Positions 1 to 64,000 of a stretch of DNA of 64,000 nucleotides are shown here, piece after piece. How positions within the stretch are numbered: the first letter of the stretch is position 1; each line of letters starts with the position of its first letter. The notes under the pieces were generated by a model. The model saw only the letters and a list, made by a program, of their open reading frames with translations, searched no databases and was not told where the DNA came from. The translations under genes were made by a program, and so were the position numbers. Source of the stretch: Isoetes taiwanensis. Its lineage: Eukaryota > Streptophyta > Lycopodiopsida > Isoetales > Isoetaceae. Location of the stretch: assembly GCA_021234155.1 (NCBI GenBank), contig JAJEKV010000073.1, forward strand, positions 3,630,001 to 3,694,000. Direction: 5' to 3'.

Positions 1-552
1 CTATGGATCACTTGCCACCACAAAACTACTACTTGGGATGAAGCAGCTTATCCCATACCCCTATCCAAACACTTTTCCATTGTGGCTGAGGGACCTGAAG
101 ATGCTACCTATTAGATGGAGGCGGGATTTCAGCATGCAAAAGCAATTTATACACAGAAGACACAAATCGCCCTGGCTGGATATCCTGATGGCAACCCCAT
201 ACGACTACCTCAATTTGTGAACCAGAATCCTGTGGCAACAATGCAGCAATATGATTCCAGATTACTCTGTCCTATCCGTACAACAAGAACTTTGTTCTAA
301 ATGCCTCCCATGACATGAGATGACCAGACTCATATCAAGCTGCAATAGTGCTTATACCAGCTGCTAGAGGCACATTCTCTGAAGTGTCCTGCAAGGAATC
401 CACCAGCATGGAGTGGACAACTGAAGACATACCTCAGGATTAATATGGAAAGGAGACCTGACAGTGTCCCATGCAGCAAGCAATCCCTTTAGAAAGGGAG
501 AAGCATTAGGATACGGATGCATATGATAAAGCAAAGCCCAAGGAAGGAGGGT
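1..552 (-). mobile_element. LINE-A, 3' part of ORF2 (distal side of the split)
   Basis: This is the downstream end of the reverse transcriptase ORF of the minus-strand LINE that resumes at 3964. An open frame runs from 552 down to a stop at 364. It continues exactly the frame that reaches the LTR-element border at 3964 once one GAGGG target copy is removed. The joined protein is open across the border, which shows that the LTR element landed in a LINE whose frame was still open here. Below 364 I see no further open frame, so 1-363 is probably LINE 3' region or flank. The LINE may extend past the window edge. Confidence 0.75.
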
Positions 553-1390
553 GATATGGGGGCATGCTAGGGGGAGTGGTCCAGTGAAAAAAAAGACTAA
601 GGCGATGGGGCATTTGGGTAAAAACAATGGTTATAGGAGCACAGATATCATGGGAACAAAGGGACAAGATATTATCCTAAGCAACCATTAAAGGAAAGGG
701 AGATATTTCTAAAGATAAGGGAAAATATCTTAAAGGGAGGACGTCAAAATAAGTTCGTGCAAGATTTGGGTTAGCTATTTTTGCAACAAAAGAGATGTGA
801 TCGAAATAGTGAAGCCGTACCTTTTTCCGCCAACAAAAAGGCCGATAGGCTATAACAGCAGAGAACGACCAGTTCAGGGGGAGAGCGGAATCACAGACTT
901 GTTTCCGGCCTCTGCAAACAGATCCGACACTCTGATTGTACCTGCTCTTGATTTCGGCAACAACAACTTGGTCATTGGCTGCTGCTTATCAAATCCGACC
1001 TGTTTTCCTGTGGTTGAGCCGTGGATTTTACAAGCAGAGCTTCTGGACCTGCAGTGGTTGCTGGCTTTCCAGATAAGCCTGAGATTGAATCGAGTTCTAT
1101 TCTTTGGTGACGGTGATTGAGCCCATTCAAGCCAATACCATTGTAAGATCGGATTGTTCGCAAGCTGAAGGGATAATAGGCTGCGTCCAAATCCTTTCAT
1201 TTTTTTCCCTGGGGAATTGCCTTAGTTTTTGTTCTGGATCCGGTTGGGTGGAGAACTGGATGCCCAAATCCATTGGTTGTGGAAACCAAAGTTATTGCTC
1301 TTATCAACAGATTGTTCTTCTTTTGCTTTTGCTTATACAATTGTTGATCAAAGGAGTTACGTCTTTAAGCTTTTCCCTTAAAGCGTATCA
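553..1390 (+). repeat. 5' LTR of the gag-only element
   Basis: This 838-bp repeat matches 3123-3963. It contains a short inverted pair, AGATATTT and AAAATATCT, near 691-731. ORFs crossing it on both strands recur in the other LTR and look like chance frames. Confidence 0.9.
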
Positions 1391-1392
1391 AG

Positions 1393-1404
1393 TGGTATCA
1401 GAGC
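1393..1404 (+). other. Primer binding site (initiator Met tRNA)
   Basis: The sequence tggtatcagagc lies two bases after the left LTR. It is the usual complement of the 3' end of plant initiator Met tRNA and marks the minus-strand DNA start site. Confidence 0.9.
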
Positions 1405-1471
1405 CTACCGATTCTCAGATCTGATCAATGGCCCAACGCTTCAATGTTCTTGAAGCTGATATCGGCAAGCC

Positions 1472-2687
1472 TTGTCTAATCTTTGGTTACATTGCATCCG
1501 TCAAAGATTGCCTATGCCTAGCAGTCAGCAAGAGTATGACAGGCAAGTGGAATTGTTGGCTATTCTGTACCGCTTCCTTCCAGATATTTATCAGCAACCT
1601 TCGCAACCTCCTTTGCCTAATGGTCCTCCTCCAGTAAATCCTCCACCGCCACCTAAGCTGAGAAAGTGGTTAGAGAAAGCGGATATGCCGTCTTTCAAAG
1701 GGGGAAAAACAAAGCCCGGATATGCCGTCTTTCAAAGGGGGGAAAACAAAGCCTGTCAAGGTTGTTAGTTTCATCAGCCAATGGGAAAAGTTCTTTGAAC
1801 GAGTGCAGGCAACAGATGTGGAAAGACTGCAAGCCATGGACACTTATTTGAAAGATCGAGCTCAAGCATGGTGGCAAGGCAGACGAGAATGTGATCCCAG
1901 GATCACTAATTGGGAAAGTTTCAAAACGGCTTTTGAAGCACATTATTTACCCTCTAACTATCATAGTGAGTTATGCAGGGAATGAGATCGTCTGAAACAG
2001 GGGGAAACTGAGAGTATTCAGTCCTATACTTCCAAATTTACTCATTTAGCGGCACTAATAAGGAATCTGGATGGGAAAGAGCTTCTAAGAAAATATGTCA
2101 GCGGATGTAGGGACGATATTTATGCGGAAATGGAAATATTTTTCCCAAAAGATTTAAATGAAGCCATAAAACTAGCATCTGTAGTGGAGTGGAAACTAGA
2201 TCCAAAGTCTAGGAAGTTTGATATTTGGGATGAGGAAACTTCAGATCAAGAGGACACAAAGAGTAGCAAAGAGAAAAACGGAAGTAAGGAATATTCCAAG
2301 AACTCTAAGAGGAAGAGAAATAATGGCAATGGTAATGGTTCCGAAAGGAAGCGTGAGGAGGGAAGTCAAATTAGACTGCGGAAGGAAATTAAGGAACCAA
2401 AAGGTGGATGCTATAGATGCGGAGGAAATCATTTCCTAAGGGATTGCCCGTTTCGGGAAGGGGGAATCACAAAAGTGGAACCATCTAAACCTCAAAAGGT
2501 TGTACCAATACATGCTATTGAAGGTCCCAAGCATGTAGTTGTAGAAATGCATGCTATTGAAGGTCCCAAGCCCGTGGAGGATGTACCTGAGACCTCTAAA
2601 GCTGCAGAAGATCGGAAGAAAGGTGAGGAACGGGCAAAGGCTATAGCCAAAGAACGGAGGTGGCTCCAAATTGGAACTATGGGGTAA
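1472..2687 (+). pseudogene. Gag polyprotein with CCHC knuckle, disrupted
   Basis: Three frames together read as an LTR-element Gag. The segment 1722-1985 contains the capsid-like retrotransposon gag motif (VERLQAMDTYLKDRAQAWW, with WESFKTAFEAHYLP). The segment 2130-2687 has a basic, Lys/Glu-rich stretch followed by one zinc knuckle, CYRCGGNHFLRDCP, near 2410-2450, and a tail with a repeated HAIEGPK. A tandem duplication of about 37 bp at 1678-1752 shifts the frame, and a TGA at 1984-1986 interrupts capsid. This copy could not make full Gag. The long N-terminal proline run (1625-1655) is also seen in other plant Gags. Confidence 0.8.
1678..1752 (+). repeat. Tandem duplication (about 37 bp, 2 copies) in gag
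   Basis: The block starting ggatatgccgtctttcaaag is present twice in a row, differing by about one base in the G/A run. The copy number change breaks the gag frame. Confidence 0.85.
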
Positions 2688-2874
2688 ACATCATAAAAAT
2701 TTACATTTCTTAGGATAAGATTTGTAAGACTTGATTTGATTTGGTTTGTAAGATTTGATTTTTATGTGGAATAAAAATTAAATTATTATGAAAGCATGGT
2801 GCATTAGATGTAATTTTTTTTTTGAAAGGTGGTAATTGTTGTTATTGCACAATTGGCCTAACAAAATTACATCT

Positions 2875-2991
2875 GTATCGCGGAGATACAATAGTTTAGT
2901 ATCGTGGAGATACTATCAATAAGTACCGTGGAGGTACAAACGATAGCGATGTGCCGCAGAGGTACAAGGATATATCGTACTATGGAAGTAC
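2875..2991 (+). repeat. Array of five 15-nt hairpins with paired stem changes
   Basis: Five units of 5-bp stem plus 5-nt loop occur at 2875-2889, 2899-2913, 2923-2937, 2951-2965 and 2977-2991. The stem pairs are GTATC/GATAC twice, GTACC/GGTAC, GTGCC/GGTAC (one G-T wobble) and GTACT/AGTAC. The loops are gcgga, gtgga, gtgga, gcaga and atgga. Spacing is 24, 24, 28 and 26 nt. The stems differ while pairing is kept, and loops end in GA. The array lies between gag and the 3' LTR, where an untranslated RNA signal would be expected. Confidence 0.85.
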
Positions 2992-3108
2992 GCGCATATC
3001 CATAACTATTTCCTGAATTTGCAGAACCTTCAGACGTATGGGGCAATCGCCTTGAGAAGGGATGGGGCCCACTAGAGCGTCTTTAGAAGATCGCGGACGA
3101 TCTTCTTT

Positions 3109-3122
3109 AAGAAGGGATGGAT
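3109..3122 (+). other. Probable polypurine tract
   Basis: A purine-rich run, aagaagggatgga, directly precedes the 3' LTR. This is the usual plus-strand priming position. The run is short and interrupted, so the assignment rests on position. Confidence 0.55.
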
Positions 3123-3963
3123 TGATATGGGGGCATGCTAGGGGGAGTGGTCCAGTGAAAAAAAAGACTAAGGCAATGGGGCATTTGGGTAAAAACAATG
3201 GTTATAGGAGCACAGATATCATGGGAACAAAGGGACAAGATATTATCCTAAGCAACCATTAAAGGAAAGGGAGATATTTCTAAAGATAAGGGAAAATATC
3301 TTAAAGGGAGGACGTCAAAATAAGTTCGTGCAAGATTTGGGTTAGCTATTTTTGCAACAAAAGAGATGTGATCGAAATAGTGAAGCCGTACCTTTTTTCG
3401 CCAACAAAAAGGCCGATAGGCTATAACAGCAGAGAACGGCCAGTTCAGGGGGAGAGCGGAATCACAGACTTGTTTCCGGCCTCTGCAAACAGATCCGAAC
3501 ACTACGATTGTATTTTGCTCTTGATTCGGCAACAACAACTTGGTCATATCTGCCGCTTATCAAATCCGACCTGTTTTCCTGTGGTTGAGCCGTGGATTTT
3601 ACAAGCAGAGCTTCTGGACCTGCAGTGGTTGCTGGCTTTCCAGATAAGCCTGAGATTGAATCGAGTTCTATTCTTTGGTGACGGTGATTGAGCCCATTCA
3701 AGCCAATACCATTGTAAGATCGGATTGTTCGCAAGATGAAGGGATAATAGGCTGCGTCCAAATCCTTTCATTCTTTTTTCCCTGGGGAATTGCCTTAGTT
3801 TTTGTTCTGGATCCGGTTGGGTGGAGAACTGGATGCCCAAATCCATTGGTTGTGGAAACCAAAGTTATTGCTCTTATCAACAGATTGTTCTTCTTTTGCT
3901 TTTGCTTATACAATTGTTGATCAAAGGTGTTACGTCTTTAAGCTTTTCCCTTAAAGCGTATCA
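3123..3963 (+). repeat. 3' LTR of the gag-only element
   Basis: This 841-bp copy of the left LTR ends TATCA and is followed by the second GAGGG target copy at 3964-3968. Confidence 0.9.
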
Positions 3964-5400
3964 GAGGGGCTTAATGGTGGCCTTATGAAATTGGAGACAA
4001 TGCTGAATCGACTGCACCAACAACCTCAGGCCAGGAGAATCATCCTTACCAATGAAAATCCTCCAAATAAACTTTGATATCATCACCTTGCTTTGGAGGT
4101 GAAAATCCAACATACCAAGGCCACCAGCTGCCTTAGGTCTAATGCATTTCGCCCAAGCTACCTTGACCACCGCTCCTAACTCATTTCCACCCCAAATACA
4201 ATTCCTGACGATACGCACAATCTCCTCCATCTTACACTGCGAAGCTAATAGAGCAGACGCCATGTAGACATGAGTATTACTAAGAACACATTTAGCCACA
4301 GTGATTCTACCGGGCATGGACAGTTTAGCTGTATTCCACCAAAACAAGTGCTTTTGCAACCCACTAATGATTTCATCCCAAGCATCTAAAGCAGAGACAT
4401 GAATTCCAACTGGGATACCAAGCAACTTTGTGGTATTGCCATGCAGAAGAATCTTCCATGGATAGTCCAAAATACAGGGAGGGATGGGACTGTCCAATGT
4501 CCACAAAGCTGTACATTTTTGCCACCCTACAAGAACTCCTGATGCTAAGGAGAATGTGTCTAATAATAGCTTAGCATTACGAAGATTCTCAGCCTCGGCA
4601 ATTAGGAACAAAAAAGTGTCATCGGCATATTGGTTACATACCTCTTGAGAACCATCGTCCATTGGGAGGCCTTGAATAACGCCATCTTGGGTAGCCACGG
4701 AGAAGAGTTGGGATAATACTTCTGCCACAATTGTGAAAAGCAAGGGTGCTAAGGGACAACCTTGCCGAATTCCCCTACCCACTACAAAAATATCAGATGG
4801 CTCGCCCTGGAAAAGGACAGTAGATCTGGCCGATGTATGGAGCTTCATGACATTCCTTGTGAATGACCCCCCAAACCCAAGCGCAAGAAGACACTTCTCC
4901 AAGAAACCCCAATCAACACTATCGTAAGCTTCAGCAAAATCAAGCTTAAGATACACTGCTCTATGACCCTGTAACTGGGCCCAATATATTCCTTCATATG
5001 CAGCAGCCACGTTGTTGAGAATACAACGACGAGGGAGAAAGCCAGATTGGTTGACGAGATAGCGTCAGCCGAGATGTCTCGGACTCTTTCTGCCAATGTC
5101 TTAGCAAAGATCTTGTACACAGAGGAAAGCAATGTAATAGGTCGCCAGTCAGAAATAGTCTTGGGTTCCTTGCTCTTTGGAATGAGAGAGATACAACCTG
5201 TATTCAAAATCTTATCAATGCTCCTAAATCTCTGAAACTCACAAAAGGCATCATATATGTCATCCTCCAACCAATCCCAGCACTTCTGAAAGAATTCAAT
5301 AGGAAAGCCATCAAGACCAGGGCATTTGTCCCTTTTCAAGAGAATCACAGCTGCTTTTAAGTCCTCCTTCACGATATTGGACTTAAGAAGCGACGCACCT
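3964..5400 (-). pseudogene. LINE-A reverse transcriptase domain
   Basis: The minus strand reads as non-LTR reverse transcriptase. The segment 5372-4990 carries the early RT motifs (KCPGLDGFPIEFFQK, ISDWRPITLLSSVYKIFAKTL). The segment 5010-3964 carries KLDFAEAYDSVDW, GIRQGCPLAPLLF and the catalytic QYADDTFLF. A frameshift around 5000 separates the two. Position 3964 is the LTR-element border, and the same frame resumes at 547. Catalytic YADD is intact but the protein is broken, so the copy is inactive. Confidence 0.9.
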
Positions 5401-5486
5401 TAGTCAACACGGCCAATTGCATGTCCTTCTAAAAGGGCAATGGATGTCGTGCAAAGAATGAAGAAAAGCGATGGTGAAGATACTGC

Positions 5487-6760
5487 TTAAGATTCATCGG
5501 ATCGGAGATAAGAGCACCATCTGGCAAGACCAAAGAATGTATAGAAGTGGCGAGTTTCCTTTTTCTTGCAGCCGCAAAAAAAAAACCGGGTACATCTATC
5601 TCCGTCCTTGAACCACTGCAACCCTACCTTCACCTTGGCTTCAGTAACTTTTACAGTTTCGATAGCCTTGATCTGAGATAGTAACTCCTTTTCTCTGACT
5701 CCACTAGTATGGCCACGAGCGCGGAGTACTTCTAATTCCTGGTACAATGCAGTCAATAGTCCTCTAGCTTCAGCAGCTCTGACTCTCCCATATTCTTTTG
5801 CAAATGACTTCACTGCAGACAACGTTGCGACAACTCCAGACATGCCCCTATGAGGTGAGAAAGCCCGAGACCAAGCCCCACTACAGCCAAGTTTGAACTC
5901 ATCATCCTCCAAGTACTTGCAATTAAGCTTAAAGTAGGTCCTGGTAGGTCGATGACAATTAGCCACATCATTCGTTAGGAGTTGTGTATTATGATCAGAC
6001 ACGAAGCTATCCAGAAGATTTGAGCGACGAAAATCCGCTAGCCGAGCAGCTGCACAAGTATTAAAGTATCCTCTATCATGCCTTGCATACGCTCTGCCAG
6101 CTCCTGTCCAACCATTACACCACGTAAAGGACTGATCACCATCAATCTCTATAAGCTGACCATCATGTAAAAGGCGTAGCCATTGTGCTAGCTCGAATCC
6201 TTGCACCACTTCAGAGCCGCGACCACTTCTATCTCTTTCCAACTCGACCATATTAAAGTCGCCAACAAGCAACCATGCAACATTCTGCCCAAGCTAAAGA
6301 ACTTTACTCCTCATAGTTGCCCACAAAACACCACGCTGACGAGGTCTATTACTGCCTAGTGGCGTGACGTTAAAACTACTATCTAAAAAAACTACTATCT
6401 ATTACGAGCATGTACATTTATCAAACCCCATTCTTGGCCCTTGTCTTTCCATTTGATTATTATCCACCGCCCGAACCTATCTGTTTGAGTAAAAGTGACA
6501 TCCACAGAAGACTTCCATGCAGTAAGCACACCAACCTTAGATGCATCAGCAGCAGACACCAAGACATTATAGTCGCGTCCAAATACATTAGCTACTTTAT
6601 GTACATCACCTCGGCGGCATTTATGCTCTTGAAGGCAACAAAAGGTCAAACTTAGACAGGTAAAGAGACAACCTGCTTCTTTTACTTGGGAAAGAAGCCA
6701 CTCCCCTCACATTCCAAGACAACAGGTTCATGTGGCCAAAATATTATGTTCCACCTCCAT
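5487..6760 (-). pseudogene. LINE-A apurinic endonuclease domain
   Basis: Minus-strand frames give a plant LINE EN domain. The N-terminus reads LLSWNVRGVAS near 6725. LQEHKCRRGDVHKV and GLINVHARN fall in 6649-6395, and VGDFNMVE, WCNGW and RHDRGYFN fall in 6272-5487. The GDFNM block and the paired ARHDR block are typical EN catalytic-region motifs. Frames change at about 6660 and 6280-6390, with a short direct repeat actactatctaa(aa) near 6376-6400. The copy is degenerate. Its motif wording closely parallels LINE-B (38-42.6 kb), so the two are related. Confidence 0.85.
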
Positions 6761-7310
6761 CCCAATAGAGCCAGCAGTAACCATGTCCATCTCGGATGGT
6801 TCTGAAGGGAGGTCATCCCACCTCGCCTGGTAATTGGCAAGGGGGGGCCTCCTCTCTGTTCCACCCTTCCATTGTTTTGTTCAGCACTTGGTGGGGGAGA
6901 GCCTCCTCTCGCTCTACCCTCCCCCCATTATTTTGTTGGGTGACTGGCAAGGGAGAGCCTCCTCTCTGCTCCACCCTTCCATGCAAATTATCAGAATCGC
7001 TCATGACATGAGACACATACTAGCCTTATTGCGTGCAGCTCTTTTCCAATTAACATTTGTCCATTGGGCATTTTCATGATGCTCTTAAACATTTTCATGC
7101 CGCTCTTGCAATTTCTGGATCTTCTGTAACTTAGCCCTAGCATCCTCTTCAAAAGCGGGAGTATGCACAATCTTCTGTGGGATAGTGGTTTTAGCAGCAG
7201 ATGGAGTAGCAACAACAGAGGTAGCAGTAGCATTGGCAGAAGGGACAACAGAGGATAAAGGGGACTCAACAGAGGTAGGAGGCATAGAGGAAGAAGGGAC
7301 CATTGTAAGA
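6730..7310 (-). pseudogene. LINE-A ORF1 C-terminal part (putative)
   Basis: Upstream of the EN domain on the minus strand, open segments 7303-7085 and 7016-6813 continue to a stop near 6740, just before ORF2 begins. The text is Ser/Thr/Ala-rich, then mildly basic (ARAKLQKIQKLQERHENV), then a repeated REEA/RGG-P-P-L-P-Q module coded by the minisatellite at 6830-6990. I see no knuckle or RRM-like motif. The assignment as ORF1 rests on its position before ORF2 in the same direction. Confidence 0.5.
6830..6990 (+). repeat. Minisatellite, about 58-bp unit, roughly 3 copies
   Basis: Units share gcctcctctctg-tccacccttccat followed by a ttttgtt-rich spacer and a ctggcaaggg or ctt-ggtgggg joint. On the minus strand the units encode E-x-R-x-E/G-E/G-A/S-P/L-x-x-Q in the putative LINE ORF1. 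Copies differ by about 10-15 percent, so the array is not recent. Confidence 0.75.
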
Positions 7311-7359
7311 TGTGACCGTATTGGGCCATGAGTTCTGGATAGAAGTAGTACGGGATCAC

Positions 7360-8845
7360 GTGAATGCAGTTGGGCTAAGAGACCTATTAGGAGCTTATGG
7401 GGACTTGGTGAATGTGGCGGTAACAGGGAGCATTCTTAGCAATATATAATAAGTAGAAAATAAACTTGAGAATAATGAAAGGGAAGTATCATAGCTAGTA
7501 AATTATTGGCAGTGTATTCCTTATGGGGGGGATTGCCTTAGAGTAAGCTTTGAGTTTTGGAAAAATGCTAAGTATTGAACCTACTTCGATGTTATTGTAA
7601 GGAGCATTGGATAAGCTATTTCAATATGTATGGGAAACCTCAGCAAGGGGCAGAGTATGATCTAGGCACCTGTAGTCATAAATAATCTAACCAATATCAC
7701 ATGTCTCAGTCTTTCCATTGTTCCGCTGTTGTCTTGGTATCTGATGTCTATTAAATCCTCCGGGGTCGGACTTTCAAGTTTGGTGGCCTGGGTTGTTCCG
7801 GCATTACTCATGTCATTTGTGTTTCTTTGATATGTTATTGTGCTTTGTGACACTGGGCGTGGCATCAGGGGAAGAGAATGCACGTCAACTCTTGTGACTC
7901 CACGGTAAGAGGTCCTCCAGTGCCAAACGTGTGCTGGGAAGGGTATGCACATACGAGAGTCAAACCCACCACTCTTGCTATAGGGCTGGAAATGTGAGCT
8001 GGCTGGGCATTTCTCTGCGAACAGGGCTTGCACATAGGCCGGTTGAGCTTCCCATTGTCCTGGAATTATGCGTCATAATAGTTTGGTATTTTGGCTATGT
8101 TCTTTGCTTCTGATGCTCATATGGTGTATTTCATTTGATCATGCTGTCATTGTCTAGCACTGTACTGTTGTGCTTATGTTCTTGTTATCCAAGATTTTCA
8201 AGACGTTTCCATGCATGCAGAGGCAACCATGGATTCACACTTAGTCAGAGGACTACCCCCCTCGAGTGTATGTGTAGTGAATAAGCAAGGTGATGGCAGC
8301 ATCGCAGTTGGAGTTTGTGGTTGATTGAAGCTTCTGCATTGAATTGTTCACAGTTAGATGTTATATTTGTTGAAAGTAGTGACCTTTTTGGATGTTAATA
8401 TTACATGATTACATGGAATTCATAAGCATTTGCCCGTTGAGTTTGGAGTATGTAAACTCAACTGTGCAAAAGGAAGATTCAATTTTTCACCCATACTATC
8501 AACCTAGAGTTAGTGAAGGGCGTCAACTTTACTTAATAAGAAGTCAAATACAAGTAAAGATACAAAGACATGCATAAAATCTTAGTAGATATGCAGTGTG
8601 ATCCACTGAGTGAAGCAACCTGCCTATGCATAAGAGCGCACATCCAAATACTCCTCAAAGATCAAGTACCTCTTAAGTGAAGAACAATGATAAGACTTAG
8701 GAATGCGACCTTGAGCAGATTGAAGAACACAATCATCTGTCACATCCAGACCTTTGATGATTATGCAATGATTGCATATTCTCTCTCCCTGACTATCATT
8801 GTATATTCTCTCTCTTTTTATAGAACTTTGTAAAATTGCCAATAT
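7360..8845. other. Intergenic stretch, no gene recognised
   Basis: No family match, no long open frame with coding character and no clear repeat structure beyond AT-rich text. It may hold the 5' part of LINE-A or old unrecognised repeats. Confidence 0.6.
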
Positions 8846-8908
8846 GATTATGTGGCCGAAATTTGAAATGGTATTTTTATAACCTAAGGTTTTCAGTGGT
8901 TAGTATGG
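8846..8908 (+). repeat. Left copy of a 63-bp direct repeat
   Basis: The block gattatgtggccgaaattt... to ...ggttagtatgg recurs at 11144-11205 with one T fewer in the poly-T run. The two copies enclose 2.2 kb holding a Rep-like ORF remnant, a second ORF and three hairpins. A 63-bp pair is much longer than a target duplication. Confidence 0.9.
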
Positions 8909-9300
8909 GTATTCGTATGAAAATATGATAGGAAATGACGGTGGCACTATGGATTCGAAATATGGGAATATAGGGCTGGCATTTATGCCTGGGTTAGTCG
9001 GAACTGGGAGTTCTCACGTGGTCTGGATATGGGCATGGCGGAAATGGCGATGGCGGCGTCGGGTATATGTCTTGGTTCTGTCATTATTTCTATTTTGGGG
9101 CACATAATAAGGAGGGGTCGTCTTGGTTGTTCGGAAGGCCATCTCCAATTTTGTGTCAGCGGATTTCTGTCACAGGTAAGCTGGGTTTGCCGCTTTTATT
9201 TTGTTTGTGATGTTTTTGAAGAGAGCAGCGAGGAATGGGAAGGGTGTTGATTGGTCTGTGCCTCCTTCTCTGAGTTCTTTAAAAATCGGCTTCTCTAGTT

Positions 9301-10150
9301 ATGGAGAGCCTCAGACTTGGTCAGGATTGGAGTGTCATAGATGTCAATGTCACCTTGGGTTTGTCTGGGCAAGATGCTCTTGTTGGCTTTTGCAATCGAA
9401 GGTGTTTGGCTGGAGCTGTGGCCATGGAGTGTGGTGCAAGCGTGGTGCAAGCGTGGCACTGCCAGGCTGTTTTTAGAGCTCAGTTCAAGAGTCCCAGGGC
9501 CATGAATGATGCCATAAAAAAGGATTTCAATTGCGTTTCAAAGCCACCGGGTGTGATTTTGGTATGTAAAGCCCTTAAAAACACTCGCCTTCATTATTTT
9601 GAAGGCATGATTGGGTACTGTATGAAGGATGTTGGGAAAGTCCAATATGTTTGTCATCTCCATAATGTTTGAAAAAGGAAAAGATCTCTACCTGAGATAG
9701 GGAGCTGGTGATACGAAGAATCTTGTTGTGCTTGACAATAAGAACCTCTTGAATCGAGCTGCACATTTTGTGAATTACCATGGGAATCATAGGTTGACTG
9801 CTAGTCTATTGTATACCTTGGCTAGGATGATTCGATCTAGAAAATTTACCTTGTCTAGTTCCTAGATCATCCCTTCAAACACATCTCATATCAATGAGCA
9901 TCGTGTTCGGGCTGCCTGGAGAGTGCTGCTAAACCCTAGTCACTGCATGCCTCCTGACATGAGGACGATTCTATTTGGTTTGCCAGCAGGCTTTGTGCCT
10001 GTGGAGAGGAATGGGCCTGGGTGCAGGTGGATGATGCTATTCCTGCTGATGAAGAAGACACTAATTTTGAGGATATACATGATGCTTCTTATAGTGCAGA
10101 CAACCCTGATGTCGTGATACTTGAGCCTGGCGTAGATTATATCCCTGTGC
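9301..10150 (+). pseudogene. Possible HUH/Rep-like endonuclease remnant
   Basis: The 123-residue ORF at 9301-9672 has E43-x-G45 followed by H53-x-Q55 (WHCQAVF) and then Y106-C-M-K109-D110 (GYCMKDVGK). The order and spacing resemble Rep motif II (H-x-Q) and motif III (YxxK) of single-tyrosine HUH endonucleases, as in rolling-circle elements and replitrons. Motif I is not clear. An 11-base duplication (gtgcaagcgtg twice) sits just before the H-x-Q block. After the stop at 9672 a related frame carries on near 9720-10015 (LDNKNLLNRAAHF, then RAAWRVLLNPSHCMPPDM) with a TAG near 9863. The gene is broken. I infer the family from motif shape alone; chance similarity is possible. Confidence 0.4.
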
Positions 10151-10191
10151 ACAAGGGTGATCGTACCATGGCTGTTGGCTGATGAACTTGC

Positions 10192-10671
10192 TTGGGTGTT
10201 GGTTGTACAGTTGAGTTTCGTTGTTTTCATGCTTTTGTTTGTTGTATAGTTGCAGGAGTCATGGAGACTGATTCGGAACCAGTTGTTGGCGTGGACGAGC
10301 CTGTTGTGTCCTTGCCTGAATCTTTTATTTCATCTGCCATAGATGCATCCCATCCCGACCCTGTCGTGTATTCAGCTGAACCAGAGGCATCATTCTCCGC
10401 TCAGGAGTTTGTTAATAACGTTATTCAGGTTGGGACTGAGGCGCATAGGATTGCAGCATCATTGCGTTTGCTTAGGCGGCAGCTTAGGGCATTCTACATG
10501 TCCATTGACAGTGCTATATCTGTTGTGGAGTGGGAGCACTTGGGTGTGCCTGTTTCTGAATTGCACATATTGCATTCTCATATGAGCCTTGCAAGGGCAT
10601 TACTTGTGCAGGAGATACGTCAGTTAGATGCGGTGATAAGGCATGCGCAAAGTGGCTCGGTTATGAACTAG
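10192..10671 (+). CDS. Hypothetical ORF, 159 codons
   Basis: This open frame can start at the ATG at 10261, preceded by ttgcag (a possible splice acceptor at 10255). It has an acidic N-terminal third (METDSEPVVGVDEPVVSLPE) and an alpha-helical C-terminal half rich in Leu, Arg and His (RIAASLRLLRRQLRAFYMSI, then LARALLVQEIRQLDAVIRH). There is no recognised domain, signal peptide or membrane segment. It lies in the same direction as the Rep-like remnant and within the same direct-repeat pair, so it may be an accessory protein of that unit or a captured host exon. Confidence 0.4.
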   Translation: MGVGCTVEFRCFHAFVCCIVAGVMETDSEPVVGVDEPVVSLPESFISSAIDASHPDPVVYSAEPEASFSAQEFVNNVIQVGTEAHRIAASLRLLRRQLRAFYMSIDSAISVVEWEHLGVPVSELHILHSHMSLARALLVQEIRQLDAVIRHAQSGSVMN

Positions 10672-10981
10672 TTTATGTTTATGTTTGTGTTTTGTTAGTT
10701 TGTTATTTGTATATGAAGTTCATGGAGGTTGATATGGATTTGTGTTGTAATGCTTGCAGGAGCACCTTGGTGTTAGAGAGCTCAACTTCGTTCATCTGGT
10801 TGAGTGTCCTTCAACATTGTAAAGTATGTTTTGAGTTAATGGATAGTTGTGGTTATGATGGTTGTGGGAAATAGTTTGTTAATGATTATGAGTAAACTGA
10901 AATTGGCTAGGGACCATTATGAGGTCGCTTTGTATTGATGTTTCATCATGTAAATAAGACTAACTTGTTTGATGTGTTAGT

Positions 10982-11077
10982 GGGCTTCGGCCCCTGGGCA
11001 TAGCACACATCCCTTTTGTGGGATGCATGCTATGCTTGGATGAGCATGGGAATTTATACTGGGGTTCGACTCCCCAG
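10982..11077 (+). repeat. Three consecutive perfect hairpins
   Basis: Hairpin 1 (10982-10993) is GGGC-ttcg-GCCC, a stable UUCG-type loop. Hairpin 2 (10998-11035) pairs GCATAGCA with TGCTATGC outside and CATCCC with GGGATG inside, with a symmetric ca/ca bulge between them. Hairpin 3 (11059-11077) is CTGGGG-ttcgact-CCCCAG, whose loop matches a tRNA T-loop and the pol III B box (GGTTCGACTCC). All lie just upstream of the right direct repeat. They could be terminal structures of a rolling-circle element or part of a structured RNA. Confidence 0.85.
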
Positions 11078-11143
11078 GTTCATTCTATTGTAATTTATGC
11101 GGTGGTTGCTGCTTGAATTGTGTGACCCAAATTATGCCTATGG

Positions 11144-11205
11144 GATTATGTGGCCGAAATTTGAAATGGTATTTTATAACCTAAGGTTTTCAGTGGTTAG
11201 TATGG
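11144..11205 (+). repeat. Right copy of the 62-63 bp direct repeat
   Basis: This copy matches 8846-8908 apart from one T in the poly-T run. Flanking sequence on the outer side differs between the two copies. Confidence 0.9.
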
Positions 11206-12540
11206 CTCTAAGGGTGAGTCAAATATAATGGATTTGACCCCATCTTGACTTGGATTCAAGGGCTGAAATCTGATGAGGTGGAATATGTTGTGCAATATGC
11301 TTGCATCCAATGGTCCAAAAAAAATTTGAAACACCCAAATGATATAATACACTAATGAGAATCTATGTAGACACCAACATAATACTTTCTCATGTCTGAA
11401 TATTCCACATTGGTCATTTGTTCAACTACTACAACCATGACCTTGGGGCAATCTGTAGTGCTTTGGCACCTTGTTATTATAGATTTTTTAATTTCTTGCT
11501 TTTTACTCTAATGTATATGATAATGTTATATATATATTAACTATTGACCTTAATAGAAATTTAATGGTTTTTTAAATCCTTGCCCTTATTTTCAAAGTTG
11601 TTTATTTTTTTGCCCTTTCAAGGGAAGGGCTTTTTTTTTTATGCCACTCTTATTCATAATAGCTATAATTTTTTCCTTCTTCTTTTGAAGGGAAAGAGAC
11701 CTATTTAAGGGTGGGAATGCCATGAAAGTCGATCACTGGCCAATGGTGCATGGTATGAGAAATAAGAAAATTTTTTGAACTCTGGTTCAAGGTGCATGGT
11801 ACGAGAAGTGAATTTTTTTTTGTCATAACCAAATTCTATTAATGGTTTTAAAAACTCATTTTCTAGAGTACTAAAGTCATAAATTTGTCATGGTAAATAA
11901 CTAGTCTTACCGTCATCCTCTCTGCTGCTTCCGCTTTGGACGACGCCGGCGCCCACCTCGCCCTGTTTTCAAGGACATGCCCCTTCTACTTTTTTGTGTC
12001 TCACTACGCCACCCCGCAAAAAGGAGAGAAGCCCAGAAACAGCAATGAAGTAGGTCAATCCAATGGTCAGCAATATTTTGTGGGCAGATCAAGGTGAGTT
12101 TATGCAACATCACGGCACACTTTTAAATTATTACCTTTGGATTCGTGGTTTTGGTACTATTCAATCTGTGGTGAACTTTGATGAGGGAATGCAATTCCCA
12201 AACTGTATTTTTTGGTTTCCCATATTACGATATTGAAAGAAGAGGATGGCGAGATGGATCAAATTAATTTATTATTGCTTGGATATATCACGAGAGAGAG
12301 AATGGGAATTTCTGCTATCTAAGGCTTGGAGAACAGCGGAACGATTTAGAACTGGTTTCAGAAAATGAGTTGTTGCTTTAATAAATTGTACATTGTGGGA
12401 CACATATGAGGTGTGGGAATGGGATGAAGGAGCATGAGAAGAGTTGCATAATAATGTGGTCAAAGTTGTATTTGCACACAGTTTTGTGCTGGGCGAGGTC
12501 GGAAATAGGATGCCAAGGGTTTGTAAATAACATTGATTAA
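11206..12540. other. Intergenic and probable 5' region of the HAC gene
   Basis: AT-rich, no coding match. A CT- and GC-rich island at about 11915-11975 and the few hundred bases before 12541 are candidates for promoter and 5' UTR. No TATA box can be assigned with confidence. Confidence 0.5.
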
Positions 12541-15500
12541 ATGGAAATGCAGGCTCAGTCACCTGAGCACCTCAAGTTGCAGGTGGCAAGCCAGACCTGT
12601 ATGCCTCAACAGAGTGGGGCTTTCTATAGACAGCAGCAGATTTCAAGTTCGAGCGGAATATGGAAAAAGACATGGCAAACCGATTCCGATGTCTCTATTC
12701 GACGAAGCATCCTAGATCGCATGTGAGTTCCCAACCAGTCTGTTGTTTGTGTTTTTGGAAAGAAAGAAGGGTGCATTCTCTTTCAGCTTTAGTGTTGACC
12801 CTGTACATTATATTTACATGTTTCTGTTTGCAATTTCCAGCACCCAGATTCTCCGACACCGTCAAACGCAATCTTCTGTGGAATATCAACAAAAGTTACC
12901 TGATTTTGTGAGACGTTTGGAAGAGAATCTTTACAGAGATGCTGCATCTAAGGCATGCTTAGGTTTTTGTACTCAAGTATTTTTTCCTTGCAAGTTAGCC
13001 ACTTGTCTAATTGAGGAAAATTGTTGATTTATCAGGAGGAATACTTAGATTTGCATACCCTAGAACAGCGGCTTCAATGTGCCGCCAAATGGGTGTCAGC
13101 AAAGAGTTTCCAGAGTCCGCAACAGCATGGCATTGGGTCTGTTGGATGTATGATTCCGACACCTGGGAGTACAGCGGATGTGATACCCATGACAGGGTAC
13201 AGGGGCAGTGTAATGCCCACTCCTGGTGTTGACACAATGATTCCCACTCCTGGTATGTGTGGAAGCACAAGCTATGTTCCCCGGAGCATGGGGATTGCAG
13301 TTCCTTCTGGTACAATGATCCCTACACCCGGGCATGCCATCCCCCAAATTCAAAATTCTTGTCAGGGAACTGCGCATTCTATTCATTTGAGCAATGCCTT
13401 GTCATCGCGTGGGGGAAATAACATGCCAAATCTTCAAAATGGTATCGCTCCTTTCTCTACAGCAGATGGTGGTGTGGTGCATGGTTCTGCAGCACCACAA
13501 GGAACAAGTGGAATGCGATTAATCAATAATAACCATATGACATCCTGCATAGGCGTAGGCAGTCAGATGATTCCAACCCCAGGTTTAGATATGTCACATT
13601 CAATAACTGTCGGTCATCCTAGTGTCCCACTAGGTATGAGCACCCCGCGGTTGCAGCAACAGCAATATTTAGCAGGGAATCATGTATATCATGGCGTAAA
13701 TGGCACAGCATTGGGTAAAGATCAAAGGCGGACCTCACCTCTAGTTCATACAAATGGAGGAATGCGCAATAGTGCACAATTCATGGCGAATTCACAACAT
13801 CTAATTCCAAATGTCCAGCCTTCACCAGGTGGAAATTCAGTGGTTTCTACAGCTAACCATCCAAATCCAAATTATGGAAAGATACAAAACTATCACAGGA
13901 CAAATCACCAAAGACAATCTGTCGCCCAAAGTATGTGGTAGATATTTATGTTAATTTTTAAGTGTTAGTCTCTGAGTCTTTTGCTTATTGTTTTTTTGTG
14001 GAGAAGCATATCTTTACTTAATGCAGTTGTCTTTACAAGATCCACTGCCAGCACCGATATCAAGGCCATTGGGGCAACCTATCAATACTGTGAACTCTTT
14101 GGAGTCAGGTGGCACTAATAGCAAAACAAGCTCTTCTGCAATGACGATGAGTTTGGCAGCCACTGCATCAACGATGATACCTGTTCCTGGCATGACTGCT
14201 CGTCAACTTCCACGAGCACAATCACCTCAACAAGCCAAGCCATTCAATCAACAGTCGCCTCTCCAACAGCCACAGAATGAAGTGATTGAAGGTTCTGCCC
14301 TGGTTGAAGTGCAACAGCAGACTCCTTTGCCGCAGGGGAATGATCGGCATTTGGAAATCCCATCTTTTCAACAAGGCAGCAGATCCCCTTTAACATATCA
14401 TCCAGAAGGCAACGAATTCACCTTGCAGGAAATGTCTGACGTGGATGGAGAAAAGAAGCAACAATCGCAGTCTGAAACCACGCAACACAATAGCGAGCAG
14501 CAACAGGAGCAAGAAGAAAATATCGGCTCCGAGGTCCAAGAGGGCCCAGCAAAACCACATCCACAAGTTTTAGAATCTGATGATTTGCGACATCCTGTAG
14601 CCGTATCTGGGAGCGGGTCAGTGCAGCAAAAACATAGCGATGAAAGCTCGCAACCAGTTGTCAAGTCTGTTGCTGCCAATGGTTTACTGCAGACTAACTC
14701 ATCAGCTGTCGAGTCGCAAAGGGCTAAGCAATATATGAAGCAGCAACGGTGGCTGCTTATCCTGCGCCATGCTAGCAAATGTGATGCTCCAGAAAGTCAA
14801 TGTCAGATTGTTCCTTTTTGCCACCATATAAAGCAGCTTGTGAAACATATTTCTGGTTGTCGTGAAAGAGATTGCCAGTATGCTCGTTGTCCTGCATCAC
14901 GCTCCCTTCTTCAGCATCATAATACTTGTCAAGATCCACGATGTCCAGTCTGTATTCCTGTGAAGCAGACAGTTATGCAACAGCAGATGCAGGCAAGCAT
15001 CATGAGTCCTAACATTGGGAAAAATGATGCATCTGGTGCATTAAAACGCTCAAAAGTTGAAATTACTACTAATGGGGATTTTACACAGCAGGACTTTTCT
15101 GTGTCATCTAGTGAACATGCTATGCGGGCATGGAAAACATCATCAGTAAAAACTGAAGGTGACGGCCAGCCTTTTCCAAAGCGAATAAAGATTGAACCTA
15201 TGCAACAGCAAGTTTTGGGTCCTGGCATTGGAAACGGTAAGTCACATGTGAAATTTTCCCATTACAAGGATATTATTATCATTAGACGCAGAAGCTGACG
15301 TTTGTGGTATAGGAAAAATTGAGGGAAGAATATCTACAATGAAGGTTGAATCCGTCCAGAGCTTGAGTGTGAAGTCCGAACTTGGACTTGAGCAAGAGCA
15401 TAAGAGTATGGCATCCCAAGAAGTAAAAAAGGAGCCCATGTCTGTGTCAAAATCCGGGAAGCCTATGATTGTTGGTACTTCTTTGGTAGAGCTTTTCACG

Positions 15501-18500
15501 ATTGACCAAATTAAGATGCATATCAGCAGTCTTCGGCAGTGGATTGGACAGGTACATTGCAATTGTATATAATAATTTACATGAATGCATTGTTAATGTA
15601 TATAATAATTTACATGAATGCATTGTTTCACAAAGTAGCCCAATAGGAATAGGATTATAAGAAATCTGAGGCAAAATCTGTACAACTTCACTGGGAAACA
15701 TTCAATTGATGTCATGTTGACGTTAGAAGCAATCACTAAAACCTGAAACATATTCTACTCTTGCATCTATAAAGCTAAATGATGCTGAACCCTGTTTTTG
15801 TGTTATCTTTTTTTGAGTTTTTATTCCCTTTTATGCTGTATTTATATATAACATCTCTTGTCGTTGGGAAAATTGACAATCGTCTTTTCATCCTAGAATA
15901 AGGTAAAACTAGAGAAGAATCAAGTAATAGAGCAGCAGATGACTGAAGGAGCCTGCCGTCTATGTGGAGTTGAAAAGTTGATATTTGAACCACCACCAAT
16001 ATACTGCACATCATGCGGTGCTCGTGTGAAAAGGAATTTAACATATTACACTACAGCTGTGGGTGAATCGAGACATTATTTTTGTGTGCCTTGTTATGGT
16101 GACATACGCAATGAAATGGTTAACTTGGATGGCCAAATCTATCCAAAGGCTAGATTAGAAAAACTGAAGAATGACGAAGAGACTGAAGAGGCGGTACAGA
16201 TATATAGCTTTCTTTTCCTCCTCTTTGTGGCATATTTTAATATTGACAGAAATTTGTTTTTGTAACGCAGTGGGTTCAATGTGATAAGTGCAACTCATGG
16301 CAGCATCAGATATGTGCACTTTTTAATGGGAGGAGGAATGAAGGGGGTGATGCGGCATATACATGTCCCCAGTGCTGCGTAGTTGAGATGGAAATTGGCG
16401 AGCGGAAGCCATTACCACCCTCTGCTGTCCTTGGTGCCAGAGATTTGCCCAAGACAATCTTGAGTGATCATCTCGAGCAAAGACTGGTTCGTAAGCTCAA
16501 GCAAGAAAGAACGGAGAGAGCACGTATTCAGGGGAAATCTTTTGAAGAGGTGTGTGTATATAGGATTTGTTTGTTATTGGTAACTTTTTGTTGATGGCGG
16601 AGCTCCATTCCCAACTTAACTACATGACATTTCTTCTTTCTCTGTCTCTTCATCTTCCTTTCTTTTGCTGGTCCGTTCTTGGATTGGACTGGCCTGTGCA
16701 CAGATGGGGTGAATGGTTGCAATGATTAAAATTGACTATCCTCAAATGTGGGGATTGAGAACTGACCCCATTCAAACAGCTTAGAAGCTTTATAGGATAT
16801 CTTATCCCAGTGTTTATCTACTAGCATTCAAGTTGCATGTAGGTTATCAATGCATGTCGGCAGAACTGTTAACTTCACCCGCTACTTAACCAAACCCTGC
16901 ATTGAAAATCAGTATTAGTTTGTTAGTACCTCTGGCATGCTGGTTATATGCTTAAGGATCTCCGATTGGATCATCTAGTCAGTAGATTACATAATCTATT
17001 GCCTTTTGCATGATTGAAAAGAGATTAACTGAGGTTTTTTATACACACATTTATTGTGATTCTATATGGCTATACCTGCAAAATGGGTCAAAACATGCTC
17101 TGGTTAGGTGCGCTGGATCTCTGTGAGCTTGGAAACTAGAAATGCAGTTGTCACAATGACTGACAAGGTCTGGTTTCTCTGCACATTAGCTAGTTGCTGA
17201 TGCAAAAGAGATGGCTCAGGTGTCTCCAAGTGGTTTTCTATAGAAAATTTATGAGAATAGGCACTGGAATACATAGACGATGTGCCTAGAACCACAGTAG
17301 TGGTAAGGTATGGTAAAAAGCTATCAGGGCATTGGCAACTCTTAGCAATTACCGTTGTTTGACAGAAGCATGTTTTGGTGGCACGTTTTAGAATATGGCT
17401 GGAATTTATGCGGTAGAGTCCTAATTTTTGCAGGTTCTTGGAGCAGATGGCTTAGTTGTGAGGGTTGTGTCCTCTGTTGATAAAAAGTTAGAAGTGAAGC
17501 AGCGTTTCTTGGATCTATTTCCAGTGGGCGAGTACCCACCCGAGTTTCCATATAAATCAAAGGTTTGTATCATCTTGGATCTACTACAGTGTAAACGTTC
17601 TTATCATTAAATATAGTATGCTTTCACAGGTGATACTTCTATTCCAAAGAATAGAAGGGGTGGAAGTCTGCCTATTCGGCCTCTATGTGCAGGAATTTGG
17701 GAGTGAATGTCCGAACCCTAATCAACGCCGAGTATATCTTTCTTATTTGGATTCTGTAAAGTATTTTCGGCCTGACGTGAAAACTTCGAGTGGTGAGGCA
17801 TTACGGACTTTCGTATACCACGAAATTTTGGTGAGCATTGATATTGTGACCGCAAATTATCAGTTGTATGCTGTTGTTTTTTATTTTCATTCTATTCATC
17901 TCTAATTACGACCATGATGTTTTTTAGATTGGCTACTTAGAGTATTGTAAAAAACGTGGCTTTTGTAGCTGCTACATCTGGGCTTGCCCACCATTGAGAG
18001 GAGAAGATTATATTTTGTATTGCCATCCAGAAATCCAGAAGACCCCAAAGTCTGATAAGTTGAGAGAATGGTAAGTCAGTAGTTAGATCTTATATGCTTC
18101 ATCAACTATTCCTTTATGTGCTTATATTCTTGACAGGTATTTGACAATGTTGCAAAAAGCTAGTGCTGATAATGTAGTGGTGGAGGTCACAAACTTTTTG
18201 GATTATTTCTTTTCTGTTCCTGAGGAGTGCAAAACCAAGGTAACTGCAGCTCGGTTACCCTATTTTGATGGAGATTATTGGCCTGGTGCGGCGGAGGATG
18301 CATTGATCCTGCATGAACAAGAGAGGGAAGAAGAAAACAGGTTACAAAAGAAGGGGAAGAATAAAAAGGCAGTAACAAAACGTGCACCTAAAATTGATTT
18401 TCCTGCCAATGCTTCTAAGGACGTGTCGCTTATGCATAGAGTGAGTATCTCTCAGTGTAGTTTTATAAGATACCTAATGTTTTGGATTGAATTTTTCCAT

Positions 18501-21480
18501 GTAATAGATTATGATTACGAATTTTTAGCATCCTATCATGTCGTCAATAGGAAGAAGTTTGGGCTTTATGTTCTCTCTCTCTTTATTTACAATGTTTGAG
18601 TCATGAGCATTTTCTTGCAGCTGGGACAGGCTATATTACCTATGAAAGAGGATTTTATTATGGTGCACATGCACTATATGTGCAAGCACTGTTGTTCTCC
18701 TATTGTTGGTGGTAGTCGGTGGATTTGTAAGCAGTGCAAGAACTTTAACCTTTGTGGCAGGTGCATATATTTTTTCTGAGTATGTTTTTGCATGAGGTTT
18801 ATATAGTTATTCTGTGTGGTGGTTTTGGAGTAAAGTCCTTATCATATGGCTGCTACTCATGGGTGAGAACAAAATTTGTGATTTAGTACGTAAGTCGAAG
18901 GCAATGCTGATGTAAACCATTCTATCTGCATCATATGCTCATGATGCGGTGCCAATTGCGATGAAAATGCTGTCTCTAAGGCACTAATTTCCATTTTATT
19001 TCTGGAACGTTCATACGAACAGAATATTGCCTAACTTGGTAGTTTAATTGATTTCTAGGAATAGCTCTGGTGTATTTGTAGTGTGGCTGCAAAATAGGCA
19101 ACGAACTCCATGTTTGCTATTGCCCTGGGCTCAAACAACCATTTCCAGCTCTGTTGCAGTTGCGCAAATTAGGAGCAATGCTGTGCGTTTGCTGCAGTGC
19201 ATTTACATAGAAATGGGCCCAATCGCTTATTGTTTATTTGAATGTTGTTCCCACTAGAAATGGAGGCAAAGGAAGTTTGGCAGTACAGATATACTTTTCT
19301 AGGCAATTTTTTTAAAGGAATGTAGATAAATGGTATGATCCATGACCGAAGATTGCTGACATTTCATTTGTAAGTGGATAAAGCTGAGCTATACAATATA
19401 AGCCTCTATATAAGCCTAATCATTGCATCCATATCTTTTCATATTAGGAGACCAGAGCTAACCTTGTTCCCTCTTTTGATTTGCCTTTATTCTCTGCTCG
19501 ATCCTTGGTTTCTTACATGGTACCAAAGTCATTCTTGGGAGTTATCTGGCAAAGGGGCATGATTTTAAGAAAGAGGTTTGGAGCCCTGAATGAAGGAAAA
19601 GTTTCTTTCCAAGGCAGATGAATAATGGCAAGCCAGAATTGTTTATCTAGTCTAAGGAGACCTTCCTAGAATTTCCCATGTAGCAAAGTTCATGACGATT
19701 CTCATGAATGTATTCTTGATGATGCTCATATGTGGGCTCAAGGATCCTCACAACAAGGTTGCGTCTTTGAAGAATGGGGACAATGTAGGAGTTCTAGTGC
19801 TCTGTCAGAAAGACAACAATTGGATCATTTTTATTTACATCAGATCCGCATAAGGTACCTAGTGCAGCTAAATGTCATGAAAATAATCAAGAGTGCATGA
19901 GGTGCTTATTTAATGCACTTGAGTGTGATTTTGGAGCAACACTAAAATCTTGAGTTCTGCACTCCAGGGAACTTGGAAATTGATATGAATGAGAGTCGAA
20001 GCTGTAATTTAAGGGGGTGATTCAGGCTTGTGAGGGCAATTTGAATGCGTTATAGTGTGAAGCATAGGCTGATTAGCTTACATTGATTTAAGTTGACTGA
20101 AACGACGATCAAAATCTTGGAGTTCAATCTTGGTGTATGCTCTTTTTGGTATTTGTATTATAATACAGTTAGCTATTTCTTAACTCAGTCAGTTAAGCCC
20201 TCTAAGGTTCATTTAGATTTTAAAGTGGGAATTTTTTTTTGTTTCCTAATCGTATTTCCTTTACACATATCTATTAATAAAAGGAGATACATTTTAAATT
20301 TCTATGGTGCTTCAGAAATAGCTACTGACTATGTTATTCTAACTTATGTTTGCAGGTGCTATGATACTGATCAAAGGCTAGAGGAAAGGAGCAGGCATCC
20401 CGTGAATATGAAGGAGGCACACCATTTTTTTGAGGTACACACCTAACCTCCTTCAGGGCATGTCTTCCCTTTCCCACTAGTAAAAACACTTTGTGCTTTT
20501 CAATGCTTGTGATGATTAGCTCTGATACATCTCAGAAAATAGATTTGACAAAATGTTTTCAAATATAGGTCGAAGTCAATGATGTCCCTGCTGACACTAA
20601 GGATAAAGATGAAATCATGGAAAGCGAGTTTTTTGACACAAGGCAGGCATTTCTAAGTTTGTGTCAGGGAAATCATTATCAGTACGACACATTGCGACGT
20701 GCTAAACATTCATCGATGATGGTCTTATATCATTTGCATAATCCCACGGCTCCTGCATTTGTTACAACATGTAATATATGTCACCATGACATTGAGACTG
20801 GACAGGGTTTTCGATGTGACACATGTCCGGATTTTGATATCTGCAATGCATGCTACCAAAAAGAGGAAAATAAACATCATCCCCATGAACTCACTCCACA
20901 TTTGACACTTTCAGAGCAAAATGCTCAAAATAAAGAAGCACGCCAACTGAGAATTAAACAGGTAATGGCGTGTACTCATGTGCTTTTTCTTTGGCAGTCT
21001 GTTTACTTCATGCTTATACTAACATTATTATATTTATACTGACATTATTATACCCTTCAGTTACGGAATATGCTGATTCTGCTTGCTCATGCATCAAAAT
21101 GTTGTGCACCTCAGTGCCAATATTATCCCAAGTGTCGAAATGTAAAGGGCCTTTTTAGACATGGTATTATATGCCGGATACGGGCTTCTGGTGGATGCCA
21201 ACGGTGCAAAATGATGTGGTCGTTATTGCAATTGCATGCCAGGGCGTGCAGAGAATCAGAATGTAGGGTTCCACGTTGCAAGTAAGTCAATCACATGGTA
21301 GAGTACTGTGGTGTTGAAGCATAGGGTGGACCAGCTCATAATGAATCTTTTTTCCATAAATGAATCAGGGATCTGAAAGAACACTTCAGGCGAACTCAAC
21401 AGCAGATGGATTCACGCCGTCGAGCTGCAGTGAATGAAATGATGAGGCAACGTGTTGCAGAGGTTGGTGGGAGTTCCTGA
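12541..21480 (+). CDS. HAC1-like: p300/CBP-type histone acetyltransferase (HAC family), 16 exons
   Basis: This enzyme acetylates histones in the nucleus as a transcription co-activator. Exons: 12541-12722, 12841-12952, 13036-13930, 14040-15236, 15313-15551, 15897-16193, 16271-16549, 17434-17562, 17630-17830, 17928-18070, 18137-18440, 18621-18760, 20356-20434, 20569-20961, 21061-21281, 21369-21480. They sum to 4923 nt (1640 residues), in frame throughout. The start MEMQAQ resembles plant HAC N-termini. The order is: N-terminal region with repeated MIPTPG motifs, TAZ zinc finger (about 625-707), Cys-rich/PHD-like region (about 885-1030, [15 protein letters not shown]), KAT11 catalytic core (about 1068-1330, with [13 protein letters not shown] and [19 protein letters not shown]), ZZ finger, second ZZ finger (about 1466-1507) and C-terminal TAZ. 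The end reads [13 protein letters not shown], as in other HACs. The intron at 18761-20355 is the longest. The second intron uses a GC donor. Length and domains are complete, so it is probably functional. Confidence 0.93.
12953..13035 (+). other. GC-AG intron in the HAC gene
   Basis: The exon ends ...GCATCTAAG and the intron begins GCATGC, ending tttatcag. Conserved protein on both sides (DAASK then [13 protein letters not shown]) requires a phase 0 join here, and no GT donor gives the expected protein. GC donors are a known minor class. Confidence 0.7.
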
Positions 21481-24400
21481 TGACATCATTTTCTGGCAAA
21501 ATTTGAAGACTAGAAGATTTTGAAAGTGAAGGTGTACATGATCAATCGGACAATACATTGTAAACTTGGCGATTTAAACAACCTGCTTTTGAAAACGAAT
21601 TGTTAGCAGAAGCTTTATGCGCCACCAGTGGCACCGTGGTGCATGTGGAGTTAACACAATTTTGCATTATAAGGTATGGTCCTCGCACTCTACTGCTTTC
21701 ATCTTTTAACCTTTTGCCAAAAGTACCTATTCAAGGACATTTGTCCTGTATGTGCAGCTTTATATGAGCAATTGGGGTTCATGATCCAGTAAGTGTGTGT
21801 CTCACGTTCTATGTCCCATTGTACACTGGCAGACTAGTTCTCTGCTAAGTTATTTCATATTACCTTGTGAATAAATTGTATAGTAATTTCTTTTTGTTGG
21901 CGCCTGCACAATCCCATAGTAAGATGAGCTGTCCTGCATGTATCATATTTAATTTTTGCTGATTGCCCATCACATCCTCTATTTGTTACTACAAGTTGGT
22001 TTCAAGTACTGATGATGGGCACAATTTTTGTTTCTTTTTTATGCCCTTTGTTCCATCAAGGGCATTATCATGAAATAAAATCATCTTTAATTTTGCCTGT
22101 TCTCAAGATGAGGTTTCATTCTGCCTGTTTTACGCTTGTGTTATGCATGAGTGTAAATAAGCATTGAGAATAAGAGAAACGTGAGGATCCAATTTCTTAA
22201 TAACGTAACATGGGAGAATTTAAGCTTTTCAGTTCTGTATATAGAATTTTTGAGGCTTCAATCTGGTAAAAGCCCGAAGTTAGGAGATATAAATCTAATT
22301 TATCGGAGGATAAAAACAAGCATACTTATAAAGTGTTGTGTTCGTCATCAGCATAGAGATGAATAAGCTTATGCATCACCAACTACACGGATCATTTTAG
22401 AAACATAATTTTAAAGTGTGGTGCTTGTCATCACCAGCCATAGAGATTGTCACATCAATTGTGTCTTAAATTTGGATTGATAAATAGCTGTGCTCCTCTT
22501 GATTGTTAATGTGATATTGGAATAAAACAAAATATGAGAAGATGAAAAGGAAAGGAAGGAAAGTAAGGGCGCTTCCATGGGCGTAAAACCTCTAGATTAT
22601 ATGGGGTCAAGAAAATCGGGGTGTTCCCATGAATGCTTGATCTCGAGGGACACAAGTTTTGAACCTCTTCTATTTTTGGACACCCATGTCTACACCTCTA
22701 GCTTTGTCTTTTTGTGTAGCTTCGCTTGTCTTCTTATAGCTTTTCTTTTTGTCTTATTAGCTTTATCTTCTTGTGTAGCTTCATTTGTCTTCTTGTAGCT
22801 TTTTTTTTGTCTTATTATAGATCGATAGATCTTATAAGAACAAAAGGTAATAGAGGTTGAGGTTTGAGATCCATGAGAACATAGCAAATCTGAGTTCGTG
22901 GTAAATGTCACCACAGCCTTGAGAAAATTTCAGGTTTCATGTCTCATGTCTCATGGGAAGCCGTCCTAAATACGATTTGCTTTGAGTGCTTATCCGTGGA
23001 CGTTAAAATATACTTCCTTCCTTCCTTCCTTCTATTTTTTTGTACTATTTTACAAGTTTGCTATGTCATCTCATAGTTGTTTGCATTTTGGTTGCTCCAT
23101 TCATCAGCATGGCACTTGGTTGGATAGTACATCATGTGTACATGAATGTCCTTTCACTTGATTCTTTTGTTTGGGAATACATCATGGCTAGGCATAGGTA
23201 AAAACTATGAGATACCTTCAAAAGTTTTGCATTATTTCATGATCAATGGATATTTATTTTTTGTGAATTAATTAAATTCAGTTGGCCTTTTTTAGCCAAT
23301 TGATTAGTATTATAAACTCTACGAGTTTTAGTTAAGTTGTCATATTTTTCTTGGGTTTTTTCCTTGCCTAAAAGCATCACTTTTTTCCTCCACTAATCAT
23401 CTATATATGAAGAAGAAGCACCACAAGGGATCGGCGTGGTTGAACGATGTATAAAGGTCGTTCAACGATGAGGTTGCATCTTTAAATGAGTCGACGTCAT
23501 TATGGGGACATCGTTAACCGACGAAGATGGCATCGTTAAACGACACGTCATGATAAAAACTTGGCGTGTTGTTTATGTTGGCATGGCTTACTGACATGCC
23601 ATGCTGGCAAGTCGTTGTGTCAAGCCACGTCAACTACACCGTTAAATGACGTCTAGTACATCTGATGTGGCTAAGTCGACCTCGTGGCATGCTGACATGG
23701 TACGCTAGTAGACGTTGTGTCATCCTAAGTGGACAAGATGTAGTGAACGACGTCTAGTGGATTTGATATGGCAGGGAGTGCGTTGTGTCTTAGTTGTAGT
23801 AACCACATGGACTAAAGGTAATTATACAACTGCTTCGATTTGTGAAGATGTTTTCTTTTGACCTTTTTTTGGTAGCTTTAATCGGGCACCATCAATGTAT
23901 ACTAGGTTTACTGCTATAAAGCATTAGTCTTAGTCATCCATCTGATGCGGTCACGAAATAGACCTGGACTATATTCTATAGAATTAATTGGATTTGATAA
24001 TAATTTTGTATACTTAATTCTAATTTTTTGGAATCTCTCATGGTAAATGCGAGTCTTTTGGATTTTTTCAATGATTAATTAAATTTTTTTTGAACTATGA
24101 TTAAAATGTAATATTATTTCTAAATAGTTTTTTTTTTTAATTTAATTTTTCTTTTGTTTTCATTCCTATTAATATGTATTAATTTTATTGATTTATGCTG
24201 CATTTTTAAATTTAATTATTCTTTTTTAAACTCATTGTCATTGCCTATGTGTCATACACGTGCACGCCACTTGGACGTGCTAGGGGCGTATGCATGGAAG
24301 ATAGTATTATCGTTTTGAAAATAAACGTGACGTCGTTAAACGATGTCGCCACACAGACGACATGTCGACGACACGTAAACGCCACGCAGGCGACATGCTG

Positions 24401-24847
24401 GCATTACCACATGTACATGTTGTTGTTGAACGACGTCATTAGCGTGACTATCGCACTGACATCAGCATGGTGCAGAGCATACCCATCGCACTGGCATATT
24501 TGCTGCCACGTGTACATATCGGCATTAAACTACGCGAGTCCGACTTTTACCGGCGATGTGATTGCGACATGTTATCGATGATTGTTCGTCATTAAACAAC
24601 GTGAAGACGTCGATATTGCCATCATTTATCGATGTGATATCAACATCTAGACATCGATATAGATGTCGCTATGGTTGAAGCCCTTGAAAGCTAGAAAGTT
24701 CAAATTTTTATAATTTACTAACTTTTTTAGATGTACAAATTTGTTCAGATTTGATTTGCAAAACATGATATAAGAAGGCTAATTTGAGTTGCAAAGCCTG
24801 ATATAATTCCACATATTAGAAAATAAGCGTGTTTTATGATACAACAC
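21481..24847. other. HAC 3' region and repeat-rich intergenic stretch
   Basis: Downstream of the stop, 21481-22200 is probably the 3' UTR and may contain a spliced UTR intron. A poly(A) site cannot be placed. At 22700-22825 a T-rich tandem repeat has units like gtgtagctt-ttgtcttcttatagctttt. At 23010-23040 there is a (CTTC)n run. At 23430-24680 lies a cluster of cgttaaacgacgtc-like motifs. No host gene is visible. Confidence 0.6.
23430..24680. repeat. Cluster of degenerate cgttaaacgacgtc motifs
   Basis: The motif family (c)gtt(a/g)aa(c/t)gacgtc appears again and again in different strengths, for example cgttaaacgacacgtc near 23530, cgttaaatgacgtctag near 23640, gtgaacgacgtctag near 23742, gacgtcgttaaacgatgtcg near 24331 and gttgaacgacgtcatt near 24425. 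GC and CpG content is locally above the AT-rich surroundings, where CpG is scarce. The motif is part-palindromic. No coding potential is seen. Confidence 0.65.
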
Positions 24848-25206
24848 CTTAAGTATCATGCCCCAACCAACTAGGCAAAAGCATCTATACGTTGAGGTTT
24901 GACCCTCTATATGTGATAATGAGATGCCGCCTCCCCAAGATTTACTCTTGAGTAGTCCCCATGCCCTCCCCCAAACCATATTAATTTCTCCCATCCTCAG
25001 GATGGTCGCAGTCGAGTATATGGGATTTACATCGTTCGTCCATGAGGCAATTTTTTATTTGGGACCCTTCCATGGAGATTTGAACTTGAAATTGGTATGG
25101 TTTGGGGGCCATGGGGACCACTCGAGTAAATCTTAGGGAGGCGGCATATAATTATCACATATAGACGAGACGCTTTTGTCCAGTTAGTTGGGGCACGATA
25201 GTTAAG
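24848..25206. repeat. Large inverted repeat with tRNA-like arms
   Basis: The left arm 24848-24988 and right arm 25088-25206 are imperfect inverted copies with a 99-bp loop. The right arm leads into gttggggcacgatagttaaga, an A-box-like block, with agttcaagtctcc as a B box near 25241. The hairpin appears to be two copies of one SINE-like repeat pointing away from each other. If transcribed, it would make a long double-stranded RNA. Confidence 0.75.
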
Positions 25207-25462
25207 ATGTCATATCAATAGTATCCGGGCCAAGTCTCAAGTTCAAGTCTCCATGAGAGCGTCCTAAATAGAAAATTGTCTCGTGGGCGAGCATTCCGAG
25301 GAGGGAAAAACTGATATGGTTTAGGGTCCATCCTATGTCCCAGATTGTATGTTAGAGCCTCTGGGTGCCTCTCATTTTGATTATGGTCATTTATGATTGG
25401 GGGTGCCTATGATTTTGAAATATGAAATACAAGTTCGCCTAAGGTTTTAGAGTATGAAATAT

Positions 25463-25536
25463 GGAGACTCGAACCTCTACCAAAATGTTTTGATATTCTA
25501 ATAAGAATGTTTTAACCATTCAACTAGTGAGCTAAA
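25463..25536 (-). mobile_element. tRNA-derived SINE-like copy 1
   Basis: The minus strand begins ttagctcactagttgaatgg (A-box-like) and ends aggttcgagtctcc (B box). About 45 nt separate the boxes, as in tRNA-derived SINEs. The match is an imperfect tRNA with no full cloverleaf. The unit and the flanking attgtaattat-agccctt block recur around 26.0 kb. Confidence 0.6.
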
Positions 25537-25996
25537 CACGCTTATTTTTTCTATTTGCTTATTTTTTCTATTGAGTCTTATGTTTTTTTTTTTTTTTTTT
25601 TTTTTTAATTGTAATTATAGCCCTTCAATTGTTTTAGGGATATGGTCAATTCACTTATTTTTTCTATTGAATCTATGTAATTTTTTTATTTTTTTATTTC
25701 TAATTGTAATTATAACCCTTCGATTGTTTTAGGGATATGGTCTATGGTCTCATCAATGTGATTTATGCACCCATATTAAATCCCCCTAGAACCCCATGTT
25801 ATTGTGTTAGATATTCTAACTGAGGTGCGTCCTCAACTACCTTAGTTACTGGATCCGTCCATCCATGCCCCAAATCATTTGTTGGGCTTCTGAACGTCTT
25901 TCACTTTGATTATGGTCATTTACGATTAGGTGCGCCTACGCCTTTCACTTCGATTATGGTCATTTATGTATGGGTGCTACCTATGATTTTATAGTA

Positions 25997-26070
25997 GGAG
26001 ACTCGAACCCCTACTAAAATTCTTCAATAATCTAATAAAAATGCTTTAACCAATGCAACTAGCGAGCTAA
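25997..26070 (-). mobile_element. tRNA-derived SINE-like copy 2
   Basis: Same A-box and B-box pattern as at 25463-25536 (ttagctcgctagttgcattg and ggggttcgagtctcc). The flanking blocks gattatggtcattta and the T-rich run followed by cccttt-caattgttttaaggg recur too, so about 350 bp of shared sequence spans both copies. Confidence 0.6.
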
Positions 26071-26652
26071 CATGTTTATTTCTTCTACCGAATCTATGAG
26101 CCTTTTTTTTTTTCTTTTCTTTTCCTTTTTCTTTTTTATAATAACCCTTTCAATTGTTTTAAGGGTATGGTCTTGGGAATGATCATTTAAACATCCATAT
26201 TAAATTCCCCTGGAACCCCCTCTTATTGTGCTAGACATTTGTGATGATTTGAATCGATTGACTTTGATTTAAAAGATGTCGATTAAAGAAGCTAAGTCAA
26301 AATCTCTAGTCAGGCCGCTGAGCTGGTCTGCTGCTTTGGTCATTGCTCCCATGCCTAATCGCTGATGTCTCCTCAAACCATTCTAACAAAGGCTTGGCAT
26401 TTTCTAATTATTCCTTTGTCTTATATTTTAATAATAGTCCTTGACTAGTTTAGATCAGCTAATTTAATCAATTGGCGTAGGTATTGTCTCTTTCTTTCTC
26501 CTTCAATTGCTCACATAGCCGTTCCTCCAAGCACTGCCATATTAATTTCTCCCTAGAATCAATCGACCTCGATCGAGGAAGCATATAGCAAATGACATAA
26601 TCAAGTCCATGCTTACAACCTTAGACAACTAGGACTCAAATCCATCCCTTAA

Positions 26653-27639
26653 CACTAGAGTTGTCTCAGGGACCTGTTTGGGTTCATCAACCCGTATGGG
26701 TCCCTCAATCCCTTCTCCATATTAAGGACTAGTTCTTCATGATACTTATAAGATTTTAAATATGAACACCTGAATTGTAAGATTAACTCGAAGTTGTACC
26801 AACATATTCAATTGCAACAAATTTGGCACAATCGCACGTTGAAATACACTCAATTCAATGGTTTTGATGATATGATATAATCTCCTGACACTCAACATGG
26901 AATATAAATTTCAAAATAACATTAATTTTCTATGAACGTAGCTTACAAATGCTACTCATTTTTCAAATTTCATGTGATTTCATAAAAATTTGATGTACCA
27001 ATGAGCAAATCATAATTTCAATATTGAGAGACCCAGTCAGGTCCCTAAGGAATTTCTGAAAAGCAGACAACCAGGAACCATTTCATATCCATGATATTTG
27101 AAATAGAGTAAGGATGTGAAAGTACTATTATTTTTCAATGGAAATAGATACTAAATACTACATATCTTGCTAAATAAATTTCATTCTTCCAAAAAGTAGA
27201 GTAGTATTATGAATTTTCAAAATTTTGACCCTCGGGGGACCTAATTGGGTCCATAAAGAACTTCTGAACTTCAAACTTTAAGGAATTATTTCTCAAAAAT
27301 TCTACCATAGACTTTTCTAATTCTTCTTGTGATAGATTTCTCATATCATGATTTACAAGATGGAAGAATTAGAATTCCTAGAAAAAATCATATTTGCAAA
27401 ATAATGTGAGCAATGTTAAAGACTTTGAGAATAAATTTGATCCCTTTGCATTCGGCTCCACATTATGTTTGGTAATAGAAGCTTTCTATATTTTTCATAA
27501 ATTTTTCCTTATATGCACACTCATGGAGGACAACATATTGTGAGTATGTAGACAAATTCTTTATCTCGGAGCTATAATAGAATTTCAAAAAAAATGTACG
27601 AATAAACCCATTTGGGTTCATCAAGGGACAACTCTAGTG
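26653..27639. mobile_element. Non-autonomous DNA transposon with TIRs (987 bp)
   Basis: The ends are CACTAGAGTTGTC and GACAACTCTAGTG, flanked on both sides by TTAA (26649-26652 and 27640-27643). Inside, gggttcatcaa recurs near both ends in inverted arrangement. No transposase frame is present. The CACTA-like end suggests CACTA with a 3-bp duplication inside TTAA, while TTAA itself would suit a piggyBac-like element. I cannot choose between them. Confidence 0.65.
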
Positions 27640-27997
27640 TTAAAGACTAAAAAAAAATTATTATAATGTGAATTCATCTACATAAAATATAAGGCTTATA
27701 ACTATAAAATTCATCTATCTGCTTCGAATGAGTAATTTGCAACTTATTGTTTTTCCTCAGCGATTGCTTTGCTTTTCTTGATGCTTGGTTTAGGCAAAAG
27801 TTCCTCTATATGAAACACTTGGGTGGAGGGACCAATATGACGATGGTTTGCTCTAAATTGGAAGCTTCCATGCCCTTCACGTGGCATGAAGGTGCTGGAT
27901 GTGTATGGAAGATAAAACTCGAAAATTTGCAATGGTAACCCCAGGGTATGCTCCATTTTTTATGGCAAAATGAACATTTTGAGACAATTAATTTCGA

Positions 27998-28436
27998 AAA
28001 GAACTCCAAATAGCCTTGTGCTTTGCTAAAATTGCCAAAATAGCCCTGTTTTAAAGGGTATGTTTATGGATATAACCATAATTTTTTTGTGATGATCCAA
28101 ATGGCAATGCATCTTTGGATCTAGTATAGATGATGATGAGATCTTTTCATCAAAGCTAAGATCATCTGAACCAGAGTCTGTAATCACAAGTTATGTTACT
28201 TTGATACACAAAAAAATTGTAAGGATTCAGAAGACTATAACTTAAGATTTCGAACTCCAATTCAAGTGATCTTAGCGTTGATGGAAAGATCTCATCCTAA
28301 TCTACCATGCATCTGAAAGACACATTCCCATTTGTATCATCACAAAAAGTTGTGGTTATTTCCATAAAAATACCCATTAAACCAGGGGTATCTTGACAAT
28401 TTCAACAAATCATAAAGGGCCTGGGGAGTTCTCTCC
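27998..28436. repeat. Long hairpin (foldback) element, about 440 bp
   Basis: The left arm from aaagaactcc (27998) through gtgatgatccaaatgg and the right arm ending ggagttctctcc (28436) are inverted copies of roughly 190 bp with a short loop near 28190-28240. Arms differ by about 20 percent. This is a foldback or MITE shape with no coding sequence. Confidence 0.75.
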
Positions 28437-30154
28437 ATTATCTATGTAGACCATCATCCCCAAATCGTTAGTTGTGAAGGGGCCTCGTTGCTTAACAGGG
28501 AAAGGACATTTTTATAGACGAGCTTGCTCGCATTTCAAGCCTCCATTCTATAAGGGTTATCACACAAGCTATTTAATTTATATAACCTATGCAGTACATA
28601 TCTATATACTAGATAATTTTTGTGGGAAGGGGCTTTATGCCTCATAAAAAGTTGAGGCAGTGCTGCCAGACGAGGCATTATGAGTGGTGAAGCCCCAAGT
28701 GATGCCAATTCTAATAGCACCACTGAGACTTTTTAGAGGGTAAAGCCCCTCCCCATGGATATTGCACACGTGTAATACCATGTTTGGCTTAGACTCGTCA
28801 TCTATTTACCATCCTAGCAATTCCATCTGGTAATAATGGTGTAAAAAAGACGTAATTTGAGCAAAACATGCATTACTAAATGTTTTTTCCTTACAAGGCA
28901 TAGTTTTTTTTTTAATATTTATTTAAGTCCCATATGCCATTTTAGTCTATATGGGTTCAATTAATTAGAATTAGCTTTCTCTGGATTGCCATGCCTTTTT
29001 TGATAAAATGTTATTTCTCTATTTTATATATATGGAACTACATCCGCATGCATGATAGCAAAATAATGATCACTATAAGATCTTTAGGTTAAATATTAGA
29101 AGCAAACAAATAGTCATGAATGAAAGCAAATCTTTAGGTTAAATGAAATGAACCACCATGGAGGACTTCCTAAGATTTTCAACTACTTTCACCTTGGCTT
29201 TCTGAGCTAGAAGAACATCTTCCGAAAACCTAGATCAAAATAGATGCACAAGTTGTGAATTAGCAATGACCTCGTGCATACTAAATTCCCCATCACTCAA
29301 AAAAACAAGCTAGACAACCAATACAATGATTTAAACTTTAATTCCCTAACAAAACCAAGAAACCATCGAAACCATCAAACTCTAGCCTGTGCCACAAAAC
29401 AGTTTGTAGTGCCTTGGCACTTTTGTTTTGAAAGTTCACAAGAGCTAGTTACACTTAACATATGATTGTGAGACGCTGCTTTAGTAGCTCTGATTTCATT
29501 GCCAGTTGAATTTTGCAAATGGTTTGTGACATAGTCTCAAGTTCAGCAATTTCATGAATTTTGTCTTTATTTAGCTGCAGTCTGCAGTTGTTCTAGTGCC
29601 AACTGAGTCGATTAAGGAGGGAACCAAACGAATGGTTTCTTCTGGGTAGTTTTGGTTAGATGACAAGAAGATTCCACACACGGCTGAGGAAACACGACTT
29701 TTGATTAATGTGGTTGACAGGGATATTTCACTTTAGAGAGTGAGTATAAATTGTGGCCTACTAATGGCTTTTCACGTTCCACTCCTTATACACATCAGTG
29801 CCATCTCTTCGATGGGGTGCTTGAAGGTGGCCTGAACAATCCAGCTTTTGATGAGCCTTCAGATAAATCTGAAACAGAAAACTCAGTACCTTAGATACGC
29901 TTTCAACCTCATTCATTTGGTCGGTCCTAGATATTACCTGTAGAAGATCTGGGACTGCTTTTCCAGTTCATGCCTTTCATGTCACTAGCGGACTGCACCT
30001 TATTGATCGTTCTTAGACTTCCTTTCTCCTTTGCATGGCCTGACTCTGTGGTAGTCGAATGTTTCCTAATTTGCCCCAAGGGACGAGGTACTTGATTTTG
30101 ATGGGAGGATCTACATCAAAACTTGCAGCAGTAAGTACCGTAAGATTCAATTAT
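28437..30154. other. Intergenic stretch before the kinesin stop
   Basis: No recognised gene. A part at 29575-29900 has coding-like text on the plus strand (GVLEGGLNNPAFDEPSDKSE) broken by stops, perhaps an old gene or element fragment. The 3' UTR of the minus-strand kinesin probably lies at 29900-30154. Confidence 0.5.
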
Positions 30155-33100
30155 TTAAGTCATCAAGAAGTACCTTGTTCTAAATTTGGAAGATGATTGA
30201 TTGTACTCTACTTTCTCCATATCGCTAGTGGCAACAGATGCAACAGTGTCTGCCTGTGAAACTGCTCCTTCGGAGGTTTCACTTCCCCCATCCACACCTA
30301 CACTATTCATCACTTCACTAGCGAACAGATCAACTGCTAAATTCTTTGATGAATGGCCACTAGTTTGGTTTTTGATATCTTCTGAACGTTCTAAAAGCAT
30401 TCTATCATTACTGGAGGCACCAATTGAAAGATCGGATAGCTGTTTCGGAACAGACGGCCTCTGAGCAGAATTTATAAGGTCCAAGTCATAACTATCAGAT
30501 TTCATCAAGCCACTTTCCTGCCACGTTTCAAATGTATCATCCAGCAGGAGCAGAGATGTGTCAGTATTGAAATCAGCCAATTCTGTCCATTCAGTCGAGC
30601 ACTCATCTTGATCCAAAACCAAATCATGCAATATCCTTGGCGTAGAACACTGGCTGAAAGCTGTGGCAGGCAAACACATAGAACCTGGGGATGCATTTTG
30701 AACGGAGTTCTTTTTTGTCCAAGACAAGATGCTTTCTCTTGGAGAAACAGGCATTGAATCAGGTTTGATTTCAACAGAGGCAGAGCAGCTCATCTGTGCT
30801 ATATTTCCTACTCCACAGTCCTGAGGAAAAGTTATACAGTCAATAACTTGAGAAATATAATTAATGTATCCTATGAAGAATCTTACATCACCTCAACTAT
30901 GGCTCTTGTGTCCTTAGAGCTTTTCTGCGCCAATAGCATGGATGCCGTTGTATGCACTTGCATCTGCGTTTGCCCATTCTGTTTCTCCATAATCCTTGTG
31001 ACATCAGCTATACCTCGATTAGATTTCATTGTTTGTAGACGACCAATCTCTGCTTCCTTTTTAGCTATAATAGTCTTCATAGATTGCACCTGCATGGTGG
31101 ATAACAAGGCTGTGGTTGAAGGCACGAAAGCTATATGGAGGACTAAATACAACCTTTTAATACACATGATCTCTTACTTGCACTCAGATTAACACACAAA
31201 ATCAGAAGCCCTCATAGAATCTTAAAGAGCTCAAAACAAAATGCAAAGAAAAAGGAGACTGCAAGTGCCAGAAATAACGAGTCCTGTACTGCAAACGATT
31301 GGTTTGTACCCTGCAAAAGAATTTGCAACATCCATACCAACTGAAGATAATTTGACCTGCATGCCTACCCCACCTGGTCCCTTAATTCTCTGACTTCTGC
31401 ACTTTCTTTGTTTTTCCGAGCAGCACCAAGCTCCACAGCGGCAACCCTCTCTGCGAATTTCAAGGTACTTATTGTCTCTCCATATGAACCAGAATCTGGG
31501 CTTATGTGTACAAACATCAGTGTTTTGGCTTGCCCTCCTGAATAGAACAGTTGTCATAACATTAGTACATTCAGCCCCATATGATCTGAACACAAACAAG
31601 AAATCAACCTAAAGAGTCCTGAAGCAGCTGGGTTAATTTGCTGTTCCGATAAGGTATGTGTGGACTCTTCTGCGCCAATGCAGAAATCACATCCCCCAGA
31701 GCTGATAGTGACTTGTTGATATGCTGAGCTTCTTTAAGCCGTTCCCCAGTGGCCTCCGATTTCAAAACTCGTTCACTTCCAGCAAGATCAACCAGATGCA
31801 AACATCCACGAAGAATGGAGCCACTAGTAAGATCTGTACCCTGCACATGCACAGTCAAGACACTACAGGAGAAACTGTAAGCATGGTAGCATGTGTAAAA
31901 AAAATCCATGCATTCCAAGAAAGTACCTATGCGAACGGCTGCTTCGGTCATTTAGAGCAGTTGCTCCAACAGCTCTATTCCTTTGTCCAATAGCCATTAG
32001 TTCGAGGACATTAGCAGTAGAGTTGACTGGCATCATGGTTGCACTTGGCACACTAACTCCATTATTTTTGTTCTTGATCTCAAGTGTAAGAAAATTAAGG
32101 GTCCAACAATGAACACTACTTCAGTAAAATCAATGATGCATCACTTTATGCAGGAAACAAAAGGATATCTTTTAGTTGGCCCATCAGATGCCAGAAGATC
32201 CCGCACTTGTTCATTATAGATCTCAATCATTTGCACCTCAACCTCGTATGCAAAAGTTTTCTGCCTACTTTGAGATATTTCAAAAAGGTCATTTAGAGCG
32301 CGGAAATTGACACCCCATTGGTATTGGGAGGCATTGTCTGGCCCAGTCTAAAGTCACAGGGTTAAAAAACAAAGGTAGAGTATAAGTCCACACCTGCTTT
32401 CATGTCTAGAAACAAACAGAAGCTGTAGCTTAGAAGCATGCTGCAATTCTTTCCCAGATCCACTATAAGCAACAAGACCTAAGGTACAAGTGCACACGTG
32501 GAGTTCTAATACAAATAACTTCAACTCAAGCTCTTGACAAACATTAATCCTACTTTGAGATATTTGGAAAGGCCATAAAGTGCTGAAGTTCACACACCAT
32601 TGGTCTTGCGGGGCATTGTCTGGCCCAGTCTAAAAGCTAAAGGGTAGAGAATAAGTCCACACATGCTTTCGTCTAGAACCAAATAGAAGCTATAGTTTAA
32701 CCAAATAGAAACTATAGTTTAGAGCATGCTGCAATTCTTGCTCAGGTCCATTGTCAAGCATCAAAGCTACAGCACCAAAGGTATGAGAGACACACATGCA
32801 GTTCTTGGCAGACTTGTCGTGTTACCATTCTTTTTTTAGGTAATTAAAGAAGATATACTGTATGCTTTTTGGGAAATGAATAGTACAGATGTACATAGAT
32901 CATCCTCCAGATAAGTTAAAAAAAAAAAAATAATGCCCAAGAGCTGATAACTAAGAACTTGTTATTCAAAATAATTAGTCAGCAATGCCGTCCACATAAC
33001 CATGCCCATCATCAAATAGCGTTGTGGCAAAAAGTCCAAAAGCAGTGCCTTGATAAACCATAGCTTGACCATAGTTGCACCGGAACATAGGATCAGAACA

Positions 33101-36100
33101 GAACGGATCGGAAAATTAAGGAAAAAGCAATGGATTGGACATGCATGCGGATCAAACCCCTTCCGGATCTTTTTTTTTTTTTTGGGTTCTTTGTTTGTGA
33201 TGGAAGAAGCGGAAGACTATGAAACAGAGGTGGAAGATGTGTGGGTGAGTGATGAGGATGAAGAATCTGATGATGTCGATGATGATGAATGATCCAACAA
33301 GTTCTGAATTTTGTATTTAGTACCTAGTACAGTTTCAACAAGTAATAGGCTGCCATGCTAACCTTTACTAGTAAATAAATTTTTTTGTTGCGTTAATGTT
33401 CCGATGCATGTTCCGTTCCTCTCTTTGTTTCGTTTCGTTCCAGATGCATAGGAACACGTTCCGGTGCAACTATGCCCCAGACTCTCTAGAATGCAGGACC
33501 ATTCTAAAAATTGAAAACATTATAAAACCCATTCTTACCATGGTGTAAGTTTTCCCAGACCCAGTTTGGCCATAGGCAAAAATACAGACATTGTAACCAT
33601 CCAAAACAGAACGAATTAGTGGCTGTGTATCCATAAAGATCTCACCTGCATTATTAAGAGTGATCACGGCTTAAAGACAAATTAGATAAGTAAACAGATT
33701 ATAAAGACACTAGGAATGCACCTTGAGAAGAAGATCCACCATAGATCTTGTTAAAAGTAAATGTTTTGCAGGAATCCTTCCCTTGCTTGTTAGGGTTTGT
33801 TATCATGATATCACCATCACTACCAATGAAACTCACAGTACTCTTATCTTCACATTCGCCAGAAAGAAATGGCCTTACTCGACAAAATACTCTGATATTT
33901 CCTGCAAGAATTAACTAGAGTTGAGGGAAAAAGGCAAGGGATGTAAAGCCATCCATCCATATACCTTTTAAATCCTGAACTTCATTGTAAAGCTTGCGGT
34001 TTTCTTCAAGAACTTTATGGTAACCAGATGCTGCTTCTGCCAAGCCTTGAAGCTCAGCCCCTGCAGACAAATGAGCATTTATGGTGGCGATTATTTTGAT
34101 TCAAGTTATTAACATGGTCAAAGATTTGCATTACATTCTTACCAAGACTTCCAAACTCCTCTTTCCACCTATCTTGCATCACTACTATTTCTTGCTTTAC
34201 AGCAACCGATGCAGCCTTTACCTCCTGCATATCACAAATACTCAATATTGCTAAGCCTTTTTTCTTCTAAGGACATTTATTGAACAATTCAAAAATTTGT
34301 CTGACCTGATGGGATTGAGATTGCAAAGATATGATGTGCTTATATTTCATATCGCGTTGTTTTGATATGTTTTTCTCAGTTGTTATGCATGATTCAAGCG
34401 CATCAACTTTCATCTGACCAGCTTCTATCTGTTTTTCCATCTCCAGAACCTTGCTTTTATAGTCCAGTTCTACTTTCTCCTTCTCAATCTCCATTTGATG
34501 CCATTGCTGTTGCTCAAGACTCATTTGACTGATCCTATTCTTCAGTAATTCAACCTCTTCTTGCTTTTTAATGTTTTCCTTTAGCAATCTCTGAATATCA
34601 TCTTCTTTCATTTTCTTCTCATCTTCAAATTTTCTTTTCTCCATCTTCATATTGCATGCAAAATCCCAGTAAGTACATGGTATACATGAGATGATACCAA
34701 AAGATGAATGTAACTATAGTGAAAAGAACATATGCAATGCCATGTCCTTTAATTACTTTATGCAGATATGATGAAGATTTTTTAGATGTTGATGACATAC
34801 CTTAACCCGTTGTAGTTGGATTGCGATCAGCTGCACAAAATAATAGAGAATTAGGCCAGCAATACACAGAATCAAGCAGCACATTTTTTTGCAAGCCTTG
34901 CATACCCTGAGCTCCTCTCCTGAGCCAGCAGCCAAAGCTTCCAAAACCTTTGCCCTTGCAGACAGCCACTCTTCTTGAATAACAAGGTCCTTCAAGACAT
35001 TCTTCAACTACACCAACCAACTTCAAGCGGCAATAATAAGATTATTTGCAAAAGCGGGTGTGTATATCTCTTATTGAAATATCAACTCCACATACCTTTT
35101 TCACCTGATCTCCTCTTGACTTAAGACGGCGTTCAAATTCCTCCATTATCTTTCTCATCATGAACTCTACCAGCTGTAGTTCCACATGAGAATGAGTAGT
35201 TCCACATGAGAATGAGCTGCACAATCATGCCTATAAATACATCTAAGCAATATGGCTCACCATTGGTACTTCTTCAGGCTGTTTATCACTGATGATTAAT
35301 CGTACAAAACTAGGAAGCGATTGCAAAGGTGTATTCTAAAACAAACGGCAAAATTGTTATGCATGAAAAACTACAGATTATCATCCTTCACTGGGAAGAT
35401 AATGTACATTGAGGCTCTTAAGTGATCCACATTGCTCCATGCTTGGAAAATTTTTCGAGCGTTTCACTTGAAGAACCTCAGAAAATTTCTGTCCCATGTT
35501 TTGGATCTGCGTTGCCATTGAGTCTGCAAAAACATTTCCAAATACAAATGCTTCAATTGCAGCTCTGTAATTATTACTGAATTCTAGAGCTACTAAAAGA
35601 CATTACCAGGTGATGTTGACTTATATAAATGCTTTTCTGCAAGCATTGGATCATCAAGAAGCTTCTTCATGCTATCAGAATTGGGCAATGAAGTCTTATA
35701 TACCCCGTCATGCTCAAATTTTAATTGCCTCTCATTAATATCAGCAATATCTGGGATGTTCCATTGTCTTCTTGAAGACTTGATACTCTCATCTCCATAA
35801 AGTACTTTTACAGGAGTTTCTGGTTGGCTTTCATCATACTTCCAAGATTCTGAATCTCCACCTTTTCTCTCGTCCATGTAAGATTTAAGGGCCAATATAC
35901 AATCCACTACTTTTGGAATAGAGCCAGTGACTCCGCAGCCCTGGAAAATATGACAACAATATCAGTATGGCAATAAACTGTGCACAAAAAAACCAAAATG
36001 TTGTGTAGCTATAATCATACCTCATTCAAGTCTGATGCTTCAAATGTGGGAATTTTCAAGCTATTCGCTGCCACTAAGAAATTCCATACATTTTCAAAGT

Positions 36101-36480
36101 ATTGGTAAGCAGACAGAGCCACATCAGGAGGGCTGGGGCTCGTACTTTCCACAATCTGTTAGTGATATTTAAGGTTATAATTGCACCACCAAAGCTTATA
36201 TATGCGAGAAGATATATGTACCCTTGGAACAGAACCAGGACGAATCTTATTGAAAGCTTTGCAAAGCACTATGCCATTCCTCAGACATAATCTCAGCTCC
36301 TCTTCCGTTGGCTGCGTGGGAAGACACGTGTCCCCAAGGACTTCTCGAAGCCATGCTGCTGCTTCGTATCTTCTAATAGCTGCATGACCCAGCCAGACTT
36401 TCCAAATAAGCTGTTTGTAAAGACTAAAAAGTTGGATCGGCAAGTATCTAACCTTCTTCTTCCGCTTTTCTGGAGGCCAT
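30155..36480 (-). CDS. KIN14-like (KCH): Kinesin-14 motor with N-terminal calponin-homology domain, 20 exons
   Basis: This protein would be a minus-end-directed microtubule motor able to bind actin through its CH domain. Exons, high to low: 36480-36453, 36379-36222, 36155-36021, 35940-35607, 35523-35408, 35335-35261, 35173-35096, 35007-34906, 34830-34801, 34644-34306, 34224-34143, 34060-33965, 33901-33722, 33645-33539, 32347-32169, 32085-31927, 31862-31609, 31537-31374, 31089-30892, 30820-30155. They sum to 3480 nt (1159 residues) in frame. Domains: CH (about 10-150, [18 protein letters not shown]), coiled coil (about 290-520), the kinesin-14 neck [15 protein letters not shown], then the motor with P-loop GQTGSGKT (610-617), switch I NDRSSRSH (725-732) and switch II DLAGSER (758-764). 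The Ser/Asp-rich tail (from about 873) is poorly conserved. A neck ahead of the motor marks kinesin-14. One intron is AT-AC type. A last intron in the tail cannot be excluded. Confidence 0.93.
32086..32168 (-). other. AT-AC (U12-type) intron in the kinesin motor
   Basis: On the minus strand the exon ends ...ACTAAAAG, the intron begins ATATCCTTTT and ends TTTTCTTAC, and the next exon starts ACTTGAG. ATATCCTTT is the U12 donor consensus. CCCTTAAT lies 9-10 nt before the end and fits the U12 branch consensus TTCCTTRAY. Joining gives [12 protein letters not shown], the expected motor sequence. Using a nearby GT-AG pair would break the frame. Confidence 0.93.
32540..32629 (-). pseudogene. Duplicated, decayed copy of a kinesin motor exon
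   Basis: The first half of exon 15 (32347-32169) has a second copy about 280 bp away inside the preceding intron. The copy reads [15 protein letters not shown] where the real exon reads [15 protein letters not shown], and it keeps ISQSR before diverging. Flanking intron text (cacacctgctttcatgtctag against cacacatgctttcgtctag) is duplicated too. The acceptor ctag is kept (t-t-t-tag). No intact U2 or U12 donor follows at the matching place. Confidence 0.75.
33070..33474. mobile_element. MITE-like element in a kinesin intron
   Basis: The ends are CATAGTTGCACCGGAAC and an inverted GTTCCGGTGCAACTATG, giving a 405-bp unit inside the intron between exons 14 and 15. It holds a short acidic plus-strand ORF (33200-33292, ending [10 protein letters not shown]-like). 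I see no clear target duplication. The short acidic tail may be a leftover of a transposase C-terminus, by inference only. Confidence 0.7.
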
Positions 36481-37325
36481 TAAAATGTCACCAGAATCAA
36501 TAGATCTAAACACATCTTCCATTATCCTCCAAACAACGAAGCATTTTCACGGTGCCAGAAAGGTCATAAACTAAGCCATCCAAACAATGCCGATTAATCT
36601 CCATCAGCTTCTTTGCACAAAAGAAAACGAGAGAGAAAAAAACACATCTTACTCCATGTTATGTAGGCTAATCGAACACGAATAAAGCCCGACACATTGG
36701 GAAGAAAATTTCTGAGATCCGCTTGACAATTGATCCTGCAGTGATAAATACAGAGCCAGAGCCCGTAGTTCGGTTGCCAAGGTGTTTCGTGAGAGGCACG
36801 ATTGGCGGGAACAAGAACAACAAAATATTGCACGTCGTAGAAAGCAGAGCTCAAGAAAATGAGGATACCGGGACAAGTTGTGATCGTGCTGCCATGCAAA
36901 GTGAAAATGGTTATATTTCGTACGTTATGGTAATTGGATTTACATATATGTGGAAAACTAGATAGACCAAAAACAAAGAGGTGGTTATCTTTCAGTTCGA
37001 TTGTCATTTCCTCTCGTTGTATATAATGATTGGGCTACTAGGCTAATCAACAACTAATGAATAATGATTTTTTTGTTATCAATATGACGTTGAGGCGAAT
37101 AGGATGAACATACAGCCGCTTTGCATGCATCTATCTATCTACCTAGCTATCTATCTATCTATCTACCTATCTATCTTATATTCTATCCTCCTTCTAGAAG
37201 ATTCTTAAGGAATCGCCTAATAAATCTAGCTTTTTAATTCATAATCTAGTCTACTCCCATATCCATCCAAGTACATATGATGATTTTAAGAGTTACTTTG
37301 TGGCTATTGTAATCGAGCGAAATAT
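36481..37325. other. Probable kinesin promoter and 5' UTR region
   Basis: The stretch upstream of the kinesin ATG (36478-36480) has no coding match. A (CTAT)n microsatellite runs 37125-37177. No promoter element can be assigned with confidence. Confidence 0.5.
37125..37177 (+). repeat. (CTAT)n microsatellite
   Basis: About eleven near-perfect ctat/ctac/ctag units. Confidence 0.9.
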
Positions 37326-37373
37326 TGCTCCCGAAAGGGGGTTGGATTCCAAAAAACGGCGAACCGAATACGC
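37326..37373 (+). repeat. Dispersed motif shared with 59861-59906
   Basis: gctcccgaaagNgggttgg followed by attc(c/t)aaaaa and g(a/g)(a/g)ccgaatacgc is shared at both sites. Each site lies in the upstream flank of a minus-strand gene (kinesin and SNAPc3). Confidence 0.75.
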
Positions 37374-37426
37374 CGCGCATAATTATTATAGTTTATTATA
37401 ATATGAGAATCAATTTTATTGTAGTA

Positions 37427-37495
37427 ATGCTGCGTGGTGCAGATGGTTAGTTCATTTGGTTTTTAACTTCCTTGTGCGAGTTCAAGCCCATCTTT
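37427..37495 (+). mobile_element. tRNA-derived SINE-like fragment
   Basis: The block tggtgcagatggttagttc resembles a tRNA A box, and gcgagttcaagcccatc resembles a B box (GTTCAAGCC). It is followed by a T-rich run. A full tRNA fold is not formed. Confidence 0.5.
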
Positions 37496-37513
37496 TAACA
37501 TTTTTTTAACTTT

Positions 37514-37594
37514 GGGGGTATTCGACTTGTGGAATAAGTGTGCATGCCGAAACCACGAGTCTAATACCCCCTATTCCACGAGTCAAATACCCCC
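37514..37594. repeat. 23-bp inverted repeat hairpin
   Basis: gggggtattcgacttgtgg at 37514 pairs with its inverted copy ending at 37594 (ccacgagtcaaataccccc), with few mismatches. A third half-copy (ccacgagtctaataccccc) lies between. Confidence 0.8.
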
Positions 37595-38023
37595 CGAATC
37601 CAAGTCCAAATGTGGAGCCAATAAATGCACCGTATTGTAATGCTCTAAGGATAATTTGAGAGGATTTGTCCTTGACTGCTTCGGTTTGCATGTCATAATT
37701 TTTTACAAATCTTTCTTTTGATAGAATTGGTTTATCTACAAGGATAAAGCTACATTCTCATTCACAGAGGTTAAATTGTGGTATTGTTGTGCGCTTGATT
37801 AACTATAGGTGAATTACTAAATTATACTTGAGAAAAAAAAAAACATGCTTAAAATTTGGCTAAACAATGTTGGTCATGATTGGCCTAGATTCTATGGTAA
37901 ATATTCATGTCTAGAAAACATTATCTTGCAAATTCGCCCGACCTTTTAAATTATGCTTATACAAATTTGGCCTTAAGGGCAACCCTGGTCTGCAACCATC
38001 CACTAGTCATGACATAGCGGATA

Positions 38024-39905
38024 ATGGTCGAAGGCGTAGCAGAAGGCACAGTTGTGGCGACCGTCGGGAACTGGCCTGGGTTCGACCCAGGTGTCTACAA
38101 CGAGGCTCCAGAGCCTCTGATTCGTCCTGTCAACATCATTTCAGGCTGGACAACAGCCAACCGGTAGGTTTCAGGGGCCTGCAAATCCCCCCCAGTCGAT
38201 GGGGCTTTCAACATACCAAATATTGGGGCTTCTGCCTTGCATAAGATAAATCATTTCTCTAGTTTGTCTGATAAGAATCCTAGCCCATTTGCAGCCACCT
38301 CTGCCTCACATAGTATAGATCAATCCCCAAAGGGAGCAAATGGCAATGGAGCATGTAGGGGAAGATCTAGCTTCTAAGGCAGGTGTGAGCGCTATTGGAA
38401 CTATTCGAAAATCGAAAACTGCAATGTTAGGAGCAGGGGCAGGAGATAGTGCTTGTGGGCAGAAAAAACTCACTCAGTCTAGCATATGAGATTCATCCAT
38501 GGAAGAAGTAGAAACCGAAGTAAACGAGAAAGAAATGGAAGAAAATAATAAACTAGCAGAGATGAAGCACAAATCCGCAATATTGGTATAGTGGAAGAGA
38601 AACGTGAGGCAGAGAGAATCACAAAAGGGGTGTTATCTCATCAAAGCAAAGAGGCTAAAATACTGTCTCCACAAACCACCGTTACTACAAAAGCTGCAAC
38701 TGAAGAAGGGCATAGCAATACTGCAAATCTAGACTCGGTTAGTGGCGGTGCAAGGAGTAATGCAAGGAAGGCTTGGAAAAACAATGACACAATAGCAAGA
38801 GTTAACAAGCCTAGATTCTCAGAGTGGATAAAGAATAATGTGCCAACATAAACAACCAGGAGTTTGAGAGTAGATGCAGCACTTAAAATAGTAGAAGCAG
38901 GTTTTGTCCAAGATCTGGACAAATTAAATATTGGGCAACTTAAAAAAAATGGAACTAAAAGTGTTGGAAATATGGAAGTAGATGAGGAGTCTAATTTTCC
39001 AATAGCAGAGATAGATCATGGTATGCATGTAAAAGTGGTGGAGAACTTGGTATCACGATCTATTATAGGATTCTTTACAAGAGGATTCTTGGACTTTCGA
39101 AAATTGATATTATGGCTATCGGCACCCTTGAAAAAGTTAGGTTTGCCTTAACATAAATCTTTAAAGGCACTAGGTGGCAACTTCTTCCTCATCTTATTTC
39201 ATAATGAAGATGCAGTTGATAAGATGGTGGCTCGTGCATCGGACACCTTTATGGGGGAATACATCTTATATCAATACTATTCTCCTGGCTTGTCCCCTCG
39301 TCAAATGTCAGCAATCAAAATCCTATGCTGGTTGGAGATTGAACACCTACCACCAGACATGTTGATACTGAGTTTTTAAAGGTCATTGCTAACACAATAG
39401 GCGCTTATATCTCACATTCCATAGCCAGAGGGCCAAGGATTTGTGTAGCCATTCCAACAAAGGTGAGCATACCCAAAGGGGTGATAGTTAAGAGTGGCAA
39501 TTGATCTTTCAAATTTCCCTTGAAATTGACCAACAAATGGGAAATATACAGAATGTTTCTAGATCTAAAAATTGAAGGGCTGGAAGAAAATCCTCACGTA
39601 AGATCTAAAGAAGAAATGAGTCCTCAACATCAAGCACAGAGCGATCCCAAAGATCCCCTCACAAGTGTTGGGGTCTCAATGAGCCACCCCATTGCTCCTA
39701 TAACAATCACCTCATGTGCTCCAAGTCGGGGAGTAGAAACCCCCAACTCTAGCAATGCGGCATCTCCAACCATGAGACCAACATCGGAGCCTATCATCTC
39801 TACAACCGTAGAGGGCTTGTCAAAAACAAATGGTCAGACCTGGGAAGTGGGAGGGGCCAGGCAAAAAGGGAGAACCAGAAATATTGCTCGAAAGAGTGGA
39901 CATTA
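38024..39905 (+). pseudogene. LINE-B ORF1 (gag-like, DUF4283-type region)
   Basis: ORF1 appears to start at ATG 38024 (MVEGVAEGTVVATVGNWPGF) and continues in pieces. Around 39170-39440 the text reads FFLILFHNEDAVDKMVARA and then IPTKVSIPKGVIVKSGN, which is the shape of the plant LINE ORF1 nucleic-acid binding region. The segment 39520-39906 is the polar C-terminal tail. Stops and frame changes occur at several points, so it is not active. Confidence 0.75.
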
Positions 39906-40149
39906 AAGAAGTAATGATTTCAGAGGAGGCATTGCTAGAAAAGGTAAAAGGAAATCAAGGAGATATTGTAGTTGAGAGTTGGCTGCTATAGAGAGCGCTC
40001 TCCCATCACACAAAAATTTGTGGGCTGACCTTCCAATGGAAGATGAGAATTGGTGGATGAAGATCCTCCTTGTAACATGAAAAAAAAAAAGGGAAGAAAT
40101 AATAAATACAGACAGGTGGTTAACATGAAAAGGAAGAAAGGGTCTCCAA

Positions 40150-42640
40150 ACATTTCTCTATGAATTATAAGATCCTTAACTGAAATATCAGGGGAGTGAA
40201 ATCCTCTGAATACAAGAAAAACAGGTTATCAAACGCAATCAAGGAGATAAATCCAGACGTAATATGTCTGCATGAGCATAAGTGTAAACAGGGGGAAATA
40301 CACAGATTGTTCAAGACATTATGTAAAGAATACATGGGTATTGCTGCAGTAAAAGATACCTCTAGTGCAGGCACTCTGATTGCCTATGTAAACGTATATG
40401 ATTCACAGGTAGACAGATTTGGTAGGTGGGCTATAATTTTATGGCAACATGAAGGTAGAATATGGGGTTTGACGAATATTTATGCCCATAACAACTCCAG
40501 GGACAGAGATGCTTTATGGGCCACTCGCAGACATAGATTGAAAGGCTTTGGAAGCCATGTAGCTTGGCCTATGGCAGGAGATTTCAATATGGTGGAGGAT
40601 GTCGTGGATAGACAAGGGGTGTCTTCAGAAATTGTGCATGGGTTTGAGAAACTTCAGTGGTGTAAATTGTTATAGAATATGGGCTTTATGGAGCTAGATA
40701 AGATAAGATAAGATAAGATAAGATGAATTTTTACGTCCACGGGAACCCAACGGGTTATGGGACGGCACATGCAAGGGCAACAACCCATCTAAAACCTGGG
40801 GACTAGGCCCCATCACCAAATACAATAACCAAATATTAAAAGGCTGCCAAGAATAAGATAAGCTAATGCTAAGCTAGTGGTAAATGAATGCTTCTAAAAT
40901 TATCTAGACATGGTGTAATGGATGGGTGGGAACAGGGAGGATGTATGCAAGGCATGATAGATGCTATATGAATGGCGTGGCTTTCTCCATCCTCCCAAAC
41001 CTTCAAAGGTCCAATCCAAAGAATGCTATCTTCGAACATAATCCACAAGTGATATCTACTAAGAAGTGTAAGTTTAGTACTTCTAAAACAGTATTCAAAC
41101 TAAATACCAGATATTTGAAAGACCCAGATTTCGTAGAGGCCTGCAAAAGCATATGGCAATCGGCTTTTAGAACGGGAACTGGTATGGAAACCATGATAAG
41201 AGCTCCTTCAAATATAAAAAATTATGCCAAAAGCTGGGGGAGAGCTAAAATGCAAAAAGAAAGGGAAGAACTCGATTACCTTTACGGCCAGCTCCTCTCA
41301 CTTAGAGCATTGGGCCTCAATGATGGGTTGGAGGAGGAGAAGAGGATAATAGAACAGATAAAGACATTAGAAGAAGTCAAGATGGCTGAAAATAGATGTA
41401 AAGTGGGATGACCTGGCTGAAGGAAGCTGATAAATGCGCAAAGTTCTTCTTTAAGACATCTAAATAAAAGAAGATGTCTTCCACCCTATCATTCACCACT
41501 CAAAATGATGGTTCGATTCGCAAATCTCCAGGAGATCTCAAATAGTATTTATACAACCATTTCCATGCTTTCTTTGGAGAACACAATTTACCATTTCCAT
41601 AGACTTTCGAAGAGCTGGTGGTTTTAAAAGTCTCCCCCTCTCTATTGGGGACCTTCAAAAGACCACCTTTGTACTGGCTAAAAATAAATGTCCGGGTATG
41701 GACGGAATTCCCATAATTCTACCAATGCAATCGGGAATGGGTCAAGGATGATATCTTCTCTACATATACAGACCTTATGCAAGATGAAAATCTAAACCCC
41801 AGATTGAACACAGGATGTGTTTCCTTGGTACTCAAGAGTAAGGAGCCAAGCACAATCAACGATTGAAGGCCCATCACATATCTGCATTCTATAAAATCAT
41901 AGCTACGGCTATGGCAGAGAAGATCAAGCGAATTCTAGCTGAAGGCATCTCACAAGCCCAATATGGCATTCTGCTGGGCAGAAGTATCATGAGCAATGTC
42001 GCAACAGCATTTGAGGGTTTGCAGTGGGCTAGAAAAACAAGATAAAAGATGGCCTATCTAAAGCTAGACTTTACCAAAGCTTACGACAGTATCAGATGGA
42101 GTTTCCTGCATAAAATGATGCTCAAGCTGGGTTGTACAGAGGGGGTCATGAAACTTCTGCGATCTGCTCGAGCTTCGGTCTTATTCCAAGGTGAACCTGC
42201 TTCAATATTTGACATAAAGGGGGGCATTAGGCAAGGTTGCCCCTAGCCCCATTCCTCTTCAATATAGCAGCAAAAGCACTTTCATAAATATTCATGCAAG
42301 CCTCTGCAGACGGTATGATTCAGGGGCTAGAAATGTTGGATGCCTCTCAACAAATATGTAATCAATACGCAAACGATACATTTCTATTCATAGAGGCAGA
42401 GGAAGATAACCTGTCATGTGCAGAAAAATTAATAGCCTTCTTCTCAATAGATTCAGGATGTCTCATAAATTGGAAAAAATGTGCAGTACAGTGGCCTTTG
42501 GAAAACCCCGCATCCCACATGCTTGACATCCTACCATGGAAAATAATCCTAGAGGATGAGCACTCTAACCTGTTAGGAATTCTGGTGGGATAGCAATAAG
42601 GCATATAGACATATGGTATTGGATGCCGTTAAATGGATGT
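40150..42640 (+). mobile_element. LINE-B ORF2: endonuclease and reverse transcriptase, 3'-truncated
   Basis: EN domain at 40196-40675 (VICLHEHKCKQGEIH, IWGLTNIYAHN, MAGDFNMVED) and 40926-41411 (CNGWVGTGRMYARHDR). RT at 41650-42595 with KLDFTKAYDSIRW and GGIRQGCP. The catalytic YADD is changed to YAND (QYANDTFLFIE). Several frame breaks. Past 42600 no RT thumb, zinc-finger or 3' UTR is recognised. The motif wording matches LINE-A closely, so both belong to one family. Confidence 0.85.
40693..40900 (-). mobile_element. Inserted retroelement tail with (TTATC)n end
   Basis: Within LINE-B, between the EN blocks ending GFMELD and starting WCNGW, about 200 bp of foreign sequence is present. On the minus strand it ends ...gacgtaaaaattcatcttatc with about five ttatc repeats. 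CTAGA occurs at both edges (near 40690 and 40905) as a possible target duplication. A short repeat tail instead of poly(A) is a feature of some plant LINEs and SINEs. No coding text. Confidence 0.6.
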
Positions 42641-43690
42641 ACCTCCTAGTAAAATAACCTCGTGCTTAGGCATCTCCTACGACACACATCAAAGCATATT
42701 TGAAGTTCACTAATCCCATCCAGAACCTTTGATTTTTTAATTTTTAGCAGAGTCTTATATTCCATTAAGATATTCTCAAATTTGATCATGAGTTGTGATA
42801 GTAGAATTTCATGGAGGAGTATCTACATTAGCATGATTAAACATTGCAGTTAATGCATCTTTGCACCTTAGAAGCACGTCATGTGATATATCCATCTTGC
42901 AGGTTAAAAAGAAGGGAAACTACCAGTGCTAATACGGATTACTATCCTTATGAGAGTCATGCTATATTACATGCATATAAGGCTACTTCTAGACATTGTA
43001 CTGACGTTTGCAATCTTCTCTGCTTGTAGCACTTAAAGAACTAGTGCATTACATTCCTATAGAGATCCATGATAGAAAAAATTACCAAGAATGGATGATT
43101 TTTCACTGACATCTCGTCTGCTTAAAAGATGCAATTGCATGCTCTCAAGACTCAAAACAAAACATTGCAAGCTACTCAAGATGCACTTCATGCAAAAGCC
43201 AGAACTCTGGCTATTGGGAGCCAGTTGAGTTTGAACAAATTTTCAATTAAAAATGTATCCTGAGCAATAGATGCATGCAATGGGATTTTATAGTTGGCAT
43301 GCAGTGGGCTTTCCTAGTTTGATGCAACAACTATAATCATCATGCAACAAATCAGAAAGTATCATAGGCATAAGATGTAACCAAATACAGGCCCACCAAG
43401 AGAACACGAGAATCAAAAGAAGCAAATTTTAGCACAAAAAATCCAAACCTCGAGAATGCTTGTAGCAATTTTGCTACTACAACATAGCAACCCACTTACA
43501 ATGCAATGCATGGGAAAATGAAAGATCCAAGTTCCTTTAATTTTTGTGTCCTCGTATGCTTTCAAAGATCCGGAACAGAATCATGTTATTCTTGCTTCTG
43601 GAGATTTATATAGGATATCTAACAGCCCAAATCAACAGTATCAAAGAAAACAGACCTATTATCAGACTTTCAATATTGAAGATCTGACTG
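42641..43690. other. Intergenic stretch, no recognised gene
   Basis: Short open frames only. A 130-bp piece at 42890-43030 has exon-like edges (cttgcag at 42902) but no recognised protein. Confidence 0.5.
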
Positions 43691-43694
43691 AATA

Positions 43695-43855
43695 TGAATA
43701 GCATGAAGACGACTATGCGAGGATAAAATGAGATAGATGATATAGCTAGTCTAGTGAATGTGACTATGGCTTTATAGGAGAGCCATGTCAGCAACACCTA
43801 GGTGGAAAGCCTAGTCATCTACGAATAACGACACATGACATGTCATGTGCTAACA
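43695..43855 (-). repeat. 3' LTR of the minus-strand Copia element
   Basis: Minus-strand start TGTTAGCACATGAC after a ggggggat purine tract. A TATA-like tcctataaagcc lies inside. About 70 bp (tatgcgaggataaaatgaga region) match 49320-49393, the remains of the other LTR. The lower end near 43695 is approximate. Confidence 0.65.
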
Positions 43856-45841
43856 TCCCCCCTGATGATTAGCAGGCCTGAACTGAAAAACAGAAACAAA
43901 CATCAAAGACAAAATCCTCCAGAGAGAGAGGCTTTAGAAAAAGCACTATGATTCCCCTTCTATGAGAATGAGCATGGGACATAACATGCAAGAGCTATTT
44001 CATCTGACTGAATTGATGTCTTCAAGAGGTTTTGTGAACCCATCAACAACTTGACGTTTGGTAGAGCAATAAGATAGCGAGAGATATCCATTTTGGAGCT
44101 GCTATTTGACAACCCATAATTTAATATGCACATAGCAGATGCATCTTGTAGTCTTTGGCGTGAGCAATGGCTCCATAGTTATCACAATAAATGGTTGCAG
44201 GTTTGAGCGGGTAATCCAAATCTTCATATAAATGCACCAACCAATGCATCTCTTGTACTGTTGTAACTAAGGTCTTGAGTTCAGACTCGGTAGTATTAAT
44301 GTTGTTTGTCTTTTTCCTTTTAGTTCCCCAACTGATAGGGTTGCCTCCAAGAAAGGAAACAAATTCAGTCATGCATTTTCTTTTCTCGGAATCTGAGAAC
44401 AATATAAGAGTAAGATGATCAACTTTGGTATACATGACTCCTTCACTTTGCGTATCTTTGAGGTAATGGAAAACTTGTTTAGTTAATTTCCAATGCGGTA
44501 CTTTAGGATGATGCATGAATATAATAAGGACTGCAGCAGCACCAAATCTGCCCTAATGTTTGTAAGATAAAGTAAAGCCCCAACTAGTTGTCTATAAAGA
44601 GCGACATCAATATCCGGATGATTGGAGTCTAGAGTTAGAGTGCAACCTACCTCAAACGGAGTAGATGATGTTCTGCAATCCACCATATGAAACTTCTCAA
44701 AAAGTTCAGTGGTGTCCTTCTGCTGAATGAGATGAATGCTTTGAGCACCTTGCGAAATTTCCATGCCCAAACAGTAATGCATTAGTCCCAAATCTGTTAC
44801 GTCAAAGTTTTTTGTAAGTGATTTCTTAGTATAAGAAATAATAGGATCCGCATCCCCTGTCATAATAGTGTCATCAATATAGAGAAGGAGCACACTAATT
44901 TGAGGATTAGTGGATGTGAAATAAAGGTTCAGATCTGTTGTAGATCTTTAATAACCAAATGCAAGAGAAATGCATTGATATTTTTATTCCAACGGCGCGG
45001 AGCTTGATTAAGGCCATACAAGTTCTTTTTCAATTTGCACACGTAAGTTGGATGCTCTTTATCTTTAGAACCTGGTGATTGAAACATGTACAGTTCCTCT
45101 TCCAGATCTTCATTCAAAAAGCGGATTTGAAATCCATTTGATAGATTGGCCAGCCTTTTTGCAATGACGAAACTATCATTCCTTTAAGTGTTGATGACTG
45201 GAGCAAACACATCATGATAATCAAGCTCTTATTTTTTACTGAACCCTTTTGCAACCAGCCTTGCGTTGTGCTTAGAAAGAGTATCATCAGCGTAGTAACT
45301 TTGTTTTAAATTTAGCTCCAATTATATTTTTCCCTGTTGGTTTAAGAACCAACTCCCATGCACCTTGGTTATGTAACTCGGATAATTCGTCTTCCATTGT
45401 TGCAAACTAGTGCGGTTGTTTCATGGCTTGAACATGATTAACAGGATCAATCTCAGCTCATAAGACCTTGGTCATGAGGGCATAATTACAGGTAACATAG
45501 GAAGAGTCATCTTCTGTGTAGTCAATAGGTTGTAACTCGGCAGTTCTCATAGAGCTTCTAAGCAAGAAGACGTTGGGCACTACTGCCTCCTGATGTGGTT
45601 CAGTAATGGGCATGGGAAAATCAAATGAATGTGAATTAGAATCATATCCTTCATTATCTTCATCTGCAATATGCTCATCGTATTGAAGGGATTCATAGTC
45701 TGCAAAAGCATCTGCATCATCTGCTCTATCTGCTGCAAAAATTGGAATATCAGTAAAACTTGCAACACTAGGAGTACCATCAGCATTTGAAGGGCTTGCA
45801 ACAATGGAAGGTACAACATAAGTAGAGGAAATGCCACCATT

Positions 45842-46162
45842 ATGAACCGCGTGAGAAGACCTTACAGGTTGATTCAGCAGCCTGCAGTCTCTCTGATTCC
45901 TCGACTCAGGTACAAGCTATTTCAAAGTTTTCTGGTGTTCCCGGGAGTAGTAGAGCGGAAGTTTGCCATTTGGCGGGACTTCTTGGGTGTTGTAGATGGT
46001 GATGGTCAGTTTGTACAGCAGTAGAGTTGCAGTTTTTCTGTGAGTTTGTTGTGGAGTGTCGAGGTATCACTGTCTCTTTGGGGCAGTTCTCCTTCCTCCT
46101 CACTTGCTTTGTAACATTACCATTCTTTTAATATATTGATGACACAGTTCTTCAAAAAAAAA
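45842..46162 (+). mobile_element. Poly(A)-ended insertion in Copia
   Basis: A plus-strand block ends ctttgtaacattaccattc...cagttcttc followed by an A run (46153-46163). Its 60-codon frame (RVRRPYRLIQQPAVSLIPRL...) is open to a stop at 46024. The block interrupts the minus-strand Copia frame between integrase and RT. It looks like a 5'-truncated LINE end or a retroposed RNA. No clear target duplication. Confidence 0.5.
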
Positions 46163-46829
46163 AATATCAAAAGTGTTGATGATAACTTTGGCATGATCAA
46201 TGGTATTAGGATGATAAAACTCCTTAGAATAGACTGCATCCTCAAGAAAGTGCATGCTTCTGGGGGCAAATACATGCTTGCTAACAGGGTCAAAGCATCG
46301 CCAACCTTTTCATATTGCTAGGATATCCAATAAAAAATTACCTTTCTCAACCCAAAGTTCTGAAGGTAACTTCTTATATTTGAGCGTGCTGCGAGACAAA
46401 TTCATAAGGGTTCTATTCTTTCGTTCTGTTGTTCCATTTTGAGAGTGGGCATAAGGCACAATCATCTCTCTATAGATCCATTTGGATTGAAGATAGATCT
46501 GAAATTCATTAGAGATATACTCCTTCGCATTATGAGACCTAAGAGCTTTGATAATAGTAGATAATTCAATTTCAATTTGCACACTAAACTTTTTGAAGAT
46601 AGCAAGAACTTGAGACTTGAATTTGATTGGAAAAACCCACGTAGATCTACTAAAATCATCCACTATGACAAGGAAATATCTGTTAATGCCAGTGATTTTA
46701 GATGAAGATGACATATATCTGTATGCAACAGTTCCAATGGGTCTTGAGCTCGAAACTCAGTTTGTAATGGATAAGATGCTTGTATTTGCTTTCCCAAACT
46801 ACACATAGGCATGCCTTGAAGCATATTCA

Positions 46830-47640
46830 ATTTTGAGGTTGAAACTAGAGCTGGAAGATGAATATATATGAACCTTGCATGCCATAATGATTCTTGTGTT
46901 TGGGGAACAGCAGCAACGAGAAGTGATGACTTACATGATACTCTTTTTTGTTAGGGATAATGGTCGTCGGGTCTCCATCCTGCATAATGGCCTGCGGACG
47001 ACCATTTTTCCACGTAATAAGTGTGGGAGTCAATTTCTCCATCCATATGACAGTGACGTAGCCATGTTGTGTCCAAAAGAGGACATGGCAAATGTTTTCT
47101 GATGATGAGTTGCTTCAGGCGCCAATTTTTGAAAGTAAGGCTATTATTCTGAAAGACAATCATGTGCTAAAGGACAATGATGTGCAGAATGATGGTGGTC
47201 TTTGTTTCCGAGGTGCGAGCATGCAAAATTGTGTTTTTTATTTTATTGTACAGGATCAGCAAGGTGCATGTAAGATTGTTGCAGCATTAAAAAAAATCAG
47301 GAGAAGAATCCTTGAACGAAGAAGAGAAAACTGAGTAGAAATGATTGTGTAAGAATACGATCATTGTACTTTGGCCTTCGATGCCAGATTTTAAGTTTGA
47401 AACTCTGTTTTGAATTTTGACAATGTTTTAAACTTGTAATATGAAATATTGTTTTGAACTGGCTTCCTTAATATGAAATAGTATTTTGACTTGGCTTCTG
47501 TCATTTACTTCATGTTTATCATCTAGTGAATGCATATGAATTGAATTGTATAAAAATATATTATGCCTAAAATATACAAATTAAATACAGAGGACAACTG
47601 TATATACACAGGAGACATTATTAGAAATAATCTAGGACAG
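46830..47640 (+). other. Unexplained block between Copia protease and integrase
   Basis: The plus strand holds a frame at 47092-47334 (VFSDDELLQAPIFESKAI... IVAALKKIRRRILERRREN), basic at its end, with no recognised domain. Copia text stops at about 47670 on one side and resumes at about 46830 on the other, so this may be an insertion or decayed Copia. Confidence 0.4.
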
Positions 47641-49393
47641 AAATAGGGTGAAATTGACTCCCCACGATTATTACATCGTGACCAAAATATTTAAGCCTTT
47701 CTCATTTAAATGACCATTGGCTATAGGACCCAAAAGTTGAAGATCAACAAATTCCAAAGGATTATTATGAACAATGTAAACATATCCATCCAAGAATAGG
47801 ACTGAATAGCCCATCTTTCGATTGAAATCACTTACACCAAGTAAGTTCACAAGTAATTCAGATACTAGAATGACGTCTTTAATCTTGAGAGAAAGACAGC
47901 GTTTGGTAGAAATAGATACATTCCTGTTTGCAGTTGATTTAGCAATATTTCCATCGACCATTTTTACCATTGTTTTGTTATATGAATGAAGAATCTGGAA
48001 ATCATTTGATTGTCCTGCCAAATGCTTGGTGGCCCCAAAATCCACAAGCCAAGTATGTGGTTGTAGATTCTCTGCAGCTACATTGAGGAACTGTAATTCT
48101 GCCTCCTTCAAATCAACATGGAAAGCATGAGCATTTACTTCACTAGAAATAGTTGAATACGTAGCTTTTCGTTTGGCTTCTTTGTGTTTTAGAAATTCAG
48201 CCATATCTTTTAGAAGCTTCTTGCACTCACGCTTAACACGGCTCTTTTTACCACAATACCAACAAGTGAATAGTTGCTTAGATCCAGATTTGGAATATGA
48301 TTTGGATTCCTCAACATAGTCATAAGAAGGGCAAAGGAAGTAGATCCAGATGTAGCAACTAAAGGACTAACAGGAGGTGAAGAAACCTTGGTTCTAAAAT
48401 AGAAACTAGCTTCCATTTCATCATATTTTTTATGACCTTGTTCGCATCTATAGGTTTGAGTTGAAGTTGATTGAAAGAGACAGTGATCTTATTTTGGAGC
48501 TTGTCATAATTAGAGACACTTTGATATTCTCGAGGCAAACCTTTGAGAGCATACTAGACGAGGGACAAATCTGACATAGTACTACTCTGCCTGCTGCAAG
48601 CAATTTTCCCTGTAATGCTTTTAAGTGTTTTCAACATGAGATTATCCATTTAGCTTTGAATACTGAGTTGTTGACCTTCATATGCCTGAATGCAATTCTT
48701 ATGCAAAAAATCAAATGTTGTAATAAAAGTTGCATACCCTCGAATATCTCCTAAAAAATCTGGACAAATACATGCTTTGAGATGATTCAAAGCATGAAAT
48801 CCTTTTCTAAATCTTCATGTGAAGTAGGGTTCCATTTTGATTGAAAAACAACTCTCAAACCTCTCAAATTGAGATTGGTTCCAAAGGCATCTCGCCATGT
48901 GAAACAATTGTCAATATCTAACACAGGGTGAGTAAAGTATTTCCAAGGATTGGCATCTGTAGCCATTGTAGCCGTTTGTGGTGAAAAGAATACATGTCCA
49001 AACAGATTCAAGCAGAGCCGAGAAGGAAGTAGGAACTGCTTGAGAAAGGATTACCAAAAAAATTGTCATCGGGTGTTCTTCATGCACTTTTGACAAAACG
49101 TAAAAAAAAATAGGGAATACAGCAAGTTAAGGAATATTCTAAGTGATGTGTATTACATCCAACTCTAAAGGGTTGATGAAATTCGATTTCGATCAACGAT
49201 TTAAATTTGAATTTGAATCGCTTCCAATTATTCATGATCAGACCCAAAAAGACTCATTCTGATCCCACCCGCTCAAATTCAGCACTCAATTTCCTCCTTG
49301 CATTAAGCTCTGATAGCATGAAGATATGATTGAATGAAGACAACTATGCAAGGATAGAATGAGATAGAAGATATAGCTAGTCTAATGAGTGAA

Positions 49394-50464
49394 TTCGATG
49401 TAAAACAATAAAGCATGACTATTGAGATTTGTGCCGCTGGTGAAATGATGTTCCAAAAATTTATAGCAACACATGCATGCTGTCTATCATCCTTCATGAA
49501 GAAACTAATTCTTTGCCAGTTCTGATAGTCATATGGCATCCTAAACAGCAAAGGAACCAATCTCATATGCCATGGAACACGCGTAAATGAGAAGGTGTCA
49601 TCTTCGTGCCCTTGCAAATTCTACATTGCAGGATAGTTTAAGACCTCATCTGATGGTACAGATAAATTTCCAGCAATGGCAAATCCTATAATTTGCACAT
49701 GCTCCTCTAAACTAACCACAACACATGCCTACCACCTCCTAGGTGTACCTGGAAGGTCTAGCAAAGAATGCACACATGCCGCCCTAGTCCTTCTCCATCT
49801 CACTTTGTACAAAAGGCTACAAACAAATTGAATAATGGGAAAATTTAAAAAGGGAAGACTTTCAAAAATTCATAGGTCTCTGGGCCTGCAATTTAATAAC
49901 TTGCAATCTGCAACCCGCATAAAAATGGAGCTGATGCAAATCTTACTAAAGTCATGTCTCCTTAGATTGCAAAACCTCTCACATTATCCAAATGTGGATT
50001 CTTGAGCAATCAATGGATGGACACAAAACCTGACACTTCAGATCTAACCTTTGTCAAAGATGATCAAGACCAAACATCAAGACTCCTCACTTTGACAGCA
50101 TATGCAGCATCTTCCATGCAACTGACATGGCATTTAGACTGTATCCTTCAAGATTCAGAAAGGCTTCTGAGACTGGCCTTTACGTCTTCCAAAGCATTGA
50201 TTGAGAATGGTCTTGCATATTGTTAATATACAACTGCACCAAATCTAGTTACAGTGATTATGTGAATTAGGGGGTATGTGAGACCTAAATATATATCTTA
50301 CTCTAATTTGAGACTGGCGTAGAGCAATCCATTTTTGAAATGTGGTGTCAGAAGATAAACAGCTCCTAAAAGGAGGAAAAAAAAAAAAAAAAAAAAAAAA
50401 ACCTTGCTTCAATATTTACTGCAGTGCCAAGCATGCATTCTGCTCCAGTCCAAGGCCCAATGTT
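49394..50464. other. Spacer between two Copia elements
   Basis: No recognised gene. A long A run sits at 50379-50400. Short ORFs have no family match. Confidence 0.6.
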
Positions 50465-50469
50465 ATATC

Positions 50470-50655
50470 TATTAGAGGATTATCCACGTGTCTAGATGAC
50501 TATACATGTTGCGTCACTTGTTGCCGGCATGGCATGTCTTTATAAGCCACAATCACGCTTCATTCAGTTAGTGAAGCCTCTAGCTAGTATTCTAGATGCT
50601 CTTGTATCTTCTTCATTCTTCAAGAAATATATTCTATTCAGAAGCCTTTGATTAA
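50470..50655 (+). repeat. 5' LTR of the 50-54 kb Copia element
   Basis: 186 bp, about 95 percent like 54265-54450. It begins TATTAG rather than TG. A TATA-like tttataag lies at 50539-50546. Confidence 0.9.
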
Positions 50656-51990
50656 TGGTATCAGAGCTGGACTTGAGTCGGACATGTTTGATCAGCAGAT
50701 CTTGATCTAGGATTGAAGATCAAAGGTAAAAATTCGTGAAACTGAAGTGGATATGTTTAGACTTTATAATAAGCTAAACACTGCTTGCATCTGCTAAGCT
50801 AGACTAACATCTTGCAATTCTTGCAAGAACAGGTGCCGAAGACTGTTTTTTCAAAGATTCTTGATGTTCTTTATCAAAATTGTCATATATTTCGAAATTT
50901 TTTGCTGATTTGTGCCGGTTTTAGTAGCAGGAGTCGGAGTCGGAGTCGGAGTCGCCTTTTGTCCAAATTTAGCTTATATTCTAAATTTAGCCAATTTTTT
51001 TTTCGCTTTCTTGTGGAAATGTGCTCTCTTGCGATTTCTAATGGCAGTTAGCCACGATCCTTGGAAATATTTTCAACATCCAGTTCTAGATCATCATAAT
51101 TACTTTACTTGGAAAGAAGCTTTCAAGACAAATCTTTAATCTCAAGGATTTGGGTGAAGTTCTTGACATTAAGTGGGTTCCCAAAACAGATGATGAAAAG
51201 AAGAAATATTTCTATGCTCTCAATCACCTTAGGGCTTGTATTTGTACTGATTATCTTATGGATATTAAAGAGTTCTCTGATTTTTCAACAACCTTTCAGT
51301 TTTTGCAAAAGAAGCGTGTTCTTAAAGGTGAAGGCCAATAACTTGTTATTCAAAGTCAAATGGATAATCTGAAGTTAGTAAATTGCTCCAGCATGCGAGA
51401 CTATTTGAAGAAACTCAAAAATTTACATGAAGAGTATATTAGTGCTGGAGGTGAGATGAAAGAAGTCAGACTTATTCTTTATGCTTTGAAGGGGTTGTCA
51501 GATGAATACAAGCATACAGTCAAGTTTTATAAATTGCAACATGAGATCAAGATTGATTTTCACCATCTGTAACAACAATTATTAGATGAAGAGCCAGTTA
51601 ATAAGAGAGCCATCCAGACTGAAGCTGCTCACTATTCTCACACAAAAGTTTCTTCTTCCTTTATGCATTCTTCTACAGATGCTCCTCTAGAAATGCATCT
51701 GCACCGTCTAACAATTCTGCTAAGGAGCCTTTCACTTGCTGGTATTGTGGTAAGAAAGGCCATATGAAACGTCAATAGAGGAAGTTACAACGAGAGTTTG
51801 CTCAATTTGCAAAAGAGCAATCAAAGGAGCAGCCACTCAAGTCTTCTACTACTCCAATTCAAGAGATTAGTGCTAAGGTTTCTGAAATCTCTGTTGATGA
51901 GTTAGAGGCTCAATTTCTTGGTGTTGCTGCAGAACATCTAGCAGAAGAAGAGGTCTGGTTAATAGATTCAAGGGCCACCAAACATATAGC

Positions 51991-52172
51991 AGGCAAATCG
52001 AGTGTAGTTTTTACACTTCAAAGGTATGTCTCTACTGTTGTGAAGATGACAGACGGAAATCTCACTCGAGCAAAAGGAAAAGGCAAATCAAATGTATTTT
52101 TTACACTTCAAAGGTATGTCTCTACTGTTGTGAAGATGACAGACGGAAATCTCACTCGAGCAAAAGGAAAAG
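51991..52172 (+). repeat. 91-bp tandem duplication in Copia
   Basis: The block ggcaaatcgagtgtagtttt through cactcgagcaaaaggaaaa is repeated once with a few changes. It sits where the integrase should begin. Confidence 0.85.
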
Positions 52173-54264
52173 GAGCTGATGATAACATTCAATCTATTTG
52201 ACATTGAATCCTCTGTTTTACCAGCCTCTATATCTTCAAGTTCTGTCTCATGTATGCTTCCATCTGTATCACATCCTAGTATTTCATTACCTTCCAATGA
52301 TAACCTTGTTGTTTCTCATGATCCTTCTACAGTTCTTACTGCTGCCCATGATCAGTCACCTTCTTTGTCCCCTGTTTCTCACACTCATTCAATTTCTTCA
52401 AATCCTTATACTGATTTTGAACCTCTTGAGTTACAAGATCACGTACCGGCTTCACCATCATTGTCTAATCAAGTTACCATCATTATCTCCTAATCAAGTT
52501 GATGAACTGGAGTATTCAACTAAGTCTTTGCCAATTGTACCCAGACGATCTCCCCGGCTTGCTGACCTGTCTTTGAGTGCTCTTTGAGTGTTGGTGATGA
52601 TTCTAATATGTGTAATTATGCTCGGATGGTTAAAGTTCTCAATGACAGTGATCCTATCTTCTATGGTCAAGCAGCAAAATGTGATCATTGGGTTAGTGCA
52701 ATGAAGGATGGATACGGCATATTGCATAAACAAGGGACTTGGAAGCTTGTGCCAAAACCTCAAGGCAAGAATATCATTGGTGCAAAGTGGGTATATCGCA
52801 TCAAATACCATTCACATGGTACAATTTCTAGGAGATGTTACGATTTCTAGGCACAAAGCCAGACTTGTTGCCGAGGGATATACACAACAAGGAGGTTTTG
52901 ACTATGATGATGTTTTTGTGTCTGTGGTTCGGCTTGACACACTACGTGTTGTTCTTGCTTTAGCAGCACAAAATTCTTGGCCTGTTCATCAGCTAGATTT
53001 CAAATCAGCGTTTTTAAATGGAAATTTAGAAGAGGAGTTATACATGCATCAACCTCTGGGTTTTGTGAATAAGGAGTACCCTAGTTATGTTTGCAAGTTG
53101 AAGAAAAGTCTGTATGGACTTAGGCAAGCACCTAGATGCTGGAATCAGAAGATAAATGCTTATCTTATGAATATGAAATATCTTAGATCTCGAGCAGATC
53201 CTAGTCTTTATTTTAAGTTTCAGGACTCCAAAGTTTCTATCATTCTTTTTCATGTTGATGATACTATTATGATAGATAGTGCATTCCCTCTTATTGAACA
53301 AATTAAGGCATCTATTGCAGCTGATTTTGAGGTTACAGACCTTGGCCTTATGCACTATTGCTTAGGTCTTGAAGTATGGCAAACTTCAAAAGGTATCCAC
53401 TTAACCCAACAAAAATATGTCTCAGAAATTTTGGATAAATTCCATATGACAGATTGCAAACCTGCGCTTATCCCTTGGGATCCAGGTTAGAAGTTGACTC
53501 TTCAATCAGATGATGAAGATACTGACGCTACTCTCTACAAACAGTTAGTCGGTGCATTGCTCTATCTGACCATTACATGTCCAGATATAAGATATAACAT
53601 ATGTTGTTGGAGTTCTTACGAGATTTATGACCCGTCCAAAGCAATCTCATTGGAAGGCAGCCAAGCAAGTGGTTCGTTATCTTAAAGGTACTCATAACGA
53701 GGATCTTTTCTACGGCCTCTACAAATTTGGATTCTAGGAAATCTCTTACAAGTTTTGTGTCTTTCTTTGGCAACAGTCCAGTCTTGTTAGTTGGGGTTCT
53801 AAAACTCAAAGTACTACTAGTATTAGTACTACAGAAGCTGCTGAGCTGAAAGCCTTAACAGATACTACTCAGGAATTAAAGTGGTTGCTTCATCTTTATG
53901 AAGATCTTGGTGTATCAATCAAACCTGCTCAACTCTATTGTGATAATAGTGGAGCTATTTCACATGTTAAGGATTTCAAGATGCACTTGCAAATCAAACA
54001 TTTGGATATTAAACTCTGTTTTATTCGGAACAGCAGCAAAATGGTTATCTTACTCTTTTCTATTGCTCCACCAAAGACCAGTTAGTTGGCTGACGGTTTC
54101 ACTAAACCACTTTCAGGCAGATTGTTTAAACAAATGAAAGGTGTTTTGGCTCTTCAGTCTTATGCCTCTGAGGGGGGATAATATCTTTCAGGGGGGATAT
54201 CTTCAAGCATTTGTTTTTGTTTTTTCTGTTGTTCATTTCTCAGCCATGCTAGTCATAGGGGGGA

Positions 54265-54450
54265 TATTAGAGGATTATCCACGTGTCTAGATGACTATAC
54301 ATGCTGAGTCACTTGTTGCTGACGTGGCATGTCTTTATAAGCCACAGTCACGCTTCATTCAGTTAGTGAAGCCTCTAGCTAGTATTCTAGATGCTCTTCT
54401 ATCTTCTTCATTCTTCAAGAAATACATTCTATTCAGAAGCCTTTGGTTCA
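54265..54450 (+). repeat. 3' LTR of the 50-54 kb Copia element
   Basis: 186-bp copy following a purine tract (aggggggat, 54257-54265). It ends GGTTCA and is followed by the ATATC target copy. Confidence 0.9.
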
Positions 54451-54455
54451 ATATC

Positions 54456-55911
54456 AACAAAGCACTATAAATTCTTTAGGTAATTTAACAGTTTGCTTTC
54501 TTAAATTATGTTAGATGATTGATATGTCTTTCTTACATGCAAGTGCACCTTAATTTCAGTGCATGGGATCTGCTATGAATTGCGATTTTGAGAGTCAGAC
54601 CTGCAGACACAAAAGGTGAAATAACATATCAACAATGAGAAAGGAACTTTACTTCAATAAATGCGGATGGAGCAGATCGAAGTACCTATGAGACTTACTA
54701 ACGCAACAGTTCAAATACAATCTATAATAGATGCATGGCTTGTAAACACAACATCTGGATGCCAGTATACCCTACAGAAGCTCAAGAGGATAAAGATAGT
54801 TTTGTATACCTGCTTATGCAAACTCAGAATAAATAACCATGCCTATATGCCTCTCAAAGTGCTAATGCTGGATTCAAGCAGGGCAATGTCTGGTAGCAAT
54901 ACAGCCTTTCTGGAGTATTAACTGATGAATGCCGAAAGGAATCGTGCTGTCCCAAGAGATGTGAAAACCTTGAGGTCAAAACCCTGAAAAAAGAGGGCAT
55001 GATTTTATCTGAAACCCAAGACAGAAATTTTTCCTCCATGCAACCCTTAATTTTAGCCCACCAAATATTTTTGGAGAATTGATAACCTCGTCCACAAAGT
55101 CGAGGGGTAACTCAACTCTTCCTGAATGAGTGGAAGCTGAATCAGAAACTGAAGTGTTGGAAGCAGCCATAATACTGACACCATGCGAAACCCTAATCAT
55201 ACATGGCATGCCTCCAAGACTGACTTGCCTCTTGAACTCCACCATGAATCGGTAACAATCGCCGTCTCGCATCCGCGAAAAATAACCCATCGAAGCCCAA
55301 AACTGAAATTTCAAAATCAAAGAAATCCACATGCCCGATTTTTCGAGTGCCAAGAACATTTTCCATCTACAAAATCCTCCACAACCTTAGGAAACCAACC
55401 TGGAAATAAATACAAAATGTTTTCCACCTGCCGGGAAAACCAAATTCAAACAATAGATAGAACTGAAGATATAGCTAAAGGCACTGAAGAAACACAATCG
55501 GTCTAGAACAAACCAAATCTCCTACTTCCCTTATTAGCATAATACTGTTGGTAGCAACCGCCCTGAAGTGGTTAGATGATTATCTCAATCATTGATATGC
55601 TTACCATCTTTGAAATGATATTTTCAGGGTAACGTGTTTATTTAGTGAGGTGTGTCAAATAGATATACCCATTAACGGACTCAGGGTGAAAAAAATCAAT
55701 CACTACACAAGGTCGCCGCAACAAATTTCCTGTAGTATATGAACTGCAATAAGATAATGAGTACAATGTATGACCAACCGACTTTTTACCAACAGCCTTT
55801 CAGCAGTGATGCTCTCCTCTAATTCTAGACAGGAAATGAATGGTGAAAAGATCTTCACATGGGACTTGTACAAAGATAAGTGCCTTGATTCCAAAAAATA
55901 TCCCAAACAGG
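54456..55911. other. Spacer downstream of the SNAPc3 gene
   Basis: On the minus strand a frame 55359-54976 holds MAASNTSVSDSASTHSGRVE (ATG at 55169) followed by LPLDFVDEVINSPKIFGGLK. It reads like the N-terminus of a protein, but I recognise no family and no continuation. The SNAPc3 3' UTR probably lies between 55700 and 55911. Confidence 0.45.
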
Positions 55912-58900
55912 TTATTCATGGAAATACTCATAGACCTTAAAGTCATCATATATAAGCATGCCCGATTCTGAATAATGAAGCATGTAGTAGCAATTTTGAC
56001 AGAAAAAGCAAGGGCTTTGTGGGGCAAGTTTATCATCATAAGTGACCACTTTTGCTCGATAAATATCACAAATATTGCATTTCCTATGCCTCAAACTCTG
56101 CTGATCTCTTATAAGAGGATACGCATGTTTGTTTTGAATGTCTTCTGGATGTATCAGTCTCATATCCCTGACAATAAGCGAGTGCTTGCAATTTCCCTGC
56201 ATACAACGTCATTTATTAAGAAACAATAAAGGTCCATAGCAACCCAAACAGATCTCTTCTGCACCTGATGACAGTACAAATATCTCTCGCCCAGCCGACA
56301 GTTGATGTCCTGGAAGCAGGTCTCGGACATACTAGCTGCCTTAAATGTTGGGATGCCATTACTGCACGCTTGACAACCATCATTCAGTATTGGCTGTGGC
56401 TTGCTGCCACCTAAGGATTTCCATTTCCTTGCCACTTCTTTTTCCCCTGCTTGAAGCCAGTCAAGGATTGGCCTGCTATAGTCTGTTGCTTCCGAATGTC
56501 TTAAATCATTGTAAAAAACATTCTGTGGAATCAAAAAGCAAATCATGACATTGATAGTAGAATGGAACTACAAAATTTACACAAAATATGAACCTCAATT
56601 AAGAAATAGCCAGAAGGAACTTCCAGCTTTGCATGTCGGGCCAATTCATCTGTTAAGCAATAAAGTCTGTCCCTAAGAGCCGTAAGTGGTTGGCTACCCA
56701 ACACAAAGAACTCTTGTGCCTGTCACAACCAGTTTACAGATGCTAAATATTTATACGTCACGCTATTCACAGAGATTTTACTAACAAAAAATGCTTTGCT
56801 TGTGTGTCTAAGTGTCTTAAGTACATCCTATGCAGAACATGCTACTGCATCTATTCAACTGTACCTTTGAAAGTCTACCACTGGAACTGTAAAATTCTAC
56901 ACAGAGCAGGACCTCAGAAGGGTCCACGGACTCAAAAGGGTTCTTTGGATTGCTATCACCTGGAGCCCGCAAACACATTTATTTACAAGTAGAAATTTTA
57001 TGATTTACTTTAAGCAGTTAATCAAATACACCTTAGCACTTTAAGGTCCTTTCAAGGAAAATAGACAGCGGCAGCAGCCATAAACTCTTCACGTTAATTA
57101 GCTTGCACTACCATATTTACTGTTGAAATAAGAACCTGAAAACAAAGATTGCTAAAAACCCATAAAAGCTTTCCTTTTTCCCACACATCCTGAAGTGGAC
57201 GTGATTCTTTTGACACCCGATTGCCCTATTTAGGGGTCGTGGATGGAAACTAGTTATAACTATGGGTCAACTCGACAAATATAGAGCCTGGCATATAGTA
57301 GTAATATGCTTGAATTGCCTGAAGCAGTTGAACATAACAAATTTTAAAATCAATCCAGAAGAATTGAATAACCCCAAGGAAAGAGGTCTCCAGCAGAAAC
57401 CCATTGCCTAGTCTTTTCTGCACCTTAGTTAATCCGTTAAGTTTCAGCATCTACGGAGACATAAGCAAGAAAAACACGAATCAACAAAACAAACCTTTGG
57501 GAGTGAAGTAAGAAATGATGACTGTAGCTTTTGGGCATGTCCCAAAGCTGCTCCCTTTGTTTTTTCCACCAAACTGCAATAGGAAAGATAGATTTGACAA
57601 AATCATTTTAAGCACAAGAAGAGGTACAAGCTCTTCAACGAGCTCAGTTTAGCAGAATACTGCAAACAACGAAGTGGTGCATTCTCCCTTGCTGCAGCAC
57701 GTTCTCTTCTAAGAAGTACTAATGCTGCTTCTCGATTTGCGTCCTGCATTAAACATTGTAGTCTACCGATCAGACGAACATAAAAAACAACCATGCCGCC
57801 TACAAATGCCCTTGCTATGCTGAAAATAATACACGCATATGCTATATAAACAACTACGGCTTCAGTTTCATGCTCACACTCCCTTGCCTACCCTCCCTTT
57901 ACTCCATCAATAGCACTGATTTCCTATTTAGTTTCCTTGTATCCTTGAAATCTTACCAGATTTATTGAGCCAAATTTTTCTCTTACTTAGAAAGTCTTAC
58001 ATTTGATAATAATACTGTCCCAGCCCAATTTTGTAAGTGCTTTGAGCTCATGGCAAGAGCTTGCAAAGACCAGAACTAATTGCCATGCAGCAGGTTTTAT
58101 TGAAAACAATGGGTGCCCCTTATAACATATGCCAATATAAATTGAAACATTTTCTTGCCAAGTGATTGAAAACAGAAGACCATTCGCAGTTTGCAAAAGT
58201 AAGGTGCATCTTAACCTGTGTCGTTAAAACCATTAGTGAAACGTATAGGAAACAAATAGAATGGTATCCATGAGCAGAGTCATAATTCAGCACTGCATGT
58301 GCACTATAATGACCCTACACCGGAACAGTTTTGATAATAAGAAAGAATATGAAGGCTTATTAAAGGGAACTGAACTAGGAAGTCTCCATAGGTAAACATC
58401 TAAACTGACAATAACTATAATCAATAATAAATCATTAGAAAGATCCTAACACTATAAAATCACCTTTAAAGCTGCAGCTCTGACTTCACGGTCCCGAGGG
58501 CGTCCTCTTGGTTTTTCCTTCTTCAATTGACGCATATCCTTTTTCGTTGCTTTCTTCTTCTTCTTTTTCTTCGAGCTACCCACATCCTTCTTAGTGTTGA
58601 GTGATGGGTTTTCATTTCCAAGTATAACCTTAGGTGATAGCTTTAACAGCTCGACTTCAGTTTTTTCTGCAATTTGATCTTTAACTACTGTAGTATTGAA
58701 AATATCAGTCTTCTCATTATTTATTTCACATTGCAGGGCATTCTCAAGATCAAACTTTTGGGTGTCTTCATGACGATCTTCCTTTGTTTCTAAATTGGCA
58801 TGATCCACTTCTCTTATTCCTGTGGCTTCTGCAAACAAATTCACCTGCATCATGGTTAACCCCCATGTCTCAAGAGATCCTCCAGGTGAGTTTGCTGGAG

Positions 58901-59667
58901 CAATTTGTCCACTTGCAAGTACAAAATTTTCAGACTCAATTGTAGGATCTTCATACTCAATTGTAGGACAACTTTGATCTCCATACATCAAGGTTGAGTA
59001 GGGGTGGACTGATTGGTGTGGATGGATTTCAGGCTCCATCACAACTATTTGATTATTATCAGCGTTTACTAAGTCGCCACCATCTGTCTGCACAAGGCTG
59101 AGTTTTCTTGGGTTCATTCCAAGCTGAAAATTTATAATAAATAGTACAGTCTCTCTTTACCTCTGCCAAAGCATTCACTAACTGAGCATCTGTAACGACC
59201 TTCAGGTCGTTCACCCTGCCAGGAGCAAAAGGTTTAGAATTCTCCAAAAAGAGAATGTATAAGAATGCTAGTTAAGGTCATTCAAGAAAAAACATACAGA
59301 AGATCTGAATCATCATCGTCCAATTCTAGATCCTCTAGCTCATCCATAAGATCCTACAATCAAAAAATAAAATAAGCTGTAGGATTTACCATGAAATCTG
59401 CAAAATTAAATTTATGGAACTTTATTCTATGATTCTTGGTTGTTAGCTTATGGACAGAAACATAAAAAATATTTGGTTCCGTACGTTCTTTCAAGGGTTG
59501 AAGTGTAATAGTATGGAAGAAAAATGAAAATGAGAAAAAACCTCGATGAGTTCCAGGCATCGGTGTCGGAATTGGGCTCCATTGATACGTTCTGAAATCA
59601 AGCCAGGGACGAAGAGGGGACCACCAGGGGCGCCAATGTTCTCCCCCGCACTATAAACGTTCTCCAT
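55912..59667 (-). CDS. SRD2-like (SNAPC3): snRNA-activating protein complex subunit 3 (SNAP50/SRD2-like), about 12 exons
   Basis: The protein binds the upstream element of snRNA promoters as part of SNAPc in the nucleus. Exons, high to low: 59667-59542, 59353-59298, 59215-59161, 59123-58464, 57743-57628 (end approximate), 57573-57495, a possible short exon near 57140, 56959-56865, 56719-56594, 56522-56265, 56196-55912. Start MENVYSAGEN; the preceding TTG is not used. The N-terminal half is acidic with a Lys-rich run (SSKKKKKKKATKK) and KEKPRGRPRDREVRAAALK. The C-terminal half is conserved: QEFFVLGSQPLTALRDRLYC, then DLRHSEATDYSRPILDWL, CFQDINCRLGERYLYCHQ, and the zinc-binding end with CNICDIYRA and FFCQNCYYMLHYSESG. 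The 57495-56959 junction does not close in frame, so one exon border is wrong or missing. Total about 620 residues. Confidence 0.85.
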
Positions 59668-60265
59668 CTCCGGATAACTTTCAAAGAACAAAGAATTAGA
59701 ATCAGGTAACTTACGGGCTTGATTTGGGTTTAGGCTAACATGCTGTAGTGGAGTTTCAAATTTGCGTTAGGAAAGATTTCACATGTCTGATATTTTACAG
59801 CTTTTCTATTCTATTCCGAGCGAATGGCTCCCAAAAAGGGGGTTGGATTCTAAATATTTCGCTCCCGAAAGCGGGTTGGATTCTAAAAATGGGGAGCCGA
59901 ATACGCTATCCAGGATTTTCCGGTTTAGAGGAAAACTTTTTAAGTTTGGATTTTCCAGTTTAGAGGAAAAATTTTTGGATTTTTCTTTAGCCACATTTAC
60001 TAAGATTTTGGGATTTCATTAGGGAATTTAGATGGCGGGAAAAAATCCGGGTTTCCAAAAATCGGAGATGCATTTTTGCTATGATTTCTAAACTTTCCTT
60101 ATCCGTTCTGAGCCTTCGGCATTGCAGCTGTCGAATCGTGCATGTTAGCCATATGGATTGGCATTTTTATGTTTTCGGTTTTCTTCTTCAGATGGGAGAT
60201 CTGATTGCGCCGCCATGTTTTTGACCTTCATAAGTTGCTATGATCGAACGCGTGCAGGAAAATGC
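59668..60265. other. SNAPc3 upstream region
   Basis: A tandem of gctccc(a/g)aaag-gggttggattctaaa occurs at 59826-59891. A second small repeat, gtttagaggaaaa-ttt, occurs twice at 59932-59975. These lie 160-310 bp upstream of the SNAPc3 ATG. I cannot name a promoter element. Confidence 0.55.
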
Positions 60266-60463
60266 TCTAAGAATGGACTCCACATGGCAGATATCAACGT
60301 TATGCAAGTATCTAATCTGCCTTTGAAACTGTTTTCCAGCTTGCAAGCACCTTGCAGCACGAATTTCTAAGAATGGACTCCACATGGCAGATATCAACGT
60401 TATGCAAGTATCTAATCTGCCTTTGAAACTGTTTTCCAGCTTGCAAGCACCTTGCAGCACGAA
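60266..60463 (+). repeat. Perfect 100-bp tandem duplication
   Basis: The block tctaagaatggactccacat through ccttgcagcacgaat is repeated with a period of exactly 100 bp, with no difference seen over about 98 bp. It is recent or kept by conversion. Confidence 0.9.
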
Positions 60464-61397
60464 TCAGAAGATTATACAGTAGCCCATTTGTGAGAAAAGG
60501 TTCTTCTTGCTCCAGGTAGCTCCAGTAAGTAATTAAGTGCTCTTCTTCATCTGCACGGGGCGTTAGGCTTTGCCGCCCAGACCTTTGTTTTTTTCTGCTT
60601 CACGGGTTTCAAATGACGCCAGATGTTCTGAGGCGATTGCATGGAAAGCTAAGTACAATTTTATGATTTTGCAATTTGCATTTTAGGTTATTCGTTCCGT
60701 CTACAGGATTTGGCAGATTATAGATTATCAAGCGCCAGAAGAAACTTTATGAGCTTTGTGGCATGTTCTACCGAAAGTTTCTATCCTCTCTTCTTTTTTT
60801 TCTTCAAGCTAATTGATGAATACTGCAGCTGCTTTCAGCTTTTCAAACATTGTGGTTACCCGGGGATGATTCTCGGAGTATTAGGGAGTATTAGGTATGT
60901 TGTGATGCATAACAAATTGTCTTACATTTTCCTTTCGTTTGTTCACGTAAATAAGATGGTATTGGAGTACATGAATCAGATGATGCATGTTGTGCCATGG
61001 TTTTGGGATATGGTTGCATACTGGGTCATGGATTTGATGCCTCAGACTAACTTTGCTTCTTCTTTGGGGTATGCTTGCATACCGAGTGATGGATTTGATG
61101 TCGCAGACTAATTTTGTTTCTTCCTAAGACATTTGGAATGCTCCAGACCCTATATATAACTTGGCTTTGTGCACATGTAGTATTTTATTTTTTCAACGGA
61201 GGTTGCCAGAATTTTCTCTGTCTACTGCAAAATTGCCTGGAACTGCAGTGACTCTAACTTTATTGTTTTCTTCATCTTCCACTTAAGTGCGTGCTTTCAA
61301 TCTTTGTTAAGTCTTGATTTAGAGCTCTAGAGGATATCTATAGTTCTTTTATGAAACTCTTGCAGCTCTATAGTTCTTATAAGCACTTTTTATGCAG
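60464..61397. other. Spacer, no recognised gene
   Basis: A frame at 60710-61111 has no family match and looks like random text. A short duplicated phrase (gcatac-gggt-atggatttgatg) occurs near 61013-61105. Confidence 0.5.
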
Positions 61398-61579
61398 TGA
61401 AAGTGCCAAAAGATGCATATATGATGGATTTTGTTTTTTCTGAAAGAGAGGACGGACATTGTGGACTGTATGACAACAGGCGTGGCCTAGATTGCCACAT
61501 TCCTATGATTGGAGGCATAGTGAAAGAACCACCCATGAACATTGTTCATATTGCAGTTGAGATGGCACCCATTGCTAAG
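61398..61579 (+). pseudogene. SS3-like fragment: Isolated starch synthase III exon
   Basis: The exon is bounded by an acceptor (ttttatgcag) and a donor (AAG|gtatat). It codes for KVPKDAYMMDFVFSERED followed by HIPMIGGIVKEPPMNIVHIA and EMAPIAK, the start of the plastid starch synthase III glycosyltransferase domain just before the KxGGL ADP-glucose site. No upstream or downstream exons (for example GGLGDVVTSLSRAV) are found within 1.2 kb before or 2.4 kb after. It may be a captured or relict piece, or an exon of a gene with very long introns whose remainder lies outside. Splice sites and frame are intact. Confidence 0.75.
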
Positions 61580-61740
61580 GTATATGATCCCTTACTTTCT
61601 TGAGTCACAGATTGCTTTCACTCTGTCATATTAGGTACCCTCCGTTACGAAACAAGGATTGTGCATAGAGGATGTGTCTTATGTGAAGAGATGTTAAAAT
61701 AAGACTGTGGAACTTACAGAATTTTAGGTCCATCTGCATT

Positions 61741-61880
61741 CCCTTGAATAGAGTTGTGACTATGATGCAGAGACAGAGGACGAGCCTATTCTGGCAGACT
61801 TCATGCCAGTCAAAAGGAAGACAGGCTCAAGAAAATCAGCACCAATTGCATCTACCTCTGGTGCAAATATGAACGGAGGT
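61741..61880 (+). other. Exon-like segment, unrecognised
   Basis: The frame ETEDEPILADFMPVKRKTGS continues to SGANMNGG, then a gt donor (gaggttac). Polar, basic text with no family match. No acceptor is clear. It could be another fragment from the region that carries the starch synthase exon. Confidence 0.35.
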
Positions 61881-61900
61881 TACTGGACTCTCCATGTTCC

Positions 61901-61932
<32 letters not shown>
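61901..61932 (+). repeat. (CTAT)n microsatellite
   Basis: Seven to eight perfect ctat units. Confidence 0.9.
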
Positions 61933-62649
61933 CCTTCAATTTTGAGAAGCCTGTGGTGGTCTAAATTCCTTAATCTCATGATTCTAAACCTGTTTTGCTT
62001 TGCTTGGATTATGAATCTACATCGTTCATGAGTGATGCTTGGCCAAGGTTTGTGCTCCTTCTCTCAAGCAGTATTAATTTGGATTTCTTTAATTCATTTC
62101 TATTTTGAAGGGCCTTAACTGGAATACATTGAATGGTCTCGCTGTGTTCTCAACTCATTTGTTATGCTGGGGCATATATAATTCAGGTTCGGAGCACCTT
62201 GGAGCCTTAATTGATACTTTGAGAGCGTGCTTGGACCTTCTGAGTGTTTTTCCTGCCAAGGTACATAGATGTGAGTCGGCTCTTTGTCTTAGATTTCTTT
62301 CATTTAATGTAGGTAGCATAGAAATTGAAAATGGGGAGATTCTTAATATTTGTCACAAGGGAATATTTGATGCTCATTATCTTACATTCCTTTTATTTCT
62401 TAGCTTCAATCAGCATGTGTGCCTGAGAAATTGATAATTCATTTTTTAGTTTTGAATGCCTATGATGCCCAAAGGCCTTCTAAATCGTTGTGTTATCGAG
62501 TGCTCTCTATAGCAGTCCATGTGCTTATAGCAGATAGGATGATTCAGTCGTAGTCATGAATAAATATAACCTTGATGTTACATTTAAAGCAATTAAATTT
62601 AGCTTCACATCTTTGTGCAGGCCTTATAATAGGTAATTTGGTGCAGTAC

Positions 62650-63514
62650 ATGGCCAAGGCATTTGATCAAATAGAAGGTCTAGATTTGAGCTTCAATATC
62701 CTTACAGGATCAATTCCATCTGGGCTCGGCCTTCCAAGGCTAAACACACTCACATTGGCTCATAACAGTCTATCAGGTTCCCTGCCAAGGATTACATCCC
62801 CTTTGATTCACCTTGATCTTCAAAAGAATGCTCTAAGTGGTGACCTGCCTGCATTGCCATATATGTTGGAGTTTGTGTCTTGCCAGGAATTCTTTCTCAG
62901 GCTCTTTGGGACCTGTAAGTGGCCTCAACAGCTTAACCTTTCTAGATTTGAGCTTCAAAGAATTTACTGGAAGCATTCCGTCGGTGATATTCAGCTTCAA
63001 ATTGACAGACCTGCTACTGCAGAGGAATAAGCTTTCCGGACCAGTCATTCCACCAGGGCCACTGAGCATTATGAACATTGATCTAAGTTATAACACACTT
63101 TCTGGACAGCCTTCATCTCTGCTTTCTTATGCTCAGAAGCTGTTTCTTAACAACAACAGGTTTACTGGTCTGGTGCCTCAAGAGTTTGTGGACAGTATGG
63201 TTTTTGGTGATCTTCAGATTATGTATTTGCAGCACAACTATTTCAGGACCCTCAAGATAGGGGCTGACCTTCCTTTTCCTACCACTTGCACTTTCTGCAT
63301 ACAGTATAATTGCCTGAACCCTTCTATGCAATCTGCATGCCCTACTAATGTTGGCAGGCAATCCTCCAGACCCAGCTATCAGTGTAACAGTACTGTTTCG
63401 GATCTATTTAATTACACAGACCTTTCATCCGAGATGTACTTCAATTGTTTTGCCATTAGTATAACTACCATACCTAATTGTTGTAATCACATCAAAAGTC
63501 TCCAGTTCCAATAA
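62650..63514 (+). pseudogene. LRR protein, 5'-truncated and frameshifted
   Basis: A run of leucine-rich repeats: GLDLSFNILTGSIPSGLG, LNTLTLAHNSLSGSLP, LIHLDLQKNALSGDLP, then in a second frame LARNSFSGSLGPV, TDLLLQRNKLSGPV, MNIDLSYNTLSGQPS, KLFLNNNRFTGLVPQ. The frame changes near 62870-62885 (one base missing or two extra). The C-terminus PTTCTFCIQYNCL followed by a Cys-rich end matches a plant secreted LRR family. There is no signal peptide, no early repeats and no kinase domain. An acceptor (ggtgcag) precedes the start. The gene is partial and not functional as it stands. Confidence 0.75.
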
Positions 63515-64000
63515 ATTATCATTTTTTTCCTGGTTTCAACACGGGTCTGTCAATGCAATAGAGATTAAGAAATAACATTTTTGTGAGTTAGAAATCTCAA
63601 AAAGAAAGCTCATTTGTGAATATTATATTTGCTTGACACATGTCAAAGAAACAAAAAGCTCATTTAAGAACATTATATTTGCTTGACATTTTTTTTTTCC
63701 ACATGCTCATATTTCCTCACCTAGGTAGTCTTTTAATTACTCCATGTTACACAAATTAGGTATATTGGATTCAATTTATTAGGTGCATATTGGATCCAAG
63801 AGTGAAGCTTTTTTGAAAATGAAATAAGCTAAATTCCCATATTGTACCTTTAAAATAATAATATCTTTGTTTCCTTATCTTATCTTATCTAAGAGCATAA
63901 GACATTGTTGCAAAAATCATAGTATAACATGAATGGTACTCATAGTCTTACACTTCCTCTATGACCGGTCACAATGTAGCAAGTTATTTGGTTATATCTA
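63515..64000. other. Right-hand end, no gene
   Basis: AT-rich. Two copies of a phrase (aaaaagctcatttgtgaatattatatttgcttgaca) lie at 63602-63690. A (ttatc)n run at 63876-63893 resembles the tail of the insertion in LINE-B. Confidence 0.6.

Follow-up and report, generated by a model that had tools for sequence, protein, structure and literature searches.

The window, that is, the whole stretch of 64,000 nucleotides of Isoetes taiwanensis DNA which was analysed (contig JAJEKV010000073.1, positions 3,630,001 to 3,694,000), carries on its minus strand a CH-domain kinesin-14 (KCH) gene of 20 coding exons encoding 1173 aa (30155..36522), as identified from the exon model together with Pfam. The final 20-exon model was set by hand from the output of a custom gene finder and from kinesin homology, whereby exons which the gene finder had placed inside intron 14 were judged false and removed from the final model, and a U12 intron which it had proposed at 36868-35878 was rejected as spurious, the finder's U12 bonus being too high. 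The model is open throughout and comprises 3522 nt and 1173 aa when counted from the first ATG; a start at the second in-frame ATG (M15) takes away 42 nt and yields 3480 nt and 1159 aa. The first-pass annotation of this DNA had reported a conserved join at intron 15 and a 20-exon frame of 3480 nt, both of which are confirmed, the latter figure being the count from the second ATG. Pfam identified a Kinesin domain (2.6e-110, 368.9 bits), a Microtub_bd match (8.6e-43) and an N-terminal CH domain (2.9e-11, 44.0 bits vs a cut-off of 26). That the motor is of the kinesin-14 type is indicated by the Pfam Kinesin match and by its top three solved relatives, namely KIFC3, 1sdm and the kinesin-like calmodulin-binding protein, which we take to be kinesin-14s. 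The N-terminal CH domain and the central kinesin motor are shared with the OsKCH2-type CH-domain kinesin-14 (PMC5852081); minus-end motility and actin binding would be further traits of a KCH. An Rfam scan of the whole window at gathering thresholds gave no match. Within intron 14, a degenerate second copy of the exon 15 start and its preceding intron was found on the minus strand at 32549-32687; it is 76% identical over 157 alignment columns and probably represents a failed tandem duplication.

Direct reading and in-silico splicing identified intron 15 as an AT-AC intron of 83 nt, which runs on the minus strand, left unnamed in the first-pass annotation, from 32168 down to 32086 and recurs at the same site in 10 other loci. 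GT-AG ends are found in all of the remaining 18 introns of the final model. It separates two exons of the motor domain, exon 15 (32169..32347), which ends with DGPTKR, and exon 16 (31927..32085), which extends through SSRSH, both assigned by in-silico splicing and alignment to solved motors. On the minus strand the order is exon 15 ...ACTAAAAG|ATATCCTTTT...GGACCCTTAATTTTCTTAC|ACTTGAGATC... exon 16, whereby GGGCCAACTAAAAG are the last exon 15 letters before the donor; the intron is in phase 2 and splits the codon of R694 after its second base. U12-type 5' splice sites follow the consensus RTATCCTT, and the U12-type branch consensus resembles TCCTTRAY, located some 8-16 nt before the intron end. 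A donor of the U12-type A-subtype, a branch-like site and an AC end were all three read directly: the 5' splice site ATATCCTTTT occupies 32159..32168, while CCCTTAAT holds the branch site CCTTAAT (32094..32100), whose presumed branch A at 32095 lies 9 nt before the end. The 3' splice site is the AC at 32086..32087 (TTTTCTTAC|A), where the cut adds no residue before LEI; cutting instead at the AC of 32101 would keep the frame as well, but gives extra residues. Joined at its AT-AC ends the reading frame is preserved, and the spliced product matches the solved motors 5wde (KIFC3), 1sdm and 3h4s (kinesin-like calmodulin-binding protein) across the exon junction. Translation of the retained intron adds 8 residues, followed by a stop, and yields a product of 702 aa, hence a full-length motor needs intron 15 to be removed. 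With A-subtype AT-AC and AT-AN U12 introns the window intron has the ATATCCTT donor, the CTTAAY-like branch 9 nt from the end and the AC terminus in common, and as an 83-nt intron in a coding region it shows no structural difference from them.

The combination of U12 motifs was matched 3 times in the window vs 2.85 times on average in 60 first-order Markov controls, which is chance level, and 2 of these 3 matches are intron 15 itself with alternative ends. The significance of the motif was therefore not taken as proof; the proof of intron 15 is comparative and lies in the site shared among KCH-type loci. All introns were also compared which lead from exon 15 to exon 16 with an open frame, amounting to 85 in-frame introns of the classes GT-AG, GC-AG and ATATCC...AC/AA, with the likeness of the product to three reference motors serving as score. 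The AT-AC intron 32168-32086 came out on top (154.7), second and third place were taken by introns with the identical donor and other ends (148.3 and 145.7), and the best GT-AG intron scored 142.3, with 'LE' becoming 'YPF'. By position and product, intron 15 is beyond chance, and direct reading and this ranking bear out the claim of an 83-nt AT-AC intron inside a kinesin-14 motor.

At the protein level, 124 matches were found in the same genome, not all of which were fetched; next to the window, the analysis covered 45 kinesin loci (sets of 15, 19 new ones and 11, with L046 overlapping L018). ATATCCTT stands exactly at the junction in 11 of the 11 KCH-type loci that could be matched on both sides (the window, L005-L009, L010, L055, L058, L059 and L060), the donor being constant throughout; these loci represent four lineages (window, L005-7, L008, L009) of one genome, with 7 of the 11 being copies of the L005 lineage. 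L005 (C1039), L006 (C940), L007 (C1054), L008 (C1034) and L009 (C985) carry it at the identical codon position, whereby the codon before the intron contributes AA of Lys in these five loci and AG of Arg in the window. It is likewise present in L010 (C235), a near-identical, frame-broken copy of the window gene, and in L055, L058, L059 and L060, four copies of the L005 type with a broken frame. When the genome was searched with a pattern derived from L005-L007, 5 matches were obtained vs 0 for the reversed control pattern, and two of these four copies (C970, C1007) were recovered in this way as well. CH-domain exons were found upstream in L005, L008 and L009, and it is from similarity to these three that L006, L007 and the frame-broken copies were labelled KCH. 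The flanking exons are 70-78% identical between the four lineages, and the intron interiors, computed minus the first 10 and last 20 nt, show 41-52% identity, with no pair above the best of 50 shuffles. Outside the count of 11 stand L012, L013, L056, L057, L061, L062 and L063, which are KCH-like and were matched downstream of the junction only, as well as L064 and L065, in which the junction was not matched; an occurrence of ATATCCTTG elsewhere in L064 was judged to be chance. No obvious intron was seen at the site in L014, L019, L029, L030, L031, L038 and L043, with some of the alignments gapped; among the other kinesins, the alignments read through the site cover these seven. The U12 class, which the first-pass annotation had assigned from the minor-spliceosome pattern, is upheld by ATATCCTT in all 11 KCH-type loci, and the idea of an old intron by paralogues in the same genome, not by orthologues; that the intron is common to the other CH-domain kinesin-14 loci readable at the site goes beyond what had been claimed.

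Two observations concern the copies themselves. L010 (G000:C235:9300-10800) is a second copy of window exons 15-18, 97.2% identical but interrupted by 26 gap openings and by frame breaks at several points, and the interior of its intron 15 is identical to that of the window; it is either a pseudogene or a poorly assembled copy. The L005 lineage (L005-L007, L055, L058, L059 and L060) counts at least 7 copies in the genome, all with an AT-AA minor intron, and 4 of them are frame-broken at the stretch read.

The cut which adds no residue before LEI falls after AC in the window, L008 and L010 and after AA in the other 8 loci, while the other in-frame AN-ended cuts in the 11 loci bring in extra residues. 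In two lineages only AT-AA ends permit a join free of extra residues, and AT-AA is given in PMC10639083 as the most frequent of the non-canonical minor termini in plants, accounting for almost 75% of such introns. The branch-like A lies 9, 9, 9, 9, 10 and 9 nt from the end in the window, L005, L006, L007, L008 and L009, respectively; L008 has a second site of equal branch score 4 nt from the end. With GTAAGG of the U12 RNA the window branch site forms 5 Watson-Crick pairs and 1 G-U pair, a pairing equalled by 191 of 1000 shuffles (344 of 1000 for L008, 264 of 1000 for L009), and it stands out only in the L005-type copies, for which 4 to 17 of 1000 shuffles were as good. As proof, U12 pairing thus did not pass the shuffle control in the case of the window, L008 and L009. 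In view of this control, it is the sequence and the position of the branch site that back the U12 reading, and not how strongly it pairs.

The genome itself holds a minor spliceosome by the RNAs expected of a host of U12-type introns, with four minor snRNAs matched above cut-off, namely U6atac (8 matches, 90 bits), U12 (2, 107 bits), U11 (1, 67.7 bits) and U4atac (1), the last being barely over its cut-off (53.7 vs 53 bits). Near its start the U11 locus has AAAAGGG, which is complementary to the CCTTTT of the donor when read by eye; between the donor and the U6atac copies found, pairing by eye was weak and not convincing. Among the proteins, CCDC84/CENATAC-family matches were obtained at 8 places in the genome, and L048 (G000:C1100:6899500-6901200) is a TXNL4B/DROL1-like gene, TXNL4B/DROL1 being the tri-snRNP protein with a link to AT-AC introns; when joined, the pieces of this gene reach 146 bits against TXNL4B vs 66 against the major-class U5-15kD protein. 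Loss of CENATAC in human cells leads to retention of A-type (AT-AN) minor introns, as reported in PMC8280824, and AT-AC introns are mis-spliced in Arabidopsis DROL1 mutants according to PMC11039992; the KCH intron probably relies on the CENATAC/DROL1 branch, as judged by analogy.

Considering this, we hold it to be very probable that intron 15 is a genuine A-subtype U12 intron in an intact KCH gene, which goes back to the ancestor shared by the CH-domain kinesin-14s of this genome and has been kept by selection on the 5' splice site, the 3' end region and the frame. From its class features, splicing by the minor spliceosome appears near certain. In the suggested course of splicing, ATATCCTTTT would be recognised by U11 and then, probably in this order, by U6atac, while U12 would pair with CCCTTAAT; the cut at TTAC would join K693/R694 to LEI and restore the motor domain. 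Were the intron kept, the frame would close 8 codons further on, within the motor and ahead of SSRSH and DLAGSE, presumably switch I and switch II. The same A-type intron is present in all KCH paralogues readable at the site, for which reason these genes would rely on the minor spliceosome together. The use of these splice sites and their effect on kinesin output we infer from class features and comparison.

It was also considered that the intron, though real, acts as a regulatory switch by which KCH motor output is kept low in certain tissues or under certain stresses. The early stop upon retention of intron 15 would suit such a switch, as would the lower usage of AT-AC sites in plant RNA-seq (PMC6310983) and the less efficient splicing of A-type introns in human cells (PMC8280824). 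The sequence, however, bears no mark of regulation, the interior being within shuffled similarity across lineages, and constant splice signals are expected of any coding-region minor intron, which leaves the switch unlikely. One A-type minor intron common to the KCH genes is the better-grounded reading as compared to the idea of the first-pass annotation, possible in itself, that splicing here may be slow or regulated and the gene sensitive to minor-spliceosome state. Decay of the window gene, with an intron that has no present function, is suggested by the frame-broken family copies in the genome (L010, L055, L058, L059 and L060) but is very improbable given the open 1173-aa frame of the window copy, its 20 exons and its CH and motor domains. 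Slightly less probable still is an intron of the major spliceosome, in which the resemblance to AT-AC arises by accident and splicing uses a nearby GT-AG pair: the GT-AG intron 32158-32079 is stop-free, in frame and preserves most of the product (142.3 vs 154.7), and the U12 motif taken by itself does not exceed chance in the window, but the GT-AG donor GTTTCCTG is poor compared with the usual U2 consensus, the conserved LE is lost, and the paralogues keep ATATCCTT at the AT-AC site. A U2-dependent AT-AC intron can be set aside almost entirely, as, although a few major-class introns also have AT-AC ends, PMC2831892 gives G at +5 as the mark of this rare subclass in sodium channel genes, while C occupies +5 in the ATATCC found here.

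A genuine U12 intron inherited within the KCH family being preferred, the question of its age leads to the malectin-type kinesin-14 L011 (C1046), whose N-terminal domain was identified by Pfam as Malectin (1.1e-22). L011 has an intron at the identical codon position and phase (AA|G TTG GAA), and L011 and the KCH genes also agree in the exon edges that follow SRSH and QDSLG, for which reason the common intron position is probably inherited. L011 differs from the KCH genes in that its intron is of the major class (GTAAGT...AG, U2-type) and in having a malectin instead of a CH domain. According to PMC2831892, introns are considered more likely to change from minor to major than the other way round, yet this is rare for AT-AC introns. 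A tentative suggestion, which we regard as possible but doubtful, is that the minor intron is older than the CH/malectin split, gave way to a GT-AG intron in the malectin type and persisted in all KCH lineages despite AT-AC/AT-AA switches, with the KCH family forming a joint CENATAC/DROL1 target without a buffering paralogue.

Searches of open-access main texts brought up no paper that links a minor intron to a kinesin of plants, and the intron may well be listed already in a supplement or minor-intron catalogue; it is a further intron of a known kind, with a neat pattern across the KCH family. Impaired U12 splicing harms growth in Arabidopsis, as stated in PMC4892727, in which the word kinesin is absent. 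If the whole KCH family has the intron, growth and division defects under weak minor splicing could partly reflect the simultaneous loss of several KCH motors. The intron in itself offers a clean, testable target of the minor spliceosome in a plant-specific motor family. AT-AC, AT-AA and GT-AG at one position moreover make up a compact natural series for changes of minor-intron ends or class. For annotation, a gene finder limited to GT-AG introns would mis-build KCH genes with this intron. In L009 (G000:C985:18080400-18082000) the intron measures 113 nt and permits a residue-free join only with AT-AA ends, and GT-AG-only annotation of this gene would result in a wrong model.
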